Of a DNA stretch of 64,000 bases, positions 1-64,000 are shown piece after piece. Both the position numbers and the translations under genes were made by a program. Source of the stretch: Blautia hydrogenotrophica DSM 10507 (GTDB lineage Bacteria > Bacillota > Clostridia > Lachnospirales > Lachnospiraceae). Below the pieces are notes generated by a model that was given only the letters and a program-made list of their open reading frames with translations, was not told the DNA's origin and did no database searches. The stretch lies in contig NZ_CP136423.1 in NCBI RefSeq assembly GCF_034356035.1, positions 2,604,001 to 2,668,000 of the forward strand. The letters run 5' to 3'. Position 1 is the first letter of the stretch, and each line of letters opens with the position of its first letter.

Positions 1-1
1 G

Positions 2-892
2 GATGGAAACGGTTTTTTAAGCGTTTACATTACCGGAATCATTCTCGGGAACAGCATTCTTCCAGAAAAGACTATCCTGGTGCCGTTTTTTGACGGCGTC
101 ACAAGTATCCTCCAGGCAATCCTGTTCTTTCTGCTCGGACTTTTGTCTTTCCCATCCGAAATGGTGAATGTATGGTTGCCCGCTTTAGCTATCGCTCTGT
201 TTTTGACATTTATTGCCCGCCCTGTCGCTGTATTCCTCCTGCTGACTCCTTTTCGCGGGAGTATCCGGAAAAGCCTTCTGGTGTCCTTTGCCGGCCTGCG
301 GGGAGCCGCCTCCATTGTATTTGCCATCATCACCGTATTAAGTCCTATCAGTACGGAAAACGATCTGTTCCACATTGCTTTTGTCGTCGTCCTGTTTTCC
401 ATCGCTCTGCAGGGAAGTCTGCTGCCACTTATTGCCAACAAACTGAACATGATCGACAAAGAGGGGAATGTTTTTAAAACATTTACTGACTATGTGGATG
501 AGACTCCGATAAACTTTATTCAATTTGCCATCACCAAAAACCATGAATGGTGCGATAAATGCGTATCGGAGCTGACACTTCCGCCCGGCTCGATCCTTGT
601 CAACCTGCAAAGGGGAGAAACTCAGCTTGTTCCAAAGGGAGATACCCGTCTTCTTGATGGAGATCTGCTTGTCATGTGTTCCATGGAATGTAAGCAGGTT
701 CCGGATCTGTTTCTGACCGAAAAGCTTATTGAAAAAAACGATCTGCATGCTGACTCCACACTGGCGGATGTGTCCGGACATTCCACTTCCCTGATCATTA
801 TGATCCAGCGCGGGGAAGAATACCTCATCCCGGATGGCGCCACCGTATTAAAAGAGGGAGACCGTCTTATCATCCACAGACAGGTATCCTGA
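2..892 (+). CDS. K+/H+ antiporter, NhaP2/CPA1 type with C-terminal TrkA-C domain (5'-truncated)
   Basis: The reading frame is open from base 2, so the gene begins outside the window. The first visible residues (GNGFLSVYITGIILGN) match a transmembrane segment of CPA1 cation/proton antiporters. Further hydrophobic segments follow to about codon 145 of the visible part, including the GLRGAASIVFA stretch typical of NhaP-type exchangers. The last 120 residues are soluble and resemble an RCK_C (TrkA-C) regulatory domain, with the repeated pattern 'L.DGDLLVM' and 'LKEGDRLII'. This is the NhaP2/CvrA layout: a membrane exchanger controlled by a ligand-binding tail. A GTG at 80 could be mistaken for a start, but the upstream frame is clearly coding. 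The substrate (K+ or Na+) is inferred from the family only. Confidence 0.85.
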   Translation, partial: DGNGFLSVYITGIILGNSILPEKTILVPFFDGVTSILQAILFFLLGLLSFPSEMVNVWLPALAIALFLTFIARPVAVFLLLTPFRGSIRKSLLVSFAGLRGAASIVFAIITVLSPISTENDLFHIAFVVVLFSIALQGSLLPLIANKLNMIDKEGNVFKTFTDYVDETPINFIQFAITKNHEWCDKCVSELTLPPGSILVNLQRGETQLVPKGDTRLLDGDLLVMCSMECKQVPDLFLTEKLIEKNDLHADSTLADVSGHSTSLIIMIQRGEEYLIPDGATVLKEGDRLIIHRQVS

Positions 893-921
893 GAAACACT
901 TTCACACAAATTGCGCAAACT

Positions 922-949
922 GCTGTAATGAGGCTCGCCCCATTACAGC
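922..949 (+). terminator. Hairpin after the antiporter gene
   Basis: A 9-bp stem, GCTGTAATG with CATTACAGC, extended by two more G-C pairs, stands 30 bases after the antiporter stop. There is no clear U-tract, so it may be a weak or factor-assisted terminator. Confidence 0.5.
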
Positions 950-1031
950 GGCACGTCAAACCCATGAGTAAATAAATTATGAACAACACACTTTTGGCTG
1001 GTACAATAAAAGAATAAGGGGTGTTGTTCAT

Positions 1032-1676
1032 ATGGAAGAGTTACTGCTTTGGATGGTGTATATTGAAGATGTGCATCAGGAAAAAAAGTATAGCATTTGC
1101 TAAAAGATATTTTGGTGATGGTTTTGTTTGTGGCATTAACCAATGCAGACGACTGGGTGGAAATGGCACTTTTCGCAGAAACTTATCAGGAGTACTTTAA
1201 AAAATATTTAAAAATGGAGTGCCTTCCCATGATACCCTCCGCCGTGTAATAGGGATGATCTCACCGGTATTTTACAACAGCTTTACGAAAAATGACAGGA
1301 ACTGTTAAACCGTGAGGAGGGAGGGTTTCTCAAAATGCTCATCTGTATTGATGGGAAAACTATACGCGGGAATAAGCGGAAAGAAGAAAAGCCTGCACAT
1401 ATTGTATCTGCATGATGTAAAGAAAATGGTTTCTGCCTTGGTCAGAAAGTGGTAGAAGAAAAAAGCAATGAGATTACAGTGATACCGGACTTAGTGGACA
1501 AATTACAGATCAAAGGGCAGGTCATAGCTATTGATGTGATGGGGACACAGAAAGAGATTGCAGAAAAGATACGCAGCAAACGTGCAGATTACGTTCTGGC
1601 GTAAAATGGAATCAAAAACCCTGTATGAAAAACTCAAAAAATATTTTGCAGAGAAGGCGTTTCGTATAAAAATATT
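1032..1676 (+). pseudogene. Decayed ISAs1-family transposase (H-repeat type)
   Basis: Translated in three frames, this stretch gives fragments of an ISAs1/H-repeat DDE transposase: 'NADDWVEMALFAETYQEY', then 'VPSHDTLRRV', 'ICIDGKTIRGNKRK' around the first catalytic Asp, 'KVVEEKSNEITVIPDL', and 'AIDVMGTQKEIAEKIRSKR' around the second Asp. Several frameshifts and stops separate the pieces. The similarity ends near 1676, before the last third of a full transposase, where an unrelated acyltransferase remnant begins. It cannot make an active enzyme. Terminal inverted repeats were not identified. Confidence 0.8.
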
Positions 1677-2006
1677 CGACTGCCAATGCTTACCACAGCA
1701 GTTTTTGGAGCAGCTTTGTACACCTTTTATTATTACAGAAATAATTACTCTTCTGACACCTGCCTACAAAGCTTCTTTACGAATCTATATCTGTAGATTA
1801 CTGTTATTGGATGCTTAAAAAAATATTTTAATTTTAAAACTTCCGTCACCAAATACCTGGCAAAATCTAGCTTTGGAATTTATATCCTCCACTACCCAGT
1901 ACTCACGCTGATTTGCTATCTTCTTTGTTATCATGCAGATCTTGCCGCCGGATGGAATTACTTACTGGCCCTAGGTACTGAATGCATCATTACTTCTTTT
2001 ATATGA
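1677..2006 (+). pseudogene. Remnant of a membrane acyltransferase (Acyl_transf_3 family)
   Basis: Reading across one internal stop and one frameshift gives 'RLPMLTTAVFGAALYTFYYY', then 'LQSFFTNLYL', 'ITVIGCL', and finally 'SFGIYILHYPVLTLICYLL'. The hydrophobic segments and the SFGIYILHYP signature are those of the C-terminal membrane helices of acyltransferase 3 proteins, which modify sugars and cell-wall polymers. Only the 3' part of the gene remains, and it is fused at about 1676 to the broken transposase. This suggests an insertion followed by a deletion. Confidence 0.6.
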
Positions 2007-2067
2007 AGGAATCAAGAAGATACCCTTATTAAGTTTTCTCGTTCTAAGCATGAAAAATGAAAAGTGT

Positions 2068-2110
2068 AAAAACAATCCTTGGAATTTTCTCTTTCCAAGG
2101 ATTGTTTTTC
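2068..2110. terminator. Bidirectional terminator
   Basis: AAACAATCCTTGGAA and TTCCAAGGATTGTTT form a 15-bp perfect stem flanked by A and T runs. It can end minus-strand transcription of the esterase gene and any leftover plus-strand transcription from the pseudogenes. Confidence 0.85.
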
Positions 2111-2913
2111 TACAAAGCTTCGTTTTTCAGTGGGAAAGCATCCAATACCTTCTTCACAGCAGCATCCCAAAAATCCCAGTTATGGCCTCCATCCCACTCT
2201 TCATAAGTGATATCTAGGCCATAATCTTTCGCTTTCCGATAAAACTTCTGATTCATACCGTATAACAGGTCCTGTCTACCTTCGTATAAAAAAATCGGCG
2301 GAACCTTCTTTTTTTCTTTCACACACCTATCCAGCAGACACATGGGCAAATCCTTCTGCTGATACCGATCCTCCCCAAATACATTTCTCAAGTTTTTCTC
2401 CATCTTCTCTCTATCTTCAGCGTCATTAGGTCCCCAATTCGCCTCATACACCTGATCTGGCATTGTCACCGCAGTAAAAGCCCCCACTCCACCAAAACGC
2501 TCTGGATAAGTCAGACCAAGCTTCAATGCTCCGTAGCCTCCCATGGACAGACCAGCCACAAACGTATCCTCTGGCTGATTTGAAATCGGAAACCACCTTC
2601 CCATTTTTTGGGGGAGTTCCTCCGACAGATAGGTAAAAAATAATTTCCCAGATACTGTATCTGTAAAAAAACTGTCTTCCCCTGTAGGCATAATCACCGC
2701 CAAACAATGGCTCTGCGCATACCTTTCTATTGAGGTCTTTCTAAGCCAGCCATTGCAGTCGTCTCCCTTGCCATGCAGCAAATACAGTACTTGAAAACAA
2801 TAATTTCTGCTTTCATCAAATGAATAATCTCCTCTGTTTTCTGGTAAAATCACATTTACCTGAGTATCGTACCCTAGAGATTTTGAATAAAAATTGCATT
2901 GAAATAAAGCCAT
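2110..2913 (-). CDS. Alpha/beta-hydrolase esterase (esterase D / tributyrin esterase-like)
   Basis: The 267-residue protein has no signal peptide and carries the marks of the esterase-D family (PF00756). These are an oxyanion strand 'VLYLLHGKGDD' near residue 43, the nucleophile elbow GLSMGG near residue 122, and a C-terminal catalytic His in 'DGGHNWDFWD' near residue 247. Relatives include bacterial tributyrin esterases and S-formylglutathione hydrolases, which cleave short acyl esters, so the true substrate is open. The start follows AAGGAGGGA at good spacing. The gene stands alone and divergent from the MarR regulator, whose DNA site could cover both promoters in the 160-bp gap. Confidence 0.85.
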   Translation of the reverse strand: MALFQCNFYSKSLGYDTQVNVILPENRGDYSFDESRNYCFQVLYLLHGKGDDCNGWLRKTSIERYAQSHCLAVIMPTGEDSFFTDTVSGKLFFTYLSEELPQKMGRWFPISNQPEDTFVAGLSMGGYGALKLGLTYPERFGGVGAFTAVTMPDQVYEANWGPNDAEDREKMEKNLRNVFGEDRYQQKDLPMCLLDRCVKEKKKVPPIFLYEGRQDLLYGMNQKFYRKAKDYGLDITYEEWDGGHNWDFWDAAVKKVLDAFPLKNEAL

Positions 2914-3026
2914 TCCATTCCCTCCTTCGGTCTCCTTTTTTCCGTATCCTCAGCGGACCAAACGATATTATTAGTTGTAACATACCACCTTTCAGGACAT
3001 AAAGCAACGTCTGTCTAAAATTATTC

Positions 3027-3055
3027 TTGACAAAAAATAAACAAATTTCTATAAT
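3027..3055 (+). promoter_or_regulatory. Consensus sigma-A promoter for the marR-yczE pair
   Basis: TTGACA (3027-3032) and TATAAT (3050-3055) are separated by exactly 17 bases. They lie 37 bases before the MarR start codon. MarR proteins usually repress their own promoter, so autoregulation is likely. Confidence 0.85.
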
Positions 3056-3091
3056 GAAAATAGTTTGAATTAAAACTTATTGGGAGGACAC

Positions 3092-3532
3092 ATGAATTAT
3101 CATGATCTGCACTATCTTCTTCTATTAGGGTTCAATCGTTCCAACAAAGCCATTGTCTCTAAGACTAGCCTGGAAGGTCTGATGCCTGGCCAGCCTAAAA
3201 TTTTAGAATTTCTCCTGGAACACGATGGCTGCACGCAAAAAGAGATCAGCAATGGCTGTGTGCTGGACAAATCTACCGTTACCAGCCTTCTCTCCCGCAT
3301 GGTTCTCTTGGACCAGATTGTCAAGGTTCCCTGCTCGCAGGACCGCCGCGTCACACGGATTTATCTTACACAGAAAGGATGCACTTTGGCAAAACGAGTA
3401 GCATTCATCTGTGACTCCGTCAATAAAGCTGCTTGGCAGGGCATCTCCCAAGAAGATCGCTGTCATTTTATTCAAACTTTTCAAAATATCTTGGAAAATC
3501 TAAAAGAATTGGAGTCAGAAGATGAAAAATAA
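3092..3532 (+). CDS. MarR-family transcriptional regulator
   Basis: This is a 146-residue winged-helix protein. The core 'GCTQKEISNGCVLDKSTVTS' is the helix-turn-helix, and 'QDRRVTRIYLTQKG' is the wing with the conserved DxR(R) pattern of the MarR family. ATG 3092 is chosen because GGGAGG lies just upstream; a TTG at 3080 would place that ribosome binding site inside the gene. The gene overlaps the following membrane-protein gene by 11 bases, so the two are translationally coupled. The regulator probably controls itself and that protein, but its ligand is unknown. Confidence 0.88.
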   Translation: MNYHDLHYLLLLGFNRSNKAIVSKTSLEGLMPGQPKILEFLLEHDGCTQKEISNGCVLDKSTVTSLLSRMVLLDQIVKVPCSQDRRVTRIYLTQKGCTLAKRVAFICDSVNKAAWQGISQEDRCHFIQTFQNILENLKELESEDEK

Positions 3533-4214
3533 TTTGTTGAGATATTTTTGGTTTGTTGCGGGAATCCTGATCAATTCCTTTGGCGTTGCGTTAATAACAA
3601 AAGCTGCTTTGGGAACTTCTCCTATCTCCAGCCTTCCCTATGTACTAAGCTTACAGTTTCCCATGACCCTTGGACAGTTTACTTTCATATTAAATATGGT
3701 TTTCATTTTGTTAGAGGTCATTCTGTTAAAAAAAGACTTCCATGCCATTCAATATCTACAGATTGCCGTGAATGTCCTCTTCAGCTTCTGTATTGACGTC
3801 AGCATGAATCTGTTGTTTTTCTTCGAGCCTGCAAATCTGGCCGTTCAGTTTGCTGCTTTGATCGTTGGCTGTACGATTTTGGCCCTTGGCATCAATATTG
3901 AAGTAGCCCCCGACGTGTTAGTCGTCCCTGGAGAGGGAGTTGTAAAAGCAATCTCCCAAGTCTCCCGTAGACGTTTCGGTACAGTCAAAGTAATTTTTGA
4001 TACCACTTTAGTCATAGGGGCTGCCTTTCTCTCATTCCTATTCTTTCATAGATTGTCAGGATTAGGAATCGGCACGATTCTCTCAGCCTGCATCGTGGGC
4101 AGATTTGTAAATCTAATCAACAGACATCTCCCTCTGATTTCTCAGATCGCCTCTCTGAGACAAAAACCAAATAGCTTTTCCGGCGCATATAAAAAGAAAG
4201 AACAGGTCTCCTAA
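3522..4214 (+). CDS. YczE/YitT-like integral membrane protein
   Basis: The 230-residue protein has about five hydrophobic segments and the pattern 'FGVALITKAALGTSPISSLPY' near the N-terminus, typical of YczE/YyaS-type membrane proteins of Firmicutes. A second conserved stretch, 'APDVLVVPGEGVVKAIS', lies near residue 128. The biochemical role of the family is not settled. It is co-transcribed with the MarR regulator through an 11-base overlap. The last codons are built from one arm of the terminator stem, so the C-terminus (YKKKEQVS) is dictated by the hairpin. Confidence 0.8.
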   Translation: MKNNLLRYFWFVAGILINSFGVALITKAALGTSPISSLPYVLSLQFPMTLGQFTFILNMVFILLEVILLKKDFHAIQYLQIAVNVLFSFCIDVSMNLLFFFEPANLAVQFAALIVGCTILALGINIEVAPDVLVVPGEGVVKAISQVSRRRFGTVKVIFDTTLVIGAAFLSFLFFHRLSGLGIGTILSACIVGRFVNLINRHLPLISQIASLRQKPNSFSGAYKKKEQVS

Positions 4215-4238
4215 AACTTGTTCTTTCTTTTTATATGC
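4185..4238 (+). terminator. 20-bp perfect stem terminator overlapping the end of the yczE-like gene
   Basis: GCATATAAAAAGAAAGAACA (4185-4204) pairs fully with TGTTCTTTCTTTTTATATGC (4219-4238). The stop codon of the membrane-protein gene lies in the loop. The T-rich 3' arm provides the U-tract. Confidence 0.8.
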
Positions 4239-4311
4239 ACGATAAGCCCGACTCGCGGCAAATAGAGGAAGAAAATCTTTCCTATCCACCGTTGTCAAGT
4301 CCACGCCGCTT

Positions 4312-5181
4312 TTATCTGTTTTCACCCACAAAAAACAGAGCTACCGTGCCTGGACCGGAATGCGCGCCGATCGTCGCTCCCACATGATTCATCAGTACCG
4401 TCTTAATCGGATACTTTTCTTTTATTTTGTCAACCACAAACTGCGCATCCTGCTCACAGTCGCCATGACTAATAAAAATAGTGTCACAAGAATTTTTATA
4501 GTTTCCCAACTTTTCTTCCATCATATCCACTAGGGCCAACAAAGACTTCTTTCTGCCTCTGACTTTTCCCACAGGAATTAACTTTCCCTCGTCATCGACA
4601 TGTAGTACTGGTTTGATGTTTAGCACACCGCCGACAACTGCAGTCGTTTTCGACACTCTTCCGCCTCGGTAAAGATGATTCAAATCATCCACAGTAAACG
4701 TATGAACCATGTTCAGCCGATGTTCCATAACCCACTGTGCAACTTCGTCCATAGTTTTGCCTTCTTCTTTTTTCTTCTGGGCTAAATAAACGAGAAGACC
4801 CTGTCCTAGGGATGCCGCCAGTGAATCAATTACCACAATTTTTCTGTCCGGATACTCTTCCTGCAGCTCCTCACCCGCTATCCTAGCACTGTTATAGCTT
4901 CCGCTTAATCCAGAAGAGAAAGCAATATGCAAGACATCCTTCTCAGCTTTCAGATAAGGTTCTATCAGTGCTCTGGCATCCTCTGGATTCACCTGCGCTG
5001 TCGTAGGCATAGAGCCCTTTCGCATCCGGTCATAAAATTCCTTCACGGGCAAAAAATTCTCATGGCTGTAATGCTGGCCATCCATTGTGTAGCTTAAATA
5101 TGTGCAGCCAACTCCATGCTCCGTGTAATAGGACTCCGGCAAATCAGAATTGTTATCCGTAGTAATCACATAATCTCTCAT
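4312..5181 (-). CDS. DegV family fatty-acid-binding protein
   Basis: The 289-residue soluble protein has DegV family features: 'ITTDNNSDLP' at the N-terminus, 'SSGLSGSYNSARIA' near residue 88, 'VIDSLAASLGQGLLV' near residue 116 and a C-terminal 'HSGPGTVALFFVG'. Members bind a long-chain fatty acid between two domains, and some act as FakB subunits that present it to a fatty-acid kinase. No kinase gene is near, so its place in lipid uptake is inferred only from the family. It stands as a single gene, and its start codon follows a weak AGGCGGAG-type ribosome binding site. Confidence 0.88.
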   Translation of the reverse strand: MRDYVITTDNNSDLPESYYTEHGVGCTYLSYTMDGQHYSHENFLPVKEFYDRMRKGSMPTTAQVNPEDARALIEPYLKAEKDVLHIAFSSGLSGSYNSARIAGEELQEEYPDRKIVVIDSLAASLGQGLLVYLAQKKKEEGKTMDEVAQWVMEHRLNMVHTFTVDDLNHLYRGGRVSKTTAVVGGVLNIKPVLHVDDEGKLIPVGKVRGRKKSLLALVDMMEEKLGNYKNSCDTIFISHGDCEQDAQFVVDKIKEKYPIKTVLMNHVGATIGAHSGPGTVALFFVGENR

Positions 5182-5337
5182 AATATAACTCCGCCTCTCT
5201 ATTTATTCTAAAGAATCTTGCGGTAACTCGCCACAGATATATACGCTGCACAAGTTTTCCTGTTCTTGGCCGTAAGATCTATAAAAATTTATTCAGAATA
5301 ATAATATCACTAAAGCGGCCCTGATTCAACCTTCATT

Positions 5338-6528
5338 TTACTGGGTTTTACCTCGCACTACTTCGAGAGCTTTCTGAAGCTGATTATCCTGCGACTGTTC
5401 CACCTGAGAAAGATCCGTAACGTCATCACTCAGTTCCACTTCTACATCCGGTTGAATACCAACCTCATGAATATTGTTTCCATTCGGTGTATAATACTTA
5501 GATACTGTCAGCTTCACCGCACTCCCGTCACTTAGTTGACGCACAGTCTGTACGATTCCTTTTCCATACGTGGTCGTCCCCACAATGGTTCCCACTTTGT
5601 GATCCTGCACAGCTCCCGCAAAGATTTCTGAAGCGCTGGCACTTCCTTCGTTAACCAAAACGACTAACGGCATGTTCAGCGGTGATTTGCCGTCACACGT
5701 CTCTTCCACACGATTTCCATACTTATCTTCCGTATATACAATCAGACCTTCCGGCAGTATCTCCCTTAAGACATCACAGACAGCTGTCATAAGTCCACCC
5801 GGATTATTTCTCAAATCCACAATCAACTGCTTTGCTCCCTGCTCTTTCAGCTTTTCAAACGCTGCATGATATTGTTCATAGGTGACACCGGTAAACTTAG
5901 ATATCTTAATGTATCCAATGTTTTCTTCTAGCATCTCACTGCTGACAGATGGAATTTCCACGCCGGTCACAGAGACCTTCACCTCTTTTGTATTCTTCTC
6001 ACCTTCCCTTTGAATCGTCAAGATCACTTCATCGCTAGGCGAATTCTTTATGCGTTCGGTTACCTCCGCAAGTTCCATGCCTGAAACATCTTCTCCATTT
6101 ACTTTCTTCAGTATATCACCAGTCTGTATTCCAGCTTGCTTTGCGGGCCCTCCTTCATAGCAATCTATGATAACCGTCTCGTTATCTTGATTTTTTGTAA
6201 TTGTGACCCCTATTCCCGTATACTCTCCATCTGTAGACTGGCTCTCCCGCTCATACTCTTCTGCAGTATAGTACGCAGAATAAGGATCTCCTAAACCATA
6301 TATCAACCCTGTATAAATTCCCTCGGCCAGTTCATCCTCATCTTTGTCTTCCAAATAATACTGGTCAATCAAGTTTTCCAGATATGCCAGTTTTCTCCTG
6401 TGGCTAAGGTCTGAGAGCACTGTTTCTGGCTGTGTCTTCACATAGGCGAAAAACAGAGCTCCCGCAATGACCACAGTGCACAGAATACCTCCTAAAAAAC
6501 CCGCTACATATTTTTTCTTGTCTTCCAT
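5338..6528 (-). CDS. C-terminal processing peptidase, S41 family, membrane-anchored
   Basis: The 396-residue protein starts with a short cytoplasmic tail and one transmembrane segment (residues 9-29), so the protease domain lies outside the cell. A PDZ domain follows (about 95-180, 'YTGIGVTI' and 'GGPAKQAGIQTGDILKKVNG'). The S41 core comes next: the catalytic Ser is in 'NEGSASASE' and the Lys in 'TYGKGIVQ'. Such CtpA/CtpB proteases cut regulatory or cell-wall proteins near their C-termini. The gene follows ftsX in the same direction, but a hairpin separates them, so it may have partly independent expression. A link with FtsEX-controlled wall remodelling is suggested by position only. Confidence 0.92.
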   Translation of the reverse strand: MEDKKKYVAGFLGGILCTVVIAGALFFAYVKTQPETVLSDLSHRRKLAYLENLIDQYYLEDKDEDELAEGIYTGLIYGLGDPYSAYYTAEEYERESQSTDGEYTGIGVTITKNQDNETVIIDCYEGGPAKQAGIQTGDILKKVNGEDVSGMELAEVTERIKNSPSDEVILTIQREGEKNTKEVKVSVTGVEIPSVSSEMLEENIGYIKISKFTGVTYEQYHAAFEKLKEQGAKQLIVDLRNNPGGLMTAVCDVLREILPEGLIVYTEDKYGNRVEETCDGKSPLNMPLVVLVNEGSASASEIFAGAVQDHKVGTIVGTTTYGKGIVQTVRQLSDGSAVKLTVSKYYTPNGNNIHEVGIQPDVEVELSDDVTDLSQVEQSQDNQLQKALEVVRGKTQ

Positions 6529-6550
6529 CTTCTCTCCTTACAAGCACTAA

Positions 6551-6585
6551 CAGAAGGGGCTGTCATCTCACAACAACCCCTTCTG
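6551..6585 (-). terminator. Hairpin between ftsX and the S41 protease gene
   Basis: CAGAAGGGG and CCCCTTCTG form a 9-bp stem with a 17-base loop. On the minus strand it is followed only by TT, so it may attenuate rather than fully stop transcription into the protease gene. Confidence 0.45.
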
Positions 6586-6609
6586 TATCTTATGATTTTC
6601 AATATCACT

Positions 6610-7518
6610 TTAGACTTTTAAATGTTTCCGCGTAGTCAGATAACTTCCCAGAAAACCAATTCCAATACCCAAAACCAGGCCCACTGGCAATAAAATACGA
6701 TACACATCATTCACTGGAATGAACTGCATAAAATTGGACAATCCATTAAATTTAGTCAAAACCATCTCCACGGTTTGATTATATAAGAAATAAAGTGCAG
6801 TCAACGGAATTGCTGAACCTATCAATCCCAGTATAATTCCCTCCAACAGGAATGGAAATCTCACGAAAAAATTCGACGCCCCGATCAATTTCATGATACC
6901 GATCTCCTCTTTTCGAATAGAGATACCCACAGACACCGTATTGCTGATTAAAAATACAGAAATAATCAACAACACCAAAATAATTCCCATAGAGACATAG
7001 AAAATCAGCTTGTTAATTGACGTCAATGTCTGTTCTGCTTCCTCAGACTGCTTGACTTCTCTGACATGATCCAACCCTTTAATGTAATCAACTAATTGAC
7101 TTTGCTGCTCAATCTCATTGACATAAACCTCATAGCTTGAAGAATTTGCCAGTGGATTGTCATCCTTAAATCCCTCTGCGGCTTCCTCTGAACCACCTAA
7201 GTATACTTCTTTGAACTCCTCCCAAGCCTCATCGGCTGAAACATATACAACCTCGGCTGTCTCCGGACGTTCCTCAATCTTCTTCCCTATCTCTTTAATC
7301 TGCTCTTCTTTAGTTCCTTCGTCGAAAAAAACTGTAACTGCAACATCCTGTTCCACGGTTCTGGTGATATAGTTCAGATTCTCCACAATCGAATAAAAAA
7401 TACCAAAGAGAAAAATACAGGCTGCCATCGTAATGATCGACGCCAAGGAAAACATCCAGTTCCTACGAATGTTCTTAAATCCTTGTTTTAGCGTATACCA
7501 GAAAGTACTAGGCCTCAT
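6610..7518 (-). CDS. ftsX: Cell division protein FtsX
   Basis: This is a 302-residue permease-like protein. One transmembrane helix (about 22-42) is followed by an extracellular domain (about 45-175) and three more helices near residues 180-205, 230-250 and 270-290. This is the FtsX layout. FtsX forms a complex with FtsE and, in Gram-positives, activates peptidoglycan hydrolases from the membrane. Start 7518 is chosen because GGAGGG stands 7 bases upstream; an ATG at 7557 has no such site. The first codons overlap the end of ftsE by 11 bases, which is typical of coupled translation. Confidence 0.93.
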   Translation of the reverse strand: MRPSTFWYTLKQGFKNIRRNWMFSLASIITMAACIFLFGIFYSIVENLNYITRTVEQDVAVTVFFDEGTKEEQIKEIGKKIEERPETAEVVYVSADEAWEEFKEVYLGGSEEAAEGFKDDNPLANSSSYEVYVNEIEQQSQLVDYIKGLDHVREVKQSEEAEQTLTSINKLIFYVSMGIILVLLIISVFLISNTVSVGISIRKEEIGIMKLIGASNFFVRFPFLLEGIILGLIGSAIPLTALYFLYNQTVEMVLTKFNGLSNFMQFIPVNDVYRILLPVGLVLGIGIGFLGSYLTTRKHLKV

Positions 7519-8194
7519 AGTGATACCCTCCTTCCTGCTCATCACTGATAATAGCACCTTTGCGCATAGTCAACACACGCTTTTTCAGTTTGTTTACCAC
7601 ATCCTTGTTATGCGTAACTACCAAAACCGTAGTTCCTCTGTCATTGATTTCTTCTAGAAGCTTCATAATCTCCAAAGCAGTCTGCGGATCCAAATTTCCA
7701 GTCGGCTCATCCGCCAAAAGAATATCCGGGCGGTTCACCAAAGCTCTGGCGATAGCGACACGCTGCTGCTCGCCGCCGGACAGCTCTGTAACCGGAGATT
7801 TATATTTCTCCGCCAATCCTACTTCCGTGAGAACTTCCGGTACCCGTTTACGGATTACTCTGGTCGGCCTACCGATCACCCGCTGCGCAAACGCAACGTT
7901 CTCATAGACATTTCTGTCTTTTAACAGACGGAAATCCTGGAAAACAACTCCTAATTTCCTGCGATACTTCGCTATTTGACGCCTCTTCATCGTGTTTAAT
8001 TTCTGTCCATTGACAACTATCGTACCTGCAGTGGCATCCAATTCCTTCAAAAGCAGCTTAATCAAGGTCGACTTTCCTGAACCGCTGCTGCCAACTACAA
8101 AGACAAATTCTCCTTTGTCAACATGTAAAGTCGCATGGCTCACTGCCGGCTGGCCTTTGTCATAAGACTTACTGACATTTTCTAAATCAATCAT
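7508..8194 (-). CDS. ftsE: Cell division ATP-binding protein FtsE
   Basis: The 228-residue ABC ATPase shows Walker A 'GSSGSGKSTL', the signature 'LSGGEQQR', Walker B 'ILLADEPTGN' and the H-loop 'VVTHNKD'. Length and the directly coupled FtsX identify it as FtsE, the cytoplasmic motor that drives FtsX-dependent activation of wall hydrolases during division. It is the first gene of the ftsE-ftsX cluster. A TTGCAT-16-TACAAT promoter is possible about 70-100 bases upstream on the minus strand. The upstream region ends at the prophage left junction, so the prophage sits just beyond the operon's 5' flank. Confidence 0.95.
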   Translation of the reverse strand: MIDLENVSKSYDKGQPAVSHATLHVDKGEFVFVVGSSGSGKSTLIKLLLKELDATAGTIVVNGQKLNTMKRRQIAKYRRKLGVVFQDFRLLKDRNVYENVAFAQRVIGRPTRVIRKRVPEVLTEVGLAEKYKSPVTELSGGEQQRVAIARALVNRPDILLADEPTGNLDPQTALEIMKLLEEINDRGTTVLVVTHNKDVVNKLKKRVLTMRKGAIISDEQEGGYHYEA

Positions 8195-8471
8195 AGAATC
8201 CTCCTATATAATCTTCACACTGCAACGAAATTATCTTTTAATTATTTTGTAACATAATTGTAACATATATCCTGCAAAATGCAAGTCTTTTTTATCCGAA
8301 TTTCACATTGCTATCACATATCATCTGTTCACAGCTTTTGTTTGCCGTCAATCAAAAACTGAAACAAGTTCCTGATACAAATAAAATGCTGCAAAAGGAT
8401 ACTCTCACATAATACCTGCAATTTCTCCATTTTGCAACATTCTACACACTTTTTTCGCAATTACTTATGGC
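8195..8471. other. Host intergenic region between ftsE and the prophage left end
   Basis: I see no gene in these 277 AT-rich bases. They probably hold the ftsE promoter and, before integration, the downstream flank of the CdaR/PucR-type regulator gene now found beyond the prophage. Confidence 0.6.
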
Positions 8472-8505
8472 GGCTTAGTACTCCAAGGTCTCCATATACT
8501 TCATA
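8472..8505. other. attL core (34 bp)
   Basis: This sequence is identical to bases 52328-52361. It starts GGCTTAGTACTCCAAGG and ends TATACTTCATA. On the minus strand it encodes the last residues (KYMETLEY) and stop of the CdaR/PucR-type regulator, left here as an orphan copy. Confidence 0.93.
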
Positions 8506-8645
8506 AATACCAGACGGGCACTTTTCCTTCTTCTACAAAACTCTAAAATGCTCTGAAATGCCTGTAAAATCAAGGTTTTTTGAGAAACCAGCGCCTCTGT
8601 GATTCTCTGAAATAACCTGAAAAAATCTAGCAAAATCTGTTCACG

Positions 8646-8666
8646 GTAGGCAAATGGTAGGCAAAT
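8646..8666 (+). repeat. Integrase arm-type repeats, left end
   Basis: Two head-to-tail copies of GGTAGGCAAA sit 140 bases inside attL. The same pair, plus an inverted copy, occurs beside the integrase gene at the right end, as expected for arm-binding sites of a tyrosine integrase. Confidence 0.7.
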
Positions 8667-8709
8667 TTTTCACCCGAAGATGATACAATATGCACCTTGT
8701 CACAGAGTC

Positions 8710-8736
8710 CCCCCGGCCGCTCACCGGGGGATTTTT
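8710..8736 (+). terminator. Terminator facing inward from attL
   Basis: CCCCCGG and CCGGGGG form a 7-bp GC stem followed by ATTTTT on the plus strand. In the circular phage it would stop transcription running out of the integrase gene through attP. Confidence 0.7.
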
Positions 8737-8751
8737 CATGCTTTTTTAATG

Positions 8752-9471
8752 CTATCTACTTACAGCAATCTTCACATTAAGAATTTTTATAACCATTTCT
8801 GCTGCCCTTGTTGCCTGATCGTTATAGTCCTTAGCCAAGGGACTATTAATCAAATCACCATTCTGATGATGAATGAAAACATGTGACAGTTCCCACGCAA
8901 GCTCATAACAAGCTCTCTCTATTGTCACGCCAGTACAAATGCCTATTCGATTATCTTTCAGCATACTGAACACTCCTGGAAATGGACACGACTTTACTTT
9001 AATGCCTTTGTCCTCTGCTACCTTCAAAAGTACTTTTAACATCCTGATAGGATCGTCCATCTGCGGCAGTTCATCTTTCTTCGGATTCTCAACTGGTGCT
9101 GGCCTCGTCTCCACCGTCACTGGTACGTTTTGTTCTTCCTCTGCTCTGAAGTAGTAGTCTACCAGGTAATCATATACTTCCCACGCTTTGTCAGTGTTCA
9201 AAGACTTTGCGTGGAGCAATGCCCCTTTTTCTGTCCAGAGGTAGAGATGACTTGCACGATTCGCAACGAGGTAAGGATTCCTTACCTGCTTCTTAAAGGC
9301 TTTCAGTTCATCACCCGTAAGCGCAATATAATGTTTCTCTTCAACAAACCTACTTCTATTTGCATTAAAATTCGTCTTAATAGTGTCTGTTGTTGTTTGG
9401 TATGCTTCTGCTAATTGTTTGCTAGTAAGAACCCTGATTCCTTTAACCTCTACAGTTACTGGTAATTGCAT
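8752..9471 (-). CDS. ORF6N-domain phage protein with a degenerate metallopeptidase-like C-terminus
   Basis: The 239-residue protein has two parts. Residues 1-115 match the ORF6N DNA-binding domain of phage antirepressors ('GIRVLTSKQLAEAYQTT', 'NANRSRFVEEKHYIALTG', 'LYLWTEKGALLHAK'). Residues 165-239 resemble ImmA/IrrE-like or ArdC-like metallopeptidases, where HExxH is followed by 'EEQADRAAEM'. Here the motif reads WELSH, so the first zinc ligand is missing, although 'YNDQATRAAEMVIKIL' is kept. GGAGG lies 9 bases before the ATG. The gene stands apart from the lysis genes near attL, so it is probably an accessory gene with its own promoter and the ACCTC boxes upstream. An antirepressor role is inferred. 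Confidence 0.7.
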   Translation of the reverse strand: MQLPVTVEVKGIRVLTSKQLAEAYQTTTDTIKTNFNANRSRFVEEKHYIALTGDELKAFKKQVRNPYLVANRASHLYLWTEKGALLHAKSLNTDKAWEVYDYLVDYYFRAEEEQNVPVTVETRPAPVENPKKDELPQMDDPIRMLKVLLKVAEDKGIKVKSCPFPGVFSMLKDNRIGICTGVTIERACYELAWELSHVFIHHQNGDLINSPLAKDYNDQATRAAEMVIKILNVKIAVSR

Positions 9472-9479
9472 AATAAAAT

Positions 9480-9542
9480 ACCTCCATTTTGTAATTTGCC
9501 AAAACAGAGGTACAGTGCTATAATATTTATACCTCTATTTTG
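9480..9542. promoter_or_regulatory. Plus-strand promoter with three operator-like boxes
   Basis: TTGCCA (9496-9501) and TATAAT (9519-9524) are 17 bases apart on the plus strand. Three copies of a 12-base box, ACCTC(C/T)(A/G)TTTTG, lie at 9480-9491, 9500-9511 (inverted) and 9531-9542, covering the promoter and the leader of the ORF6N gene. They look like binding sites for one repressor acting on both directions. Confidence 0.6.
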
Positions 9543-9590
9543 GGGGTGGGTAGTCGGTTTCACTTTCTCAGGGTGCGACTACCCTTTTTT
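9531..9590 (+). ncRNA. Candidate small RNA ending in a strong terminator
   Basis: The plus-strand promoter at 9496-9524 would start a transcript of about 60 bases. It ends at the stem GGGTAGTCG/CGACTACCC (9548-9584) followed by six T. No reading frame fits inside it. Its 3' end is antisense to the last codons of the GIY-YIG-like gene. Function is unknown. Confidence 0.5.
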
Positions 9591-9998
9591 CTTATAAATT
9601 GCCCCGTAATGTAGCGTTTGTGTCACTATCGCATCTTCATATTCTGTCACATAAAATATATCTGGCATTTTTTCAAAGAAATATTTAAGGCTTATATTAA
9701 AAAATTCTCCTTGTACGCCTCTTCCTGGTCTTGGCGGAACTCTAAATTCCTGAAAATAATTATGCAAAATCTCTTCATTCTCCCAAAAATTCAAATGCGG
9801 TGGTGACAAACAAAATATTGTTCCTTTTCTTCCTATATTGGACAATCTGGCTTTAGGCATGCTCGTTGCTCCTATTTTTACCAAATAAAATCCTTGTAGA
9901 ACAGGAATTTTTACAGCATAGCAAAATCCCATTTCGGGATTAAATGCTCCTGACGGGAAATCACGATTTCCTATTCTACACCTCCATTTCTTAGGCAT
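9579..9998 (-). CDS. GIY-YIG / T5orf172-like protein
   Basis: The 139-residue protein contains 'GFYLVKIGATSMPKARLSNI' near residue 36, then 'PHLNFWENEEILHNYFQEFR' and 'GEFFNIS'. This spacing resembles the GIY-YIG nuclease superfamily, in particular T5orf172/MUG113-type proteins (Y..KIG.T, R, E..LH..F, E.F.I). Nuclease activity is therefore possible but unproven; the first motif is K-I-G rather than G-I-Y. It overlaps the upstream RHH gene by 8 bases, so the two are made together from the autoregulated promoter at 10.2 kb. It is not a standard structural gene and looks like a moron or a toxin-antitoxin-like pair. Confidence 0.55.
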   Translation of the reverse strand: MPKKWRCRIGNRDFPSGAFNPEMGFCYAVKIPVLQGFYLVKIGATSMPKARLSNIGRKGTIFCLSPPHLNFWENEEILHNYFQEFRVPPRPGRGVQGEFFNISLKYFFEKMPDIFYVTEYEDAIVTQTLHYGAIYKKKG

Positions 9999-10182
9999 TT
10001 TTATCGTTCCTTCCCATTCTTTGATACCGTTCCTCTATTCCATTTCTTACTACTTCTGAACGGTTTGTATTTTCTTTTTCGCATATTTCATCTAGCTTAT
10101 CAACCGTCTCTTTATCCATTCTAACACGGAGCATATAATCTTTAAGACTTGCTGTCGGTCTTCCAACTTTCTTTGTAGCCAT
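9991..10182 (-). CDS. Ribbon-helix-helix DNA-binding protein (CopG/Arc type)
   Basis: The 63-residue protein has the RHH pattern: the strand 'YMLRVRMDKETVDKLDEI' followed by helices with 'TNRSEVVRNGIEERY'. Such small dimers bind palindromes and often act as antitoxins or autorepressors. A perfect 13-bp inverted repeat flanks the -10 box of its own promoter, which supports autoregulation. It is followed, with an 8-base overlap, by the GIY-YIG-like gene, the arrangement of an antitoxin before its toxin. The pair lies between endolysin and attL with no link to virion genes. Confidence 0.8.
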   Translation of the reverse strand: MATKKVGRPTASLKDYMLRVRMDKETVDKLDEICEKENTNRSEVVRNGIEERYQRMGRNDKNA

Positions 10183-10193
10183 TTCCTCACCTC

Positions 10194-10242
10194 TTTTTGT
10201 TGCTACAATATTTATTCTAATTTAGTAGCAACAAAAAGTCAA
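10194..10242 (-). promoter_or_regulatory. Promoter and palindromic operator of the RHH/GIY-YIG-like pair
   Basis: On the minus strand TTGACT (10237-10242) and TAGAAT (10214-10219) are 17 bases apart. The arms TTTTTGTTGCTAC (10194-10206) and GTAGCAACAAAAA (10225-10237) are perfect inverted repeats on either side of the -10 box, so a bound dimer pair would block RNA polymerase. Confidence 0.8.
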
Positions 10243-10262
10243 GAGGTAATTTCCATTTCCTT

Positions 10263-12122
10263 CTAAATTTTCTTAATGCTATCCGCCCAGGCATACCCTA
10301 TGTACTGATCGGCCACACAGACCTTGTACCAGTTGTCCTCATAGCCGTCCCGGCCTAAGACATCCACACGGTTTCCTTTGACAAGCTTCGGCCACCCGGT
10401 GATCGCATCCGAAGCCTTCTTCGGTTCCAGATGGACCACACAGGTCTTCTGCACCTCGCCCACAAACCTGGCAAAGCCCTGTTCTGTACGATTGTCTTTA
10501 TAAGCCTCTGTATCTACCGGCTTGACGCTGTCCGCCCAGACATAGCCGATATGCTCATCTGCGATGTAGACTTTATACCAGCCGTCCTGATAGCCATAAC
10601 GGCCCAAGACATCCACCAAGTTGCCCGGAGCCAGCTTCGGATATCCCGTGATCGCAGGAGAGGCTTTCTTGGCAGCCTCATGGACCGCACAGGTCTTCTG
10701 TACTTCACCTACGAATCTGGCAAACCCTTTCTGAGTCTGTTCTTTCTTCTTCACCTCTGCGCTCAGCTTTTTTTGGGTAGCTGGCCCGGCATTTCCGTCC
10801 TGTTCCAAACCATAATCTCCCTGGAATTCCTGGGTTGCTGCCTTGGTAGCTGGACCGAAATCCCCGTCCGCTCCGTTCTTTCCGCAGTTATAACCGATCT
10901 CAATCAGATTCTTCTGATACACCTTCACAGCTTCTCCTTGATCGCCCTCACAAAGGTAATCCTTCTGTGGTGTGTTTCCCAGATGCTCATCCATCCAGGC
11001 AGCTGCCACATTCCAGTCTATCCGGCAGAACTTTGTCCCCGGAAGCTTACTGTTAAAATACGATTTTGCGCAGACCCCTCCGCCGTTGGCAATCACCCCG
11101 GATGCCCCGGAAGTATTACCTTCAATAGTGGTAAATTTATCTCCATTTACAGCAGTAACAATCCCTGTATGGGCGAACGTGCCGCCTCGGTAAAAGATCA
11201 CGATATCTCCCACCTCCGGGTTTGCATACTGGGTAAACAGGCCTGCCAGCGTCGGACAATACACATACGGCCAGTGTTTTAACAGCGCTGCCGCCGTCGC
11301 CTGGTCAAAGGCCTTCATGAATATCCAGGAGACAAAAGCCGCGCACCATGCCTGCCCCTGATAAGCCGGATAGACATCCCTCCAATATTTAGTGTAGTTA
11401 TTGCTGCCGGCATTCGCCGTCTTATCGTCAAGCTGGCTGTTAGAGCTTTTCTCCAGATAGCCGATTTCCCCGGACGCAATGGAAATCACACGGTTTATCG
11501 CATCATTCTTGCTGTACATGCTTGTTTCCTCCTTATAATTCTTATAAAACACATCCATATCCACATTCCCATGAATCCCGGACACCCGTCCTTTCGAGCT
11601 GTACTGCCATCCTGCCCCAACGGTTGGCCGCAGCCGCTCCTGGATAGTTCCGTTGTCATTGTATGGGTAGGCCGCAATCCAAAAATCATACTGCTTACAG
11701 TCGCTGGGAATCACATTATCATACCAGTCCTTGTTACTGTAAATACCAAACCGATACCCCGCGGATGTCACTGCTGCCCAAAAGGTTTTTACCATTGTAG
11801 ATAAGGTGCTTTTGGGAAGTTCTCTTTGGCGGTCATATTCCAGATCCAGCCAGATTGGGAAGTCCAGCTCCCTTCCGCCCAAAGTATCAATAACGGCTTC
11901 CGCTTCTTCTTGAATCTCTGCTACGGACATGGCATAGCTGTACTTGTAGACACCTACAGGAATTCCGTTGTCTATACATCCCTGGTAATTGTGCCAAAAA
12001 CTTGCATCTACACCGTACCGTTCCGTGATCCGCAGGATTGCAAACTGGATTCCTGCATTTTTAACCTTTTTCCAGTCCGGTTTCCCCTGATAACTGGATA
12101 CATCAATTCCTTTGATTTCCAT
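10263..12122 (-). CDS. Modular endolysin: GH25 lysozyme, CHAP, PG-binding and two SH3 domains
   Basis: The 619-residue protein has five modules. Residues 1-200 are a GH25 muramidase ('GIDVSSYQGKPDW', 'PIWLDLEY'). Residues 205-375 form a CHAP-type amidase/peptidase with Cys in 'QAWCAAFVSW' and His in 'TFAHTGIVTAV'. Residues 390-450 are a peptidoglycan-binding domain ('GDFGPATKAATQEFQG'). Two near-identical SH3 repeats end the protein, each starting 'GFARFVGEVQKTC'. Start 12122 follows GGAGG at 5 bases. A second strong site (AAGGAGG, 11528-11534) precedes Met202, which would give a CHAP-PG-SH3 product. With the holin upstream it forms the lysis module. Confidence 0.93.
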   Translation of the reverse strand: MEIKGIDVSSYQGKPDWKKVKNAGIQFAILRITERYGVDASFWHNYQGCIDNGIPVGVYKYSYAMSVAEIQEEAEAVIDTLGGRELDFPIWLDLEYDRQRELPKSTLSTMVKTFWAAVTSAGYRFGIYSNKDWYDNVIPSDCKQYDFWIAAYPYNDNGTIQERLRPTVGAGWQYSSKGRVSGIHGNVDMDVFYKNYKEETSMYSKNDAINRVISIASGEIGYLEKSSNSQLDDKTANAGSNNYTKYWRDVYPAYQGQAWCAAFVSWIFMKAFDQATAAALLKHWPYVYCPTLAGLFTQYANPEVGDIVIFYRGGTFAHTGIVTAVNGDKFTTIEGNTSGASGVIANGGGVCAKSYFNSKLPGTKFCRIDWNVAAAWMDEHLGNTPQKDYLCEGDQGEAVKVYQKNLIEIGYNCGKNGADGDFGPATKAATQEFQGDYGLEQDGNAGPATQKKLSAEVKKKEQTQKGFARFVGEVQKTCAVHEAAKKASPAITGYPKLAPGNLVDVLGRYGYQDGWYKVYIADEHIGYVWADSVKPVDTEAYKDNRTEQGFARFVGEVQKTCVVHLEPKKASDAITGWPKLVKGNRVDVLGRDGYEDNWYKVCVADQYIGYAWADSIKKI

Positions 12123-12158
12123 AACTTCCTCCAAACACAAAAAGAGAACCCTTTCGGA

Positions 12159-12187
12159 TTCTCATAAATACCAAAATATGCTATAAT
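12159..12187 (+). promoter_or_regulatory. Promoter of the par-like toxin RNA
   Basis: An extended -10 (TGCTATAAT, hexamer 12182-12187) is preceded, at 17 bases, by a weak -35 (TTCTCA). The plus-strand transcript would begin near 12194. Confidence 0.65.
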
Positions 12188-12230
12188 ACCTGTGTTGCCA
12201 CTCCTATACCGGCACGGGAGGGAGACACTT

Positions 12231-12305
12231 ATAACTTTTCTTCTTTCTGTCACGGCAGGTGTGGTTTGCCACCTCATCTGCAAATGGCTGGACAAAGAGA
12301 AGTAG
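12231..12305 (+). CDS. Fst/par-like type I toxin peptide (24 aa, non-canonical ATA start)
   Basis: The frame from 12231 encodes a 24-residue peptide: a hydrophobic stretch (TFLLSVTAGVVCHLIC) followed by K-W-L-D and a charged tail (KEK). This is the form of Fst/Ldr-type membrane toxins. GGGAGGGAG ends 6 bases upstream, but the codon in start position is ATA. No ATG, GTG or TTG lies at proper spacing; an in-frame TTG at 12195 would be almost at the RNA 5' end. The ribosome site can pair with upstream ACTCC, as in par RNA I. Expression may be silenced, or started at ATA. It is convergent with an antisense RNA. Confidence 0.55.
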   Translation: MTFLLSVTAGVVCHLICKWLDKEK

Positions 12306-12349
12306 CCGGCAACCAGCCTAGGGCATAAGCCACCCTGCAAAAACGGAAT

Positions 12350-12384
12350 AGAAAACCCCAGAGGATGCCGCCTCCGGGGTTTTT
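12350..12384. terminator. Bidirectional terminator of the par-like locus
   Basis: AAAACCCC and GGGGTTTT, with inner GAGG/CCTC, form a stem usable on both strands. Plus-strand toxin RNA and minus-strand antisense RNA would both end here and share this sequence. Confidence 0.75.
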
Positions 12385-12419
12385 GCTGACTTACAGAAGT
12401 CACTTATAACTTTTGCCTA
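12350..12419 (-). ncRNA. Candidate antisense RNA antitoxin of the par-like locus
   Basis: A minus-strand promoter (TTGAAA 12448-12453, 17 bases, TATAAT 12425-12430, with extended TGC) drives a transcript of about 70 bases ending at the shared terminator. Its 5' part is complementary to CACTTATAACTTTT (12401-12414). That is a perfect direct repeat of the toxin initiation region (12226-12239), so it can pair with the toxin mRNA at its ribosome binding site. This is the layout of the pAD1 par RNA I/RNA II system. Confidence 0.7.
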
Positions 12420-12459
12420 CTGGCATTATAGCATATGCAGTTTTCTATTTCAAGATTCT

Positions 12460-12849
12460 TTATTTTACTTTTTCCATCAAGGCTTCTTGTAATACCTGGG
12501 AAAAATTCACTCCCGCTTTGATGGCTGCATCGTTTAACCATTCAGGGATACTAAGCGTTTTCTTTACCGCCCGTGAATTATGTTTCCTCTGATATTCCAT
12601 CATGTCAAACTCCACAATCACCAATACTCCGTTATCTACGGTTATCTGATCTACCTCTGTCGGTTTTGGAATCTCTTCTTTTTCTTCTGCTCTTCCCGTT
12701 AAAACAAGTCCAAGTGCCTCTACTGCCATCTCATAGGCTTCCTGCATATCATCCCCCTCTGTCAGACATTCCGGAAAATCAGGAAACGATATCCAAAAAC
12801 CACCTTCTTCTGCTTTGTGAAATACTGCTGGATAAAATAACTTGTTCAT
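12460..12849 (-). CDS. hicB: HicB-family antitoxin (first hicAB pair)
   Basis: The 129-residue protein has the HicB layout. An N-terminal partial RNase-H-like fold ('YPAVFHKAEEGGFWISFPDF', then 'CLTEGDDMQEAYEMAVEAL') is followed by a C-terminal helical DNA-binding part ('SIPEWLNDAAIKAGVNFSQV'). HicB neutralises the HicA mRNA interferase and represses the operon. It lies 36 bases downstream of hicA in the same direction. The pair sits between endolysin and holin and has its own promoter, so it is not part of the lysis function. Confidence 0.9.
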   Translation of the reverse strand: MNKLFYPAVFHKAEEGGFWISFPDFPECLTEGDDMQEAYEMAVEALGLVLTGRAEEKEEIPKPTEVDQITVDNGVLVIVEFDMMEYQRKHNSRAVKKTLSIPEWLNDAAIKAGVNFSQVLQEALMEKVK

Positions 12850-12885
12850 ACGTGATACCTCCGCGTCATATTTCAGGCGCAGGGC

Positions 12886-13074
12886 TTATCTTAGCCCTGC
12901 CTGTTTTAGTATTGCCTGCTCCAGACCTTTTTTCATCGCCTTGGAGTGATAAGGAACAACTACAGATCTCCCAGTAGTTTGGTTTCTCATGGTGATATGA
13001 GAACCATTTTGTCTGATTTCCTCAAACCCGTTCTTTTTGAGATGTTTTATCATCTCTCTCGGCGTCATTGGCAT
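12886..13074 (-). CDS. hicA: HicA-family mRNA interferase toxin (first pair)
   Basis: The 62-residue protein has the HicA double-stranded RNA-binding-like fold: 'MTPREMIKHLKKNGFEEIRQ', then the catalytic His region 'NGSHITMRN', and 'VVVPYHSKAMKKG'. HicA cleaves mRNAs when free of HicB. The gene is intact, and it is preceded by a promoter with an operator inside its spacer. As a toxin-antitoxin module it would help keep the prophage in the cell or act in defence; which one cannot be told. Confidence 0.9.
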   Translation of the reverse strand: MPMTPREMIKHLKKNGFEEIRQNGSHITMRNQTTGRSVVVPYHSKAMKKGLEQAILKQAGLR

Positions 13075-13105
13075 CGTAAGTATCTCCTTTCCTTATCATG
13101 CTCTT

Positions 13106-13155
13106 ATTGTACCACGTATTTTTACGTATGTCAATTATTTTACGTATTTTTACGT
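13106..13155 (-). promoter_or_regulatory. hicAB promoter with paired TACGTA operators
   Basis: TTGACA (13129-13134) and TACAAT (13106-13111) are 17 bases apart on the minus strand. The palindrome ACGTATTTTTACGT fills the spacer (13114-13127). A second identical copy lies upstream at 13142-13155, centre-to-centre 28 bases away. HicB is the expected ligand. Confidence 0.8.
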
Positions 13156-13158
13156 ATC

Positions 13159-13617
13159 TCATTCTTTCTCTGAATCTTTATTCACAATCTTATCTGCCAC
13201 TTCCAGCCCTTTGATTAAAATTACAGGCACATGAAAACCTGCCTCCACAAAGTTCTCGCAGATCGACCGGATCTCATTTACCAAAAGGCTCGCCAGCACA
13301 AACCAGCCCAGCAGTGTGGTGATCCCCAAGTCTATACTGATGGCCTTGCCGATCTCAATAAATACGGCGGACGCCCCAAAAGCTACCATCACCATCAACC
13401 AGTAACCCAGTTTCTTTAGGACTCCCTGCCAACCTTTGACAGAATTTTCCTTCTGGTTTATGCGGCTTTTCATCCACCCCGTCAGCCAGTCAGCCACATT
13501 CAAAAGCAAAAAAGCCACAAATAAAATCCAATGTTCCCCCAAAATATAAGAGAGGACGGCCACCACCGTCCCCACAATCACGTTATACCCGTCAATGATC
13601 GGTTCCGCATAATTCAT
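13159..13617 (-). CDS. Phage holin (toxin secretion/lysis holin family)
   Basis: The protein of about 152 residues has an N-terminal membrane segment ('VAVLSYILGEHWILFVAFLL') followed by 'NVADWLTGWMKSRINQKENS'. It then has two more hydrophobic segments. The DWLTG and KxxxNSxKGxxG motifs are typical of the phi29-type/TIGR01593 holin family of Firmicutes phages. It would form pores that let the endolysin reach the wall. The ATG at 13617 is preferred over 13626 because the ribosome site GGAGGG is too close to the latter. It lies directly after the tail genes, but the hicAB and par loci separate it from the endolysin. Confidence 0.88.
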   Translation of the reverse strand: MNYAEPIIDGYNVIVGTVVAVLSYILGEHWILFVAFLLLNVADWLTGWMKSRINQKENSVKGWQGVLKKLGYWLMVMVAFGASAVFIEIGKAISIDLGITTLLGWFVLASLLVNEIRSICENFVEAGFHVPVILIKGLEVADKIVNKDSEKE

Positions 13618-13638
13618 TTTCCTCATACCCTCCGCTCC

Positions 13639-14139
13639 TTAATCTGTAAAATAAATCGCATGTAAAAAGATGGCTGTATTTGCCTGTATGGCCTCATAGC
13701 CACCGGAATTCGAAGAAAACGCACGGGATACTGTCACGGTTCCGTCCACGTTTACATGAATCTGAAAAACTTTGTCCACATTTGTATAACCTGGACAAAT
13801 CACCATCTTAGAAGGTCGGTATTCTTCCGGCAGCGTAATCCCTATCCGCACTTCCGTCGTAGAGCCTCCAATGTTATTTTTCGTATTTCTCACTCCACCT
13901 GACAATTCCACCACGTTTCCGCGTTTTCTCACCTGCGGCTGATGTCCGTAAACCACCTCATAATTCCCATCCGGTGTTAATGTCACCCAGCCGGTATCCT
14001 TCTCCAAAAATGTTTTCAGCGTATTAAGCGTTGCCTTTTTAGTTCCCTCGGCATCTTCTAGCGCGATCTGGTCGCTTTCCTCCAGGGATGTTTTCTCCTG
14101 TAGCTCTCCAATCGCCACTCTCTTATAAATTTCAGCCAC
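13639..14139 (-). CDS. Baseplate/tail-tip accessory protein
   Basis: The 166-residue protein starts with a helical segment ('SLEESDQIALEDAEGTKKATL') that reads like the trimerisation base of tail fibre proteins. A beta-rich C-terminal domain follows ('GWVTLTPDGNYEVVYGHQPQ', 'VVELSGGVRNT', 'FLHAIYFTD'). I do not recognise a named family. Position just before the holin, after the Ig-like genes, suggests a virion surface or receptor-contact protein. It overlaps the preceding small gene by 8 bases. Confidence 0.6.
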   Translation of the reverse strand: MAEIYKRVAIGELQEKTSLEESDQIALEDAEGTKKATLNTLKTFLEKDTGWVTLTPDGNYEVVYGHQPQVRKRGNVVELSGGVRNTKNNIGGSTTEVRIGITLPEEYRPSKMVICPGYTNVDKVFQIHVNVDGTVTVSRAFSSNSGGYEAIQANTAIFLHAIYFTD

Positions 14140-14314
14140 TGTTTCCCTCCTTTACCTGAATTGGGCTTTTGTTTTTCGTTGTCAGCAGTTTCCCGTCCTT
14201 CGTTGCCAACACCGGGACAATCGGACGCACGTCCGCCACAATCCTATAAGAAGCGCCGGTTTCCACGGGGTTCGGCAGCACCTGGACGCTGAGAATATCC
14301 AACATCGCCTTCAT
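14132..14314 (-). CDS. Small phage tail-region protein with PNPV-GA-Y motif
   Basis: The 60-residue protein has an N-terminal segment 'VQVLPNPVETGASYRIVADV' and a C-terminal 'LLTTKNKSPIQVKEG'. The first part closely resembles the end of the 304-residue Ig-like protein encoded three genes upstream (EPNPVDAGATYLIKVKV), so it looks like a broken-off or duplicated module. Both ends overlap the neighbours by a few bases. No function is known. Confidence 0.6.
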   Translation of the reverse strand: MKAMLDILSVQVLPNPVETGASYRIVADVRPIVPVLATKDGKLLTTKNKSPIQVKEGNSG

Positions 14315-14583
14315 CCACTCACCTCAATTCGTATCACCTCAATCAAGGTCTCATCCCCAATCCAGTAGGTGATCTTTAATTTATAAATTCCGATTTGCTC
14401 TGGAGCGATCAGCACATCAATCACATGGTCCAGAATCTGTGCGTCCCCAAAATCTTCTACTTTCGTTCCACGAACCAGTTCAAACTGCGCTTTTAAAATC
14501 GTAAACGGTTCTCCCCTTATATTTTTTATCTGAAGACGTACATGCCGTTCTTCTCCCTGGTCAAACATCAGTATCTTCTGCAT
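14311..14583 (-). CDS. Phage protein of unknown function (beta-rich, baseplate region)
   Basis: The 90-residue protein begins MQKILMFDQGEERHVRLQIK and is mostly beta-strand ('FTILKAQFELVRG', 'IGIYKLKITYWIGDETLIEV'). The start at 14583 is supported by AAGGAGGGCGG directly upstream; the ATG at 14640 lacks a site. It may be an Ig-like or fibre-associated domain like its neighbours. It overlaps the next gene by 4 bases and the previous one by 16. Confidence 0.6.
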   Translation of the reverse strand: MQKILMFDQGEERHVRLQIKNIRGEPFTILKAQFELVRGTKVEDFGDAQILDHVIDVLIAPEQIGIYKLKITYWIGDETLIEVIRIEVSG

Positions 14584-14882
14584 ACCGCCCTCCTTACCAA
14601 CTCTGCATAATAATAGCTCGTTAAAACTTTGGTTTCCCATACCGGTCTTTCTGCTTTCGCATCGTAGGGGTAGGGTTCCAGCCGCAGGCAGAGGTCTTCC
14701 AGGTGGAAAGTCACCAGGATTTTCGTGCAGTAGGCCACATTCCCTGCGTCGTCATAAGCGGTAAAATCCGCAATATAGGTTCCGCTTTTCGGCGGGGGAA
14801 TGGCGATTTCCCACCAATCCCCTTCCACCCGTTCCAGAACCATCTCTTTTCCATCGATGTTCCCTACTAAACGTATTACCAT
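14568..14882 (-). CDS. Ig-like phage protein
   Basis: The 104-residue protein contains 'GTYIADFTAYDDAGNVAYCT' and 'EDLCLRLEPYPYDAKAERP'. These parallel 'YYSMKLTATDDAGNS' and 'EDLRLVVKEK' in the adjacent 304-residue protein, so both share one Ig-like beta-sandwich module. Its ATG overlaps the upstream stop codon (TGATG), which indicates coupled translation. Ig-like domains on phage virions often help loose binding to cell-surface sugars; that role is inferred. Confidence 0.65.
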   Translation of the reverse strand: MVIRLVGNIDGKEMVLERVEGDWWEIAIPPPKSGTYIADFTAYDDAGNVAYCTKILVTFHLEDLCLRLEPYPYDAKAERPVWETKVLTSYYYAELVRRAVCRRY

Positions 14883-15796
14883 CAGGCATCTGTCACCTTC
14901 ACTTTGATGAGATAGGTTGCACCTGCGTCTACGGGGTTCGGTTCAATGATGATTTCCTCGAATACCGGAGCACCCGTATCCAGGGTTACCGTCCTGGTCA
15001 CGGAGGTCTCTTTCCCTGCGCTATCTGTAGCCTTGATTACGATGGTATTGGCCCCATTCTTTAAAGTAACCGTCTTACTGAAGTTTCCGCCGCTTCCTAC
15101 GGTTACATCTCCCTGGTCTTGGCCGTTGAGTGCGATCTTCACCGTCACGGGACTGCTGGTCACATCGTTGGTGGTACCGCTGATGGTCAGGGATGCCTGG
15201 TTTGTTACCAGGTTATTCGCCGGACTGGTAACATTTAAGGTAGGTGGTACCGTATCAACCTTGAAGGTTACGGATTTCTGGGTGGCAGCGTTTCCGTCGT
15301 AATCAGAAGCGTCTACCTTGATGGTATGGCTTCCGTCCGAAAGAGCCTGGCTTGGTACATAAGAACAGGTATAGCCATTTTCTATCGCCTGCTTGGTGAT
15401 CGCGCTTCCCATTACCGGTGCGCCGGAGTCTACCGTGATCTTAATGGTATCCGGGTTGACACCGGAGTCATTGTCTGTCACCTCCCAAGTAATGGTCGGC
15501 TTATTGTTGATTAAGGACGCACCGCTGGTCGGGCTGGTAATGGTGACAACTGGCGCCACTTTTTCTTTTACCACCAGCCTTAAATCTTCCCCGAAGGTAG
15601 GGTCTTTATCATCCACCATCGTAGAGTTTCCGGCATCATCCGTAGCCGTCAATTTCATACTATAATAATGTCCTGTCTGATTATAAGAAGACTTTGCCGG
15701 CGAAGTAGCCTGGGCCTCCCAATAGCCGGATTCATCATTATAGGTCAGGTTATAAGTCTGGCCATTTACCTCTAGTTTTACTGTTTTTACACTCAT
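14882..15796 (-). CDS. Multi-domain Ig-like virion protein
   Basis: The 304-residue protein consists of about three bacterial Ig-like repeats. Each begins near a P-x-(V/L)-x-(I/V)-T-S-P motif ('APVVTITSPTSGASL', 'PPTLNVTSPANNLV') and ends with 'D..GN/GK'. A final strand pair ends EPNPVDAGATYLIKVKV. The repeats match the Big_9/Glucodextran-B style domains of surface proteins. There is no signal peptide, which fits a virion protein. It follows the BppU-like baseplate gene and probably decorates the baseplate or fibre. Confidence 0.75.
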   Translation of the reverse strand: MSVKTVKLEVNGQTYNLTYNDESGYWEAQATSPAKSSYNQTGHYYSMKLTATDDAGNSTMVDDKDPTFGEDLRLVVKEKVAPVVTITSPTSGASLINNKPTITWEVTDNDSGVNPDTIKITVDSGAPVMGSAITKQAIENGYTCSYVPSQALSDGSHTIKVDASDYDGNAATQKSVTFKVDTVPPTLNVTSPANNLVTNQASLTISGTTNDVTSSPVTVKIALNGQDQGDVTVGSGGNFSKTVTLKNGANTIVIKATDSAGKETSVTRTVTLDTGAPVFEEIIIEPNPVDAGATYLIKVKVTDA

Positions 15797-15848
15797 AAGT
15801 ATTCTCCTTTTTGCTATTATTCAAAAAAAATCCAGTCTCATCAAATTT

Positions 15849-17750
15849 TTATGCCATCTTCCATATCATTAACGAAGGTTCATTACCGCTGGTACGGCGA
15901 AAAACTGCACTTTTACTTTTTGTAGTAACTTCTACATCCGATAACTGCTCTATAAATTTTCTCACATACACATTCCCTCCTGATTCTGTTGCAAAATACA
16001 TATTCGCATAATTTCCATATGCTAACATGACAAAGCATGCCCCTCCATCATTCAGAGTCACTGTGTGTGAAGCCGCACGATCCCGCTGTTCATATCGCGC
16101 CCCAACACTGCTGTCTATCAATTCCCAGTCAAGAAACTTATTTTGTATTGAACTCAAAATCCTTTTATAAATTTCTCCAGCCGTATTAATCAATTTCTGA
16201 ACAATTACATTTCCGCAAATTGGAAGAACATAGAGAGTAAATCCACTTGTAACAGGAACGTTATCCATCCCAGCCGTATATGAAGTATTTGGAGAAAAGT
16301 ATATTCCAGGCATGTGGTAATCATCCAAATCCGCGTTCTCTGGAAGCAAAGTTGAAATTCCAAAGATACTATCTTCAAATTCATAAAGCTTGTCCTGATC
16401 GAAATAAAGCTTTGACACACTAAAGTATGTTTGCCCTCCAAACATATATCCTACATTATCTACCATTGCTACAAATTCAGGCTCATCCGCATTTCCGCGC
16501 GGCGTGTATTGGGCTACCGTCTGCACCTTCCCAGTGTCGTAGTCTATCATTTGTAAATAGATGCCCGAAACACTCATCGACGAGCTCACAATCTCTCTTA
16601 CAAAATATAGCCCGATAAACTTGCCACCGTAACAGAAGGAAGACTGTGCGGTCATTTCGCCTGTTCCCACGTAAGAATCTCCGTAAGTATTTTCATATTG
16701 CTTCAACAACTCCCATTCTGAATCGTAAATTTGCAGATACGAGGTGTCCAAAACATAATATCGGTTATTTACATTATCATAAGAGACCAACCACTTTGCT
16801 CTTGCATTACCAAGATCCATAGTATTCTCTAAACCAAATGTGGCGCCATTCAAAACAGCAATCTTATTCGCATTCATTCCTGTATTTCCAGTAGCGACAT
16901 ATATTTTCCCAGTCCCCGGATTATAAGTAAGGTCGTTAGCGTGTCCCAGATCCAGAGTCACTCTCTTAATAACTGTCTCATAATCCTTATTCAATTCAAC
17001 TAAGATACAAGAATCATTATCCTTATTGACAATCGCAAGAAGGAAATGATCTGTCGTCGGAAGATAGCATCCACCTTGTAGCGTTGTATATTCGCCGTTC
17101 CCGGACAATGTCTGGAGAGCAAGACGTTTCCGATAAAGCTCCCTTTTTATCGGCCTTTCCAATCCAAAAACAGCCTTATTGATCTCTCCCGTCAGCTGCT
17201 CCCCCTGGTCAGATACCGTCACTTTGAGATCTGCTAAGTCAGACTGCATCTGTTGATAACCTTCAGGTGTGAATTGTGCAGCCTCCTGAGCAGCCTGTCT
17301 CGCCATCTCGGCCGCATTCTGAGCGTCTTGCGCATCCTGAGCAATCTGCGCAGCCAGTTCATAAAAATCCGGAAGATCTGAATCTGAAATGTCTGTACCG
17401 TCCCCAAATGCAGCCTTTTTTACCGCCAGAATGAAAGTCGCACTTACCAAAACATTATTTTCGTTTTCTATCACCACTTCGCAATAAACCCGTCCGGATA
17501 TGGCAGTCATGTTCTGAGTGATGTCACAGGTCACTTCTGTACCACTTAAAATGGCAGAGTAAGAAAAACCTTTTTTGTCTCTTTTCGTCCCCTGTACTTT
17601 AGCCGTAGAGCCAGCAGGGATCTCAAATTCTCCAACACTGGCATACAAATTAATATGAAGTGTCCGGCTCCCTTCGTCAAATTGACTCACATTGACAACT
17701 GCCGGCAAACCTCCAGGCACAACGTCTAGATATATCGTTTGGTCTAACAT
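15849..17750 (-). CDS. BppU-like upper baseplate protein with C-terminal receptor-type domain
   Basis: The 633-residue protein begins with a BppU N-terminal domain (about 1-125: 'TIYLDVVPGGLPAVVNVSQF', 'AKVQGTKRDKKGFSY'). An alanine-rich coiled coil follows near residues 130-165. Residues 190-470 show repeated 'YNPGTGKIYVATGNT' and 'YDNVNNRYYVLDTS' strands like a beta-propeller or carbohydrate-binding fold. The C-terminal 100 residues form a separate beta domain ('HTVTLNDGGACFVMLAY'). It is the likely host-recognition arm. It lies directly after the Tal gene, in standard siphovirus order. Confidence 0.8.
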   Translation of the reverse strand: MLDQTIYLDVVPGGLPAVVNVSQFDEGSRTLHINLYASVGEFEIPAGSTAKVQGTKRDKKGFSYSAILSGTEVTCDITQNMTAISGRVYCEVVIENENNVLVSATFILAVKKAAFGDGTDISDSDLPDFYELAAQIAQDAQDAQNAAEMARQAAQEAAQFTPEGYQQMQSDLADLKVTVSDQGEQLTGEINKAVFGLERPIKRELYRKRLALQTLSGNGEYTTLQGGCYLPTTDHFLLAIVNKDNDSCILVELNKDYETVIKRVTLDLGHANDLTYNPGTGKIYVATGNTGMNANKIAVLNGATFGLENTMDLGNARAKWLVSYDNVNNRYYVLDTSYLQIYDSEWELLKQYENTYGDSYVGTGEMTAQSSFCYGGKFIGLYFVREIVSSSMSVSGIYLQMIDYDTGKVQTVAQYTPRGNADEPEFVAMVDNVGYMFGGQTYFSVSKLYFDQDKLYEFEDSIFGISTLLPENADLDDYHMPGIYFSPNTSYTAGMDNVPVTSGFTLYVLPICGNVIVQKLINTAGEIYKRILSSIQNKFLDWELIDSSVGARYEQRDRAASHTVTLNDGGACFVMLAYGNYANMYFATESGGNVYVRKFIEQLSDVEVTTKSKSAVFRRTSGNEPSLMIWKMA

Positions 17751-17761
17751 GCGTTCCCTCC

Positions 17762-19273
17762 TTATACATAATAGGAAAGATTAATATATAATTTTTCCGT
17801 CCTCGAACATGGAACATTCCCCGTGGTCCCATAGTTTGAAAAAGTCACATTCCCGTTCAAATCTATTCCTAACGTCCACTGGTTTATCCCACTTCCCACC
17901 ATCACTTGCCGAATTGGTACAGACGGCCACATATCCTCCGGTAACACAAAGATCAACCGCGAATCCCCTCCTTCTATCTCCTGTACAGGAGAAACTATCC
18001 CTTGAATACTCACTCTTCTTTCATCTTTTCGATACCGCAGTCCATCATTTTTCACAAAGAAACCTGACAGATTAGCTGTCATCCACACAGGCGCGGTACC
18101 ATTTACCAGATTCATTCCGTCAATGATAGCTCCTGTCGGCTGAGTATCCTCATCAACAATCGCAGATACCGGCTCAATGCCACTTGACTTCATCAGATAC
18201 TCTCCAAGTGTCACAGTATACTGTCCTTCTGATGCTCTAACCTCAATTTTAAGAACCCTGCTCTCTAAATACATTTCCCCAGTATTGTCAATGACGTAAA
18301 CTGTGTCTCCAATCTTCAACCCATCTGGAACCTTCTTGAGCGTGACTTCATAGTTTTCTTCCATTCGACTTACTTTTTTGAGGGATGCGATCGCCTGCGA
18401 ACACAGAGTCTTCTGATTCGTGGATGTCCCATTGAACATCTTACAGATATAACCAGCGTTCACCCCTTCTTCCGCGTACCTACGACTCCAAATCTTATTT
18501 GCTTCCCGGCAAAAAAGATATGTTCCTGCCACATAGAAATTTCCATCGTCATAGGAATACCCGTTCAGGCTGATAGGCTTATCCGCTCCTTTCGGAGTAC
18601 CTCCCAGCACCTTATATCCAGTAGCAAGATTGGCAATAGAACGTTTCACGACGATTTTGTCTATCTCTCGGTTCAATCTCAGCACAATTCCAGAGTCTTT
18701 TCCTCTCCGCTTATAGATGTTAATATATCGGTGTTTCAGTTCCAGTCCATCAATCTCAAAACTGTAACCGATTTCTGCCCCAAACGAAGCTGCGATGCTC
18801 AGCAGCCGCTCAGATGCGGTGGAGTCCGTGTCCCAAGAAAGCGTGCGAGTAAGGTTCGTGATTTCGTTAATGTGTATTTCGAATCCACTGTTTTTTGAGT
18901 ATTTTTCGACATAGTAGGATATCGGGTATGCCTTATCAGCGGTATATTCTCCGTACACATCATTAAGAAGATCCAAACCTGCATCCTCCGCATAAACATA
19001 AATTGTATTATTAGAAGTGTCCGCTTCGGTGTCAATGATCGTATAGAATTCATCCAAATCATCATAACTCCGCATGACATAATTACCCGGATACACCATG
19101 TTTCTTGCCTCAGACAACGTATCCTCCTTGTATTTCAAATCGAATTCAAAAGTGCTTACACCTGAATCCACGTCTTCAGTCTTGACATCATTGATAATAC
19201 GGTATCCCTTAGGAAGTCCAGTAGAAGCCTTCCCAAGAATATTTAAAAATCGGTCAGCAAAATATACAATCAT
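17762..19273 (-). CDS. Tail-associated protein, prophage endopeptidase tail family (Tal)
   Basis: The 503-residue protein matches the N-terminal part of Tal/prophage tail proteins (PF06605-like). It opens with 'MIVYFADRFLNILGKASTG' and 'DVDSGVSTFEFDLKYKEDTL', then has 'YVYAEDAGLDLLNDVYGEY' and a gp27-like ring region to residue about 370. The last 130 residues are a beta-rich extension (from 'IVDEDTQPTGAIIDG'). Tal forms the tip below the distal tail ring. No clear peptidase motif is visible in the C-terminal part. It overlaps the Dit gene by 4 bases. Confidence 0.82.
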   Translation of the reverse strand: MIVYFADRFLNILGKASTGLPKGYRIINDVKTEDVDSGVSTFEFDLKYKEDTLSEARNMVYPGNYVMRSYDDLDEFYTIIDTEADTSNNTIYVYAEDAGLDLLNDVYGEYTADKAYPISYYVEKYSKNSGFEIHINEITNLTRTLSWDTDSTASERLLSIAASFGAEIGYSFEIDGLELKHRYINIYKRRGKDSGIVLRLNREIDKIVVKRSIANLATGYKVLGGTPKGADKPISLNGYSYDDGNFYVAGTYLFCREANKIWSRRYAEEGVNAGYICKMFNGTSTNQKTLCSQAIASLKKVSRMEENYEVTLKKVPDGLKIGDTVYVIDNTGEMYLESRVLKIEVRASEGQYTVTLGEYLMKSSGIEPVSAIVDEDTQPTGAIIDGMNLVNGTAPVWMTANLSGFFVKNDGLRYRKDERRVSIQGIVSPVQEIEGGDSRLIFVLPEDMWPSVPIRQVMVGSGINQWTLGIDLNGNVTFSNYGTTGNVPCSRTEKLYINLSYYV

Positions 19274-20802
19274 AAATATACCTCCCGATACCGCAGGGTT
19301 ATATCCGGTTCTTGGGCAAAATCTGAGTAGTAACAGGCAATGTTATTGATTCCAGGATTCAACTTAAAATTCTCCCAGTCGTTTCCCAAAGCTCCAATTT
19401 CCGGAGTAGATTCATCATCAATCAGGATTTCTCCTGAGCTGCAATCAAAGGTTACTTTCTGACCTTCGGCAAATTGATTTTTCAGGTCAGTCCAACCATT
19501 GACTCCGTATTTATAGAATTTCAATCCAATTAGCGTATTTCGCACCATTGCAGTTCTGGAAGCATATTTAGCTACAAATAAGTCTACTTCGATACCTTCC
19601 GCATCTGCCAGATCATCATTGGAATATTCATAGATTTTCCCGCCAATGGTGAATCGAAAATCCCCTCCGTTTTTTTCCACCTTCGAGTTGGCTGTCTTTG
19701 AACCGGATATCTTGCTGGCACTATTACACTTATAACGAATCGATTTCATAATTTGATTCCCAACTCGAAGTTCAGCAATGGCATTCAATGAGGCCCTCGT
19801 ATTTTTTACAAACACAATGCCAGCTAAAGGCCTCTTCTCTCCGGTGTCCAAATAGCTGACTACAAACTGGGCCATTCCCAGCTCTTTTGCCGAGAGAGAA
19901 CCAAAATAATTCTTCCATTCTAAACAGAAATTCTGCGCTCCGATATGGCCTGTAGAGTCGGCGGGAACGGCTCTGTGAAGCCCGATCCCATGCCAGGAAC
20001 TTCCACTTCCCCAGTTATCGCCAGTCACACCGGTACCTTTTGCAGTTTCCTGAATCCGCAGTGTTCCATTCTGAACCATATTTCCGTACAGAGTGGCCTG
20101 ATTCAGGATCCATATTCCAGGACCATTGTAAAAACCTTTATTAATGAGGAGCTCTGAGACGTTATCAACATCCTCTCCATCAACTTCAGACTGATTTCCA
20201 GCCAGCAATGTCGCACCATTTTTCTCATTAATATAGGAAACATATCCATTGTCACTAGTCATGACTGCATCCACAGCCGGATAAGAAGGGTATGTCCCCT
20301 CGTAATGAATCTTAATAATCCCGCTGTCATTCGGTTTTGCGGTAAACTCGGTCACAGAATATTTAAAGGGGTCCGAACAGTATATTTCAATCTCTCCGGT
20401 TACGGAATTAACACCGGAAGGGATGTCTTCTAGCTTCGTCTTCGTTCCAATATAATACTTATCCAGCTCGTCATTGAAGGAAATATGGGCCTGTTCTGCG
20501 TTCAGGATGCCATTCAAATGATTGAAAGCCTCGCAGAACTCTTCGTTGCTCTTCGCAATCAACTGATATCCTACTAGAATTGTTCTCGGCTCATATCTGC
20601 GCCTTTCGTACAGTGACCCATCTGCAGCACCAACTACTGTGTCTGTGATTTCCGCAGATATAATTTCCCGGCCAGACACATAGAGCGTTCTATAGCCAGG
20701 GATCTCTGCTTCTATCCATTTTCCATTAAACTGCATGGCCTGGGCCGGAAGGGAAAATGGAAATTCCGTGTATTCTGTTGTATCTCGAAATTCATATAGC
20801 AT
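19270..20802 (-). CDS. Distal tail protein (Dit / Sipho_tail family)
   Basis: The 510-residue protein starts with a Dit-like domain ('YEFRDTTEYTEFPF', then 'TLYVSGREIISAEI' and 'GSLYERRRYEPRTILVGY'). An insertion of about 200 residues has galectin- or carbohydrate-binding-like strands ('FCLEWKNYFGSLSAKELGM'). The Dit fold closes with 'LNPGINNIACYYSDFAQEPD' and 'ITLRYREVYL', typical of the hub C-terminus. The size is larger than a bare Dit (about 250 residues), so it is an evolved Dit that may bind sugars. Gene order between tape measure and Tal supports the call. Confidence 0.85.
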   Translation of the reverse strand: MLYEFRDTTEYTEFPFSLPAQAMQFNGKWIEAEIPGYRTLYVSGREIISAEITDTVVGAADGSLYERRRYEPRTILVGYQLIAKSNEEFCEAFNHLNGILNAEQAHISFNDELDKYYIGTKTKLEDIPSGVNSVTGEIEIYCSDPFKYSVTEFTAKPNDSGIIKIHYEGTYPSYPAVDAVMTSDNGYVSYINEKNGATLLAGNQSEVDGEDVDNVSELLINKGFYNGPGIWILNQATLYGNMVQNGTLRIQETAKGTGVTGDNWGSGSSWHGIGLHRAVPADSTGHIGAQNFCLEWKNYFGSLSAKELGMAQFVVSYLDTGEKRPLAGIVFVKNTRASLNAIAELRVGNQIMKSIRYKCNSASKISGSKTANSKVEKNGGDFRFTIGGKIYEYSNDDLADAEGIEVDLFVAKYASRTAMVRNTLIGLKFYKYGVNGWTDLKNQFAEGQKVTFDCSSGEILIDDESTPEIGALGNDWENFKLNPGINNIACYYSDFAQEPDITLRYREVYL

Positions 20803-20813
20803 TCACAACCCTC

Positions 20814-23800
20814 CTATGACCGACCTGCCAGCCGCTTACTTCTCGTCTGGAGCCTGCCGAGTTCATCATCCATGTACTGCGCTTCCGCGCGTGCAAACTC
20901 CCGTCCATCAATGTCAAACGGAACAATGATGGTAATATTCCGGCTGTATGAATAGGCTTCTGACAGTTCCCCTTGAAACCCTCCCAAGCCTGCAATCGCA
21001 AGGTTTGGGATGCTCACCAGATCTTCTGATACCGACCAAGCCTGATTTATCATAGACTTGATGCCATTCACAAAACCTTCACCTACCCAGAGACCTTGTT
21101 TATAGGTAACCTTTGAAGGACTTCCAATTTTCGCCTTGGCAGCGATTGCTTGAGCTGCTGCCGCTGCCATCTGAGAAGCAATATTCTGCACTCTGCCAAG
21201 ACTGGCTGCCATGCCATTGGCAAAACCCGCGCCAATATTATATCCATGACTATATGCAACTCCTGCGGACGATCCTAGAGCCGCTACAGCATTTGCAGAG
21301 ATGCTTCTTGCTGCACTCACAGCAGCTGCTCCTCCTTGATTCAATCCAGACGTAAATCTGGACATCGCCGTTCTTGCCACCTGGGACAAAGAATTTAATC
21401 CAGTTTCCAGATTATTTTTAATACCGTTTGCCATGCTCTTAGCTTCGGATGTCACTTGTTTATTCCCTGATTTAAAAGCATTGATAAAACCATCCATAGC
21501 ACTGCCTGCTACACTTTTCAACGCATTCAGGCCACTTTCTACAATATTTACTGAACTCACCATGGAAGACAACGAAGATTCCGCTGATTTCGCATTGCTT
21601 GCAATGGATTTCACGGATGAACTGACCAATACCAGGGATGTAGCCAACAGTGCTGCTCCTGCCGCACTCAATGTAACTGAGGCTCCAAAAGTTATCAACC
21701 CGGCTGATGATAACAGCAATACAGCAGAAAATGCCGCCATGGAAGCTGTCAGCAGAAGAAGTATAGCGCTAAGTGCAGTCGCTCCACCCAACATTGCTGT
21801 CAGTCCCGCTGCCGCCGCTGTCGCCCCAGTTGCAACCATTGGAAGTCCGGCTCCAAGTAACGTTGCCGCAGTTGCCGTAAGGGTGAGCCCAGCAGCTAAA
21901 AGAGTTGTTCCAGCGGCAAGAAGAGTAACTCCCGCCGCAGCCACCGTAGCACCGGTACCAGCTATAAGAAGACCAGCTCCGAGTACTATGCTCGCCGCTC
22001 CTGCCGTAGCTGCGCCCGTTGCAAACACGATCATAGCCGCTCCTAACTGAGCGATCGCTACAGCTCCTGATGCTCCATACTGAGATACAGTTGGAAGCAC
22101 TCCGGCTACCACAGCCAACGCTGCCGATCCAATCAAAGCTGATGTTGCTACTAATACAAGTGCTGTGCCAAATGCCAACATGCCAACTGCTCCTGCTGTT
22201 AGCATTGGACCCAATACTGCTGCCAAAGCCATTAATCCAGCAAGCGCCACTACCATACCCGCCATAACAGCGATCGCAGGGGTACCGGCACTCACCAAAT
22301 TAACACATGCCTGAGACATCAACGCCATTCCTGCTCCTGCAATTAATACAGCCGCTCCAAAAGCGACCATCCCAACTGCTCCCGCTGTTAGCTGCACCCC
22401 AACTTTTGAAGCCACCACCATCAAGGCTCCTATTGCTGCCACTAAACCAAACATGGTGGCTATTGCTGGCATTCCGGCGTTTGCAAGCGCAATAGACGCT
22501 TGTGAAAGAACCGCAAATCCTCCACTAATCATCAATACTGCGGCGCCAAGAGATATCAGTGTTGTCCCCAGAGCCCTCAGTTTTCCAGGGCCTGCCGTAA
22601 TACTTTTTAACATTACCGTCATGCCAAAACCAAGAGCCCCCACAGCTCCCACAAGCCCAAACATCACTGCAATTGCCACACCACCCGCATCAGCTAATCC
22701 CGTTGCCGACTGAGCCAGTAAATAAAACCCTCCGCTAATCATGGCTACACCGGCCCCCATCAACAAAAAAGCTTTCGCTGAAGCTAATATCTTCTTAGAA
22801 CTGCCCGAACTGGATCTGCCTACCTGTTCCTGACTTCTTGATATACCAAACAGTCGGGAGGCGATCGTTCCAATTCCTGCCGCCGCCAGCCTCCCGATAG
22901 ATTTCACAAATCCCCCCAGCATAGGCGAAACCACAGATAATATTTTCAGCCCGGCAAAACCAGCTGCCAGTTTGGGGATATGAGGTATCACCTTCGCAAT
23001 CGCATCCGCGTTCTTTTCCAGGAATCCCGCGAACTGTATTAATTTTTCAGAAACCTGCTCGACAATACTTCCAAATTTTGCGACAGACTGATCTCCCCCA
23101 ATCTTACCCGTTGTCTTTGAAAAAGATGCTAAAACTGCGGAAAAAGCACTGCTGAATGCCTGTCCTACACGGCTTCCGGCCGATTCCAGCTTCTCCCAGT
23201 ATGGCTGCAAAGATACGATAAAGCCTGAAATCTTGGGAAAAGCCTTAGATACGGCATCCGACAATTTATTAATGGAGCTTACCACGCCTGCCTTTGCAAA
23301 GGAATCATATATCTGCCCCATGCCAGTGGTAACCGTAGCTTCCAAATTTCCCATAGCCCCTTCAAACGTCGTTACCGAACTTGCCGCATCCTTGGCCATA
23401 TCCGTCATACCAATGTTATTCATAGCCTGGCCTAAAAGCTCAGCAGTAATAGCCCCTTCTTCCATCGCTCCTTTGAAATCATTTCCCAAAACAGGATTCA
23501 GCTTTACAAGCTCTTTTTTCAACCCTCCCGCAAGCTGCGGACTGGCGTCCAAAATTTGATTCCAGTCTTCTGCATGTAAAGCCCCCGCCGCCATTGCCTG
23601 CGAAAACGCAAGGCCTACTCGGCTGAATTCCTCTGCGCCTCCTCCAAAAACAGCAACTGCGTTTCCAACAGATTCTACCATTCTGTCTGCATCTTGAATT
23701 CCATTCGCCGACAAAGCTCCAAAAGTACTCATAACGTCATTTAACGAAAATACTGTCTGATCCGCATAAGTTTTTAATGTCCCTGTGGCTCCCGCAATTC

Positions 23801-24077
23801 TTTGAATCTCGCTCTCCGACGTTCCTGAAAAACGCATTGCCTGCTGCAGCTTTTGCATGGAATCCGACGTACCGATCACTTCACTCCCAAGGCTTTTTAC
23901 ATTTCCTGCAATGGCCGAAAACGCGCTTTGTCCAATCCCTGCCAGCACTCCAAAACCAAGGCCGCCTGTAACGACACTTTTTAAATTCGAAATACTGCTT
24001 TGCGCATTCTTCATTGCTGACGAAAACCCACGATCTGCCGCCGATAAAACCGCCCTTATACTAAAACTCTCAGCCAC
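20814..24077 (-). CDS. Tail tape measure protein
   Basis: The 1087-residue protein is the longest in the prophage and follows the tail chaperone genes. The N-terminal 320 residues match the TMP core ('GTSDSMQKLQQAMRFSGTSE', 'AEDWNQILDASPQLAGGL'). The middle holds several 60-70 residue repeats of a membrane-like unit ('ISGGFAVLSQASIALANAG', 'MFGLVAAIGALMVVA'). The C-terminus carries 'SKVTYKQGLWVGEGFVNGI', common in TMPs of Firmicutes siphophages. It sets tail length and contacts the membrane during DNA injection. Confidence 0.93.
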   Translation of the reverse strand: MAESFSIRAVLSAADRGFSSAMKNAQSSISNLKSVVTGGLGFGVLAGIGQSAFSAIAGNVKSLGSEVIGTSDSMQKLQQAMRFSGTSESEIQRIAGATGTLKTYADQTVFSLNDVMSTFGALSANGIQDADRMVESVGNAVAVFGGGAEEFSRVGLAFSQAMAAGALHAEDWNQILDASPQLAGGLKKELVKLNPVLGNDFKGAMEEGAITAELLGQAMNNIGMTDMAKDAASSVTTFEGAMGNLEATVTTGMGQIYDSFAKAGVVSSINKLSDAVSKAFPKISGFIVSLQPYWEKLESAGSRVGQAFSSAFSAVLASFSKTTGKIGGDQSVAKFGSIVEQVSEKLIQFAGFLEKNADAIAKVIPHIPKLAAGFAGLKILSVVSPMLGGFVKSIGRLAAAGIGTIASRLFGISRSQEQVGRSSSGSSKKILASAKAFLLMGAGVAMISGGFYLLAQSATGLADAGGVAIAVMFGLVGAVGALGFGMTVMLKSITAGPGKLRALGTTLISLGAAVLMISGGFAVLSQASIALANAGMPAIATMFGLVAAIGALMVVASKVGVQLTAGAVGMVAFGAAVLIAGAGMALMSQACVNLVSAGTPAIAVMAGMVVALAGLMALAAVLGPMLTAGAVGMLAFGTALVLVATSALIGSAALAVVAGVLPTVSQYGASGAVAIAQLGAAMIVFATGAATAGAASIVLGAGLLIAGTGATVAAAGVTLLAAGTTLLAAGLTLTATAATLLGAGLPMVATGATAAAAGLTAMLGGATALSAILLLLTASMAAFSAVLLLSSAGLITFGASVTLSAAGAALLATSLVLVSSSVKSIASNAKSAESSLSSMVSSVNIVESGLNALKSVAGSAMDGFINAFKSGNKQVTSEAKSMANGIKNNLETGLNSLSQVARTAMSRFTSGLNQGGAAAVSAARSISANAVAALGSSAGVAYSHGYNIGAGFANGMAASLGRVQNIASQMAAAAAQAIAAKAKIGSPSKVTYKQGLWVGEGFVNGIKSMINQAWSVSEDLVSIPNLAIAGLGGFQGELSEAYSYSRNITIIVPFDIDGREFARAEAQYMDDELGRLQTRSKRLAGRS

Positions 24078-24420
24078 GTGTCTTCCCTCCTCTCAAAAAT
24101 TTGCTAGCCTCCGCAAAACGACTTTTTACAGTCCCTCTCGCCTTCTCTAATTCCTTTTCATAGTCATAGAACTTCTGAAATTTTGTAAAAATCGGCCTCG
24201 TTTTATTTCTGCCAATTTTTTTCTGGGCTTTAACCGAATAATTCAAAAATGCCTGCAAATGATTTCGATAATCCTTGTCGATTTGCTGCAGCTTAACCGC
24301 TTCCATGAGGAGATTGAATTCTGGAATCGTCAACTGATTCACTTCTGAAAACGATTTCATTCCAAGATAACGAAAACAATTTAAAGCGATCTCTCTATAC
24401 TGCTCTTCAAAAGTTAATTC
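24070..24420 (-). CDS. Tail assembly chaperone extension made by -1 frameshift (T part of G-T)
   Basis: The -1 frame relative to the preceding gene is open from the stop of that gene to 24070. It reads 'EELTFEEQYREIALNCFRYL' and then MKSFSEVNQLT. An internal ATG at 24360 would give only the 96-residue tail. The arrangement, directly before the tape measure gene and overlapping it by 8 bases, is that of siphophage G/GT chaperones. The slip probably occurs on the A-rich GGAAAAGAAG just before the stop. The fused protein would recruit tail tube subunits to the tape measure. Confidence 0.65.
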   Translation of the reverse strand, partial: ELTFEEQYREIALNCFRYLGMKSFSEVNQLTIPEFNLLMEAVKLQQIDKDYRNHLQAFLNYSVKAQKKIGRNKTRPIFTKFQKFYDYEKELEKARGTVKSRFAEASKFLRGGKTRG

Positions 24421-24788
24421 TTCTTTTCCTCTTTCTCTATCTCTTCTAATATCTTCCGAACTGTATTTTTGGTACAGTTCGCTTTCTTTAAAAAATCCAA
24501 TACCTCCTCAAATACCGCATCAATATCTGTATCCTCATCTTCGATATAACTGTCCAGTATTTTTCTCGTAACACGCGGTTCCATTCCCTTATTTGCCAAA
24601 TCCAGGACATCAATCAAAGCTTCCACATCTCCGTTCAGGATTCCAGCAAATTTATAGTTGAACCCCACATCCTTTTTCACTCCTGGCAATCCTTCAACCG
24701 GCACATTTATCTGTTTATTGATCTCCCGCAGAAATCCTATACCGAATCGAAACGCATACACCTGGTTATTTATTGTTAATTCCAACAT
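24414..24788 (-). CDS. Tail assembly chaperone (G-type)
   Basis: The 124-residue protein fits the phage tail assembly chaperone family of Firmicutes (TAC_12-like): 'ITINNQVYAFRFGIGFLREI'-type strands at the start, 'VPVEGLPGVKKDVGFNY' in the middle and an acidic helical end 'DAVFEEVLDFLKKANC'. It lies between the major tail protein and tape measure genes, as expected. The gene ends in an A-rich run that may cause ribosomes to slip into the -1 frame. Confidence 0.8.
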   Translation of the reverse strand: MLELTINNQVYAFRFGIGFLREINKQINVPVEGLPGVKKDVGFNYKFAGILNGDVEALIDVLDLANKGMEPRVTRKILDSYIEDEDTDIDAVFEEVLDFLKKANCTKNTVRKILEEIEKEEKKN

Positions 24789-24807
24789 TTTTTCCTCCTA
24801 TCCCATA

Positions 24808-25407
24808 TCATGCGCCTACTCTGGTAGTGTCCTTAAATACGTAGCTTGCTAATTCCTGTTGTTCCGTTGATACTGTCACCTCTCCCCGGGCTCCGGTTCC
24901 GTTGATACCAAATGTCAATGAACACTCTACAAAATCTTCTGCGGAAGAAGTCTTCTCAAACTCCGTCAGATATCCCTGAAAATACATGCCCTTAAATTTG
25001 TTGTCTTCTTCCTCCACCGGTTCCGCAAGATTCGCTTCCCAGATTTCAATTAATTCATCTGCATCCATGGCATTTTCCAAAGAATCCAGCATTGTATCAC
25101 CTTTGGCCAAAATTGATGTCGCTGTGATCTCCACTTCAGCTGCTCCCGGCGTCCGAATACTCCCATCTTTGGTCGCTGTAGAATCGGCATCCTTGCTCTT
25201 TGTCCGGCCATTTTCTGTTGTAAACGCAAGCAGAGTTCCATCCTTTGTACTCGCATCTTTTGCAATTCTATATAAATAGACAATTTTAGTTCCCTGTACA
25301 GCTTCTTTATTTCCACTGCCTGCAAAAACTTGTAAAGGCAAAGCAGAAAACCGCGGAACCTGGTAATGTTTAGTCATTCTTTTTTTCATTTCACTCATCA
25401 AAATCAC
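24808..25407 (-). CDS. Major tail tube protein
   Basis: The 199-residue protein resembles the TP901-1-type major tail proteins: 'FSALPLQVFAGSGNKE' near the start, 'YLYRIAKDASTKDGTLLAFT', 'LIEIWEANLAEPVEEEDNKF' and 'YFQGYLTEFEKTSSAEDFVE'. It forms the hexameric rings of the tail tube. The GTG at 25407 is preferred because AGGAGG lies 5 bases upstream; the ATG nine bases later is too far. Position between the tail terminator and chaperone genes supports the call. Confidence 0.85.
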   Translation of the reverse strand: MILMSEMKKRMTKHYQVPRFSALPLQVFAGSGNKEAVQGTKIVYLYRIAKDASTKDGTLLAFTTENGRTKSKDADSTATKDGSIRTPGAAEVEITATSILAKGDTMLDSLENAMDADELIEIWEANLAEPVEEEDNKFKGMYFQGYLTEFEKTSSAEDFVECSLTFGINGTGARGEVTVSTEQQELASYVFKDTTRVGA

Positions 25408-25456
25408 CTAAACCTCCTAATATATAAGCATAGGGTTTCCATACCCTGTTTAGAAA

Positions 25457-25840
25457 TTACGAAAATTTAAACTCCAATTCCAACAAACCATGCAAAAGTG
25501 GAATCTTTGTCGTGTTATCCGGCAGAATTCTCTGGTTCATATTCCGTACATCCCATGCAAAATTTTCCGTGTGTTCCAAGCCATAGCAGACCCTCTTGAT
25601 ATCCAGCAATATCCCAGATAAAGCTCCCCGTTGCTTCGGATTGTTATGCCAAACGTGGATGGTTTGGTACACACTCCCAAACACAGCTGACTTGTTCGGG
25701 TCATCCGTCTGTTGGCTGTCCGCCAGATAAATAAAAGGATACGGCGTGTCCTCCGGCGGGAGGAATGTATCATACACGTCATATCCTTTATTTCTCAAAT
25801 TTAATAACAGCTCTGTGAAGAGCTCCTGCTGTGGATCCAT
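25457..25840 (-). CDS. Tail terminator protein
   Basis: The 127-residue protein has 'GYDVYDTFLPPEDTPYPFIY' near residue 18 and 'TIHVWHNNPKQRGALSGIL' near residue 60, as in gp17-like minor tail/terminator proteins of SPP1- and HK97-like phages. It caps the tail tube and joins it to the head. It lies directly upstream of the major tail gene and 4 bases after the HK97 gp10-like gene. Confidence 0.78.
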   Translation of the reverse strand: MDPQQELFTELLLNLRNKGYDVYDTFLPPEDTPYPFIYLADSQQTDDPNKSAVFGSVYQTIHVWHNNPKQRGALSGILLDIKRVCYGLEHTENFAWDVRNMNQRILPDNTTKIPLLHGLLELEFKFS

Positions 25841-25844
25841 CTCA

Positions 25845-26180
25845 TCACCTCGTCAGCTTTTTCATGTCCTTTTTAAACTTTTCTCTCTGCTCTTCAAAAG
25901 CAGGTTTTAAGTAGGGCTGTGCTTCCATGAGTCGGGTGCCAAATTCAACATACGGCGCGTATTCTGCTGTTGGCTCTACCTGGGCATTCATGCCGCCGTT
26001 TGTTATCTCCAGACTAATACTACGCTTCAATGTTCCGGTATCTACTGGGGCATTTCTCTGAGCTTTTTCTTCCATTTCTGCTCCATTATGACGGACCACC
26101 CGTTCCACATCATCCATACTGACATTATTTTTCAGTTTCTTCTGAAGCTTTTCCATACCGATAATCTTAATCTCGCCCAT
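25845..26180 (-). CDS. HK97 gp10-like neck/tail protein
   Basis: The 111-residue protein has the HK97 gp10 pattern: 'VRHNGAEMEEKAQRNAPVDT' then 'GTLKRSISLE', with 'EYAPYVEFGTRLMEAQPYLK' near the end. Members act at the head-tail interface or in tail completion. The ATG at 26180 overlaps the stop codon of the preceding gene (TGATG) and has GGAGG at 7 bases. Confidence 0.85.
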   Translation of the reverse strand: MGEIKIIGMEKLQKKLKNNVSMDDVERVVRHNGAEMEEKAQRNAPVDTGTLKRSISLEITNGGMNAQVEPTAEYAPYVEFGTRLMEAQPYLKPAFEEQREKFKKDMKKLTR

Positions 26181-26482
26181 CACTGTACCTCCGAAAGCAC
26201 AAGTACCTGTTTCGTCCGCAACTTCCTAATAAAATCCACCGTGTATAGTTTTTCTCCGATACGAATCCGGTCAAAAGGTTCGCAGATATGATTTTGAACT
26301 TGGACCGTTAAACTTCCTTGCCTGAGATTTCCATAAACCAATTTGAGCATTTCCGTCTGTGTTTCAGAAACCAATGCAAAACATGTATTTTCTTCAATTT
26401 CATCTTCTGCGTAATTGCCAGTCTGCGGATTATATTCTCCCTGAAAAACCTTCTGAAAATGAATAGGCACGTCATATCTCAA
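26180..26482 (-). CDS. Head closure / head-tail adaptor protein
   Basis: The 100-residue beta-rich protein starts 'MRYDVPIHFQKVFQGEYNPQ' and has 'IRIGEKLYTVDFIRKLRTKQ' near the end. It fits the phage head-tail adaptor (SPP1 gp16-like) family by length, strand pattern and place. It overlaps the connector gene upstream by 4 bases and the gp10-like gene by 1. It would seal the portal after packaging. Confidence 0.72.
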   Translation of the reverse strand: MRYDVPIHFQKVFQGEYNPQTGNYAEDEIEENTCFALVSETQTEMLKLVYGNLRQGSLTVQVQNHICEPFDRIRIGEKLYTVDFIRKLRTKQVLVLSEVQ

Positions 26483-26805
26483 AGAAATCTCACCTTTCCT
26501 CTTACCACATCCTTCTGCGTATCTAAATAAGCCTGGATATCTGTTCTGTAATTTGCAAAATCATCCTCCGCGAAAGATAAGCTTTCTCCTTCAACTGTAT
26601 GAGAAGAAAGCCCTTCCGAACCGATTTTATTAAACCGAATAACAGACACATCCACAAGAATATACTCCATCTGAGGGGGCACTTCAATTCCACCCAGCAA
26701 TAGTTTCAGCCGGTTTTTGGCCGCGTCCAGAATAATGTTGAGTTTCTCGTCAAGTAAATGTTCTTCCACAGGAAGTCCCAATAAAATCTTAATCTTTTCC
26801 AGCAT
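26479..26805 (-). CDS. Head-tail connector protein (gp6/gp15-like)
   Basis: The 108-residue helical protein starts 'MLEKIKILLGLPVEEHLLDE' and contains 'ILDAAKNRLKLLLGG' and 'ILVDVSVIRFNKIGSEGLSS'. This is the pattern of the phage Gp6-like head-tail connector family. It forms the ring below the portal. Gene order (capsid, decoration candidate, connector, closure) agrees. Confidence 0.85.
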   Translation of the reverse strand: MLEKIKILLGLPVEEHLLDEKLNIILDAAKNRLKLLLGGIEVPPQMEYILVDVSVIRFNKIGSEGLSSHTVEGESLSFAEDDFANYRTDIQAYLDTQKDVVRGKVRFL

Positions 26806-26818
26806 GAGGAATCACCTC

Positions 26819-27175
26819 TTATTTCGTAAATACTACCTTAGCAAAATTGAAGATTACTACCGACTCATCATCCACCAGCACTTCAAAAGTATCCGATGAC
26901 GTCACCCGGAACACATTATCAGCCTCCCATGGAATATTCTCTTTAGAGGCTGCCCCGTTCTTTTTGAATGTCATGTTCGTTCCGGACTTTGTCAAATGGA
27001 ATGGGAAGAAATACCCTTCCTGTTCTTCCGGATCCGCTTCATTAAACCCTGTATATCCTGTTACATGTTTCATAGTACCAGTTACGGTGCCATCTTCATA
27101 CACTTTTACATCGCCCCCAATAAGAGAAGAAATCCTCTTACCGTACAGGGTCTGACCTTGGGACGGAATAGTCAA
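26819..27175 (-). CDS. Phage head protein, possible capsid decoration protein
   Basis: The 118-residue protein has a basic N-terminal strand (GKRISSLIGGDVKVYEDGTV) and 'GTMKHVTGYTGFNEADPEEQ', followed by further strands to the C-terminus ('DTFEVLVDDESVVIFNFAKV'). It lies between the major capsid and connector genes. In many siphophages this slot codes for a head decoration or fibre protein. I do not recognise a defined family, so the role is positional inference. Confidence 0.55.
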   Translation of the reverse strand: MTIPSQGQTLYGKRISSLIGGDVKVYEDGTVTGTMKHVTGYTGFNEADPEEQEGYFFPFHLTKSGTNMTFKKNGAASKENIPWEADNVFRVTSSDTFEVLVDDESVVIFNFAKVVFTK

Positions 27176-27189
27176 AATGTCAGACCCGA

Positions 27190-28083
27190 TTATTCCCCCG
27201 AGATTGTACCTACAAATACGCCATCCTGGAATTCTGGAAAGAATTTCACGCAGGACATCAGCAGGGTATCGACGGTTGCATTGCCCGTCTTTGTGGAATG
27301 CGTCATACCAACAAGGCCGGTAGTATCTGCGGTCAGATTGAAAGTCTGTGCCACATCACCGGACATCGGTACATATGCGCCTCGCAAATTTTCTTTTGCA
27401 GTGGCAATCGGTTTTTTTGCCTCTACCTGCGGGGATACAATCGCCGTACCCAGTCCAAGGAAGTTTTCGATATAAGTAAAACCAAAGGCAGTCTGCATGG
27501 TAATCTGCGCAGTGCCAAGATAATCCGCCACATCCTGCGGATTGACGAAGTATACCGGGCTGACGTCCTCGTCTTCATAATATTTCTGAAGCTTGGCCCA
27601 CAGATTTGCCAAACAGATCTGCAGGTTTGTTCCTGCCGCAGTTCCTGTACCAGCTTTCAGAACCGTATAGAGAGAACCTTTGATTCCTTTTTGTACTTTC
27701 TGAATTAGTTTTTCATCGCTCTGATTAATTGCGATATCACGGCCCACCTTCTGGATTGCTTCTGCTGTTGTATTCCTGCGGTACTTATCCAGATCCAGCG
27801 TAATAGTGTCCGCCAGTTCTCTTTTTACGTGGGTAAGATCAATATCTTCACCTTCTCCTACCTGAGCAGCCAGTTCGCCAACGGTCCATTTATAGATTTT
27901 AATATCCGTTCCAGCAGCCATCGGGATCAGATCAGTGATTCCCAAAAGCTGCTGTAACTCCACAATATTCTGGGCAATCCGGCTGGTAAAGTCCACGGAA
28001 ATCGCAGGAGTAAGGTCCGCCGCAACTGTCGTTCCTGTTTCTGCTGCAAATAACTGCAACTCTCTAAATACTTTATTCTTCAT
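27190..28083 (-). CDS. Major capsid protein
   Basis: The 297-residue protein follows the scaffold gene and fits phage major capsid proteins of the HK97 fold: an E-loop-like region 'YKWTVGELAAQVGEGEDIDL', then 'ITLDLDKYRRNTTAEAIQKV' and 'VYFVNPQDVADYLGTAQITM'. Its N-terminus reads MKNKVFRELQLFA, nearly the same as that of the scaffold. LQLFA matches the motif cut by Prp proteases, and a Prp-like gene lies two genes upstream, so cleavage after Ala13 is predicted. Confidence 0.88.
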   Translation of the reverse strand: MKNKVFRELQLFAAETGTTVAADLTPAISVDFTSRIAQNIVELQQLLGITDLIPMAAGTDIKIYKWTVGELAAQVGEGEDIDLTHVKRELADTITLDLDKYRRNTTAEAIQKVGRDIAINQSDEKLIQKVQKGIKGSLYTVLKAGTGTAAGTNLQICLANLWAKLQKYYEDEDVSPVYFVNPQDVADYLGTAQITMQTAFGFTYIENFLGLGTAIVSPQVEAKKPIATAKENLRGAYVPMSGDVAQTFNLTADTTGLVGMTHSTKTGNATVDTLLMSCVKFFPEFQDGVFVGTISGE

Positions 28084-28095
28084 GTCATACCTCCA

Positions 28096-28722
28096 TTATT
28101 TGAATAGGTGCATATTCTCCTGAATCAATCTCTGGCGTTCAGTCCGGTCTTTTACTTTCATGATCTGCTCCTTTGTCAATCCAGATGCCCCTCCGGTCTT
28201 CGGTGATTCACCCTTCAGTGCATCCTTAACAGATTTATTTACCGCACTCTCAAACAAGAAAATGAAATTTTCAACCGACTTTTTGGTCTTGTCCGCATCC
28301 TCGGAAACTAGGACACTCAAAAGATCATCTCCTATGTTGATGTTCTTCTCACTCAGCATCGCTCTGGCTGACTTTGTCATCTCAGAAACCGCCTCTTTGC
28401 GGAGAAGTTCCTGTACCTGCTCCTGAAGTTTCTTGTTCTCATGTTCCGCTCTTTCCTGAGCGTTCATTTCCGTCAAACGCCTAGCCTCGTCAAGTTCTTT
28501 CTGATGCTTCTCCATCATCCGGGCAAACTTTTTATCAAAGATGCGATCAAGGTCCTCGTCTGTATACTTCGGTACGGGTTTGGGATCCGGATTGCCTTTC
28601 GGATCAACCTCAATTGTTTTAGGGTCTCCCGGCTTCGGATCTCTAGAATCATCTAGATTCGGATTTACAGGTGCAGGATCGTCTGCAAACAACTGTAACG
28701 CCATAAAGTTTTTATTTTTCAT
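28096..28722 (-). CDS. Capsid scaffolding protein (DUF4355 family)
   Basis: The 208-residue protein has a Pro/Asp-rich segment (about 14-50), a long coiled coil ('DKKFARMMEKHQKELDEARR', 'LQEQVQELLRKEAVSEMTKS') and a basic helical C-terminus ('QIMKVKDRTERQRLIQEN'). This is the scaffold form. It would guide procapsid assembly and then leave. The N-terminus MKNKNFMALQLFA matches that of the capsid protein, again with LQLFA, so the local Prp-like protease may trim it after residue 13. Confidence 0.87.
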   Translation of the reverse strand: MKNKNFMALQLFADDPAPVNPNLDDSRDPKPGDPKTIEVDPKGNPDPKPVPKYTDEDLDRIFDKKFARMMEKHQKELDEARRLTEMNAQERAEHENKKLQEQVQELLRKEAVSEMTKSARAMLSEKNINIGDDLLSVLVSEDADKTKKSVENFIFLFESAVNKSVKDALKGESPKTGGASGLTKEQIMKVKDRTERQRLIQENMHLFK

Positions 28723-28725
28723 AAC

Positions 28726-28821
28726 TCACTGTACCTCCATAGTTTTAAGTGTCAATGCTTCACTTCTCCGTAGCTTATAGCTTCCACGCCTGGCTTTTCC
28801 ATAAAGTTTATTGACCTTCAT
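28726..28821 (-). CDS. Possible 31-residue basic peptide
   Basis: A short frame begins MKVNKLYGKARRGSYKLRR and ends ...KTMEVQ just before the scaffold start. It is strongly basic in its first two thirds. The upstream ribosome site is poor (ACCAGG), so coding is uncertain. It fills nearly all of the space between the Prp-like and scaffold genes and could equally be a leader region. Confidence 0.3.
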   Translation of the reverse strand: MKVNKLYGKARRGSYKLRRSEALTLKTMEVQ

Positions 28822-28827
28822 GCCTGG

Positions 28828-29115
28828 TCACACTATCCGGATATAATCCGGAAATTCATCGGCAATCAAACAGACGCCAATGAAAAAGGAATCCACTAGA
28901 AGCTTTCCTGCTTCCGATAGATTCCCGTAATGTATATCAACCCTCCCGGGTGATATTTCATATTTAATTTTATCCTTTGCCAGATCTTCCAGCGACCTGA
29001 TCAGAGTCTGCGTCAGCGCCGTCACACCGGCACAGACAATATCTTTTCCAACCTCTGCGTAATTTGCATGGCCGGAAACTGTAATTCCGCCCTTCCGGAC
29101 ATTTACTGCAATCAA
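28828..29115 (-). CDS. Prp-like cysteine protease (ribosomal-processing protease family), phage-encoded
   Basis: The 95-residue protein matches the Prp/YsxB family. Catalytic His16 lies in 'SGHANYAEVGKDIVCAG' and Cys28 12 residues later, the same spacing as in staphylococcal Prp. In the host Prp removes the N-terminal extension of ribosomal protein L27 at a motif of the LNLQFFA type. Here the gene stands directly upstream of scaffold and capsid genes, both with LQLFA at residues 9-13. It is therefore likely to be the head maturation protease of this phage. A second, host copy would be expected next to rplU-rpmA, outside this window. Confidence 0.85.
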   Translation of the reverse strand: MIAVNVRKGGITVSGHANYAEVGKDIVCAGVTALTQTLIRSLEDLAKDKIKYEISPGRVDIHYGNLSEAGKLLVDSFFIGVCLIADEFPDYIRIV

Positions 29116-29169
29116 TCACACCACTCCTTTACTGCTCCGGTCATTCCCCGCCGATGGGAGATTATTGGA

Positions 29170-29379
29170 TCACCGCCTTCCTACTGATAACCGCTTACCA
29201 TCAAATGATATTGTGTCTCCGATTTTCGCAATCTCCTCACCGATTCTCACCCCTTTCAATGTTTCGGCTCCATCCAAAATATCATATAAAAATTTGATAG
29301 TCCTATAATTTATCCGGGCAGCCAGCCAATCAGGAGCCAGCATGTTCGCATCTTTTGATACGGTATATTGCTTTTTCAT
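29170..29379 (-). CDS. Phage protein of unknown function
   Basis: The 69-residue protein begins 'MKKQYTVSKDANMLAPDWLA' and ends with a short strand pair 'GDTISFDGKRLSVGRR'. It overlaps the upstream metallopeptidase-like gene by 4 bases, so the two are co-translated. It is accessory to the head genes; I see no known motif. Confidence 0.6.
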   Translation of the reverse strand: MKKQYTVSKDANMLAPDWLAARINYRTIKFLYDILDGAETLKGVRIGEEIAKIGDTISFDGKRLSVGRR

Positions 29380-29672
29380 AAATTTTCTCCAAACATCTTC
29401 GGATTATCCTGTAACAGTATGTACAGAGCAGTTCCAAGTTTCTCAACCTGCTTTTCTTTTAGACCTATACAATACATTTCATCCAAACCATGAATGATTT
29501 CATGAAGGAAGGTGGCCTCCTTTTGTTTATCGGAACTGTTGGTATTCAACATAATCTTTTCTGACAGATAATGAATCTGGCCATAAAGCTCTTTGCCGCC
29601 ATCATGTAAATTCTCCTGTTCTTCTACGGTATATTCTTTATACAAAATTTTTACTTTCTCAGGTATATTCAT
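29376..29672 (-). CDS. Small HExxH metallopeptidase-like protein
   Basis: The 98-residue protein starts 'MNIPEKVKILYKEYTVEEQE', has a strand-turn with 'LYGQIHYLSEKIMLNTNSSD' and an intact zinc motif in 'EATFLHEIIHGLDEMY'. A Glu-rich helix after the motif could supply the third ligand. Such small gluzincin-like proteins (related to ImmA/IrrE and to 'phage metallopeptidase domain' proteins) are frequent in Clostridia phages. Substrate is unknown. Confidence 0.65.
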   Translation of the reverse strand: MNIPEKVKILYKEYTVEEQENLHDGGKELYGQIHYLSEKIMLNTNSSDKQKEATFLHEIIHGLDEMYCIGLKEKQVEKLGTALYILLQDNPKMFGENL

Positions 29673-29724
29673 TACTAAAACCTCCTAAAAATGAGCATTA
29701 AAAAACAGCCGTTTCCGACTGGCT

Positions 29725-30057
29725 CTATAATCTCGGTACAATATCTTTAATATCTTTCAATGTTTCTCTTACCTTCTTCATCACCGAATTTTCTTCCAGG
29801 TACTCAACTCCGTCAAAAGTGATGCCTATCTCGTCATAATTCACAATCCGGCCCGTACCTTTTGTCATACGGCACCTAACACCATTGATAAATCCCTTTT
29901 CCTGCATCTGAATAATGATATCCAGCCAATAAGAATATGGGATGCCAAACCTTTCATAGCTAATATCTTCTTTATTGACGTTGACGCCCTGCTTCATACA
30001 TTCATACAATTCTTTCAGGATACAATAAATGATTTTAAACATATCGTCCTTCGCCAT
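29725..30057 (-). CDS. YjcQ-family winged-helix-like protein
   Basis: The 110-residue protein begins 'MAKDDMFKIIYCILKELYEC' and continues with 'ISYERFGIPYSYWLDIIIQM' and 'GITFDGVEYLEENSVMKKVR'. This matches the YjcQ family, small proteins with a winged-helix form found in bacilli and phages. The start at 30057 is chosen because GGAGG stands 8 bases upstream. It lies between the immunity candidate and head genes. Function is not known; it may be a regulator. Confidence 0.7.
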   Translation of the reverse strand: MAKDDMFKIIYCILKELYECMKQGVNVNKEDISYERFGIPYSYWLDIIIQMQEKGFINGVRCRMTKGTGRIVNYDEIGITFDGVEYLEENSVMKKVRETLKDIKDIVPRL

Positions 30058-30107
30058 TGTTCGCACCTCCATGTAAAATACCACCGGCCATTTCTGACTG
30101 GTGGTAG

Positions 30108-30380
30108 CTAAGCTGTTACTTTATATTCTTCCGGAATAACAATATCAACAGCATCTTCGAGAAGTTCAAAGTTTTTATCATTCGGAAGATAAAACAAGTC
30201 TAATTTTCCTGTATTCTTATCTATAGTTATTCCTTGCTTATCGTATATCGTTTCCGATTGTGCGCTTGCGCCATCAAAAAGCCATCTGTCTCCGAGATCC
30301 TTAATTGAGTAAAATCCTATATCACCATATTCTTTTTGAAAATAATTCATAGCCTTTTCACAAGCTGATTTAAACTTCAT
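30108..30380 (-). CDS. Candidate immunity protein for the MuF toxin domain
   Basis: The 90-residue protein begins 'MKFKSACEKAMNYFQKEYGD' and has 'IKDLGDRWLFDGASAQSETI' and 'GITIDKNTGKLDLFYLPNDK'. The alternating strands, acidic surface and small size are like many immunity proteins, with some likeness to the Imm35/YrhB type. It begins right after the stop of the MuF-toxin gene (TAGGATG), exactly where immunity genes are found in MuF polymorphic toxin loci. No close family was recognised, so the assignment rests on context. Confidence 0.55.
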   Translation of the reverse strand: MKFKSACEKAMNYFQKEYGDIGFYSIKDLGDRWLFDGASAQSETIYDKQGITIDKNTGKLDLFYLPNDKNFELLEDAVDIVIPEEYKVTA

Positions 30381-30381
30381 C

Positions 30382-31926
30382 CTAATCACCTACCTCACAA
30401 GCTGTAATCCCTCGATCTGACGGTTCGAGATCGTCGATTCTCCAAAATAAGGTTTTATCATCTTCAACGTATGAAAATATTTTTGATGATATCTTCTCTC
30501 CTGATTGCACGTCATAGAATCGGATCTTTCCATTCACTTTCTCAGCCACAATCACGTGTCCATTCTGTCTGCCTTTCCACGTAACTGCCACTTCTACCCT
30601 CGCTCCGTCTGGCCATTTTTCAGTTACGCTGACAATATCTTCCAATCCGCTTCCTGACGTTGTCCTGACCTCTGCACCTACCCACGCCGCTTCTGGATGG
30701 CGACTTAGGTAATGGTTTTTAGTTGCCGGTCTTGCTATTACGTTATACCCACGTTTTCGCATTTCATAAGCAGATATACAATTCGTGCAATTTGTTTTAT
30801 ATGCTTCATCCCCGGAAAAATAATTGGGATTTACAGAACACAACGAATCGTCCAGACCTTCAACCTGTTTCCATGATCGCGGAATACCTTCATATATGCT
30901 CCTCTTATTTGATTTCATTATACCAGAATCAGAACCTTTTGCAACGGATTTTCGGCTCGATTTCTGCTTGGCTTTCAGTTTATTCCACTCTTCCGTGGTG
31001 CCGCCTTTACTCAGGTAATCCAGCCAAGCCTCGTATTCTGCGCTGTCCTCGTAGCTGGCCACAGAGCAACGACACCTTGGATGCATCGGCGGGGCGTTCG
31101 TTCCTGGCATCATCTTCGCGACCTTAAAATGCTTCTCATTCAACGCCTGACAGATTGGACAGGCTGTTCCAAGCGCGAGGAAGGTGTATTCCTCAAACCC
31201 ATTCCGCTCAAATGATTGCTTCTGCGCTTCCGTCTGCACCCTCGCCAGCTCCGTGATCATCAGCCGCTCTGCGTTGCTCTGGCTCACCCCGAACCGCTTC
31301 CTGAGATGCGATGCCAGCTTCCGTGGATTCTGTCCCTGGATCAGTCCGGTCTGTAGCAGGCTGCTCAGTTCATTTTTAAGCATTCCCTGATACATCCAGA
31401 TCCGGTCTGAATATGTAGCATTGTGGAAGGATGCGTTCACGATCGCATGAGCCGCCTTCGCATTATTCTGAATTGCCTTTCCCAGAATTCCCGCCTGCCG
31501 CTCGAATTCCGACATGGTCCTCTCCGTCAGGATCTCATTGTAATATTTCTGTAGCTCATCGAACCCGGAGACCATCTCAAGGCCGATCTGCGCTTTTAAA
31601 AGCTCCAACCGATTCACCTTCATGGTCAAGTTATAAAGCCGCATCTCCTCATTTGCCTGTGCTGAAAAATCCTTATTCTTGACGTATCGGGCAGCCTTTC
31701 GGCCAAGGGCTTCTATATCAGCTTTTGCGGCACGCTTTTTTGCTTCCGCCATCGTGATGCCTTCTTTGCTGGCATACTTTCCATAAAATCCGTTGATCTC
31801 TTTCTCAATCTCATCAATCATGTTCTGGTAGATCTCCCAGATACGTTTCTGGTACTCAGCTTCATCCTGGATATTATGTTTCCTCTGTTCCGCTTCCCGG
31901 TTCTTCCAATATTCCAGGCTGTTCAT
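30382..31926 (-). CDS. MuF minor head protein with C-terminal papain-like toxin domain
   Basis: The 514-residue protein has three parts. Residues 1-245 are helical SPP1 gp7/Mu gpF-type head morphogenesis. Residues 250-290 carry the zinc site 'ACPICQALNEKHF' ... 'PPMHPRCRCS'. A linker 'EYEAWLDYLSKGGTTEEW' follows. Residues 345-514 form an extra domain with 'NPNYFSG', 'NCTNCISAYEMRKRGYNVIA', 'NGHVIVAEKVNGKIRFYDVQ'. This is the Cys-His-Asp layout (Cys380 or 383, His457, Asp472) of papain-fold toxin 1 (Tox-PL1). Minor head proteins with toxin tails are a known class of phage polymorphic toxins. It overlaps the portal gene by 53 bases. Confidence 0.85.
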   Translation of the reverse strand: MNSLEYWKNREAEQRKHNIQDEAEYQKRIWEIYQNMIDEIEKEINGFYGKYASKEGITMAEAKKRAAKADIEALGRKAARYVKNKDFSAQANEEMRLYNLTMKVNRLELLKAQIGLEMVSGFDELQKYYNEILTERTMSEFERQAGILGKAIQNNAKAAHAIVNASFHNATYSDRIWMYQGMLKNELSSLLQTGLIQGQNPRKLASHLRKRFGVSQSNAERLMITELARVQTEAQKQSFERNGFEEYTFLALGTACPICQALNEKHFKVAKMMPGTNAPPMHPRCRCSVASYEDSAEYEAWLDYLSKGGTTEEWNKLKAKQKSSRKSVAKGSDSGIMKSNKRSIYEGIPRSWKQVEGLDDSLCSVNPNYFSGDEAYKTNCTNCISAYEMRKRGYNVIARPATKNHYLSRHPEAAWVGAEVRTTSGSGLEDIVSVTEKWPDGARVEVAVTWKGRQNGHVIVAEKVNGKIRFYDVQSGEKISSKIFSYVEDDKTLFWRIDDLEPSDRGITACEVGD

Positions 31927-33232
31927 CTTTAGTTACACCTCCAAACATCTGCTGCATGACTGTATCCTGCTGAGAGGTTTCTTCTTCCTCTATTCTTTCG
32001 ATCTCCTGTTGTATATTATCAACAACTGATAGCACTTTAAGCTGTGTCTCGCGTGATGTAATTCCAGAAAGATTTCCAGCTATCTGAGATTCTTCCAAAA
32101 GATTTGCCGGATAGTTCTGGGTAAACACAGGTTCAATCCCTACCCACGCATCCTTTTTCATCCCCGAAACTGGATTGCTGAAAATCAGCTTATACCGCCG
32201 ATTCATTCCCGATTTAAACTTCATGGCCTTTGTTTTGGCAAGATTACTCATAGCCTGAAGCTTATATTTGAGCGCTATTCCAGAAGAAGAGCCAAAATTT
32301 TCATCTGAAATATTCGCCACCATACTAATTTGGAAGATCAGTTTCTCTAGCCGATTGATTAAATTCTCTTGCGTTGCATCCCCGTTTGGCTTTTGCAAAA
32401 ACTCTACAACCAGCTTTCCTGCGTCTTCACCATCAAAATTAATGATACGATTCCGTCTCAGGTTAGTCAGTTCTCCGTCGCTCAATGCTGCGCCAAGAAT
32501 CTTTAAATAAGCATCTGCAAAGTAATCCACATCATTTGCTTTCTCAGATATCGCCTTGTTATAAGCATCAATCATAGGAAGGGCACTTTCAAAAATTCCC
32601 ATCCGCTCCTCATTTTCTACAAACTCAACAGCAGGAACACCACCAAATCCATGTCTTTTCGGTTCTCCCACCCATTTGTATGACCCCCGGTTCACAAAGT
32701 GCTGTACAACTTGACCATCAGACCAACTCCCCCACTCCACATTATCTGCATCCTTATAATGCCTGACAAAAAAGAGCGGGCGCTCAAGGATACTGTCATC
32801 ATAGATCATAAAGGCATCAAGCGGTGTCAGGTATGTAATACCAATGTTACCTTCCTCATCTACAAAGTACATTTCATACCCCTTCCCATAGATGCTGCAG
32901 ACTTTTGACAGTTCAGCATTGTTATCATCCTGATCGTTGTACTGATCTAAGAATTCAAGATACTTCGATACACCTTCATCGTCACAGATCACTTTGATCG
33001 GAATACCGATAAAGAATCCATTCATTGTATCTGTGATATACTTTGCAAAATTTACAGGAATACGGTTATCCGGTTTCCAATCTGGTTTCTTCACATTCTG
33101 ACTGATTGCATACTTATTTTCATAAGCATCATGCAGCTTCTGGTACCGTTGAGTAATCTCAGTCTTATGTTTTGTCATATATTTCGCCAGAAGTTCCGGC
33201 GTCATCCCCGTGTCTGCCGCTACTCGAAACAT
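31874..33232 (-). CDS. Portal protein (SPP1 gp6-like)
   Basis: The 452-residue protein matches the SPP1 gp6-like portal family: 'RYQKLHDAYENKYAISQNVK', 'DNRIPVNFAKYITDTMNGFF', 'GYEMYFVDEEGNIGITYLTP' and 'SSGIALKYKLQAMSNLAKTK'. The C-terminus is Glu/Gln-rich. It forms the 12-mer DNA channel at one capsid vertex. It lies between terminase and MuF genes in the canonical order. Confidence 0.93.
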   Translation of the reverse strand: MFRVAADTGMTPELLAKYMTKHKTEITQRYQKLHDAYENKYAISQNVKKPDWKPDNRIPVNFAKYITDTMNGFFIGIPIKVICDDEGVSKYLEFLDQYNDQDDNNAELSKVCSIYGKGYEMYFVDEEGNIGITYLTPLDAFMIYDDSILERPLFFVRHYKDADNVEWGSWSDGQVVQHFVNRGSYKWVGEPKRHGFGGVPAVEFVENEERMGIFESALPMIDAYNKAISEKANDVDYFADAYLKILGAALSDGELTNLRRNRIINFDGEDAGKLVVEFLQKPNGDATQENLINRLEKLIFQISMVANISDENFGSSSGIALKYKLQAMSNLAKTKAMKFKSGMNRRYKLIFSNPVSGMKKDAWVGIEPVFTQNYPANLLEESQIAGNLSGITSRETQLKVLSVVDNIQQEIERIEEEETSQQDTVMQQMFGGVTKDEQPGILEEPGSGTEET

Positions 33233-33233
33233 T

Positions 33234-34520
33234 CTATATTCCTCCTGTCAGTCCACTGTTATAGCTTGTCTTTGGCTTCCTCCAACCTTCCACACCGTAA
33301 CGCAGCGCCGCCATTGCATCATCCATATATGGTACCGGTTCATCCAAATACTCTCCGGTGCGCTCATCTTTTTTCCACTTCCACTGCTGCAATTCCTTTA
33401 TTGTATTTGTACAGGATGGGTGTACATAGATCATACGGTGTATTACCTTGTCTTTGCTGACGATTCCTTTCAGCCAGTCAATCTGGGCTGACTGATACTT
33501 CTTCTCCGTTGTATGCTCTTTACTTACTGCCCTTGCTCGGAATCCCGCTGTCTTCCATGCTTTTATCCGGTCTGGTTCTGCCGAATCACACCACATTGTT
33601 CTCTTTATGGGAATTCCATCTTTGATTGCCAACGGTATGATCTCCGCCGTTTCTTTCTCAAAGACGTATATTTCCTGTAGGATGTAGATGTTATCATCCT
33701 TCATCCCCAACAGAAGAATGGCATTGGCATGATTGAATCCAAAATCCTGCCCAATCGCAATGTCATCGTAATCATCCAGATTCTGGCTAATATTTTCCAC
33801 TGCCCAGTTATGCAGGATTAGACCGCCAACTTCACCCCAATTTCCTAATCCATAAATCTGATATCCTTCCGGATCCACCTCTTTACGGCGAGCCATTCTG
33901 GCGTGATATGCAGCATCGATGAATCGATTATCCAGATAAGTACTATGGTGTGTCAGCACATTTGAATCCGGAGTATCAAAAAAGACCTTCTTGATCCAAT
34001 GATTTTTGTTCACTGGATTGAAGGTCATTCGAATTTGATAAAATTGGTCAGGCGGCAACTCGCCTCTGAGACGGTCGTCTATGATCTCAAAATCTGCCTG
34101 CGTGATCTCCGTTGCCTCTTCGATCCACACATCCGTCAGTTTGCCCCTCTGGAAAGTAATGGATTTCAGTTTCTCTCGCTGCTTTTCATCGTTCACGCCC
34201 CGGAAGATGATCTGATTCCCGTTAGGTCGAAAAGTAAGAGACAGTGGACTCTGTTTGATATTCCAGTATCTATCCACCTGGTCACCAAATATCCGATAAG
34301 CTGCGCCCGTCAGTTCCGCATAGGTACTGTCCCGGTTCGTGATATCCGATTTCCGGATACAGATCAGGTTCCGGCCCTTATCCTGCATCAGGCGCAAGAG
34401 ATAATTCTGGGCCGTATCAACACTCTTCCCGGAACCGGCCGATCCTTTCATCACGATATACCGCTTCTGACTCCTGTCCACTTCACGGAAGCACGGATTG
34501 GCTTTTACCGCGATGTTCAT
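33234..34520 (-). CDS. Terminase large subunit
   Basis: The 428-residue protein has an ATPase part with Walker A 'VMKGSAGSGKSVDTAQNYLL' and Walker B 'TDVWIEEATEI'. A nuclease part follows, with the first metal ligand in 'IGQDFGFNHANAILLLG' and a second acidic site in 'RTMWCDSAEPDRI'. It belongs to the PBSX/SPP1-like Terminase_3 group. It cuts and pumps DNA into the procapsid with the small subunit encoded upstream, whose gene it overlaps by 4 bases. Confidence 0.94.
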   Translation of the reverse strand: MNIAVKANPCFREVDRSQKRYIVMKGSAGSGKSVDTAQNYLLRLMQDKGRNLICIRKSDITNRDSTYAELTGAAYRIFGDQVDRYWNIKQSPLSLTFRPNGNQIIFRGVNDEKQREKLKSITFQRGKLTDVWIEEATEITQADFEIIDDRLRGELPPDQFYQIRMTFNPVNKNHWIKKVFFDTPDSNVLTHHSTYLDNRFIDAAYHARMARRKEVDPEGYQIYGLGNWGEVGGLILHNWAVENISQNLDDYDDIAIGQDFGFNHANAILLLGMKDDNIYILQEIYVFEKETAEIIPLAIKDGIPIKRTMWCDSAEPDRIKAWKTAGFRARAVSKEHTTEKKYQSAQIDWLKGIVSKDKVIHRMIYVHPSCTNTIKELQQWKWKKDERTGEYLDEPVPYMDDAMAALRYGVEGWRKPKTSYNSGLTGGI

Positions 34521-35002
34521 CCAGTATCATCCTCGCCGTAGTCAATCGTGATATTCAGATCCATATCGCCCGTCAGCTCCACCTTGTCCTTGAACAGTCC
34601 GAGATGTTTCCCGAGATCAACCAGGGCTGACTTTTTGTCATACAACTTTACCTCTCTTTCCGTTCCGAACTCATTCGGCTTGATCTTAATCGACTGGATG
34701 CAGGCAAGATCATCGTCAGACGCGTCCTGTTTGATCTTCGCTGTCTCTGGGTCAAGAACATCCGTGATCTTTGCAAAACCAATTCGTGCCAGCTCCTGCA
34801 AGACTCGGTCTTGATTAATGCCGGTTCGGCGAGATCTCTCCGCCATGGCTTTATCTATTCTGCTTTTGATTTCAGGTTTTCTCAGGTTCTCCTCACCGAT
34901 CGAATAGGCCGTCTGAGGGGAATAACCGGCTCTGATGGCAGCCTGAGTGGCATTCAGGTCAATCAGATACTCTTCTACAAACCTCTTCTGTTTTTCTGTC
35001 AT
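34517..35002 (-). CDS. Terminase small subunit
   Basis: The 161-residue protein opens with 'MTEKQKRFVEEYLIDLNATQ' and 'AAIRAGYSPQTAYSIGEENL', the Terminase_2 helix-turn-helix signature. Its acidic C-terminus ends 'LNITIDYGEDDTG'. It recognises the packaging site; in related phages that site lies near or within this gene. The late operon appears to start here or just upstream, after the hicAB insertion. Confidence 0.92.
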   Translation of the reverse strand: MTEKQKRFVEEYLIDLNATQAAIRAGYSPQTAYSIGEENLRKPEIKSRIDKAMAERSRRTGINQDRVLQELARIGFAKITDVLDPETAKIKQDASDDDLACIQSIKIKPNEFGTEREVKLYDKKSALVDLGKHLGLFKDKVELTGDMDLNITIDYGEDDTG

Positions 35003-35028
35003 TCAGGCTCACCTCCTTTACAGCATAA

Positions 35029-35056
35029 GAAAAGGCACCCAGATCACTCTGAGTAC
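35029..35056 (-). terminator. Terminator of the second hicAB pair
   Basis: On the minus strand GGTACTCAGA-GTGA-TCTGGGTGCC forms a 10-bp stem followed by TTTT. It isolates the hicAB unit from the terminase operon. Confidence 0.75.
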
Positions 35057-35067
35057 CTCCTCTCTTT

Positions 35068-35502
35068 TTACCTGCTAACTTCCAGTACAGACATCAATGC
35101 TTCTTGTAACACCTTAGAAACATTAATATGTGCCGCTTCTGCTTCGGCATTCAGCCAATATGGCAACGTCACATTCCTTCTTACAGACTTATTTTCAATG
35201 GCTCTGCGATAGCTTACCAAATCTACGTCCACCAAAGATACAAAGCCTTTTCCCTCTTCAGCAAATACTCCTTTTTCCACTTCAATGTCAGAAACTGCTG
35301 ATGGTTCTTCCAGAGATGCTTTGTTATCCTCAGCAGTAATGCAATGAAGTCCAATCGCATCCCGCGCCATCATAATCGCGTCCGCCATCGTTCCTTTTTC
35401 TTCTTCAGCCCCATTTGCTTCTGTATATATTTTTAAATCTGGAACCTCGATTAAAATATTATCTTTTGTTTCTGTAAAAATAACTGGATATGCTACTTTC
35501 AC
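35068..35502 (-). CDS. hicB: HicB-family antitoxin (second hicAB pair)
   Basis: The 144-residue protein is a longer HicB: 'YPVIFTETKDNILIEVPDLK', then 'TMADAIMMARDAIGLHCITA', and a C-terminal DNA-binding part 'LPYWLNAEAEAAHINVSKVL'. The tail 'SKVLQEALMSVL' closely parallels that of the first HicB ('SQVLQEALMEKV'), although the toxins differ. It follows hicA2 after 36 bases. It lies between early and late gene blocks, a usual place for a moron. Confidence 0.88.
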   Translation of the reverse strand: MKVAYPVIFTETKDNILIEVPDLKIYTEANGAEEEKGTMADAIMMARDAIGLHCITAEDNKASLEEPSAVSDIEVEKGVFAEEGKGFVSLVDVDLVSYRRAIENKSVRRNVTLPYWLNAEAEAAHINVSKVLQEALMSVLEVSR

Positions 35503-35538
35503 CTTTCTACCTCCTTCGCTTTTTAAGGTCAGGGGGTT

Positions 35539-35709
35539 TTACAACCCCCATTTCCTCAAAATTGCTTTTGCTAGATTTTCGTTGACTTCTTTGTGTCTTG
35601 GTACTTGCTCCTCATCTTTACCCCGTCGGTAAATATCGTGATTGCCACCATGCCGTTCAAATTTGAAGCCTGCACTTTGAAGTTTCTTAACCAGGTCCCT
35701 TTGCTTCAT
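35539..35709 (-). CDS. hicA: HicA-family mRNA interferase toxin (second pair)
   Basis: The 56-residue protein begins MKQRDLVKKLQSAGFKFERH and has the active-site His in 'HGGNHDIYRRG', followed by 'VPRHKEVNENLAKAILRKWG'. This is a full-length classic HicA. ATG 35709 follows AAGGAGGAACG; an earlier in-frame start would lie within the promoter region. It cleaves mRNA when unbound by HicB. Confidence 0.9.
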   Translation of the reverse strand: MKQRDLVKKLQSAGFKFERHGGNHDIYRRGKDEEQVPRHKEVNENLAKAILRKWGL

Positions 35710-35730
35710 ATCGTTCCTCCTTATGATTAT

Positions 35731-35759
35731 ATTATACACATTTTATACACACTTGTCAA
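35731..35759 (-). promoter_or_regulatory. Consensus promoter of the second hicAB pair
   Basis: TTGACA (35754-35759) and TATAAT (35731-35736) are 17 bases apart on the minus strand. Two copies of TGTGTATAA in the spacer and at the -10 box probably form the HicB operator. Confidence 0.82.
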
Positions 35760-35761
35760 TA

Positions 35762-35947
35762 GGAGGAACTATTTATTCTAACAAAAACACCCCATATTTC
35801 TACAGGGTGTTTCTCAAAAACTACATAGGGGAAAAATCAGCCGCCGGGCTCTGACACACCGGCAACCGCAACGTCAAAGATTTTTGCATTTCTGCTTATT
35901 CTAAAGAATACCACACTTTAAGCGAACGTGACCGAACATTTTTCAAA
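35762..35947. other. Non-coding stretch between the late regulator gene and hicAB2
   Basis: I see no gene. A hairpin AAACACCC/GGGTGTTT lies near 35786-35813. The region is the natural place for the late promoter answering to the ArpU-like regulator and for a packaging site, but neither can be pointed out from sequence. Confidence 0.4.
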
Positions 35948-36421
35948 TTATTTTACTTTTTCCAAATAGCGATTGTGTTTCATTCTACATCCATCTTCTG
36001 TATATTTCATTCTCTTCTTTGGATATCTAACGTTCATTTGGAGCGCTACCTGGGCCCAGGTTAGATCATCCAGATAATAAAGTCTGAATATCTGTCTCAA
36101 CTCACTTTTGGGAATCGTCTCTATGTAATCGTCCACCTTATTGACTGCTGCCAGAAGGTCGCTCTCTACAATCTCCAATTTCGCAATTCTTTTTTTTAGC
36201 ATCGCCTTGGTATCCTCATAGGCTGGCTCAGGAAATCCTGTGATCTTAATGGGGCCGATCGTTCCATCTTTTCTGGTTCCTTTGACAGTATCTGAGACCA
36301 CATATCCTTTTTCCTGCATCTCACTTAATCTTCTTTGGTCTCTTTCGATTCTCAGCCTGAGATCTGCTGCTTCCTGCCTCAGTTCGCAGTACTCAATCAG
36401 GATTTCCTTTGTCATTTCCAT
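35948..36421 (-). CDS. ArpU/RinA-like late transcription regulator (sigma-70 region 4-like)
   Basis: The 157-residue protein has an N-terminal coiled coil ('ELRQEAADLRLRIERDQRRL') and a C-terminal sigma-4-like helix-turn-helix 'LRQIFRLYYLDDLTWAQVAL'. This is the DUF1492/ArpU type of late gene activators, which are found before the terminase genes of many Firmicutes phages. The AGGAG at 8 bases supports the first ATG. Confidence 0.82.
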   Translation of the reverse strand: MEMTKEILIEYCELRQEAADLRLRIERDQRRLSEMQEKGYVVSDTVKGTRKDGTIGPIKITGFPEPAYEDTKAMLKKRIAKLEIVESDLLAAVNKVDDYIETIPKSELRQIFRLYYLDDLTWAQVALQMNVRYPKKRMKYTEDGCRMKHNRYLEKVK

Positions 36422-36427
36422 TTCTTC

Positions 36428-36784
36428 TCACTCCTTTACTCTCGGATAATAGGTCCTTTCCCGGTGGTATTTTTCGACCTTCCGAAGCTTTCCCAAAAGC
36501 TGTACCATCTTGTCCAGTGTTTTCTTATTTTGTGGCTCTTCAAAAAATTTCACAAGATCTTCGGTTTCCTCTACAAGATCTTTGTAGCACCTTCGCACCT
36601 CCCTGCTTTTGTGAAGCCTGGTGCAGACCTTACTTCTTTTCTTGGCTGTGGGTTCGAACTCAATTTCATGAAGAAAGTCCTGAAGCCTTCTGTCTTCCTG
36701 CTGCATGTTTTTCTTCGCAGTCTCATAAAGGTCTTGGCTTTCTTTTACAAAATCCAAGAATCTTTTCAATTCTTCTGATCTCAC
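36428..36784 (-). CDS. Phage protein of unknown function (helical, basic)
   Basis: The protein of about 118 residues is almost all helix, with 'RFLDFVKESQDLYETAKKNM' and 'LDKMVQLLGKLRKVEKYH'. I prefer the GTG at 36784 because AGGGGG lies 8 bases upstream; an ATG at 36829 would overlap the previous gene by 40 bases. It stands between the small early gene and the late regulator. No family was recognised. Confidence 0.6.
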   Translation of the reverse strand: MRSEELKRFLDFVKESQDLYETAKKNMQQEDRRLQDFLHEIEFEPTAKKRSKVCTRLHKSREVRRCYKDLVEETEDLVKFFEEPQNKKTLDKMVQLLGKLRKVEKYHRERTYYPRVKE

Positions 36785-36789
36785 CGGCC

Positions 36790-37059
36790 TCACCCCCTCA
36801 TCTGACGAAATGCCCACCAGGTATAACACTCACAGTATCCGCTAGGGAATAACAGGCGAATGTGATGCTCGTATAGCCCAGCGACTTTCACTTTAATTTT
36901 TCTCACGGTCTTTCTGCCGTGCTCTCCTTCCATAGTCGTTTCGGTTATGTAAATGGTTTCCCCTATCCTTATCCCGTGCTTTTCTTCCAGGCGCCGCTGC
37001 CTGTCTGCTTTCGCGATCGCCTGATCGGCAGTGGGGTCTGGAATTTTTTCATGATTCAT
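36790..37059 (-). CDS. Phage protein of unknown function
   Basis: The 89-residue protein has a helical, charged N-terminus ('DQAIAKADRQRRLEEKHGIR') and a beta-rich end ('VRKIKVKVAGLYEHHIRLLF', 'SGYCECYTWWAFRQM'), somewhat like small RNA- or DNA-binding barrels. It sits in the middle-gene block before the late regulator. No family was recognised. Confidence 0.6.
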   Translation of the reverse strand: MNHEKIPDPTADQAIAKADRQRRLEEKHGIRIGETIYITETTMEGEHGRKTVRKIKVKVAGLYEHHIRLLFPSGYCECYTWWAFRQMRG

Positions 37060-37099
37060 CTGCTGCCCTCCTTTAGAATTTCATCAACAATAATTCCCT

Positions 37100-37435
37100 T
37101 CATTCAATCCCGCCTTTCTCGACAACCTCTATCGCCTTATTAAATACGCAAGCCATACAATCATTTTCTCTACATTCTTCTCCGAAGCAGTCTTTACTTG
37201 CAGGTGATAGCATAATCTGTTTACATTTGTCCAGTTCCTCAATCACCTTTTCCTTGTCAAAGGCGGCAGGCTCATCCATAATCATGTGCTTTAATGCTGT
37301 TCTTTCATTTAGCTGTGCAACATATCTCGGATATGCATGGCTTGTTGTTGGCGTATCTAAAACTCTTTTCTTTGCCAATTCTTCAAACTCTGTTATCTTG
37401 TTATATAATTTTTCTGCACTAATCAGCTTGTCCAT
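37100..37435 (-). CDS. Phage protein with Cys-rich C-terminus, unknown function
   Basis: The protein of 111 residues begins 'MDKLISAEKLYNKITEFEEL' and ends with 'DCFGEECRENDCMACVFNKA', a four-Cys cluster that could bind a metal. The start at 37435 follows AAGGAG at proper spacing; the longer frame upstream is just the opened reading of the neighbouring gene. It overlaps that gene by 17 bases. Confidence 0.62.
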   Translation of the reverse strand: MDKLISAEKLYNKITEFEELAKKRVLDTPTTSHAYPRYVAQLNERTALKHMIMDEPAAFDKEKVIEELDKCKQIMLSPASKDCFGEECRENDCMACVFNKAIEVVEKGGIE

Positions 37436-37826
37436 CTTTTCTCCTTTCCGGGCGGTATGGCTCTGGGAGAGGCTGCCAAGCATTAACGTATAAATCATTG
37501 GCAATGCAAGTATCCTGTTCATCGCAATCACCCAGATAAAATGCCCCGCCCCCTTCTTCGTCTCTATCGTATCTTCCGACCATTGGAAGACTAGAATTCG
37601 AAAATGATAAAAGAAAATATTTGTCATCTTTCGGCAACTCACGTTCCACCGGAATCCAGCCATCATCTTTGGCAGCGACATTTATGTCGTTACCATCATT
37701 CATATGCTTGCGGATGATACACTCTATTGTTCCTATCGAAACACACATGGCGCCATACCCATCTGCTACTTCTGCATATACTGATGATACTTTTATCTCT
37801 TCCAGAATCTTCTCTAATTCCTGCAT
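37419..37826 (-). CDS. DUF551-domain phage protein
   Basis: The protein of 135 residues has an N-terminal helical part ('LEKILEEIKVSSVYAEVADG') and a DUF551 domain with 'DGWIPVERELPKDDKYFLLS' and 'YVNAWQPLPEPYRPERR'. DUF551 proteins are very common in phage early regions; their job is unknown. Start 37826 is chosen from GGAGG 6 bases upstream. Confidence 0.78.
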   Translation of the reverse strand: MQELEKILEEIKVSSVYAEVADGYGAMCVSIGTIECIIRKHMNDGNDINVAAKDDGWIPVERELPKDDKYFLLSFSNSSLPMVGRYDRDEEGGGAFYLGDCDEQDTCIANDLYVNAWQPLPEPYRPERRKDGQAD

Positions 37827-37827
37827 G

Positions 37828-38043
37828 TTAGTCCTCCAATCTTTCATTCAACATCTCTATCCATTCCTCCAAAGTAATCTGTCCTTCCCTGTGGGATTTC
37901 TCCACTTCACTTTCTACTTCTCCAATTATCCTGCCAAGCATATTCAGTGCACTTTGGAAATCTGCCCGTGGATATTCTTTGTATTGCCTGCACAGCGCTC
38001 TCCATGCATTATTAAAGCTTTCGATTACTTCTCTGTCTGTCAC
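37828..38043 (-). CDS. Small phage protein of unknown function
   Basis: The 71-residue protein is helical and acidic at the end ('LGRIIGEVESEVEKSHREGQ', 'LEEWIEMLNERLED'). It starts at GTG with GGGAGG 6 bases upstream. It lies in an operon-like run of early genes with 2-base gaps. Confidence 0.6.
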   Translation of the reverse strand: MTDREVIESFNNAWRALCRQYKEYPRADFQSALNMLGRIIGEVESEVEKSHREGQITLEEWIEMLNERLED

Positions 38044-38045
38044 AG

Positions 38046-38384
38046 TTACCTCCCAAAAACGTCCGCAGCATCCGCTCCCGATAATCCATTTTTTTTCTGC
38101 TGCTTTTCTACGTCTTTGATCGTCCGGTCAAGCTTATACTCCATCATCGGCTCCACATCATCCTCAATCCCTAGCAAATATTCCACCTGCGGAGCCACAT
38201 TCTTTACGTCCGCGATCTCTTCGATCATAGGGCGTTTATCCCCTGTCAGAACATACTTGCTCAATGCCTGAACCAGCTCGCCGCACTCCTCTGCCAGCTT
38301 CCAAAGCTGCTTTTCCTGGTAGTGGTCTGCGATCTGGCGAAGCTTCTGCTGCCGTTCATCAATCATGTTTTCAATCTCAATCAT
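38046..38384 (-). CDS. MazG-like nucleotide pyrophosphohydrolase
   Basis: The protein of 112 residues has the all-alpha NTP-PPase pattern: 'KLAEECGELVQALSKYVL' supplies EExxE, and 'MIEEIADVKNVAPQVEYLLG' supplies ExxD. Phage MazG-like enzymes hydrolyse NTPs, dUTP or (p)ppGpp-like nucleotides during infection. Two ATG/GTG starts are possible (38393 or 38384); the latter has better spacing from AAAGGG. Confidence 0.78.
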   Translation of the reverse strand: MIEIENMIDERQQKLRQIADHYQEKQLWKLAEECGELVQALSKYVLTGDKRPMIEEIADVKNVAPQVEYLLGIEDDVEPMMEYKLDRTIKDVEKQQKKNGLSGADAADVFGR

Positions 38385-38389
38385 TCTTA

Positions 38390-38677
38390 TCACCCTTTCT
38401 CTGGATATAGCCGTAAAACATCGTATAATCTCGATACAGCCTTTTGATTGCTTTCCTCAACCAATTTTACATATTCATCCAGATTAACCGTGGAATCGTC
38501 CATAATCGCTTTTTGTCGCTCTTCCAGATATCTTTCCGCCAAAGCTGTCATGCTGCCATAATACCCAACTGTACGATATATCTCTTTTCCACTCTTCTTT
38601 GCTGTACATTTCTCTTTCAAAATATAATTTAACTTGTCTGTCTCGATAAAGTATTTTTCATCAACTTTAATTTTCAT
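38390..38677 (-). CDS. Phage protein of unknown function (DUF5405-like)
   Basis: The 95-residue protein begins 'MKIKVDEKYFIETDKLNYIL' and continues 'KEIYRTVGYYGSMTALAERY'. The layout (a strand with KYFIxTDxxNY, then a helix after VGYYG) recurs in phage early proteins called DUF5405-like. ATG 38677 follows AAAGGGGATGC. Its role is unknown. Confidence 0.62.
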   Translation of the reverse strand: MKIKVDEKYFIETDKLNYILKEKCTAKKSGKEIYRTVGYYGSMTALAERYLEERQKAIMDDSTVNLDEYVKLVEESNQKAVSRLYDVLRLYPEKG

Positions 38678-38919
38678 ATATGCATCCCCTTTCGATATTT
38701 TGATTCCAAATATTGTGATACTGACAGACATAAATATTTGCATAATTCCGTGGGATATCTTTTGTATATCTCATCAAGGTCTGTCACTAAATCCGCCCAA
38801 TATCCATCTTGTTCTTCTGGTAAATAATATTTTTTAATTACTCGCCAGATTTCCGATATCATTTTTGATTCTGTAACTTTGTCATTATTTTTGATTTCTG
38901 ACACACTCACCTCCGTCAA
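38674..38919 (-). CDS. Small phage protein of unknown function
   Basis: The 81-residue protein has a helical core ('EIWRVIKKYYLPEEQDGYWA', 'LDEIYKRYPTELCKYLCLSV'). It overlaps the helicase gene upstream and the next gene by 4 bases each, so it belongs to the replication operon. Confidence 0.62.
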   Translation of the reverse strand: MTEVSVSEIKNNDKVTESKMISEIWRVIKKYYLPEEQDGYWADLVTDLDEIYKRYPTELCKYLCLSVSQYLESKYRKGMHI

Positions 38920-40736
38920 TCAAAAATTGGTTCAAAATCATCCGGAACAGTAACAAATTCTTCTTTTTCCCATCCCAATTCCCAATCAAATGTTTCTGGG
39001 TTTTCAGAAATTCGCTTGGAAGATTCTTGGAAATATAGCTTGATGCCATCTCGATTTGTCCTCCCGTTTAAACGGTTTTTATACACGCTTAAAATCCTCT
39101 CTGTGGAGTCCTTTTTATCGTTATCTTTCGGTTTGCCATACCGGATTACCACATCAACCAGATTAGTAATATTTGAGCTTCCGGCCACATCATCATTATC
39201 AAATGCTACCCCAGTAGACTTTCTAGGATGGACAATCAGAAATACCAGCACATCATATCTTTTTGCCAGCACAGTCAAGGCTTTTACAAACTTTGTCTGC
39301 ATCCGATACAAGTCTGATGATAAATCATCTGAGATTGCCGTCATAAGATTATCAATAACCAAAACTCGACATCCATATTGTTTAATAGCATTTTCCAGAG
39401 TTTCCAGCAAAGTCTCTTCTTCTGTGTCTTCCGTAACAATCCCATTGTCATAAATATAAGCTTTCCCGGCATACCAATTTTCAATTTGCTGCAATTTATC
39501 TGCCTGAATGGAGTATGACTTATAGCCATAATCTGATATCAAAGCATTGATATTCCGCGCCCCTGCGATCTGGTACTCTATCCACGCTTTAAAATACCAA
39601 TCCATCAGCTCACCAGAATAGAAAAATGTAGGGTATCCAGCCGCGATTGCTTGTGTGCCAAATTGGGACACCAACGTAGATTTTCCAAAACCACGCTCCC
39701 CGGTAACTAAGATTACTTGTCCAAAGTAAAAACCACCTGTTAGTTTGTCCAGTCCATAAATCCCGGACCTTATCTTTTCCATGGCGTTCAGGTCCATTCG
39801 TTTTACTTCTTCCAAAGGTTTTATTTTGGGGTTGCTTACCGGAACTGCATTCTCCACACATTTCTGTAAATATTCCGGACCATATTTCTGTAAAATTTCG
39901 TTTGCGTCCTTACAGTCTTTGTAATCGTCCTCTCTGATGTGCTTAACGGTCCCGTGAAAGCGTTTTTGCATCTCAGGTAATAAAGATATCGCCTCATGCT
40001 CAAAATCGCCAAATATGACCAAATTTGCGAATCTAGAGAGGAAGTCCCAGCAATAGGGTATCCAGGTAAATCCTTTTGCCCCGTTCGGAACACTTACGGC
40101 GTTTTTAATTCCAGCTTCCGCACAAGACAAAGAATCTATCTGTCCTTCTGTCAAAACCAACGTTGGTTGCTCTGGGTCACAATGGTTCATTCCAAATAAT
40201 ATCGGTTTGCAGTTTCGTTCGCACCACTCTTTGTTCTTGTCCCGATCTTTGTCAAAGTCGGTTTTCCGATACTTTACAAATTGCAAGATGTTATTTTCGT
40301 CGTAAAACGGAAACACTAAAATATTTTCATTGTCTTTTTGCGTGGTGATATTATACCGTTTTGCTGTTTCTTCGCTTATCCCCCTGCTCTCCAGGTATTT
40401 AACTGCTGCTGGCTTTGTCTGCGGCTTTTCTTTTCTGTGGATATTCCGAAATCGTTTCTTGGGGCTGTAATACTCATCCACCTCAGTTCCAAGCGAAAAA
40501 TTAAAATCCCTAGCGAGCGTAATCATATTACCGTGGGCATCACAGGACGCTCTTAAACATTTAAATTGTCCAGTATCAAGATTGATCGAAAAGGTCCCTT
40601 TGTCTTTTCCGTTGCTTCCACCTAAGCAGTAAGGGCATCGGTCAAATCTCAGCTCATCTCCCTTTACACAATACCTGGCCCTGATCTCTCTTCCGAACCG
40701 TATTGCATCCTCTCGGTCAAATTTGTATATCTCCAT
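38916..40736 (-). CDS. Primase-helicase (TOPRIM primase fused to DnaB/gp4-like helicase)
   Basis: The 606-residue protein is bifunctional. Residues 30-75 are a zinc-binding domain ('RCPYCLGGSNGKDKGTFS', 'GQFKCLRASCDAHGN'). Residues 180-265 are a TOPRIM primase-like domain ('LVLTEGQIDSLSCAEAGI', 'LVIFGDFEHEA'). Residues 320-570 form a RecA-like helicase with Walker A 'GERGFGKSTLVSQF' and Walker B 'GCRVLVIDNLMTA'. This is like T7 gp4. It would unwind the phage DNA and make primers. The replication initiator gene is directly upstream, with a 20-base overlap. Confidence 0.92.
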   Translation of the reverse strand: MEIYKFDREDAIRFGREIRARYCVKGDELRFDRCPYCLGGSNGKDKGTFSINLDTGQFKCLRASCDAHGNMITLARDFNFSLGTEVDEYYSPKKRFRNIHRKEKPQTKPAAVKYLESRGISEETAKRYNITTQKDNENILVFPFYDENNILQFVKYRKTDFDKDRDKNKEWCERNCKPILFGMNHCDPEQPTLVLTEGQIDSLSCAEAGIKNAVSVPNGAKGFTWIPYCWDFLSRFANLVIFGDFEHEAISLLPEMQKRFHGTVKHIREDDYKDCKDANEILQKYGPEYLQKCVENAVPVSNPKIKPLEEVKRMDLNAMEKIRSGIYGLDKLTGGFYFGQVILVTGERGFGKSTLVSQFGTQAIAAGYPTFFYSGELMDWYFKAWIEYQIAGARNINALISDYGYKSYSIQADKLQQIENWYAGKAYIYDNGIVTEDTEEETLLETLENAIKQYGCRVLVIDNLMTAISDDLSSDLYRMQTKFVKALTVLAKRYDVLVFLIVHPRKSTGVAFDNDDVAGSSNITNLVDVVIRYGKPKDNDKKDSTERILSVYKNRLNGRTNRDGIKLYFQESSKRISENPETFDWELGWEKEEFVTVPDDFEPIFD

Positions 40737-41337
40737 TTTCTATTTTCCTTTTCATTTCCGCATACTCTTCGTCGCTCATATTCCACAGATCAATTCCTTC
40801 TCGCTCCTCAAGCGGAGGAGAAATAGGCGCCACAGGCTCTTTATTGTTTACATTGTTATCATTGTTATAATTGTTTACATTGTTGAATGTGTGTTTCTGT
40901 GATGCCTCTGTGATGCCTCCGTGATGCTTCTGTGATGCCTGAGTGATGTTTCTGTGACGTTTCTGTGATGCTTTGTGTGATGTTTTCTCTATAGCCTCGA
41001 TACTCCCAAACCCTTGATATTGCTCGTATTTCACAATTTTTATAGTGGTTTTTTTAGTGTCGCTTTTTTGAGACAACATTCCGACCTTTTCTAATTCATT
41101 TAGAAACTTATTTACCTTAGAATTTGACCATCCCCACCGATCTCCTAATTTCCTCTTACTTGTGATAATTTGTCCTTTTTCAATTGAAACCATATCTCCG
41201 TCAAAGTAAAATTCAGTATCTTTATGAGAGGCCAAAAGAATCATATCTATCCACGCCTGTCCCCTGGAAAAAGGCTTATCTTCCCATAAAGGATTATCCA
41301 TAATGCTTCGATATATCACTACCCATCCTTTAGCCAT
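40717..41337 (-). CDS. Replication initiator with N-terminal winged helix
   Basis: The protein of 206 residues begins 'MAKGWVVIYRSIMDNPLWED' and has a winged helix ('GDRWGWSNSKVNKFLNELEK') as in phage replisome organisers/DnaD-like proteins. A low-complexity stretch follows (about 120-160), encoded by 11-bp repeats. Near residue 160 is an Asn-rich run (NNVNNYNNDNN). The last 40 residues ('LWNMSDEEYAEMKRKIENG') may recruit the helicase. The start at 41337 has AAAGAGGTG upstream. Initiators of this type usually bind iterons inside their own gene. Confidence 0.82.
   Translation of the reverse strand: MAKGWVVIYRSIMDNPLWEDKPFSRGQAWIDMILLASHKDTEFYFDGDMVSIEKGQIITSKRKLGDRWGWSNSKVNKFLNELEKVGMLSQKSDTKKTTIKIVKYEQYQGFGSIEAIEKTSHKASQKRHRNITQASQKHHGGITEASQKHTFNNVNNYNNDNNVNNKEPVAPISPPLEEREGIDLWNMSDEEYAEMKRKIENGDIQI
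40845..40984. repeat. Probable phage replication origin: 11-bp iterons plus AT-rich 13-mers
   Basis: Eight tandem copies of TCTGTGATGCY (11 bp, last one 12 bp) run from 40896 to 40984. Next to them, at 40845-40895, is an AT-rich stretch with two copies of TTGTTTACATTGTT. Because 11 is not a multiple of 3 the copies fall in different reading frames of the host gene, so the repetition is kept at DNA level. The spacing equals about one helical turn, fitting initiator binding on one face. Confidence 0.72.
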
Positions 41338-41887
41338 CAAATTCACCTCTTTCCAATCTCTCTTTAGCATCCCTGTAGAGGACTTCTTTGATAAGCTTTC
41401 CTGATGTTTCTTCTTTGCAAAAAATGACATTTAAGTTATATCTAATCATCCACGCTATTGTAGACGCTGCGAATGCTTTTGGGTGGAATTTACTGCGGTA
41501 TTTTCCGTTCAACAAGTTCTCCCAATTAGAGTTTTCGCATAACAAATATATCCTACAATGATTGTCCAAAGCTCTTTCAAATTCTCTCTGGAATCGCTGG
41601 CGGCTGCGTGTAAAACAGCCTGCCAGTTCGTCCAAATTCATCTTCCTTTCCACGGCACAAATAGGGCTTATTGTTTCCGAATTATCATATAATTTAGTAC
41701 CATTTGGAAGAATTAAATTGTATGTATAATCCCCATAAGACAAAGTTTTTTTTGTGTATGGAACACCAAATTCTTCATACCTTTTTCTGCTTTTTTCGGT
41801 ATCCTGCTCCCTTGTATCTACCAATATTTCAAACGTTTTTAAGACTTCTTTTTGCTCAAAAATGTTCATTTTAGAATGGCAATTCAT
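41330..41887 (-). CDS. XPF/ERCC4-type nuclease
   Basis: The 185-residue protein has the ERCC4 nuclease signature: 'FEILVDTREQDTEKSRKRYE', 'LSYGDYTYN' and 'CAVERKMNLDELAGCFTRSR' supply the VDxRE and GD...ERK...D residues. Single-domain ERCC4 proteins occur in phage recombination modules beside Sak4/DUF669 genes. It probably cleaves branched or flapped DNA. The first ATG (41887) has AAGGAG at 6 bases; a second ATG at 41869 is also possible. Confidence 0.82.
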   Translation of the reverse strand: MNCHSKMNIFEQKEVLKTFEILVDTREQDTEKSRKRYEEFGVPYTKKTLSYGDYTYNLILPNGTKLYDNSETISPICAVERKMNLDELAGCFTRSRQRFQREFERALDNHCRIYLLCENSNWENLLNGKYRSKFHPKAFAASTIAWMIRYNLNVIFCKEETSGKLIKEVLYRDAKERLERGEFDG

Positions 41888-42467
41888 CCTTTGCTCCTTC
41901 TGGAATATTCATAAAGCCGCCCCCTGCCGGTGTGCTGCCTGCTGGATATCCGTTGTCTTTCTTTTCTTTCAAAAGTGTGTCTGCTGGAATTTCGAATTTG
42001 CCGGAACGGATTTTTTCTACTGTTACCAGACTGTGGCAATTTGTAAAGAACCCATGTCTGCCGTCAAACTCATATTCTTTGTTGTTAAACAAAGCGCCAA
42101 TCATTTTTCCTTTTAAGGTTTGTTCATCCCAGTTCCAATGATAGCCTGAATTAGATTCCTCGAAGGCGGAAATCACCGTCTTAAACCTGCGCATTGTCCA
42201 GTTATCTTGTTCCGAACCATCGTCCTTTGGAACACGGAGTCTGTATGTACCCTTCCATTTTTTATCCTCCTGTGTCTGCGCCCGGTAATTGTTGGCAAAA
42301 AATCCTTTATATTCGCCTTCCTCAATATCAAAAGACAAAAGGATTACGTCTCCCCAGCTATTTTCTTGATATTTCACATCTAAGATTTTCAGGACATAGC
42401 CCCCTACCGGAAGCCGCTCCTGTTCAAAATATGCCTGTGCTGTTTCATAACCATTTAATTTTTTCAT
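41871..42467 (-). CDS. DUF669 protein, single-strand-binding-like
   Basis: The protein of 198 residues begins 'MKKLNGYETAQAYFEQERLP' and contains 'GGYVLKILDVKYQENSWGDV' and 'GYHWNWDEQTLKGKMIGALF', as in DUF669 proteins. These are beta-rich proteins found with Sak4-type recombinases and are thought to bind single-stranded DNA. The last residues (KDELPF) copy the acidic-aromatic tip of SSB proteins, which recruits partner enzymes. It is coupled to the ATPase gene upstream (1-base gap). Confidence 0.82.
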   Translation of the reverse strand: MKKLNGYETAQAYFEQERLPVGGYVLKILDVKYQENSWGDVILLSFDIEEGEYKGFFANNYRAQTQEDKKWKGTYRLRVPKDDGSEQDNWTMRRFKTVISAFEESNSGYHWNWDEQTLKGKMIGALFNNKEYEFDGRHGFFTNCHSLVTVEKIRSGKFEIPADTLLKEKKDNGYPAGSTPAGGGFMNIPEGAKDELPF

Positions 42468-42468
42468 T

Positions 42469-43110
42469 CTAAAATTCCTCCAATGCTTCAATTACTTTTA
42501 CAATATCATTTTCAATTTCAAAACTTTCGAAAGCTCCTAGGGGACTCTTGGCCGTGCTATTCTTCGCCTGGGTCTCAAAAAGGTATTTCCCATCCACACA
42601 CTTTGACAGAAGTACCGTAGTAAACTTACTTTCCAGCACAATCTTGTCCAGCTTCTTCCCGGATGTTTTAATGCGAGTAAACATATAGCCTGCTTCGTCA
42701 TGGTCTGTCTGGGTATGGGCTGTAAAAATTACTGTCAGATCGTCTCGTAATTCATAGGCATAGCATACTAAATCCCAGACACAAGCGGCTAGATCAACCC
42801 ATTTGTCATACCCTTTTTCCTTACTCCGACGCATTTCGTCCGCTATCATAAGCCCGTTAAGAGTATCAATAACAACTACTTTTTTATCCTTCCAGTCTGT
42901 TTCCAGCTTTTTTAATGCAATAAGCACTTGCTGTACAAAATCTGTCTTGATATAATTCTTGTTTTCTGTGTTATACTGCTGCTTCCATCCCTTCCACGAC
43001 AGCCCCTTTTTATCACAGTCTATGTACAACGTCGTTTTGGGGTCTAAATTCCGCATACTCGTTGTTTTGCCGGAACCAGATTCCCCTGCAATGCAGATTA
43101 CTTTTGACAC
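42469..43110 (-). CDS. RecA-like ATPase (Sak4 / AAA_24 recombinase)
   Basis: The 213-residue protein begins with a P-loop 'CIAGESGSGKTTSMRNLDPK', has Walker B 'KVVVIDTLNGLMIADEM' and 'DLTVIFTAHTQTDHDEAGYM'. This is the AAA_24/Sak4 type of single-strand annealing recombinase ATPase. With the DUF669 and XPF-like proteins it forms the phage recombination module. The GTG start at 43110 overlaps an upstream broken reading frame by 13 bases. Confidence 0.85.
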   Translation of the reverse strand: MSKVICIAGESGSGKTTSMRNLDPKTTLYIDCDKKGLSWKGWKQQYNTENKNYIKTDFVQQVLIALKKLETDWKDKKVVVIDTLNGLMIADEMRRSKEKGYDKWVDLAACVWDLVCYAYELRDDLTVIFTAHTQTDHDEAGYMFTRIKTSGKKLDKIVLESKFTTVLLSKCVDGKYLFETQAKNSTAKSPLGAFESFEIENDIVKVIEALEEF

Positions 43111-43319
43111 TGATCTTCCTCTCCTTTGTCATATACTACTTTGTCCGCCGTTTCCAAAATCAAAATCGTTGCGATTTCCTTCATGGAAAGAGTTGACTCG
43201 TTGTAAATGTCAATAAGCGCATTGTACGCTTCTGCGGAAACTCTAACGACTGCCTAGCATCCCTTTGGCAAACGTTCTCTATTTCTTGCAGGAATATGTA
43301 TTTCCCACCTGTCGCTCAT
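43098..43319 (-). pseudogene. Small early phage gene interrupted by an in-frame TAG
   Basis: A frame with a good start (GGAGGTGG, ATG 43319) encodes 'MSDRWEIHIPARNRERLPKGC'-type residues, meets TAG at 43254-43256, and continues unchanged as 'AVVRVSAEAYNALIDIYNES' and 'TLSMKEIATILILETADKVV' to TAA at 43098. The downstream part is clearly coding in style. A single CAG-to-TAG change would explain it. Either the gene is dead or the codon is read through. Confidence 0.65.
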
Positions 43320-43470
43320 TTTTGTCCACCTCCATCAACGTTTTTATTGCTTGCGCATAATTTGAAATTGACCGGCTGCGATACTGCTCATAAACTGGAT
43401 TATCATTGATTTCTGAAAGCTGTTCATCGATCAGCTCATACAGCCTGGAAATTCGTTCCGTATTATCCAT
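43279..43470 (-). CDS. Small phage protein of unknown function
   Basis: The 63-residue protein begins 'MDNTERISRLYELIDEQLSE' and is helical and acidic. AAGGAG at 8 bases supports ATG 43470, which overlaps the preceding stop codon. It is one of a run of short early genes. Confidence 0.62.
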   Translation of the reverse strand: MDNTERISRLYELIDEQLSEINDNPVYEQYRSRSISNYAQAIKTLMEVDKNERQVGNTYSCKK

Positions 43471-43673
43471 CAACTCAGCTCCTTCCCCAGTGATCGTATA
43501 TAATCGCCAATACAGTCTTCGCAGACCGACAGCCCATTGATCTCATACACCATGTCGCCATTGTAAAAGCTGTCCTCCCGGTATATGGGCTGTTCGCAAA
43601 GATCACAAAGAATAAAATCCCGGTCCGTCTGTTCGTGCCTTTCCGCATCTAATACTGGATTATTCGTTTTCAT
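43470..43673 (-). CDS. Small zinc-ribbon phage protein
   Basis: The protein of 67 residues has two Cys pairs, 'ILCDLCEQPIYREDSF' and 'SVCEDCIGDYI', spaced like a treble-clef or zinc ribbon. GGAGAG precedes ATG 43673. Such proteins occur often in early regions of Clostridia phages and may bind nucleic acids or host proteins. Confidence 0.68.
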   Translation of the reverse strand: MKTNNPVLDAERHEQTDRDFILCDLCEQPIYREDSFYNGDMVYEINGLSVCEDCIGDYIRSLGKELS

Positions 43674-43806
43674 CTGACTCTCCAATAATCTTTTTCAATG
43701 TTTCTGAAAGAATGCATCCATCTTTATCCGTCATTCTTTTAATGATTTCCAGTTTCTCTTCTGCTTTGATTAATCGAATGAAATCTTCGTAATCTACTTT
43801 AATCAT
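43660..43806 (-). CDS. Small helical phage protein (48 aa)
   Basis: The frame begins 'MIKVDYEDFIRLIKAEEKLE' and ends 'LSETLKKIIGESDENE'. AGAGGGAA lies 7 bases before the ATG. It overlaps the zinc-ribbon gene by 14 bases, so it belongs to the same operon. No family was recognised. Confidence 0.62.
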   Translation of the reverse strand: MIKVDYEDFIRLIKAEEKLEIIKRMTDKDGCILSETLKKIIGESDENE

Positions 43807-43839
43807 TTGACATTTCCCTCTCTTTCTTTTATGATAAAG

Positions 43840-43857
43840 ACAGGTATTTTTACCTGT
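43840..43857. other. Palindrome between early genes
   Basis: ACAGGTA-TTTT-TACCTGT forms a 7-bp stem with T-rich flanks on the plus side. It could be an operator or a weak terminator between the small membrane-protein gene and the next early gene. Confidence 0.4.
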
Positions 43858-43875
43858 ATTTTTTTATTTAGAGCC

Positions 43876-44073
43876 TTATGGGGTGCTGCCCTGAGGCTCA
43901 TTTTTACTTTCCAACCAGATCACTACGATCAAAATCACCAAGGCCATCCCTAGAAAAGTACAGATTGTTTGAGATACCCGGCCAAACTCGAAAAATCCTG
44001 AGCAGGTAATCAGATATGCCAACAGACCCGTGATCGCCAGGTCCCTAGCGGGGTCCTTCAGTAGTTTTCTCAT
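43876..44073 (-). CDS. Small membrane protein
   Basis: The 65-residue protein has two hydrophobic segments ('LAITGLLAYLITCSGFF' and 'FLGMALVILIVVIWL') with a charged start (MRKLLKDPARD). It overlaps the excisionase-like gene by 29 bases. Phage early membrane peptides of this kind may act in superinfection exclusion, but nothing specific is visible. Confidence 0.65.
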   Translation of the reverse strand: MRKLLKDPARDLAITGLLAYLITCSGFFEFGRVSQTICTFLGMALVILIVVIWLESKNEPQGSTP

Positions 44074-44260
44074 GGTTTATTTCCTCCGGTTTGTAAGACT
44101 CAATAAATCTTTCAAGATCACTGCCTCTAATCTTTTTGCTGCCTAACAGCAAATAGGGAAGTTCCCCTGAATTGATAAGTGCATAAGTATCTGATATACT
44201 CATCATTAAAACTCTTGATGCTTCTCTCACTGTATAAAGCGGTTTATACGGCTCTACCAT
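44045..44260 (-). CDS. Excisionase-like DNA-binding protein (HTH_17)
   Basis: The protein of 71 residues begins MVEPYKPLYTVREASRVLMM and has the small MerR/excisionase fold: 'YTVREASRVLMMSISDTYAL' is the helix-turn-helix and 'ELPYLLLGSKKIRGSDLERF' the wing. It is a candidate Xis for the tyrosine integrase at 51 kb or an early regulator. AGGAGG stands 8 bases before ATG 44260. Confidence 0.75.
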   Translation of the reverse strand: MVEPYKPLYTVREASRVLMMSISDTYALINSGELPYLLLGSKKIRGSDLERFIESYKPEEINHEKTTEGPR

Positions 44261-44272
44261 AATCTCCACCTC

Positions 44273-44524
44273 CTATCGCTCAACTTTGAACAGCCAATCT
44301 GACTCATCCTCAGTCACTATGCCAAAATATTCATCGGTTCGTGTCAAATGACACTCAATACCATAGAACTGCCGGAGTGCCATCTGATACACTTCCCATT
44401 GTGCCTGACACCAGTATTCTGCTTTTCTGTCTCCGATCTCTAACCACTTATCCCAAGCAGCTACACATTCCTTCATGCTGCTTCCTAATTCAGTCTTTAA
44501 GAATTTTTCTTTGTTCATCTTCAT
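44273..44524 (-). CDS. Small phage protein of unknown function
   Basis: The 83-residue protein begins 'MKMNKEKFLKTELGSSMKEC' and is rich in aromatic residues (AWDKWLEIGDRKAEYWCQAQ). GGGGAG lies 7 bases upstream of the start. It shows likeness to other short early phage proteins with the 'QMALRQFYG' helix, but no function can be named. Confidence 0.6.
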   Translation of the reverse strand: MKMNKEKFLKTELGSSMKECVAAWDKWLEIGDRKAEYWCQAQWEVYQMALRQFYGIECHLTRTDEYFGIVTEDESDWLFKVER

Positions 44525-44554
44525 TTTTGTTCTCCCCTTTGATCGTATTTTTCT

Positions 44555-44707
44555 TCATTGCAAATGTTGTAGGAGATATAATAGGAATTCAACTACTTCC
44601 TTTGTCCCAATAAAAATAATTATCGCAAATGCTATTGCTTCAATTAAATTATTTACGCCATTGTGCTTAGCATAAATTAATACCGCCGCTGCAAGAACAC
44701 TCCACAT
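44555..44707 (-). CDS. Small membrane peptide (50 aa)
   Basis: The frame begins 'MWSVLAAAVLIYAKHNGVNN' and continues 'EAIAFAIIIFIGTKEVVEFL' to TGA at 44555. Two hydrophobic stretches are present. AGGAGGTG stands 10 bases before the ATG. It follows the Cro-like gene in the same direction. Confidence 0.55.
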   Translation of the reverse strand: MWSVLAAAVLIYAKHNGVNNLIEAIAFAIIIFIGTKEVVEFLLYLLQHLQ

Positions 44708-44734
44708 TCAATATCTCACCTCCTCAGCCCCCAT

Positions 44735-44950
44735 TTACAACTCCTCCTTCATGTCTACTGCCTTCTCTTCGAGAAAATATTCGATAGATACTCCGAAGTA
44801 ATCAGCTAAGATTTTGAGCTTGTCGACTTTTGGTTTACTCCTCCCTGCCTTCCAATAAGAAAAGATATTTTCACCAATTCCTGTATCTTTAGATACCTGG
44901 TAAGCTGTTTTGTTGGTTTTCTCCAATAATTCAGCAAATTTTTCGTACAA
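44735..44950 (-). CDS. Cro-like XRE-family regulator
   Basis: The protein of 71 residues begins M(TTG)YEKFAELLEKTNKTAYQVS and has the HTH 'TAYQVSKDTGIGENIFSYWK'. The start is TTG 44950 with AAAGGAGG 7 bases upstream, the same codon position as the ATG of the divergent repressor (MYEVFEKLL), with which it shares much of its HTH. It is the first gene of the minus-strand lytic operon. It probably competes with the repressor for the boxes between them. Confidence 0.82.
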   Translation of the reverse strand: MYEKFAELLEKTNKTAYQVSKDTGIGENIFSYWKAGRSKPKVDKLKILADYFGVSIEYFLEEKAVDMKEEL

Positions 44951-44985
44951 AATTCTTCCTCCTTTCACAAAAACTAATATTGTAC

Positions 44986-45097
44986 ATACTTCACATTTGT
45001 GATATACTTCAATTAGCCTTTAAAGCATCATAAATTTAATGCATTTCCAAAATGGGTTTGTTTTTATTGTATTGCTACCATTTCGTGAAGTATGTTT
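44986..45097. promoter_or_regulatory. Lysis-lysogeny control region with inverted operator
   Basis: ACATACTTCAC (44986-44996) and its exact inverse GTGAAGTATGT (45087-45097) stand in the divergent 230-base gap between the Cro-like and repressor genes. Related half-sites (ATACTTCA, CATTTTG, CATTTGG) repeat between and beyond them. These are the likely operators. Confidence 0.65.
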
Positions 45098-45183
45098 TTA
45101 TTATACCAACATTTGGGTATTAGTCAATACCTTTTACTTCCATTTTGTGTATTATTGCGTTTTTTGTGAAAGGAGCACAAAAT

Positions 45184-45564
45184 ATGTATGAGGTTTTTGA
45201 GAAATTACTACAAAAATTTGGTGTTACTACTTATCAAGTCTCAAAAGCTACAGGAATCAGCCAATCCACATTTAGTAATTGGAAGCAAAGAAGAAATTTG
45301 ATAAGCGGAGACAAAGCCAAAATAATAGCTGATTATTTCGGAGTTACTGTTGATTACTTAATGAAAGGAGAGGATACAGAAACAAAATATTATTTAAATG
45401 AAGAAACCGCCAAAGTAGCTCAGGAAATCTTCGAAAATAAAGAACTCCGTGTTTTATTTGATGCCGCTCGTGATGCTAATCCGGAAGATTTACGCACTAC
45501 TTATGATATGCTTATGGCTCTAAAAAGAAAGGAGCAGAATACCGATGACGATACAGGATGTTAA
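45184..45564 (+). CDS. CI-like repressor (XRE family)
   Basis: The protein of 126 residues begins MYEVFEKLLQKFGVTTYQVS with the HTH 'TTYQVSKATGISQSTFSNWK'. The C-terminal part ('EETAKVAQEIFENKELRVLF') is the helical end seen in many Clostridia repressors; there is no LexA-like peptidase. This suggests control through a partner of the ImmA type, which is encoded next with a 20-base overlap. ATG 45184 follows AAAGGAGC. Confidence 0.85.
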   Translation: MYEVFEKLLQKFGVTTYQVSKATGISQSTFSNWKQRRNLISGDKAKIIADYFGVTVDYLMKGEDTETKYYLNEETAKVAQEIFENKELRVLFDAARDANPEDLRTTYDMLMALKRKEQNTDDDTGC

Positions 45565-45964
45565 TGTCGTCCTTATGGATTTCCCCAACACAAAAGAAAA
45601 AGAATTGGTAACTCCAAATGACGATGGAAGTTACACAATCTTTATAAATTCCCGTTTTAACTACGAAACGCAATTAAAAGCCTACATACATGCTATACAA
45701 CATATCGAAGCTGGAGATTTTGAAAAAGAAAATGTTCAAGAAATAGAGATGATTGCGCATACACCAGAAATCTCGCCTAAAGCTAAGGTTATTCCAGCAA
45801 ATAAGTTTGAAGATCGAATCAAACGGCTTCGAAGACAAAGAAGACGGGATCAACGAAAAATGAAAGAACGGCAAAAGGCTATTGAATTTATACAGAAATA
45901 TGAATCTGCTGACTATTTTTTCAGAGTTGCTGAAAATCATAAGCTATACGGCGATGATTTGTAG
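45545..45964 (+). CDS. ImmA/IrrE-like protein with variant active site
   Basis: The 139-residue protein begins 'MTIQDVNVVLMDFPNTKEKE' and has 'YTIFINSRFNYETQLKAYIH' followed by HAIQH, where the standard gluzincin motif is HExxH. The Glu is absent, although both His are kept. A Lys/Arg-rich helix (RIKRLRRQRRRDQRKMKER) and a short end follow. This type is common after XRE repressors in Clostridia prophages. It may bind and control the repressor without cutting it. Confidence 0.7.
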   Translation: MTIQDVNVVLMDFPNTKEKELVTPNDDGSYTIFINSRFNYETQLKAYIHAIQHIEAGDFEKENVQEIEMIAHTPEISPKAKVIPANKFEDRIKRLRRQRRRDQRKMKERQKAIEFIQKYESADYFFRVAENHKLYGDDL

Positions 45965-46086
45965 AGGAGCACTTGAATTTTTCCACAGCGCAGTTCTCAC
46001 GCCTATTCGAATATAATAAGAAGCTGATAGAATTACGGCTGAAAGATTTTAATTAATGTGGTGTTTCTTTGGAAAAAGGAGAATAT

Positions 46087-46695
46087 ATGGGTTTTTTTAG
46101 CTCTATATTCAGCGGAAACAAGCGCCAAGTTTTTACTCCCGATTTTAGCAAATCAGAATATGATAATTGGTTGGATTATTTAGACAAGGGCGGCACTTCC
46201 GATGAATGGGAAAAATTAATAAAAGCTAATGATTGGAAATTTCAAACAGGGAGAAATCGAGAAGGAAATACAAAAGGTAAGTGGAATGACAGTGCCTGGT
46301 CCGATAGGCGACATAAAGCAATTACAGATAAATACTTTTCACAAATGCATAGCATTGAAGAAGAATGGTCTATCACCTATAACCTTAACGATTTTTCGGG
46401 AAAATGTGCGCAAAAACTAGAAAGAGAATGTATTGAAAATATAAAATTATATAAAGAAATGGCAAAAATCGAACAACTGTATAATGAGACTCCTCCTCCA
46501 AATGCACCGGCATTTAAACGCCTTGCCATGCTATATGAAAAACAAAATAATTTTGAAGAAGCCGTTTCTGTTTGTTGCGATGCATTAAGAGCGGGAGCTT
46601 GGGGAGATAACATGCGCTCACGTCTGGCTAGAATGATCAAAAAAACCGGTCGTGCCCCAACCGATGAAGAAATGAAGCTTATGAATAATGAATAA
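46087..46695 (+). CDS. Lysogeny-module protein with MuF-linker motif and TPR-like end
   Basis: The 202-residue protein begins 'MGFFSSIFSGNKRQVFTPDF'. Near residue 22 it has 'EYDNWLDYLDKGGTSDEW', which nearly repeats the linker before the toxin domain of the MuF protein at 31 kb (EYEAWLDYLSKGGTTEEW). The C-terminal third ('AFKRLAMLYEKQNNFEEAVS') is TPR-like. ATG 46087 follows AAAAAGGAG. It is transcribed with the prophage and might interact with the MuF protein or share a targeting module. Function is unknown. Confidence 0.6.
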   Translation: MGFFSSIFSGNKRQVFTPDFSKSEYDNWLDYLDKGGTSDEWEKLIKANDWKFQTGRNREGNTKGKWNDSAWSDRRHKAITDKYFSQMHSIEEEWSITYNLNDFSGKCAQKLERECIENIKLYKEMAKIEQLYNETPPPNAPAFKRLAMLYEKQNNFEEAVSVCCDALRAGAWGDNMRSRLARMIKKTGRAPTDEEMKLMNNE

Positions 46696-46761
46696 GGTAT
46701 AACCGCTGTAGCGTTTATATAGTGGTGTTTCTCGGAAGCACAAAGGAAAAGAGGGAAAATT

Positions 46762-47724
46762 ATGTTTATTGAGTTGCAATTAGATGATTTCCGCATTTCT
46801 AAAAATCAAAAAATAAAACTTGGAAAGGCTATAACCGCAATCGCAGGGCATAATGCAACAGGTAAGTCTACAATTCTTGGAATTTTAGGGAATTCAAGTG
46901 AACTAAAAAGTAAATACGGAACAACTATCACCGATAAGCAATTCAAAACCGAATTTTCTGAGTTATTTAAAGGATCAAAAATCCATGATAAAGCGAGTGG
47001 AAGCATAGGATTTATTGAGTATCATCATCCTGCATTTACTGATCCCATGAAAATTGGTCTACGTGTAACTTGGCAAAAATGAACTCGTGAATCTGAAAAT
47101 AAAAATCGTTTTCGCATTTTAAATAATTGGGGGGATCCCGCTTCTTCATCCAGGGCTAAAACTGCCAAAAAGCTTCCCTTGCCTTCATTCTATCTTGGGT
47201 TAAGCAGATTATACCCATTAGGTGAAAACGAAGCAGAAGTTGTCGAGGAACGTAGATTTAAAAGTAAATTAACCCAAAGTGATTTGAGATGGCTGTTAAC
47301 AAATTATAAAAATATATTGTCAATAGAAGATACTATCGAGAGCATATCTAACTATGAAATAAACAAAAAGCGTTCAGGAGGAGTAAACACTCCCGAATAT
47401 GATTATTTAAGTAATTCATCTGGGCAAGATAATTTAATGCAAATTTTATATTTGTTGTTGTCTTTTATAAAACTGCATTCCGAATGGGATGAGTTAGCCC
47501 GCCTTTGGGGCTATAATCGTTTGATCGGATTAATGGGAATTATCAATGCCTATATACATGGATGTCAAACTTTATACGAAATGGCTGCTTACTTAGATGT
47601 GACGGAAGAATATCTGAGAGAGGCCATTTTTTGTTATAGAAACAAATATGGCGTTTATAAAAAAATTGACAATTATGTTGTCTACTTTGAACCATGTTTA
47701 AAAGTTTGTGAGATTTTAGATTAA
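46762..47724 (+). pseudogene. AAA ATPase / ImmA chimera, interrupted by in-frame TGA
   Basis: One frame runs 46762-47724 with a single TGA at 47080-47082. The N-terminal part is an AAA_15/OLD-like ATPase ('FRISKNQKIKLGKAITAIAG', P-loop GHNATGKST). After the stop it goes on with 'DYLSNSSGQDNLMQILYLLL', the signature helix of such ATPases. Near 47490 it changes to 'LARLWGYNRLIGLMGIINAY' and 'LYEMAAYLDVTEEYLREAIF', 'VDNY.VYFEP'-like, which is the C-terminus of ImmA/IrrE proteins. A deletion seems to have joined two neighbouring genes. Walker B is lost, so it is probably not functional. Confidence 0.72.
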
Positions 47725-47774
47725 TTCGCCACAGGCGTTTTAAAATTTAATTTTATAAGAAGGAGAATGAAACT

Positions 47775-48260
47775 ATGAGAAAGAAACTTGTTGCTTTATT
47801 ATTTGTGGGAGCCTTGGCATTATCTATAGTTGCATGCAGCGGTGAATCTGGCAGTTCTTCTAATGATGCCTCTAAAACAGAAACGACCGAAGAATCGCAG
47901 CCTGAGGTCACATATCAAACAATTCTAGATGACTATACAAAACAAATTCAGGATGCCACACCAGGACTCATCGAAGAGTACAATTCTGAATCAGCAGATA
48001 TTACCAACGATCTCAATGCTCTGGCCGAATTATCCAATAGCAAAGTAGAAAAACTTGCAGAAATCTGTAATACTGGCGTAGAAGAAATGGCAGAACTTAT
48101 GACAAAAAACGGAGATGAATACGAAACTTACGAAGAGTGGGCCGGAAAATTGCAGGATGTTTATATGGAATATTCTAAGCAAATTACAGATGCTTATACT
48201 AATTCAACATCTGGTATGAGTACTGAAGATTTAATGAATTCATTAGAATCTCTACAATAA
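47775..48260 (+). CDS. Prophage lipoprotein
   Basis: The 161-residue protein begins 'MRKKLVALLFVGALALSIVA' followed by Cys21, a type II signal peptide with lipobox IVAC. A Ser/Thr/Glu-rich linker and a helical domain ('EYNSESADITNDLNALAELS') follow. Lipoproteins in prophage lysogeny modules sometimes block DNA entry of related phages (superinfection exclusion), as Ltp of TP-J34 does. That role is inferred from place and type only. AAGGAG lies 8 bases before the ATG. Confidence 0.8.
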   Translation: MRKKLVALLFVGALALSIVACSGESGSSSNDASKTETTEESQPEVTYQTILDDYTKQIQDATPGLIEEYNSESADITNDLNALAELSNSKVEKLAEICNTGVEEMAELMTKNGDEYETYEEWAGKLQDVYMEYSKQITDAYTNSTSGMSTEDLMNSLESLQ

Positions 48261-48339
48261 ACACATCTTCCCTGCCTTCGGGCAGGGAGATACTTTGACA
48301 ATATAATATACTTACCCGGGCAGCCGATAGGGTGTAAAT

Positions 48340-48374
48340 ACCGCCGTTTCTGAGCCTTGCAGAAAGGAGGCGGT
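48340..48374 (+). promoter_or_regulatory. Hairpin that masks the Hol-Tox ribosome binding site
   Basis: ACCGCC pairs with GGCGGT and TTTCTG with CAGAAA, which folds AAGGAGG into the stem just before the toxin ATG. Such masking is typical of type I toxin mRNAs. Confidence 0.65.
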
Positions 48375-48378
48375 TTCT

Positions 48379-48462
48379 ATGAGTACATATGAAGAATTCA
48401 TGATTATTTTGGCAGCTTGTAATTTACTTGTAATGATTCTTAATTATACCCATAGAAAATAG
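48379..48462 (+). CDS. Hol-Tox type I toxin peptide (27 aa)
   Basis: The 27-residue peptide begins MSTYEEFMIILAACNLLVM and ends LNYTHRK. The MxTYExxxxxL start, one hydrophobic helix and basic tail fit the putative holin-like toxin family (Hol_Tox, PF16935) of Firmicutes. AGAAAGGAGG lies 9 bases upstream inside a hairpin. The gene ends in a terminator shared with a convergent antisense RNA. A TTGACA at 48295 stands only 6 bases before TATACT, so the toxin promoter may be damaged. Confidence 0.75.
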   Translation: MSTYEEFMIILAACNLLVMILNYTHRK

Positions 48463-48497
48463 CACCCCCGCTCTGGTAAAGTAAAGGTGCTATTTTC
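48455..48497. terminator. Bidirectional terminator of the Hol-Tox locus
   Basis: GAAAATAGCACC (48455-48466) and GGTGCTATTTTC (48486-48497) form a 12-bp perfect stem with A/T-rich ends usable on both strands. It overlaps the last codons of the toxin. Confidence 0.8.
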
Positions 48498-48555
48498 AGT
48501 ACATTATTTCGCCGGAAACGGATAGGTGTGAACTATCGTATCGGCTTCCTTGTTA
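48455..48555 (-). ncRNA. Candidate antisense RNA antitoxin of the Hol-Tox locus
   Basis: A perfect minus-strand promoter (TTGACA 48584-48589, 17 bases, TATAAT 48561-48566) would start an RNA near 48554 that runs toward the toxin and ends at the shared terminator. It therefore overlaps the 3' end of the toxin mRNA. A GATAGG(G)TGT(A/G)AA element in it (48528-48542) repeats one in the toxin leader (48325-48338). Confidence 0.7.
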
Positions 48556-48594
48556 AGTATATTATATGTCAATGCAAATTATTTGTCAAACGTA

Positions 48595-48640
48595 AAAACC
48601 GCCCCTGTGTTAACGCACCGGATCGGTCACATACCCGAAT
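48595..48640 (+). repeat. AAAAACCGCCCC hairpin repeat, copy 1
   Basis: AAAACCGCCCCTGTGTTAAC... folds as ACCG/CGGT and GTG/CAC and is followed by CACATACCCGAA. Similar units lie at 49958-49990 and 50851-50900. Each stands before an accessory gene (AbiF-like, KilA-N, integrase). Confidence 0.5.
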
Positions 48641-48749
48641 ACTTTCCATTAATGAATATCCAAAACTATACGGGAATGCTTTATAACCAATTAACTGCGA
48701 AATCGATTATATAAATTCTATAGTGCAAAGGAAAGAAAGGCGTTGCTAT

Positions 48750-49754
48750 ATGAAGAATGACAAATTCTTTTTAACTTATAATCAGCAAATGAGAAAACTT
48801 AGAAATGATAAAAATATTATCTGTAATGGTTCGTTAGATAAGAAAATTTTAGTGCGTGCTGGTTATTTCAATATTGTAAATGGATATAAAAATCCGTTCA
48901 TTAGCGGTTGTGATGCCGGCGGAAATCACATATATATTTCCGGCACATCATTAAGTCAGCTACAATCTGTAAAAAAGTTTGATGAACAGTTACGTTCTTT
49001 CCTTTTGCGCTATATTACTCAAGTAGAGGAAGAAACTAGAACACTATCAGGTTATAAGTTTGACGAATGTAATGATAATGGAAATATTCCTTGGTATGAT
49101 ACAACTGCTTATAATCCAAGAAAATCTTTACAAGATAAAATGAACGTTATTTCAAAAGCTTATAGTGAGTTGAGCAAAAGCAAACTTGATTATGTAAAGT
49201 TTTATATGGAAAATCATAAGCAGATTCCTACTTGGATTATGTTTAAAGTTGTAAATTTTTCCACCTTTATAGATTTAATAAATGTTAGCAAAATGGATGT
49301 TTCGCATTCGTTGTGTCATCTTTATGGATTAACAGATAAAAAAGGACTATCTAACGTAAAACTGTTAATCGGGAGTCTTCATTGGATGCGGACAATAAGA
49401 AACTCCTGCGCCCATAATGAACGTATTTACTGTTTAACTAGAAAACCAGATAAATCTCGAAATTCGGGCAGAGTTCTCGAAAGTTATTTTCGTATGCTTG
49501 GTAATAATTATACTAGGGATCTGGAACAAAAAGTATTTGATTTAATAGTATATTTCAAATATTACCTTCCTCAAAGAGAATACAAAGCGTTCATTTCTGA
49601 GCTGAAAACTATGTTAAATGATTTACAATCTAAAATCCATCCACATGCTTTTAAGACAATACGCGGACAAATTGGTATCAAACATCTAAATGATTTAGAT
49701 AGGTTGCTTTCCTTTCCGAAAAACGAGATAGAATATAATAAATTTGATAAGTAG
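48750..49754 (+). CDS. AbiF/AbiD-like abortive infection protein (Abi_2 family, HEPN)
   Basis: The protein of 334 residues begins 'MKNDKFFLTYNQQMRKLRND', continues 'RAGYFNIVNGYKNPF' and has 'LHWMRTIRNSCAHNERIYCL', with the HEPN RNase motif R217-x4-H222. These are features of the Abi_2 (AbiD/AbiF) family of abortive infection proteins. AbiF proteins are linked to a conserved non-coding RNA that acts as antitoxin, and are considered relatives of the ancestor of Cas13. ATG 48750 is chosen over a GTG at 48723 because GGAAAGAAAGG would lie inside the gene. A two-hairpin RNA candidate lies 130 bases downstream. Confidence 0.85.
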   Translation: MKNDKFFLTYNQQMRKLRNDKNIICNGSLDKKILVRAGYFNIVNGYKNPFISGCDAGGNHIYISGTSLSQLQSVKKFDEQLRSFLLRYITQVEEETRTLSGYKFDECNDNGNIPWYDTTAYNPRKSLQDKMNVISKAYSELSKSKLDYVKFYMENHKQIPTWIMFKVVNFSTFIDLINVSKMDVSHSLCHLYGLTDKKGLSNVKLLIGSLHWMRTIRNSCAHNERIYCLTRKPDKSRNSGRVLESYFRMLGNNYTRDLEQKVFDLIVYFKYYLPQREYKAFISELKTMLNDLQSKIHPHAFKTIRGQIGIKHLNDLDRLLSFPKNEIEYNKFDK

Positions 49755-49867
49755 TATTTAGATGCATCAACACATAACAAAATAGTAAATATCATAGTCA
49801 AAAAAAACATTAAAACACTTAAAATAATATATTTTAATATATTGTAATATATTTTTGTTTATAGTAG

Positions 49868-49941
49868 TATACTTGTGTAGAGAGAACCATATTGATTATG
49901 GTTGAAAGGCACTCATGCAAGTATTTGTATGGGTGCTTTTT
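49868..49941 (+). ncRNA. Candidate abiF-linked structured RNA
   Basis: After a TATACT box (49868-49873) comes a compact two-hairpin sequence. Stem 1 is AACCATA/TATGGTT with a TTGAT loop (49885-49903). Stem 2 is a 12-bp stem GCACTCATGCAA/TTGTATGGGTGC with a GTAT loop (49909-49936), followed by TTTTT. There is no reading frame in it. It lies between the AbiF-like and KilA-N genes. It has its own promoter-like box and terminator, as expected of a separate small RNA such as an RNA antitoxin. Confidence 0.6.
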
Positions 49942-49957
49942 ACTTTTACCAGAAATT

Positions 49958-49990
49958 AAAACCGCCCCTGCGCCAACAGGAGTTGCCACA
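49958..49990 (+). repeat. AAAACCGCCCC repeat, copy 2
   Basis: AAAACCGCCCCTGCGCCAAC followed by AGGAGTTGCCACA repeats the units at 48595 and 50851. It stands just before the ribosome site of the KilA-N gene. Confidence 0.5.
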
Positions 49991-50010
49991 AAAGGAAGAA
50001 GGTGTATATA

Positions 50011-50853
50011 ATGAAAATAAATGCAAACGGAACTGAAATATCTGTAATATTAAATCAGGGTAATACGCGCGATTACATTTCCCTTACCGATATTGCCAAA
50101 CGGAAAAACACAGATGACCCAAGAATTGTAATATCTAACTGGATGAGTTCTTATTCAACAATAGATTTCCTGGCAACTTGGGAAAGTTTATATAATCCTA
50201 ATTTTAACCGTATGGAATTCCAGACGGTTAGAAGTGAACCTGGGCGCCTAATTATGACACCGAAACAATGGATAGAGCGTATGTCCGCTATTGGTATTAC
50301 ATCACATGCCGGCCGATACGGTGGTACTTATGCTCATTCAGATATAGCGTTTGAATTTGCTTCGTGGATATCCCCGGAATTTAAACTATACATAATAAAG
50401 GATTACCAACGACTTAAGCTAGAAGAGTCCAAACGTCTTGAAATCGGATGGGATACGAAAAGGGAACTATCAAAAATCAATTATCGCATCCACACAGATG
50501 CAATAAAAGAATTTCTCATTACTCCAGAACTTACAAAGCAAGAGAAAAGTTATAAATATGCCACAGAAGCAGACATATTGAATATGGCTTTGTTTGGAAA
50601 AACAGCAAAGCAATGGAGAGAAGAAACTGGAAATAAAAAATTAAATATGCGTGATTTTGCCAGCGTAGAACAACTCATTGTCTTGGTAAATCTTGAGAGC
50701 TTAAACGCTGACTTAATTCGTCAGGGGCTTCCAACTGAAGAAAGAGTACAGAAATTAAGAAGTGTGGCTTATTATCAGTTGAAATCATTGGAAAACAGCA
50801 ATGCTGCCAACCGATTGAAAGAAAACATAAAGAAACAAATTGAGCAAAAATAA
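50011..50853 (+). CDS. KilA-N domain DNA-binding protein
   Basis: The protein of 280 residues begins MKINANGTEISVILNQGNTR and has a KilA-N domain at residues 15-125: 'YISLTDIAKRKNTDDPRIVI', 'ISNWMSSYSTIDFLATWESL', 'GGTYAHSDIAFEFASWISPE'. The rest is helical ('AEDILNMALFGKTAKQW'-like). KilA-N proteins serve as phage antirepressors or regulators. ATG 50011 has AAGGAAGAAGG upstream. It lies between the abiF-linked RNA and the integrase gene, and could control either. Confidence 0.82.
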   Translation: MKINANGTEISVILNQGNTRDYISLTDIAKRKNTDDPRIVISNWMSSYSTIDFLATWESLYNPNFNRMEFQTVRSEPGRLIMTPKQWIERMSAIGITSHAGRYGGTYAHSDIAFEFASWISPEFKLYIIKDYQRLKLEESKRLEIGWDTKRELSKINYRIHTDAIKEFLITPELTKQEKSYKYATEADILNMALFGKTAKQWREETGNKKLNMRDFASVEQLIVLVNLESLNADLIRQGLPTEERVQKLRSVAYYQLKSLENSNAANRLKENIKKQIEQK

Positions 50854-50900
50854 AAACCGCCCCAGTGCGCCAACACCAGAGCGGCCACATATCCGAAGAT
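50851..50900 (+). repeat. AAAAACCGCCCC hairpin repeat, copy 3
   Basis: AAAACCGCCCCAGTGCGCCA is followed by ACACCAGAGCGGCCACATATCCGAA. CCGC/GCGG and GTG/CAC pair. It closely matches copy 1. Confidence 0.5.
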
Positions 50901-50988
50901 ATGCAAGTACTTTGATCGGTAATATTGTATCATCTTCGGACAGCCCCCGCAAGCGGAACACTCGTTCGCGCTGGCTGTTATTTTTATA
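50893..50988 (+). promoter_or_regulatory. Structured leader and terminator before the integrase gene
   Basis: TCCGAAGAT pairs with ATCTTCGGA (50894-50940), and ACAGCC pairs with GGCTGT followed by TATTTTT (50940-50988). The second hairpin is an intrinsic terminator, so transcription from upstream is cut before int. Confidence 0.55.
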
Positions 50989-51010
50989 CCCAAAAGGAGG
51001 ATGATATAGA

Positions 51011-52237
51011 ATGGGTGAACTACGAACACGAAAGAGAGGAAAGACCTGGGAATACAGCTTCGAAGGAGCCAAAATTGACGGAAAAAGAAAACCAATATCC
51101 AAGGGCGGATTCCGCACCAAAGCAGACGCCCTAAATGCGGGCATAAAAGCAAAGGCAGAATACGACAGCGGCGGACGCGTCTTCACTCCCTCTGCAATCA
51201 GCCTGTCGGATTACCTGGACTACTGGTACAAAAGATATGCCAGCAAATTAACATACAAGACACAGGATACCTACAAAAATCATATCCGTCTGCATATCAA
51301 GCCCTACCTGGGCAGTTACCGGATTTCCAGCCTGGAACCGGATGTTATCCAGGAATGGGTGGATGAGGTCCTTCACTCACAAAAAAAGCTTGCAAGACAG
51401 TCCATTGCAAACATTCTGGGAGTACTGTCAGGAGCTTTAAACTATGCCGTACAGCCTTTAAGGTACATACGCAGCAATCCTTGTATCTATGTAAAAATAC
51501 CGGATATTAAGGTGGACAAGAAAGCCAAAGACCATACGGACTTTGTTCTCTCAAAAGAAGACTGGAAGCAAATTAAAGAATATTTCTCTTCTGCTCCTGA
51601 GAGTCATTCGTATCTCTTCTTTCCTCTGATTGTCGGATACCATACCGGGGAGAGAATCGGAGAGATCTTCGGCACAGATCTGCTTGCTGACTACAATCCT
51701 GTTCGGCATACTTTGTCTGTCTCGCATCAGCTCCAAAAACAGAAGGGAATTCTGCTGTACACAAATCCAAAGTATGATTCCTTCCGGATAAACAAAATTG
51801 ATTCCTTACTCGAGGCTGAAATCCAAAAAGAACTAAAAAGAAGGGAATGTGATCGGCTGCGCTACAGGGAATACTATAAAAATACCTACCTGCTGCCGGA
51901 CAACACAATCGTCCAGCTGCCCGCGGACTCTCAGGTGCCTGACAGTTACCAGGAGATCTGGCCGCTCGGTGTAAAACAAGACGGTACCATCCTGACCACT
52001 GAACATGCGAAGCATATGTCCAGAATCGTCAAAGACAAGGTCGGCATAGAATTATTCCATCCACACTGCCTGCGTCACACACACGGCACCATTCTGGCCC
52101 AGAGCGGCGCTTCGCCAAAGACCATCATGGAACGCCTCGGACATAAGAATATCAAAGTCACAATGGAGCGGTACGTGTTCAATACAGAAGAGATGCAGAA
52201 CCAGGCAGTCTCCCTGTTTGAAAACGCCATAAAATAG
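51011..52237 (+). CDS. int: Phage integrase (tyrosine recombinase)
   Basis: The 408-residue protein has three parts. An N-terminal arm-binding domain (1-60, 'GKTWEYSFEGAKIDGKRKPI') is followed by a SAM-like core-binding domain (65-165, 'TQDTYKNHIRLHIKPYLGSY'). The catalytic domain holds Arg in 'GYHTGERIGEIFGTDL', His-x-x-Arg in 'HPHCLRHTHGTILA' and Tyr in 'LGHKNIKVTMERYVF'. It catalyses prophage insertion and excision at the 34-bp att core 90 bases downstream. Arm repeats flank both ends of the prophage. Confidence 0.95.
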   Translation: MGELRTRKRGKTWEYSFEGAKIDGKRKPISKGGFRTKADALNAGIKAKAEYDSGGRVFTPSAISLSDYLDYWYKRYASKLTYKTQDTYKNHIRLHIKPYLGSYRISSLEPDVIQEWVDEVLHSQKKLARQSIANILGVLSGALNYAVQPLRYIRSNPCIYVKIPDIKVDKKAKDHTDFVLSKEDWKQIKEYFSSAPESHSYLFFPLIVGYHTGERIGEIFGTDLLADYNPVRHTLSVSHQLQKQKGILLYTNPKYDSFRINKIDSLLEAEIQKELKRRECDRLRYREYYKNTYLLPDNTIVQLPADSQVPDSYQEIWPLGVKQDGTILTTEHAKHMSRIVKDKVGIELFHPHCLRHTHGTILAQSGASPKTIMERLGHKNIKVTMERYVFNTEEMQNQAVSLFENAIK

Positions 52238-52239
52238 AG

Positions 52240-52283
52240 TTTGCCTACCATGAAAATTTTGGTAGGCAAATGGTAGGCAAAAC
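52240..52283 (+). repeat. Integrase arm-type repeats, right end, doubling as int terminator
   Basis: TTTGCCTACC (52240-52249, inverted) and two direct copies of GGTAGGCAAA (52261-52281) match the pair at 8646-8666. The inverted and direct copies also pair as a stem (AGAGTTTGCCTACCAT with TGGTAGGCAAAACTCT), followed by ATTTTT, so the same DNA ends int transcription. Confidence 0.72.
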
Positions 52284-52327
52284 TCTATTTTTCTTATTCA
52301 AAAATCCCGCAAACCCTTGATTTTACA

Positions 52328-52361
52328 GGCTTAGTACTCCAAGGTCTCCATATACTTCATA
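52328..52361. other. attR core (34 bp)
   Basis: This is identical to 8472-8505. Bases 52331-52361 are the last codons and stop of the CdaR/PucR-family gene, so integration left that gene's reading frame intact. Confidence 0.93.
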
Positions 52362-53416
52362 TAACGTACTACCATCAAAGCAATTTTAAACGTTATCGCA
52401 TCCTCGAACACTCTCAGATCCAGTCCCGTACTCTTCTGTAATTTATCTAAACGATACACAAGAGTGTTCCTGTGAATATACAACTGCCTTGATGTCTCAG
52501 ACACATTCAGACTATTCTCAAAAAATTTATCAATCGTCACCAATGTCTCCTCGTCAAAGTCATCCGGCGACTTGTTCTCAAAGATTTCCTTAATAAACAT
52601 TTTGCAAAGGGGAATTGGCAACTGATAGATCAGTCTTCCTATTCCAAGAGAACTGTACGCGATGACCTCCCTCTCCCCGAAAAAGATCTTTCCTACATCC
52701 AGTGCCATCCTTGCCTCTTTGTAAGAACGTGAGACCTCCTTCAACTCTTTTACAATTGTTCCATAGGCAATATGTGTTCCGGGCTGCTTATTTAGACCAA
52801 GAGTCGTCAGAATGGTTTCGGAGAGTCTATCCATCTCCGCATACCCCTCATTTTCCGCCAACTCTTTAACTATGATAATGCTCTTCTCGTCCACAGCAGT
52901 GATAAAATCTTTACTTTTTCCTCCAAACAGGCACTTTACACTTTCTATAGAATTGTGATCTTTTTCCTGCATCGTCTCTAGGATTAAAACGACTCTGGGC
53001 ACATCCGCCTCAATGTGAAGTTTTTTAGCTCGATTATAGATATCCACCAGCAACAGGTTATCTAGCAGAAGGTTTTTGATAAAGCTGTCTTTGTCAAAGC
53101 GCTCTTTATAAGCCACTATCAGATTTTGTATCTGAAAAGCAGCCAGCTTTCCCACCATATATGTATCCTCGTCTTCTCCATGAACCACTAAAATATACTC
53201 CAGCTGATGGTCATCGCAAACTTTGAAATACTGATACCCTTTTACCAGTTGGCTGTCTGCCTGTGAATTCGCAAATGCCTGCACATCCACCTGATTAATC
53301 ACATAATCTGTAAAAGTGGAAGCGAGCACTTTTCCCTCTGTGTCAATTACGCAAAATTCTGTCCTAGAGATCTCTTTAAGTCCCTCTAACGTATTCTGAA
53401 GTACCTGATTCGATAT
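52331..53416 (-). CDS. CdaR/PucR-family transcriptional regulator
   Basis: The protein of 361 residues begins 'MISNQVLQNTLEGLKEISRT' (sensor domain, about 1-130), has a GGDEF-like middle and ends with a PucR C-terminal helix-turn-helix 'NVSETSRQLYIHRNTLVYRL'. CdaR-type regulators answer to sugar diacids or other metabolites. A GTG at 53482 is possible, but ATG 53416 has AAGGGA upstream and matches the family start. It is divergent from an MFS transporter gene, its likely target. Its last codons lie in the prophage att core. Confidence 0.88.
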   Translation of the reverse strand: MSNQVLQNTLEGLKEISRTEFCVIDTEGKVLASTFTDYVINQVDVQAFANSQADSQLVKGYQYFKVCDDHQLEYILVVHGEDEDTYMVGKLAAFQIQNLIVAYKERFDKDSFIKNLLLDNLLLVDIYNRAKKLHIEADVPRVVLILETMQEKDHNSIESVKCLFGGKSKDFITAVDEKSIIIVKELAENEGYAEMDRLSETILTTLGLNKQPGTHIAYGTIVKELKEVSRSYKEARMALDVGKIFFGEREVIAYSSLGIGRLIYQLPIPLCKMFIKEIFENKSPDDFDEETLVTIDKFFENSLNVSETSRQLYIHRNTLVYRLDKLQKSTGLDLRVFEDAITFKIALMVVRYMKYMETLEY

Positions 53417-53490
53417 CATAAGCTCAATCCCTTCTCGTAAAAGTGTATGTTCCCCTATTTCTCTTCTATTTATTATTTTCACATACCTAG

Positions 53491-53745
53491 TCTTATTTTA
53501 TAACAAAATAGACAAAAATAAAAGAGTAAATCGTAAAAAATTCATATATTTTTGTTAGATTTATCCAAAGTATTGCCCATTCTTATTTTAGAACAAAAAA
53601 TATTTTATTTGTATTATAAGAAATCTTTTTTAATATTTTTTGTATATTTTTACTGTTTTATAATATATTCTGATTTTTTGTATTTTTTAATTGATTTTTT
53701 ACAATTTTTATGATAATGTATGAATATATTAGAACATCGTTCTAT
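53491..53745. promoter_or_regulatory. Divergent control region between the CdaR/PucR-type and MFS genes
   Basis: This AT-rich gap has no gene. TCTTATTTTA(T/G)AACAAAA occurs at 53491-53508 and 53581-53598, 90 bases apart. TAGAAC-ATC-GTTCTA is a palindrome near 53730-53745. A TTGATT-17-TAATGT promoter (53691-53719) would drive the transporter gene. Confidence 0.55.
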
Positions 53746-53792
53746 CATTCAGAACAAACATTGATTAAGCAAACGTAAAGGGGGATGAAATT

Positions 53793-55073
53793 ATGTCAAT
53801 GAAACAAAGCAAACTGAAACTTCCAATCACTCTGTTATCTTTAGGCGCATGTTGGTCAATCGTCTATCTGATACCATTTATTCAATATATTTGGTACGAT
53901 CCTTTTCAAGAATTCATCGGAGCCACCAACACTCAGCTTGGTCTTTTAATTACGGTTTACGGCTTCGGAAATGTTTTCGGAGCTCCCATTGGCGGTTGGT
54001 TGGCTGACCGTTTTAATTACAAGTACATTTATGTTGCTTCTGTATTTCTAAACGGTGTTTTTTCACTTTTATTTGTCTTAAATCCGACCTACACCTTCGC
54101 TTTCCTAATGTGGATTGGATTCGCAGTAGCAAGTTTATTCTTAAACTACCCTACTCATATTAAAATCGTACGGGACTTGACCACAGACGAAAACCAAGGA
54201 AAAATCTTTGGTATGAATGAAACCTGTATCGGTATCTTTAATATTATTTTTAATGCCGTGATGATGCTCTTGTACGTAAAATTTATGGAAGGAATTGCCG
54301 GGATGAAAGCTGCAATTATCGGCATCGCTATTCTCTCTTTCGTTTTGACAGTCCTGATTGCCTTCGTGCTGGATAACCCCAAAGAAAAGCTTGCGAAAAA
54401 AGCTGCTGAGGCGACAGAAAAAACCAGCTTCTTAAAAGACGCCAAGGTGATTGTGAAATCTCCCGCGACCTGGCTGGTAGCCTTAAATGTATTCGCAGTA
54501 TATTCCTTCTTGAATACACTAACTTATTTTACTCCATATTTCACCGATGTTTTAGGAGTTACCGTTGTCTTCACCGGATGGGTAGCCATCGCCAGACAAC
54601 ACGGCATGACTTTGGTAGGCGCACCTGTAGGCGGTTTTCTCTCTGACCTTGTCAAATCACCGTCAAAAGTTCTATTAGGTGTCTATGCCGTCGGCGTCTT
54701 AGGACTGATCTATCTGATTCAGGCTGGTGAAGGCGTAGGCGCAGCATTCCTAATTGCTCTGACTTTGATTATGTCCGCTGCCGTATATATTGGACGCGGC
54801 TCCTACTACGCAACGGTCACGGAGGCAGGTGTCTCCCGTGAATACACCGCTTCTACTATCGGCTTGGTAGCAGCAGTTGGTTTCTCCCCCGACCTTTTCC
54901 AGTTCACCATGTATGGACACTGGCTAGATAATTATGGAAATGTTGCTTATACCTACATTTTCATATTCCAAACTATCGTGTTGATCGTTGGAGCCTTATC
55001 TGCTGCTGGCATCTTGTTCCTAAAAAAGAAACATACAGTTAATTCGTTTAATTCCTCTGAAGGAGTAGCCTAA
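53793..55073 (+). CDS. MFS transporter
   Basis: The 426-residue protein has 12 predicted membrane helices. The motif between helices 2 and 3 is 'GAPIGGWLADRFNYKYIYV', the MFS signature. A central loop (about 205-220, KEKLAKKAAEATEKTSF) divides the halves. The substrate is unknown. The divergent CdaR/PucR-type regulator suggests uptake of an organic acid or sugar acid. GGGGGATG lies 7 bases upstream of the start. Confidence 0.88.
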   Translation: MSMKQSKLKLPITLLSLGACWSIVYLIPFIQYIWYDPFQEFIGATNTQLGLLITVYGFGNVFGAPIGGWLADRFNYKYIYVASVFLNGVFSLLFVLNPTYTFAFLMWIGFAVASLFLNYPTHIKIVRDLTTDENQGKIFGMNETCIGIFNIIFNAVMMLLYVKFMEGIAGMKAAIIGIAILSFVLTVLIAFVLDNPKEKLAKKAAEATEKTSFLKDAKVIVKSPATWLVALNVFAVYSFLNTLTYFTPYFTDVLGVTVVFTGWVAIARQHGMTLVGAPVGGFLSDLVKSPSKVLLGVYAVGVLGLIYLIQAGEGVGAAFLIALTLIMSAAVYIGRGSYYATVTEAGVSREYTASTIGLVAAVGFSPDLFQFTMYGHWLDNYGNVAYTYIFIFQTIVLIVGALSAAGILFLKKKHTVNSFNSSEGVA

Positions 55074-55091
55074 TCAACCTCCTTCGTAAAC

Positions 55092-55128
55092 ACAGAAAAA
55101 GGACCATTGCGCGTGGTCCTTTTTCTGC
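55092..55128. terminator. Bidirectional terminator
   Basis: CAGAAAAAGGACCA and TGGTCCTTTTTCTG form a 14-bp perfect stem with a 7-base loop. It serves both the MFS gene and the convergent VWA gene. Confidence 0.88.
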
Positions 55129-55164
55129 GTGCAGCTAAGATGCCAAAACTCTTCCTTTTGTATC

Positions 55165-56940
55165 TCAGGAATCAGCTTCCAGTTGTTTTGTGAGATACCT
55201 CCCGACAATTTTGGAAAAGTTCGTGATCTCCCGGATATAGGCAAAATCCTTGCCAAAAATTTTCTTCTCCGTCGCCAAATCCTTTTCCTCACCCGCGAAC
55301 ACTCCTAGAACACTCACTCCCATATTTCTCAGTTTTCTCACCTCAAATCCTGTATCTCTGACCGCATACTTTCCTTGATAGGGCTGCGGATTTCTGGCAT
55401 TCGGACGGTTTACAATGACATCGTAAGGCTTTCCGTCACTGAGAATTATCATGATCTTTTTCTCCTCATCTCTCTGAAGCAGCTCATACCCCGCGGCTTT
55501 GATCGCCAAACCATCTCTGTTGTTGGATGAAGTGTTATATTCAAACAAATTCGCATTGGCCTTTCTGTCATCGTCATAGTCTCGGAACCGATGCAAAATC
55601 GTGTAGTCCCAGAAGGTACAAAAGCTCATAACTCTATGGGGAATCTGGGCATTGCTCAAAGCTTCGCTGATAATGTAGCCTTGGAGGGCCACATCCCCTT
55701 GTCTGCTTCTTTGTGAACCGCTGGCATCCATCAGCACATCCACCACAAACTCCGAGGAATCCGCTTTCAACTCCCTTCGAAACACCTTCGCGTCGGTAGA
55801 ACGTCCCACTCTCCATAGGCGGGAGGGAATGATCTCCCCTCTGTCTGACAGAACTTGAACCGACTCGCTGCGAAGTACTAGAGATTTTCGAAGCATCTCG
55901 GTCAACAAAGAAATATTTCTCTTTACAATCCGATGTTTGTCATGGTAGGTCCACAGATTCTTATCTTTCTGCTTCTTTGCATACTCCAACTGGTAATTTC
56001 TCTTCACCGGGTTCTTTAAAATTCCTTGCGTAAAATACAGACTGCAGTCACTGTGAATATCCCGGCACAAATGGTAATTCAGACGTTTTTCCTCCAATGG
56101 GTTTAGATAAGTCCTCCCATAATTCAGCTCTACATAAGTATAAGACCGTTCCAAAACCGCAGGATCCAGCACTGTAATCTTATTTTTGACTCTGCGCTTC
56201 TCCTCCATCTCCTGGGTAACCTGATTCTCTTCTAGATTTGTCATATTCTCTGTGATTTTCTGAACATAACTCTCTAAAGCTTCCTCATACATCTCTTCTG
56301 AGAGAAAATCCTCCCAACTGTATTCCGTCAGCTCTTCTAGCGTCACAGCCATAACTGTCTGAAGCGTACCGTGCTGGCGCTCAAACCAGGGATCGACAAT
56401 CTGATTATACAGCCGGTCAATGATAACAATTAGCTCCATGGTATCCTTAGCATCTCCCGCCTCATAGACCTGCTCCATCCACTCACGAATCTGTCGCTCC
56501 ACGAAATAGCTTCCCTGAACCTTTTCCTTCAGCAGCGCAAACTTCAGCCTTCCCAGCGGACTCTTAGCCAAGACTTCGAATTCCTGGTCAATCATATCCT
56601 GAAATGCTTGTAGGCGGATTCTCACAATTCCAGGCCTCTCCCTGACAATCTTTTCCCCGATCGCCTCCTCTATACAAAGCTGCGCAATCGCCGTCAGAGG
56701 AGTTTCCAGACCCTGTAAGAAAATTTTCTTGACCAGATACATTCCCAGTAGATCTTTGTCGTAATATTTGGCAAAAGCTCCCTGTTTAATTCCGTCATAA
56801 AGGGCAAGAGACTTCGAACGCAAGAAAGTCTCTACATTCGGTTTCATCTCCAGCGTATAATCTCCGCTGACTGTCCAAAGCAGATTGCGGATTCGATTTT
56901 CCATTTCCAGCTGATAATCGTCTAAAATGGTTTCCTGCAT
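55165..56940 (-). CDS. VWA-domain protein, partner of a MoxR ATPase
   Basis: The 591-residue protein has a long helical N-terminal part and a C-terminal von Willebrand A domain (about 385-585). Its metal site starts 'DVLMDASGSQRSRQGD' (DxSxS) and includes 'MIILSDGKPYD'. It lies 17 bases after a MoxR-type ATPase gene. MoxR-VWA pairs work as chaperones that insert metals or remodel protein complexes (as NorQ-NorD or CbbQ-CbbO). The client here is unknown. Confidence 0.85.
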   Translation of the reverse strand: MQETILDDYQLEMENRIRNLLWTVSGDYTLEMKPNVETFLRSKSLALYDGIKQGAFAKYYDKDLLGMYLVKKIFLQGLETPLTAIAQLCIEEAIGEKIVRERPGIVRIRLQAFQDMIDQEFEVLAKSPLGRLKFALLKEKVQGSYFVERQIREWMEQVYEAGDAKDTMELIVIIDRLYNQIVDPWFERQHGTLQTVMAVTLEELTEYSWEDFLSEEMYEEALESYVQKITENMTNLEENQVTQEMEEKRRVKNKITVLDPAVLERSYTYVELNYGRTYLNPLEEKRLNYHLCRDIHSDCSLYFTQGILKNPVKRNYQLEYAKKQKDKNLWTYHDKHRIVKRNISLLTEMLRKSLVLRSESVQVLSDRGEIIPSRLWRVGRSTDAKVFRRELKADSSEFVVDVLMDASGSQRSRQGDVALQGYIISEALSNAQIPHRVMSFCTFWDYTILHRFRDYDDDRKANANLFEYNTSSNNRDGLAIKAAGYELLQRDEEKKIMIILSDGKPYDVIVNRPNARNPQPYQGKYAVRDTGFEVRKLRNMGVSVLGVFAGEEKDLATEKKIFGKDFAYIREITNFSKIVGRYLTKQLEADS

Positions 56941-56957
56941 CTTCCACTTTCTCCTCG

Positions 56958-57878
56958 CTAGTCCTGATAGACCTGTTCTCTAGTCCACTCCTCCGGGATT
57001 CGTGTCATCACCACATCCTCCACGATCTCTTTTTCAAAGACGTCAAAAGTCTTGTTGACAATCCCCATCTTCACAGCTTTTAAAGGTTCTAGTCCCGCAT
57101 CCACAATGCGCATGGCAGCCAAAAGTCCCCGCAAATCCAGAGCTTTTGTAGAAATTTCACTGTTCAAAGCCTTCAGCTGAAGATCCAAAAACAGACCGAT
57201 AAACTGTTGAACAGCCTCCTGCCGCGCACTCGGGAACATCTGGTCAAAGATAAACTGCAAAGTTTCTTCATTCTGAGGCGGCATGTCAATCACCAGAAAT
57301 CTAGAGACCAACGCCTCATTCAGCTCTTTTGTACCCGCATATCCATAATTCATCGTACCGATAAACCTGGCCGCTGGATGCAGATCAATCTTGTCGTATC
57401 CCGGTACGTCGATGCTGCGACGGTAATCCAAAGTCGCATGGAGCACAGAAACTGCATCATTTTTCGCCATATTAATCTCATCTAAGATTCCAAAACCGCC
57501 ATACTGAGCACACTGATAGATACTTCCTTTTCTGAGCTGTACCTCATTGTTGACAAAAGTATCTGTACCGATCAAATCCCCGCTATTGGTATTTACGTGA
57601 AAGGATACGTTGTAGGTAGGGCGGTTAAAAATATAGGCCAGATTCTCAGCAAGTATATTTTTTCCCGTCGCTTTTGGCCCAGTCAGCAATAAGTTTTCTC
57701 CTTCCAGCAAAGCAGCAATCGCCATTTCCAGGATATCTTTTCCATAAAAAGGAATACTCGGTTCCACGATCCGGCGTGCCACTTCCTCATCCACCGGATA
57801 AGTTTTCCGAAACTTTCTCACCGCTTCGATCAACCCTGAACTCACATTTTGATCTTCCAAAAATTTTAACTGATTCAT
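56958..57878 (-). CDS. MoxR-family AAA+ ATPase
   Basis: The 306-residue protein shows Walker A 'LLTGPKATGKNILAENLAYI', Walker B 'GGFGILDEINMAKND', and 'GTMNYGYAGTKELNEALVSR' as sensor/arginine finger. It resembles the NorQ/CbbQ branch. It is the first gene of a two-gene unit with the VWA protein. The pair is likely to act on one host enzyme complex not encoded in this window. Confidence 0.9.
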   Translation of the reverse strand: MNQLKFLEDQNVSSGLIEAVRKFRKTYPVDEEVARRIVEPSIPFYGKDILEMAIAALLEGENLLLTGPKATGKNILAENLAYIFNRPTYNVSFHVNTNSGDLIGTDTFVNNEVQLRKGSIYQCAQYGGFGILDEINMAKNDAVSVLHATLDYRRSIDVPGYDKIDLHPAARFIGTMNYGYAGTKELNEALVSRFLVIDMPPQNEETLQFIFDQMFPSARQEAVQQFIGLFLDLQLKALNSEISTKALDLRGLLAAMRIVDAGLEPLKAVKMGIVNKTFDVFEKEIVEDVVMTRIPEEWTREQVYQD

Positions 57879-58231
57879 CTTCTATCTCCTGTATCTTCCT
57901 TTTTGTTCCATCTGTCAAATTCACATATTCTATACAATTATAATCTACTTTCTTTTAAAATACAAGTGATTTGCTTGGATAAGGGGAGATTTCCTTCCCT
58001 TATCCGCTACGATACCATAGCCACCTACTACATTGCCGTTTGCTATCCGTTGCCCGCAAAATGTCTACTTTTACGAATTCGAGCTTATTAATGGCAAGGT
58101 GATCTGCTACCATATCACGAAGCGGTAACATATCTTGTTGCGATCGCACATCCTTCTTAAAGGATTTTTCCTATAGAATAAAAAGGCTGCCGTCCATCTG
58201 GACAACAGCCTTATTACATCATCAAATCCGT
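57879..58231. other. Intergenic region between MoxR and glnN
   Basis: No gene is visible in these 353 bases. A perfect hairpin GGATAAGGG/CCCTTATCC lies at 57977-58005. TCCTT-CTTA-AAGGA lies near 58150-58165, and the glnN terminator is at 58183-58212. The short frames present have no ribosome site. Confidence 0.55.
58183..58212 (-). terminator. Terminator of glnN
   Basis: On the minus strand AAGGCTG and CAGCCTT, with inner GTCC/GGAC, form the stem, followed by TTTTT. Confidence 0.85.
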
Positions 58232-60346
58232 CTATACTTCAAAAATTAAATCTCCATAGGATGGCATCGGCCACATCTTTTTGTCTACCAAAATCTCCAG
58301 CTCATCCACTGGACGGCGCAACCGATTCATCGCCGGGAAAACCGTCTTCTGGTAGTAGACAGCACGGTCTCTTCCATCCTCCATCTCAGCCGCAATATCC
58401 GTAACCTCCGTTAGATCATTCAGCGCCTCTTTGGCCTCCCTCAGATAGTCCGTGCACTTTTTGAGAATCTCTGTCTGCACGCTCACATCCATTCCCTCAA
58501 TGGAACCCACGGAGTGAATCGAATCCGCAAGCACTGTCGTATAGCGAATGACTGCCGGAATGATCTGTTTCGTAGCCATGTTAATCATAGTCCTTGCTTC
58601 AATATTTACGGCTTTCGCATAGGACTCATACTGAATCTCTGCTCTGGATTCCAATTCTGCCCGGTTGAACACCTTGAAATTCTCAAACAATTTCACAGCT
58701 TTCGGAGTCGTCAGCGCTGGAATTGTGTCCACCATCGTAGGCAGATTCGGCAGTCCACGACGTTTTGCCTCTTCTTCCCACTCCTTGGAATAACCATTTC
58801 CGTTAAAGACAATTCTCTGATGCTCCGCAGCAAATTCTTTTATAATGTCATGAATTTCCAGATCTCTGTCCTCAGCTTTTTCCAGCCGCTCATTTACCTC
58901 CTGGAATACCTCTGCTGTAATCGTGTTCAATACAATATTACATGCAGCCACAGAGTCTCTGGAACCTACCATACGGAACTCAAATTTATTCCCGGTAAAC
59001 GCAAACGGTGAGGTACGGTTACGGTCGGTAGCGTCCTTGACCAAATCTGGAAGTGTCCGCACACCGGTTTCCAATTTTCCTCCCTTTTTGCTTCTCGTCG
59101 CTGTTCCAGTTGTAATCAACTGCTCCAACACGTCTTGTAACTGCTCTCCCAGGAAAACAGAGATAATCGCAGGAGGAGCTTCATTGCCGCCCAGACGCTG
59201 ATCATTCCCCACATCAGCCGCTGACTCTCTTAACAAATCGGCGTGAATATCCACTGCTTTCAAAATACAAGTCAAGATCAAAAGAAACTGAATATTCTCA
59301 TGAGGTGTTTTTCCCGGCTCCAGCAGATTGATTCCATCATCCGTGGTCAATGACCAGTTGTTATGCTTCCCGGAACCATTGATACCCTGAAATGGCTTTT
59401 CGTGAAGCAAACATTTCATCCCATGACGGCTGGCTACTTTCTTGAGAACTCTCATAATGATCTGATTATGGTCCACCGCAATATTCACTGGAGCGTAAAT
59501 CGGCGCCAGCTCGTGCTGCGCAGGAGCTGCCTCATTGTGCTGAGTCTTAGCGGTGACTCCCAGTTTCCACAGCTCCTCATTTACCTCTTTCATATATCCG
59601 GCTATTCTCTGGCGCACCACTCCAAAATAATGGTCGTCCATTTCCTGACCTTTCGGCGGCATAGCCCCAAACAAGGTTCGACCTGTATAGATCAGATCTT
59701 TTCTTTGTAGATATTTCGCCTTATCCACAAGAAAATATTCCTGCTCCGCCCCTACAGACGGCGTCACTTTCTTAGAAGTAGTATTTCCCAGCAATCGTAG
59801 CAAACGCAAAGCTTCTTTATTAATAGCCTCCATGGAACGCAAAAGAGGCGTCTTCTGATCTAAAGCTTCCCCGGTATACGAACAAAAAGCCGTCGGAATA
59901 CACAAGATCGCCCCTGCGGCGTCATGCCTCACAAAAGCGGGAGAAGTACAGTCCCAGGCTGTATAGCCCCGCGCCTCAAAGGTGGCTCTCAGCCCGCCGG
60001 ACGGAAAAGAAGAGGCATCCGGCTCTCCTTTTATCAACTCCTTGCCTGAGAAGCTCATCAACACCTTGCCATTTTCTTTCGGTGCAGTGATAAAAGAATC
60101 ATGTTTCTCAGCGGTCAATCCTGTCAAAGGCTGAAACCAGTGCGTGTAATGAGTCGCGCCTTTCTCGATGGCCCACTCCTTCATCTCATGTGCAACCACA
60201 TCCGCGATTTCCAAAGACAGCTCTTTTCCCTCTTCAATGGTCTTTTTCAGCTCTTTGTAGACCTTCTTGGGCAAGCGTTCCTCCATCACAGAGTCGTTGA
60301 AAACATCCTGTCCGAAAATTTCTGCTACTTTCACATATTCACTCAT
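58232..60346 (-). CDS. glnN: Glutamine synthetase type III
   Basis: The 704-residue protein is a full-length GSIII. '[20 protein letters not shown]' is the metal and substrate signature, and '[20 protein letters not shown]' the nucleotide and ammonium site. '[20 protein letters not shown]' is a further conserved block. GSIII joins ammonia to glutamate with ATP in the cytoplasm and is the usual type in gut Bacteroidetes and Clostridia. It is a single gene with its own terminator. Control by nitrogen supply is likely but cannot be read here. Confidence 0.95.
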
Positions 60347-60398
60347 GCTCTCTTCCTTTCTTCCTGACTGATCTTTTGTATGTTAACGCCATAGACGT

Positions 60399-61310
60399 TT
60401 AACGCAGAACGGGTTTTTTACTGTTGCTCAGATAAATATTCAGCGCCTGGTGGCAGTTTTGAATCAAAATCTTTGAGGGTTTCCCCCCGTACTCTCCATC
60501 CAACGTCCAGGGAACCGGCGTATCAGCCTCGATCTGCAGACAGGCTGCTTTAAACGAGTAAATCATTTCCGTGTTATCCTCCTGGGTTAAAATCGCAGTG
60601 ACAATCTCCTGCAACTCCAGCGGATTTCTCGGCTTTTTGATCAAGGTCACTTCAAACAGACCATCATTCATATCCACATTTTTCCCCGTGAGGTGTTTAA
60701 ATCCTCCCACCGATCTGGAGTTAGTCACCATACCGAATATGAAATCTTCCTCGTATACATTCTCATCTGCCTCCACTCTCATGTGACAGGACTTAATATC
60801 AAATATCCGTTTCATCCCCTCTAGCACATAAGCCACATGGCCCAACACATTTTTTAAATCCTGATCTGTCTGGTAAGCCACATCTGTAAAGAGGCCAAAC
60901 GCTGCGATATACGCAAAGATAGACTCATTAAACTTTCCAATATCACAGTGGTACAGATGGCCCTCCATAATAATCTCTGCCGCTTTAATCATATTCTTAG
61001 GAATAAAAAGACTGTTGGCAAAATCATTAGTGCTTCCTGCCGGAATGTAACCGATCGGAAGGCGATCGTTTTCCTGGTTTACTCCTGACACTACCTCATC
61101 TAGCGTCCCGTCGCCTCCGCTGCACACAATCATATCTACCTGATTGGCATATTTTCTCGCCTGCTCATAGGCGTCACGGGCTCTCTGCGTAGGATAGATG
61201 ATAATCTCCCAGCCGTGTTTCGCAAAAATGTCCACAATATCAACTAGCTTTGACTTAATTTGACCCTTTCCCGCCCGCGGATTAAAGATAAAAAGCATTT
61301 TTTTCTCCAT
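60399..61310 (-). CDS. Lipid kinase (diacylglycerol kinase catalytic domain, YegS/DgkB type)
   Basis: The 303-residue protein has 'FNPRAGKGQIKSKLVDIVDI' at the start, the ATP site 'VCSGGDGTLDEVVSGV', 'GYIPAGSTNDFANSLFIP', and 'VPWTLDGEYGGKPSKILI' near the end. These are the marks of the diacylglycerol-kinase family. It would phosphorylate diacylglycerol or a related lipid and feed it back to phospholipid synthesis. It stands alone between glnN and the ribosomal genes. Confidence 0.9.
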   Translation of the reverse strand: MEKKMLFIFNPRAGKGQIKSKLVDIVDIFAKHGWEIIIYPTQRARDAYEQARKYANQVDMIVCSGGDGTLDEVVSGVNQENDRLPIGYIPAGSTNDFANSLFIPKNMIKAAEIIMEGHLYHCDIGKFNESIFAYIAAFGLFTDVAYQTDQDLKNVLGHVAYVLEGMKRIFDIKSCHMRVEADENVYEEDFIFGMVTNSRSVGGFKHLTGKNVDMNDGLFEVTLIKKPRNPLELQEIVTAILTQEDNTEMIYSFKAACLQIEADTPVPWTLDGEYGGKPSKILIQNCHQALNIYLSNSKKPVLR

Positions 61311-61394
61311 ACGGCATCCCTTCTGTTCCTATCATTATCGACAACACATTTTGGATACATTTTACTACGTCAAAGTGAAACACGCAAGAAAAAA

Positions 61395-61425
61395 CTGGAG
61401 AACCATCAAATTGACGATTCTCCAG
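61395..61425 (-). terminator. Terminator of the alpha operon
   Basis: CTGGAGAA and TTCTCCAG, with inner TCA/TGA, pair. On the minus strand six T follow. It lies just after rplQ. Confidence 0.85.
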
Positions 61426-61486
61426 TAATGTTTCATTCACCTTTTGTCAGTATTATCTAACTTAAGTCCCATCTAAGGTACTCATT

Positions 61487-62023
61487 TTACACTAACTCCA
61501 ATACAACCTCCATAGCTGCATCACCTTTACGAGGTCCGATTTTGATGATTCTGGTATATCCACCGTTACGGTTTACATACTTTGGAGCGATCTCATCAAA
61601 CATCTTTGCAACCATATCAACTTCCTTGGTATTTTTCTTCTTTCCAGCTGCCTTTACAGGTACTTCCTTTACCGGATAGAATACTTTCAGCATCTGTCTT
61701 CTCGCATGAAGTCTGGAAGGAGAATCTTTCTTAATCTCTTTCTTTACTTCATCGTAAACAGTCTTCTTCTTTCCGTCTACAACTTCTTTTACTCTTTTGC
61801 CATTCTCATCCTTGCGTGGAACTTTTGCACTTACTGTGACAGTCTCAAAGTTATCCTTCTCACGAACCGCCATTGCAATCAGTCCCTCAGCAATCTTGCG
61901 AACTTCTTTTGCTTTGGTTTCGGTAGTAACAATCTTGCCATGATACAGCAGACTTGTCACCTGGCTTCTCAACAATGCTTTTCTCTGAGCAGAGGTTCTA
62001 CCCAATTTTCTATACTTTGCCAT
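61487..62023 (-). CDS. rplQ: 50S ribosomal protein L17
   Basis: The protein of 178 residues begins [20 protein letters not shown] and ends '[18 protein letters not shown]'. L17 of most bacteria has about 115-130 residues. Here a Lys-rich insertion of about 50 residues ('[20 protein letters not shown]', '[20 protein letters not shown]') sits in the middle, a feature seen in Lachnospiraceae. Start 62023 follows GGAGG; the longer frame has no support. It ends the operon after rpoA. Confidence 0.95.
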
Positions 62024-62172
62024 TTTCATCCTCCATCTGTGGAACGGTATACCATGCATCTTCCGGGCTTACTGATACACCGTCAGCACCCACTTTATTT
62101 TATCTTCGACTGCTCTCATCCGGTATCAGCCGGACGAAACATTTTTAGCCAAACCTGATGCTTCAGCCTTAT

Positions 62173-63132
62173 TTACTCCTCTGTAGGCTGCAACTGCAGG
62201 CCCAGCTCCTTCAATTTCGCTAATACTTCCTCTAAAGATTTACGTCCTAAGTTGCGGACCTTCATCATATCATCAGAAGTACGATTGCACAATTCTTCCA
62301 CTGTGTTAATTCCGGCTCTCTTCAGACAATTGTAAGAACGTACGGATAATTCCAGTTCATCAATGCTCATCTCCAGAACCTTTTCCTTCTCATTGTCCTC
62401 TTTTTCGATCATAACCTCAGCGGTCTTCGCATTCTCAGAAAGATCAATGAACAGGCTTAAGTGTTCACTCAGTACTTTAGCCGCTAGACTGACTGCCTCA
62501 TCCGGGTCCAACGTTCCATTTGTATACACATCTAAAGTCAGCTTATCAAAATCTGTAATCTGTCCAACACGTGTATTCTCCACCACCAGGTTCACTCTGT
62601 CTACCGGAGTGTAGATTGCATCTACAGCGATCACACCGATCGGCATATCATCCGACTTTCCCTTGTCAGCGCTCACATAACCTCTGCCCTTGGTAATGGT
62701 CAATTCCATCGCCAACCGGCAGTCTTTTCCGCCGTTCAGCGTAGCAATTACCTGTTCCGGATTCATGATCTCAATGTCCTGATCAGCCTGGATATCCGCA
62801 GCTGTGACAACTCCTTTTCCCTCACACTCAATGTATGCGGTTTTAGGTTCACTGTCATTGCTCTTGTTTTTGATTGCAAGGCTCTTCAGATTCATGATGA
62901 TCTCACTGACATCTTCTTTCACACCTGGAATAGAGCTGAACTCATGAAGCACACCGTCAATTTTCACCTGACTTACTGCAGCTCCCGGAAGAGAAGAAAG
63001 CATGATTCTTCTCAGGGAGTTACCCAAAGTTGTTCCATAGCCTCTTTCCAAAGGTTCAACTACAAATCTTCCGTACTTTTTGTCTTCAGAGATTTCAGTA
63101 ATTTCAATTTTGGGTTTGTTAAAATCAAACAC
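62173..63132 (-). CDS. rpoA: RNA polymerase alpha subunit
   Basis: The 319-residue protein has the alpha N-terminal domain (1-230, '[20 protein letters not shown]', '[18 protein letters not shown]') for polymerase assembly. The C-terminal domain ('[20 protein letters not shown]', '[20 protein letters not shown]') binds UP elements and activators. It is placed between rpsD and rplQ as in nearly all Firmicutes. Confidence 0.98.
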
Positions 63133-63189
63133 TTATAAGGTCCCTCCTTCTGGGCTTGTATCGTTTTGAGGGTACTAAAAAAATCTGGA

Positions 63190-63783
63190 TTATTTAGAGT
63201 ACAACTCGACGATCAACATCTCGTTAACCGGAACATCAATAATATCTCTAGTCGGAAGCTCTTTAACTGTTCCTCTCAACGCTTCCTGATCTACATCCAG
63301 CCACTCTGGAACCAGTCTACCGCCGGTTACTTCCAGAATTCCTTTGTATCTCTCGGAACCTTTGCATTTCTCTTTAATTTCAATTACATCTCCTGCTTTC
63401 ACCAGGTAAGACGGAATATTTACAACCTTGCCATTTACAGTGATATGCTTGTGGTCAACGATCTGTCTTGCCTCTCTTCTCGTTCTGGCAAATCCCATAC
63501 GGAAAACGATGTTGTCCAGTCTGCTCTCCAACATAACCATCAGATTCTCACCGGTCTGGCCCTGCATCTTATCGGCTTTTTTATAGTAATTGCGGAAAGG
63601 TTTCTCCAAAACTCCGTAGATGAATTTTGCTTTCTGTTTCTCTCTCAACTGCAGACCGTATTCAGACATCTTGCGGTTTGCACGTTTTAACTGTCTGGTT
63701 GATTTCTTATCAATTCCTAAATAAATTGGATCCAAGTCCAAAGATCTGCATCTTTTCAGAACTGGCACTCTATTTACTGCCAT
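63190..63783 (-). CDS. rpsD: 30S ribosomal protein S4
   Basis: The 197-residue protein begins MAVNRVPVLKRCRSLDLDPI and has the S4 domain 'RLDNIVFRMGFARTRREARQ' followed by 'IVDHKHITVNGKVVNIPSYL'. The N-terminus has no Zn-binding Cys set. S4 starts 30S assembly and, in many bacteria, represses this operon by binding its mRNA. Confidence 0.97.
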   Translation of the reverse strand: MAVNRVPVLKRCRSLDLDPIYLGIDKKSTRQLKRANRKMSEYGLQLREKQKAKFIYGVLEKPFRNYYKKADKMQGQTGENLMVMLESRLDNIVFRMGFARTRREARQIVDHKHITVNGKVVNIPSYLVKAGDVIEIKEKCKGSERYKGILEVTGGRLVPEWLDVDQEALRGTVKELPTRDIIDVPVNEMLIVELYSK

Positions 63784-63799
63784 ACTAAGCTACCTCCTA

Positions 63800-64000
63800 T
63801 TACACTCTTCTACGTTTTGGCGGGCGACAACCATTGTGTGGTACCGGTGTTACGTCGCGGATACTGGTCACTTCCAATCCACATGCCTGAAGCGCACGAA
63901 TTGCAGCCTCTCTTCCGGAACCCGGGCCCTTTACCATTACGTCAACAGTTTTCAGACCATGTATCAAAGCAGCTTTTGTAGCTGTCTCTGCAGCCATCTG
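63800..64000 (-). CDS. rpsK: 30S ribosomal protein S11 (5' part outside the window)
   Basis: The visible C-terminal 66 residues read '[20 protein letters not shown]', then '[20 protein letters not shown]' and '[18 protein letters not shown]', the S11 end. The frame continues through base 64000, so the gene is cut by the window edge. It lies 16 bases before rpsD. Confidence 0.97.

Follow-up and report, generated by a model that had tools for sequence, protein, structure and literature searches.

The window analysed here, a 64,000-nucleotide stretch of the Blautia hydrogenotrophica DSM 10507 genome, contains a prophage-borne gene for an AbiF-type HEPN protein and, 3' of it on the same strand, a conserved two-hairpin RNA that we refer to as R1. 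R1 is probably the neutralising partner of this protein, in a pairing that resembles type III toxin-antitoxin systems, except that the RNA is placed downstream of the gene, is structurally different and is preceded by a promoter-like block of its own.

The AbiF gene and its downstream RNA

The following features are relevant to the analysis:

8472..8505, no strand: left 34-bp direct repeat, probable att site (repeat pair)
48750..49754, + strand: AbiF-type Abi_2/HEPN protein, 334 aa (open reading frame, Pfam, PADLOC)
49398..49415, + strand: codons of the HEPN motif RNSCAH, residues 217-222 (R217-H222)
49842..49873, + strand: promoter-like block, TTGTAA at 49842-49847 plus TATACT at 49868-49873 (read in the sequence)
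49880..49943, + strand: small RNA, with the TATACT box used to estimate its start (match to the R1 model)
49885..49903, + strand: hairpin 1, AACCATA-TTGAT-TATGGTT, 7 bp (fully paired in 13/13 RNAs)
49907..49940, + strand: hairpin 2 plus U run, intrinsic terminator (12 consensus pairs)
50011..50853, + strand: KilA-N gene, a neighbour outside the AbiF-RNA module (PF04383; PADLOC PDC-S22)
51011..52237, + strand: prophage integrase (gene family search)
52328..52361, no strand: right 34-bp direct repeat, probable att site (repeat pair)

The two copies of the 34-bp repeat enclose 43.9 kb that include terminase, portal, head, tail, primase and integrase genes, confirming that AbiF is phage-borne, as a preliminary description of this DNA had stated. 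Its gene lies between the repressor region on one side and the integrase on the other. The proposed assignment of the 334-residue protein to the AbiF-type HEPN proteins was likewise borne out. It matches the Pfam family Abi_2 (PF07751) with an E value of 1.3e-36 and 127 bits (curated cut-off 25.6), as well as the PADLOC model for AbiD (E 1.3e-36), while a search of NCBIfam with this protein returned no match. Residues R217, N218, A221 and H222 of the RNSCAH motif are invariant in all 26 aligned Abi_2 proteins, and the predicted fold agrees with that of the solved PbAbiF, so that the name AbiF, as used here, rests on family membership and modelled fold. Named relatives carrying an AbiF of this type belong to the Lachnospiraceae and other Clostridia.

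The R1 model, which includes the RNA of the window itself, matches positions 49875-49943 with 88.1 bits. In hairpin 1, the arms 49885-49891 and 49897-49903 pair with each other, flanked on the two sides by GAGA and GAAAG, whereas the terminator hairpin is formed by 49907-49918 and 49927-49938 and followed by the U run. The segment 49875-49940 has a predicted folding energy of -27.4 kcal/mol, with a z score of -6.35 relative to 500 dinucleotide shuffles (-3.02 for hairpin 1 by itself). In an alignment of 13 homologous RNAs, 98.3% of the 239 cells are paired, a value that drops to 33.5-45.9% when the partners are slid by 1-3 columns. Changes on both sides occur in 9 of the 19 pairs, affecting both hairpin 1 (3/7) and hairpin 2 (6/12). 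Of five measures, four exceeded the values of all 500 shuffles, and 152 shuffles reached the remaining one, further pair types, although these counts are not probabilities because the aligned RNAs are related. The two-hairpin RNA of the preliminary description, with its 7-bp and 12-pair hairpins and its TATACT box, is thus supported by compensatory changes in both stems. The promoter-like block recurs ahead of AbiF-linked RNAs and may drive transcription of R1, although the spacing of 20 between TTGTAA and TATACT does not correspond to a standard -35/-10 pair.

R1 does not match the RNA family previously associated with AbiF. No Rfam family reached its gathering score in the window, and tRNAs were the only Rfam matches at eight further loci, six of them linked to AbiF and two solo. 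The Rfam abiF RNA (RF03085), a match to which had been anticipated, is absent around AbiF and stays below its gathering score of 37 bits throughout the window, but was recovered in phage phiC2 as a control (37.6 bits) and at other loci. The downstream placement therefore represents, as suggested, a variant layout, in which a compact two-hairpin RNA other than RF03085 lies 3' of AbiF. Weak Rfam matches to the PyrG leader (28.2 bits against 65) and to ctRNA (21.9 against 50) fell far below the cut-offs and were dismissed.

Two further proposals did not hold up. The gap upstream of AbiF (48595-48749) had been named as a possible site of another structured RNA. This region contains no Rfam family at gathering score, no match to the abiF RNA model even at an E value of 10 and, in a mechanical scan, no promoter-plus-terminator unit, and the upstream flanks of AbiF homologues show no likeness to each other by eye. 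Similarly, the suggestion that R1 is shared with the KilA-N gene found no support, since none of 16 homologous AbiF loci, some of which have short flanks, yielded a KilA-N match at E 1e-3. Nearly the whole KilA-N protein is covered by the PADLOC candidate defence family PDC-S22 (406.7 bits). The sequence AAACCGCCCC, with which a short GC-rich element begins, occurs at three plus-strand positions (48596, 49959 and 50854) around AbiF and KilA-N and nowhere else in the window; elements resembling this one by eye are found in L002, L003 and L024.

Linkage of the RNA to AbiF across genomes

Among eight loci with AbiF relatives fetched for flank comparison, seven share the downstream RNA element. 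The exception, L005, matches the query at residues 1-232 only. A broader survey of 397 genomes of the family identified an Abi_2 match to the query in 93 of them. In the 11 genomes whose AbiF is at least 57% identical, a strong R1 match adjoins the gene without exception, located 60-165 nt 3' of AbiF and on the same strand where measured. Across 14 clade loci, the GAGA of hairpin 1 begins 52-163 nt past the AbiF stop codon; a distant member, L031, has an AbiF of 35% identity and an R1 match of 26 bits. The RNA was also matched in two records of a Lachnospira eligens (E. eligens) plasmid, and in the record examined it lies 3' of an Abi family gene.

The family genomes contain 17 R1 matches of at least 57 bits, with the next at 36.4 bits. 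Eleven of them adjoin AbiF, one (G084) the end of a degraded AbiF gene, and five are solo, in genomes without an Abi_2 match to the query (G256, G132, G086, G061 and G151). In 391 genomes of the class, there were two strong matches, both from the same family. Both surveys were run with strict filters and left out matches below 37 bits before counting; 17 of these weaker matches were inspected and resemble plain terminators. By eye, the solo copies L160, L161 and L163 adjoin genes that look like defence or mobile-element genes (DUF4041/T5orf172-like, Wadjet JetA-like and AbiE-like). In G159 (contigs C28 and C57) and L005, AbiF is found in two pieces on two contigs, reflecting either an assembly break or an element junction; in G159, the RNA adjoins the C-terminal piece. 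In G198, the match to the query is split into two adjoining pieces, with a stop.

RNA units are also common at other Abi_2 genes. We collected 106 Abi_2 loci (74 from dedicated searches and 32 from earlier ones), in some of which the gene starts or ends are partial (e.g. L030 and L151), and scanned the 103 that had both flanks mechanically for a promoter, a short RNA and a terminator. Such a unit was found only upstream in 51 loci, only downstream in 24, on both sides in five and on neither in 23, compared to 2.5% and 3.1% with the same scan of shuffled flanks. Some loci without a scanned unit carry an RF03085-like motif. Visual comparison separates the upstream RNAs into several sequence types, including an RF03085-like one, and the downstream RNAs, too, comprise several types. 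Several unrelated RNA types occur in the upstream units of other Abi_2 genes in L085-L158 and L032-L049, and downstream units are seen at L106, L130, L137, L139, L140, L143, L152, L154 and L158.

In the clade of the window (14 rows, including L031), 13 members have a downstream unit and none an upstream one, with one flank too short to judge. In 12 of 13 loci, this unit corresponds to R1 or its counterpart; in L030, the scan picked another hairpin, preceded by R1, and in L023, R1 is present by model. In a quick tree of 105 proteins, whose deep branches are long and unsure, the labels upstream (69) and downstream (22) require three changes, 14 rows being omitted as both or none. These labels come in part from a motif rule that was written after the sequences had been viewed and that moved rows to upstream, including three for which the scan had given a downstream unit and one for which it had given both. 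With its structurally different RNA located downstream, this clade stands among relatives whose RNAs lie upstream and thereby provides a natural series of RNA-protein re-pairing.

Proposed function of R1 and relation to known systems

The AbiF-type HEPN ribonuclease and the presumably separately promoted RNA of ~65 nt, located ~125 nt 3' on the same strand, probably form a two-part module. R1 would bind and silence a toxic AbiF in the manner in which RCd22 acts on the AbiF protein of C. difficile, with hairpin 1, its conserved loop and the GAGA/GAAAG flanks as the likely protein-binding part and hairpin 2 terminating transcription. Control would then rest on an excess of the RNA over the AbiF protein, and the nuclease would be released once the RNA supply fails, be it through phage take-over or because the prophage is lost. 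From its position 3' of the gene, behind a promoter-like block of its own, R1 cannot attenuate abiF in cis in the way open to an upstream leader. R1 is taken as the neutraliser on the basis of homology for the protein and analogy for the RNA; since it is unlike RF03085, its binding to AbiF, too, is argued by analogy.

This reading has to be weighed against the 23 of 103 Abi_2 loci at which the scan showed no unit and against the fact that R1 has a life of its own, with no AbiF detected alongside it in 5 of the 17 genome matches and 11 of the 13 viral records described below. Several of these solo copies lie near terminase or other phage genes, as might be expected of a self-contained small RNA or terminator cassette of phages and mobile elements that has a job unrelated to AbiF and was picked up by AbiF modules. 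We consider this scenario unlikely, given that R1 is found directly 3' of AbiF in 11/11 clade members, that Abi_2 genes of other clades have different RNA units, up- or downstream, and that its loop and flanks are conserved beyond the needs of a terminator.

Two other roles can be envisaged. Antisense small RNAs are often encoded adjacent to toxin genes, and R1 adjoins one as well; however, the start region of abiF shows no excess complementarity to it in nine linked loci (mean z -0.27, range -0.95 to 0.19), so that we set aside regulation of the abiF mRNA by antisense pairing at this site as the least probable of the alternatives. R1 is also very unlikely to be a guide-like or activating cofactor rather than an inhibitor. 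It lacks a variable, spacer-like part, with GAGA, the loop and GAAAG nearly fixed, and the characterised AbiF RNAs are neutralisers (PMC12373285; PMC12737573).

The closest known counterpart of the proposed AbiF-R1 pair is AbiFCd-RCd22 from the C. difficile prophage phi027 and phage phiC2, in which a prophage-encoded Abi_2/HEPN protein is likewise accompanied by a small structured RNA, a promoter and a terminator. The toxicity of AbiFCd is neutralised by RCd22 through direct binding, and R202 and H207 of the HEPN motif are required (PMC12373285). RCd22 is located upstream, read through into abiF and has two RF03085 motifs (PMC12373285), whereas R1 is a different RNA, present in a single copy downstream and preceded by its own promoter-like block. 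RF03085 resembles R1 in being a small RNA beside Abi_2 genes that also occurs solo in phages. However, its stem is bulged, its loop large and its core fixed, while R1 is a plain 7-bp hairpin followed by a terminator. In the solved PbAbiF-ncRNA complex (PDB 8vz6; Zilberzwige-Tal et al., 2025), the protein is 16% identical over the structural alignment. The same study is reported to include several AbiF RNA models (PMC12804078), and the R1 type may be among them.

Type III systems (ToxIN, AbiQ, CptIN and TenpIN) offer an analogy in that a ribonuclease toxin is held by an RNA, but their antitoxins are repeat arrays located upstream and their toxins belong to a different family (PMC12373285). In these systems, the RNA precedes the toxin gene, is separated from it by a terminator and is co-transcribed with it; here, it lies downstream, and instead of tandem repeats, the window contains one strong R1 match, the next (19.2 bits) being the same hairpin on the opposite strand. 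More broadly, Cas13 is held to descend from AbiF, and how the RNA changed from inhibitor to guide has been posed as an open question (PMC12737573).

Solitary copies in phages, some of them near tRNA genes

A viral search with a degenerate pattern that left two pairs of hairpin 1 free returned 19 stretches, in 13 of which both free pairs are complementary; six of the 19 (16.5-22.4 bits) were dropped. The remaining 13 records comprise two AbiF-linked and 11 solo copies (L050, L052, L054, L170-L175, L177 and L182), the latter scoring 52.4-78.0 bits with R1. A second pattern yielded seven stretches, all already contained in this set, and a DNA search in phage records gave no match. Abi_2 was detected in both linked records but in none of the 11 solo ones, an absence that may reflect fragments, as no record is rated 90% complete. 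Terminase large subunit genes lie within ~1.3 kb of the copies in L054 and L174 (PHROGs) and in L050 and L172 (by eye), with PHROGs silent for L050; other neighbours are ParB (L173), a head or Clp-like protease (L182) and an integrase (L052). By eye, the promoter-like block is missing from ten solo copies and partial in L052.

All 11 solo viral copies retain 7/7 pairs in the stem of hairpin 1, arguing against the notion that they are decaying remnants, which we rejected. Remnants do exist among the genome copies, as indicated by the degraded AbiF of G084 and by L162 and L163: 6/7 positions are paired in L162, as they are in L184, a linked copy, and L163 has an altered loop. They do not, however, explain the viral copies. 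As in a phage RNA mimic, a close copy of R1 is found in phage records without a detected effector (11 records, possibly fragments), and the orphans are candidate RNA decoys against AbiF. A DNA region of phage sk1 is reported to protect from AbiF (Rince et al., 2000).

The abiF RNA itself was searched for with a 17-base core pattern of RF03085, which gave at least 120 viral stretches, 80 loci of which were taken (L201-L280). Among the matches listed, 52 of 81 places have an outer stem in which at least five of the six positions are paired. Abi_2 was found in one of 50 stem-paired viral records among these matches (50 of 51 loci were checked), and the 49 without it are not 49 independent losses, since several of the records share near-identical RNA stretches and many are only 4-6 kb long. 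In bacteria, RF03085 matches occurred in 12 of 150 genomes, with Abi_2 within 1.5 kb at 4 of 10 loci as judged by a profile that was built from the family's AbiF and may miss distant ones, indicating that RF03085 occurs without a detected Abi_2 outside viruses as well. When another upstream RNA type was sought with a viral pattern, there were 14 matches (Abi_2 in 0/14), a number close to chance by a rough estimate and therefore not used as evidence.

It is conceivable, although we hold this view only tentatively, that phages widely carry orphan AbiF antitoxin RNAs of both the R1 and RF03085 types as an RNA-only counter-defence that disarms AbiF. Solitary phage copies of defence RNAs have precedents in the pseudo-ToxI of phage PhiTE (PMC3475682) and in the Racr anti-CRISPR RNAs (PMC10651486), for which inhibition has been demonstrated, whereas the orphan AbiF RNAs are candidates. 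A published case of RF03085 in a phage, cyanophage S-CREM1, is reported without a counter-defence reading (PMC9964418), and searches of open papers returned none that describes an AbiF RNA located downstream or a counter-defence role for orphan AbiF RNAs. If the orphan copies work, they would allow phages to escape a widespread abortive-infection family by RNA alone, much as the Racrs do for CRISPR, and such escape RNAs could be found by covariance search.

Some orphans overlap or adjoin phage tRNA genes, as would fit if tRNAs were among the targets of AbiF. Among the RF03085 matches listed, 7 of 80 places lie within 300 nt of a same-strand tRNA gene (1.57 expected), five of them with a checked stem (L204, L213, L244, L260 and L267) and two (L233 and L236) in which the stem check failed. 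For R1, such a tRNA gene lies at the same distance or closer in 4 of the 11 solo copies, compared to 0.39 expected at random positions, a lenient control because these positions include coding DNA while non-coding genes cluster between genes. The places concerned are L177 (4726-4863), L172 (644-1029), L174 (719-1009) and L171 (2444-2673), of which L172 and L174 resemble one kind of phage. Three of these tRNA genes encode tRNA-Asn(gtt) and one tRNA-Tyr; as a first guess, the target of AbiF in the clade of the window might be tRNA-Asn(GUU).
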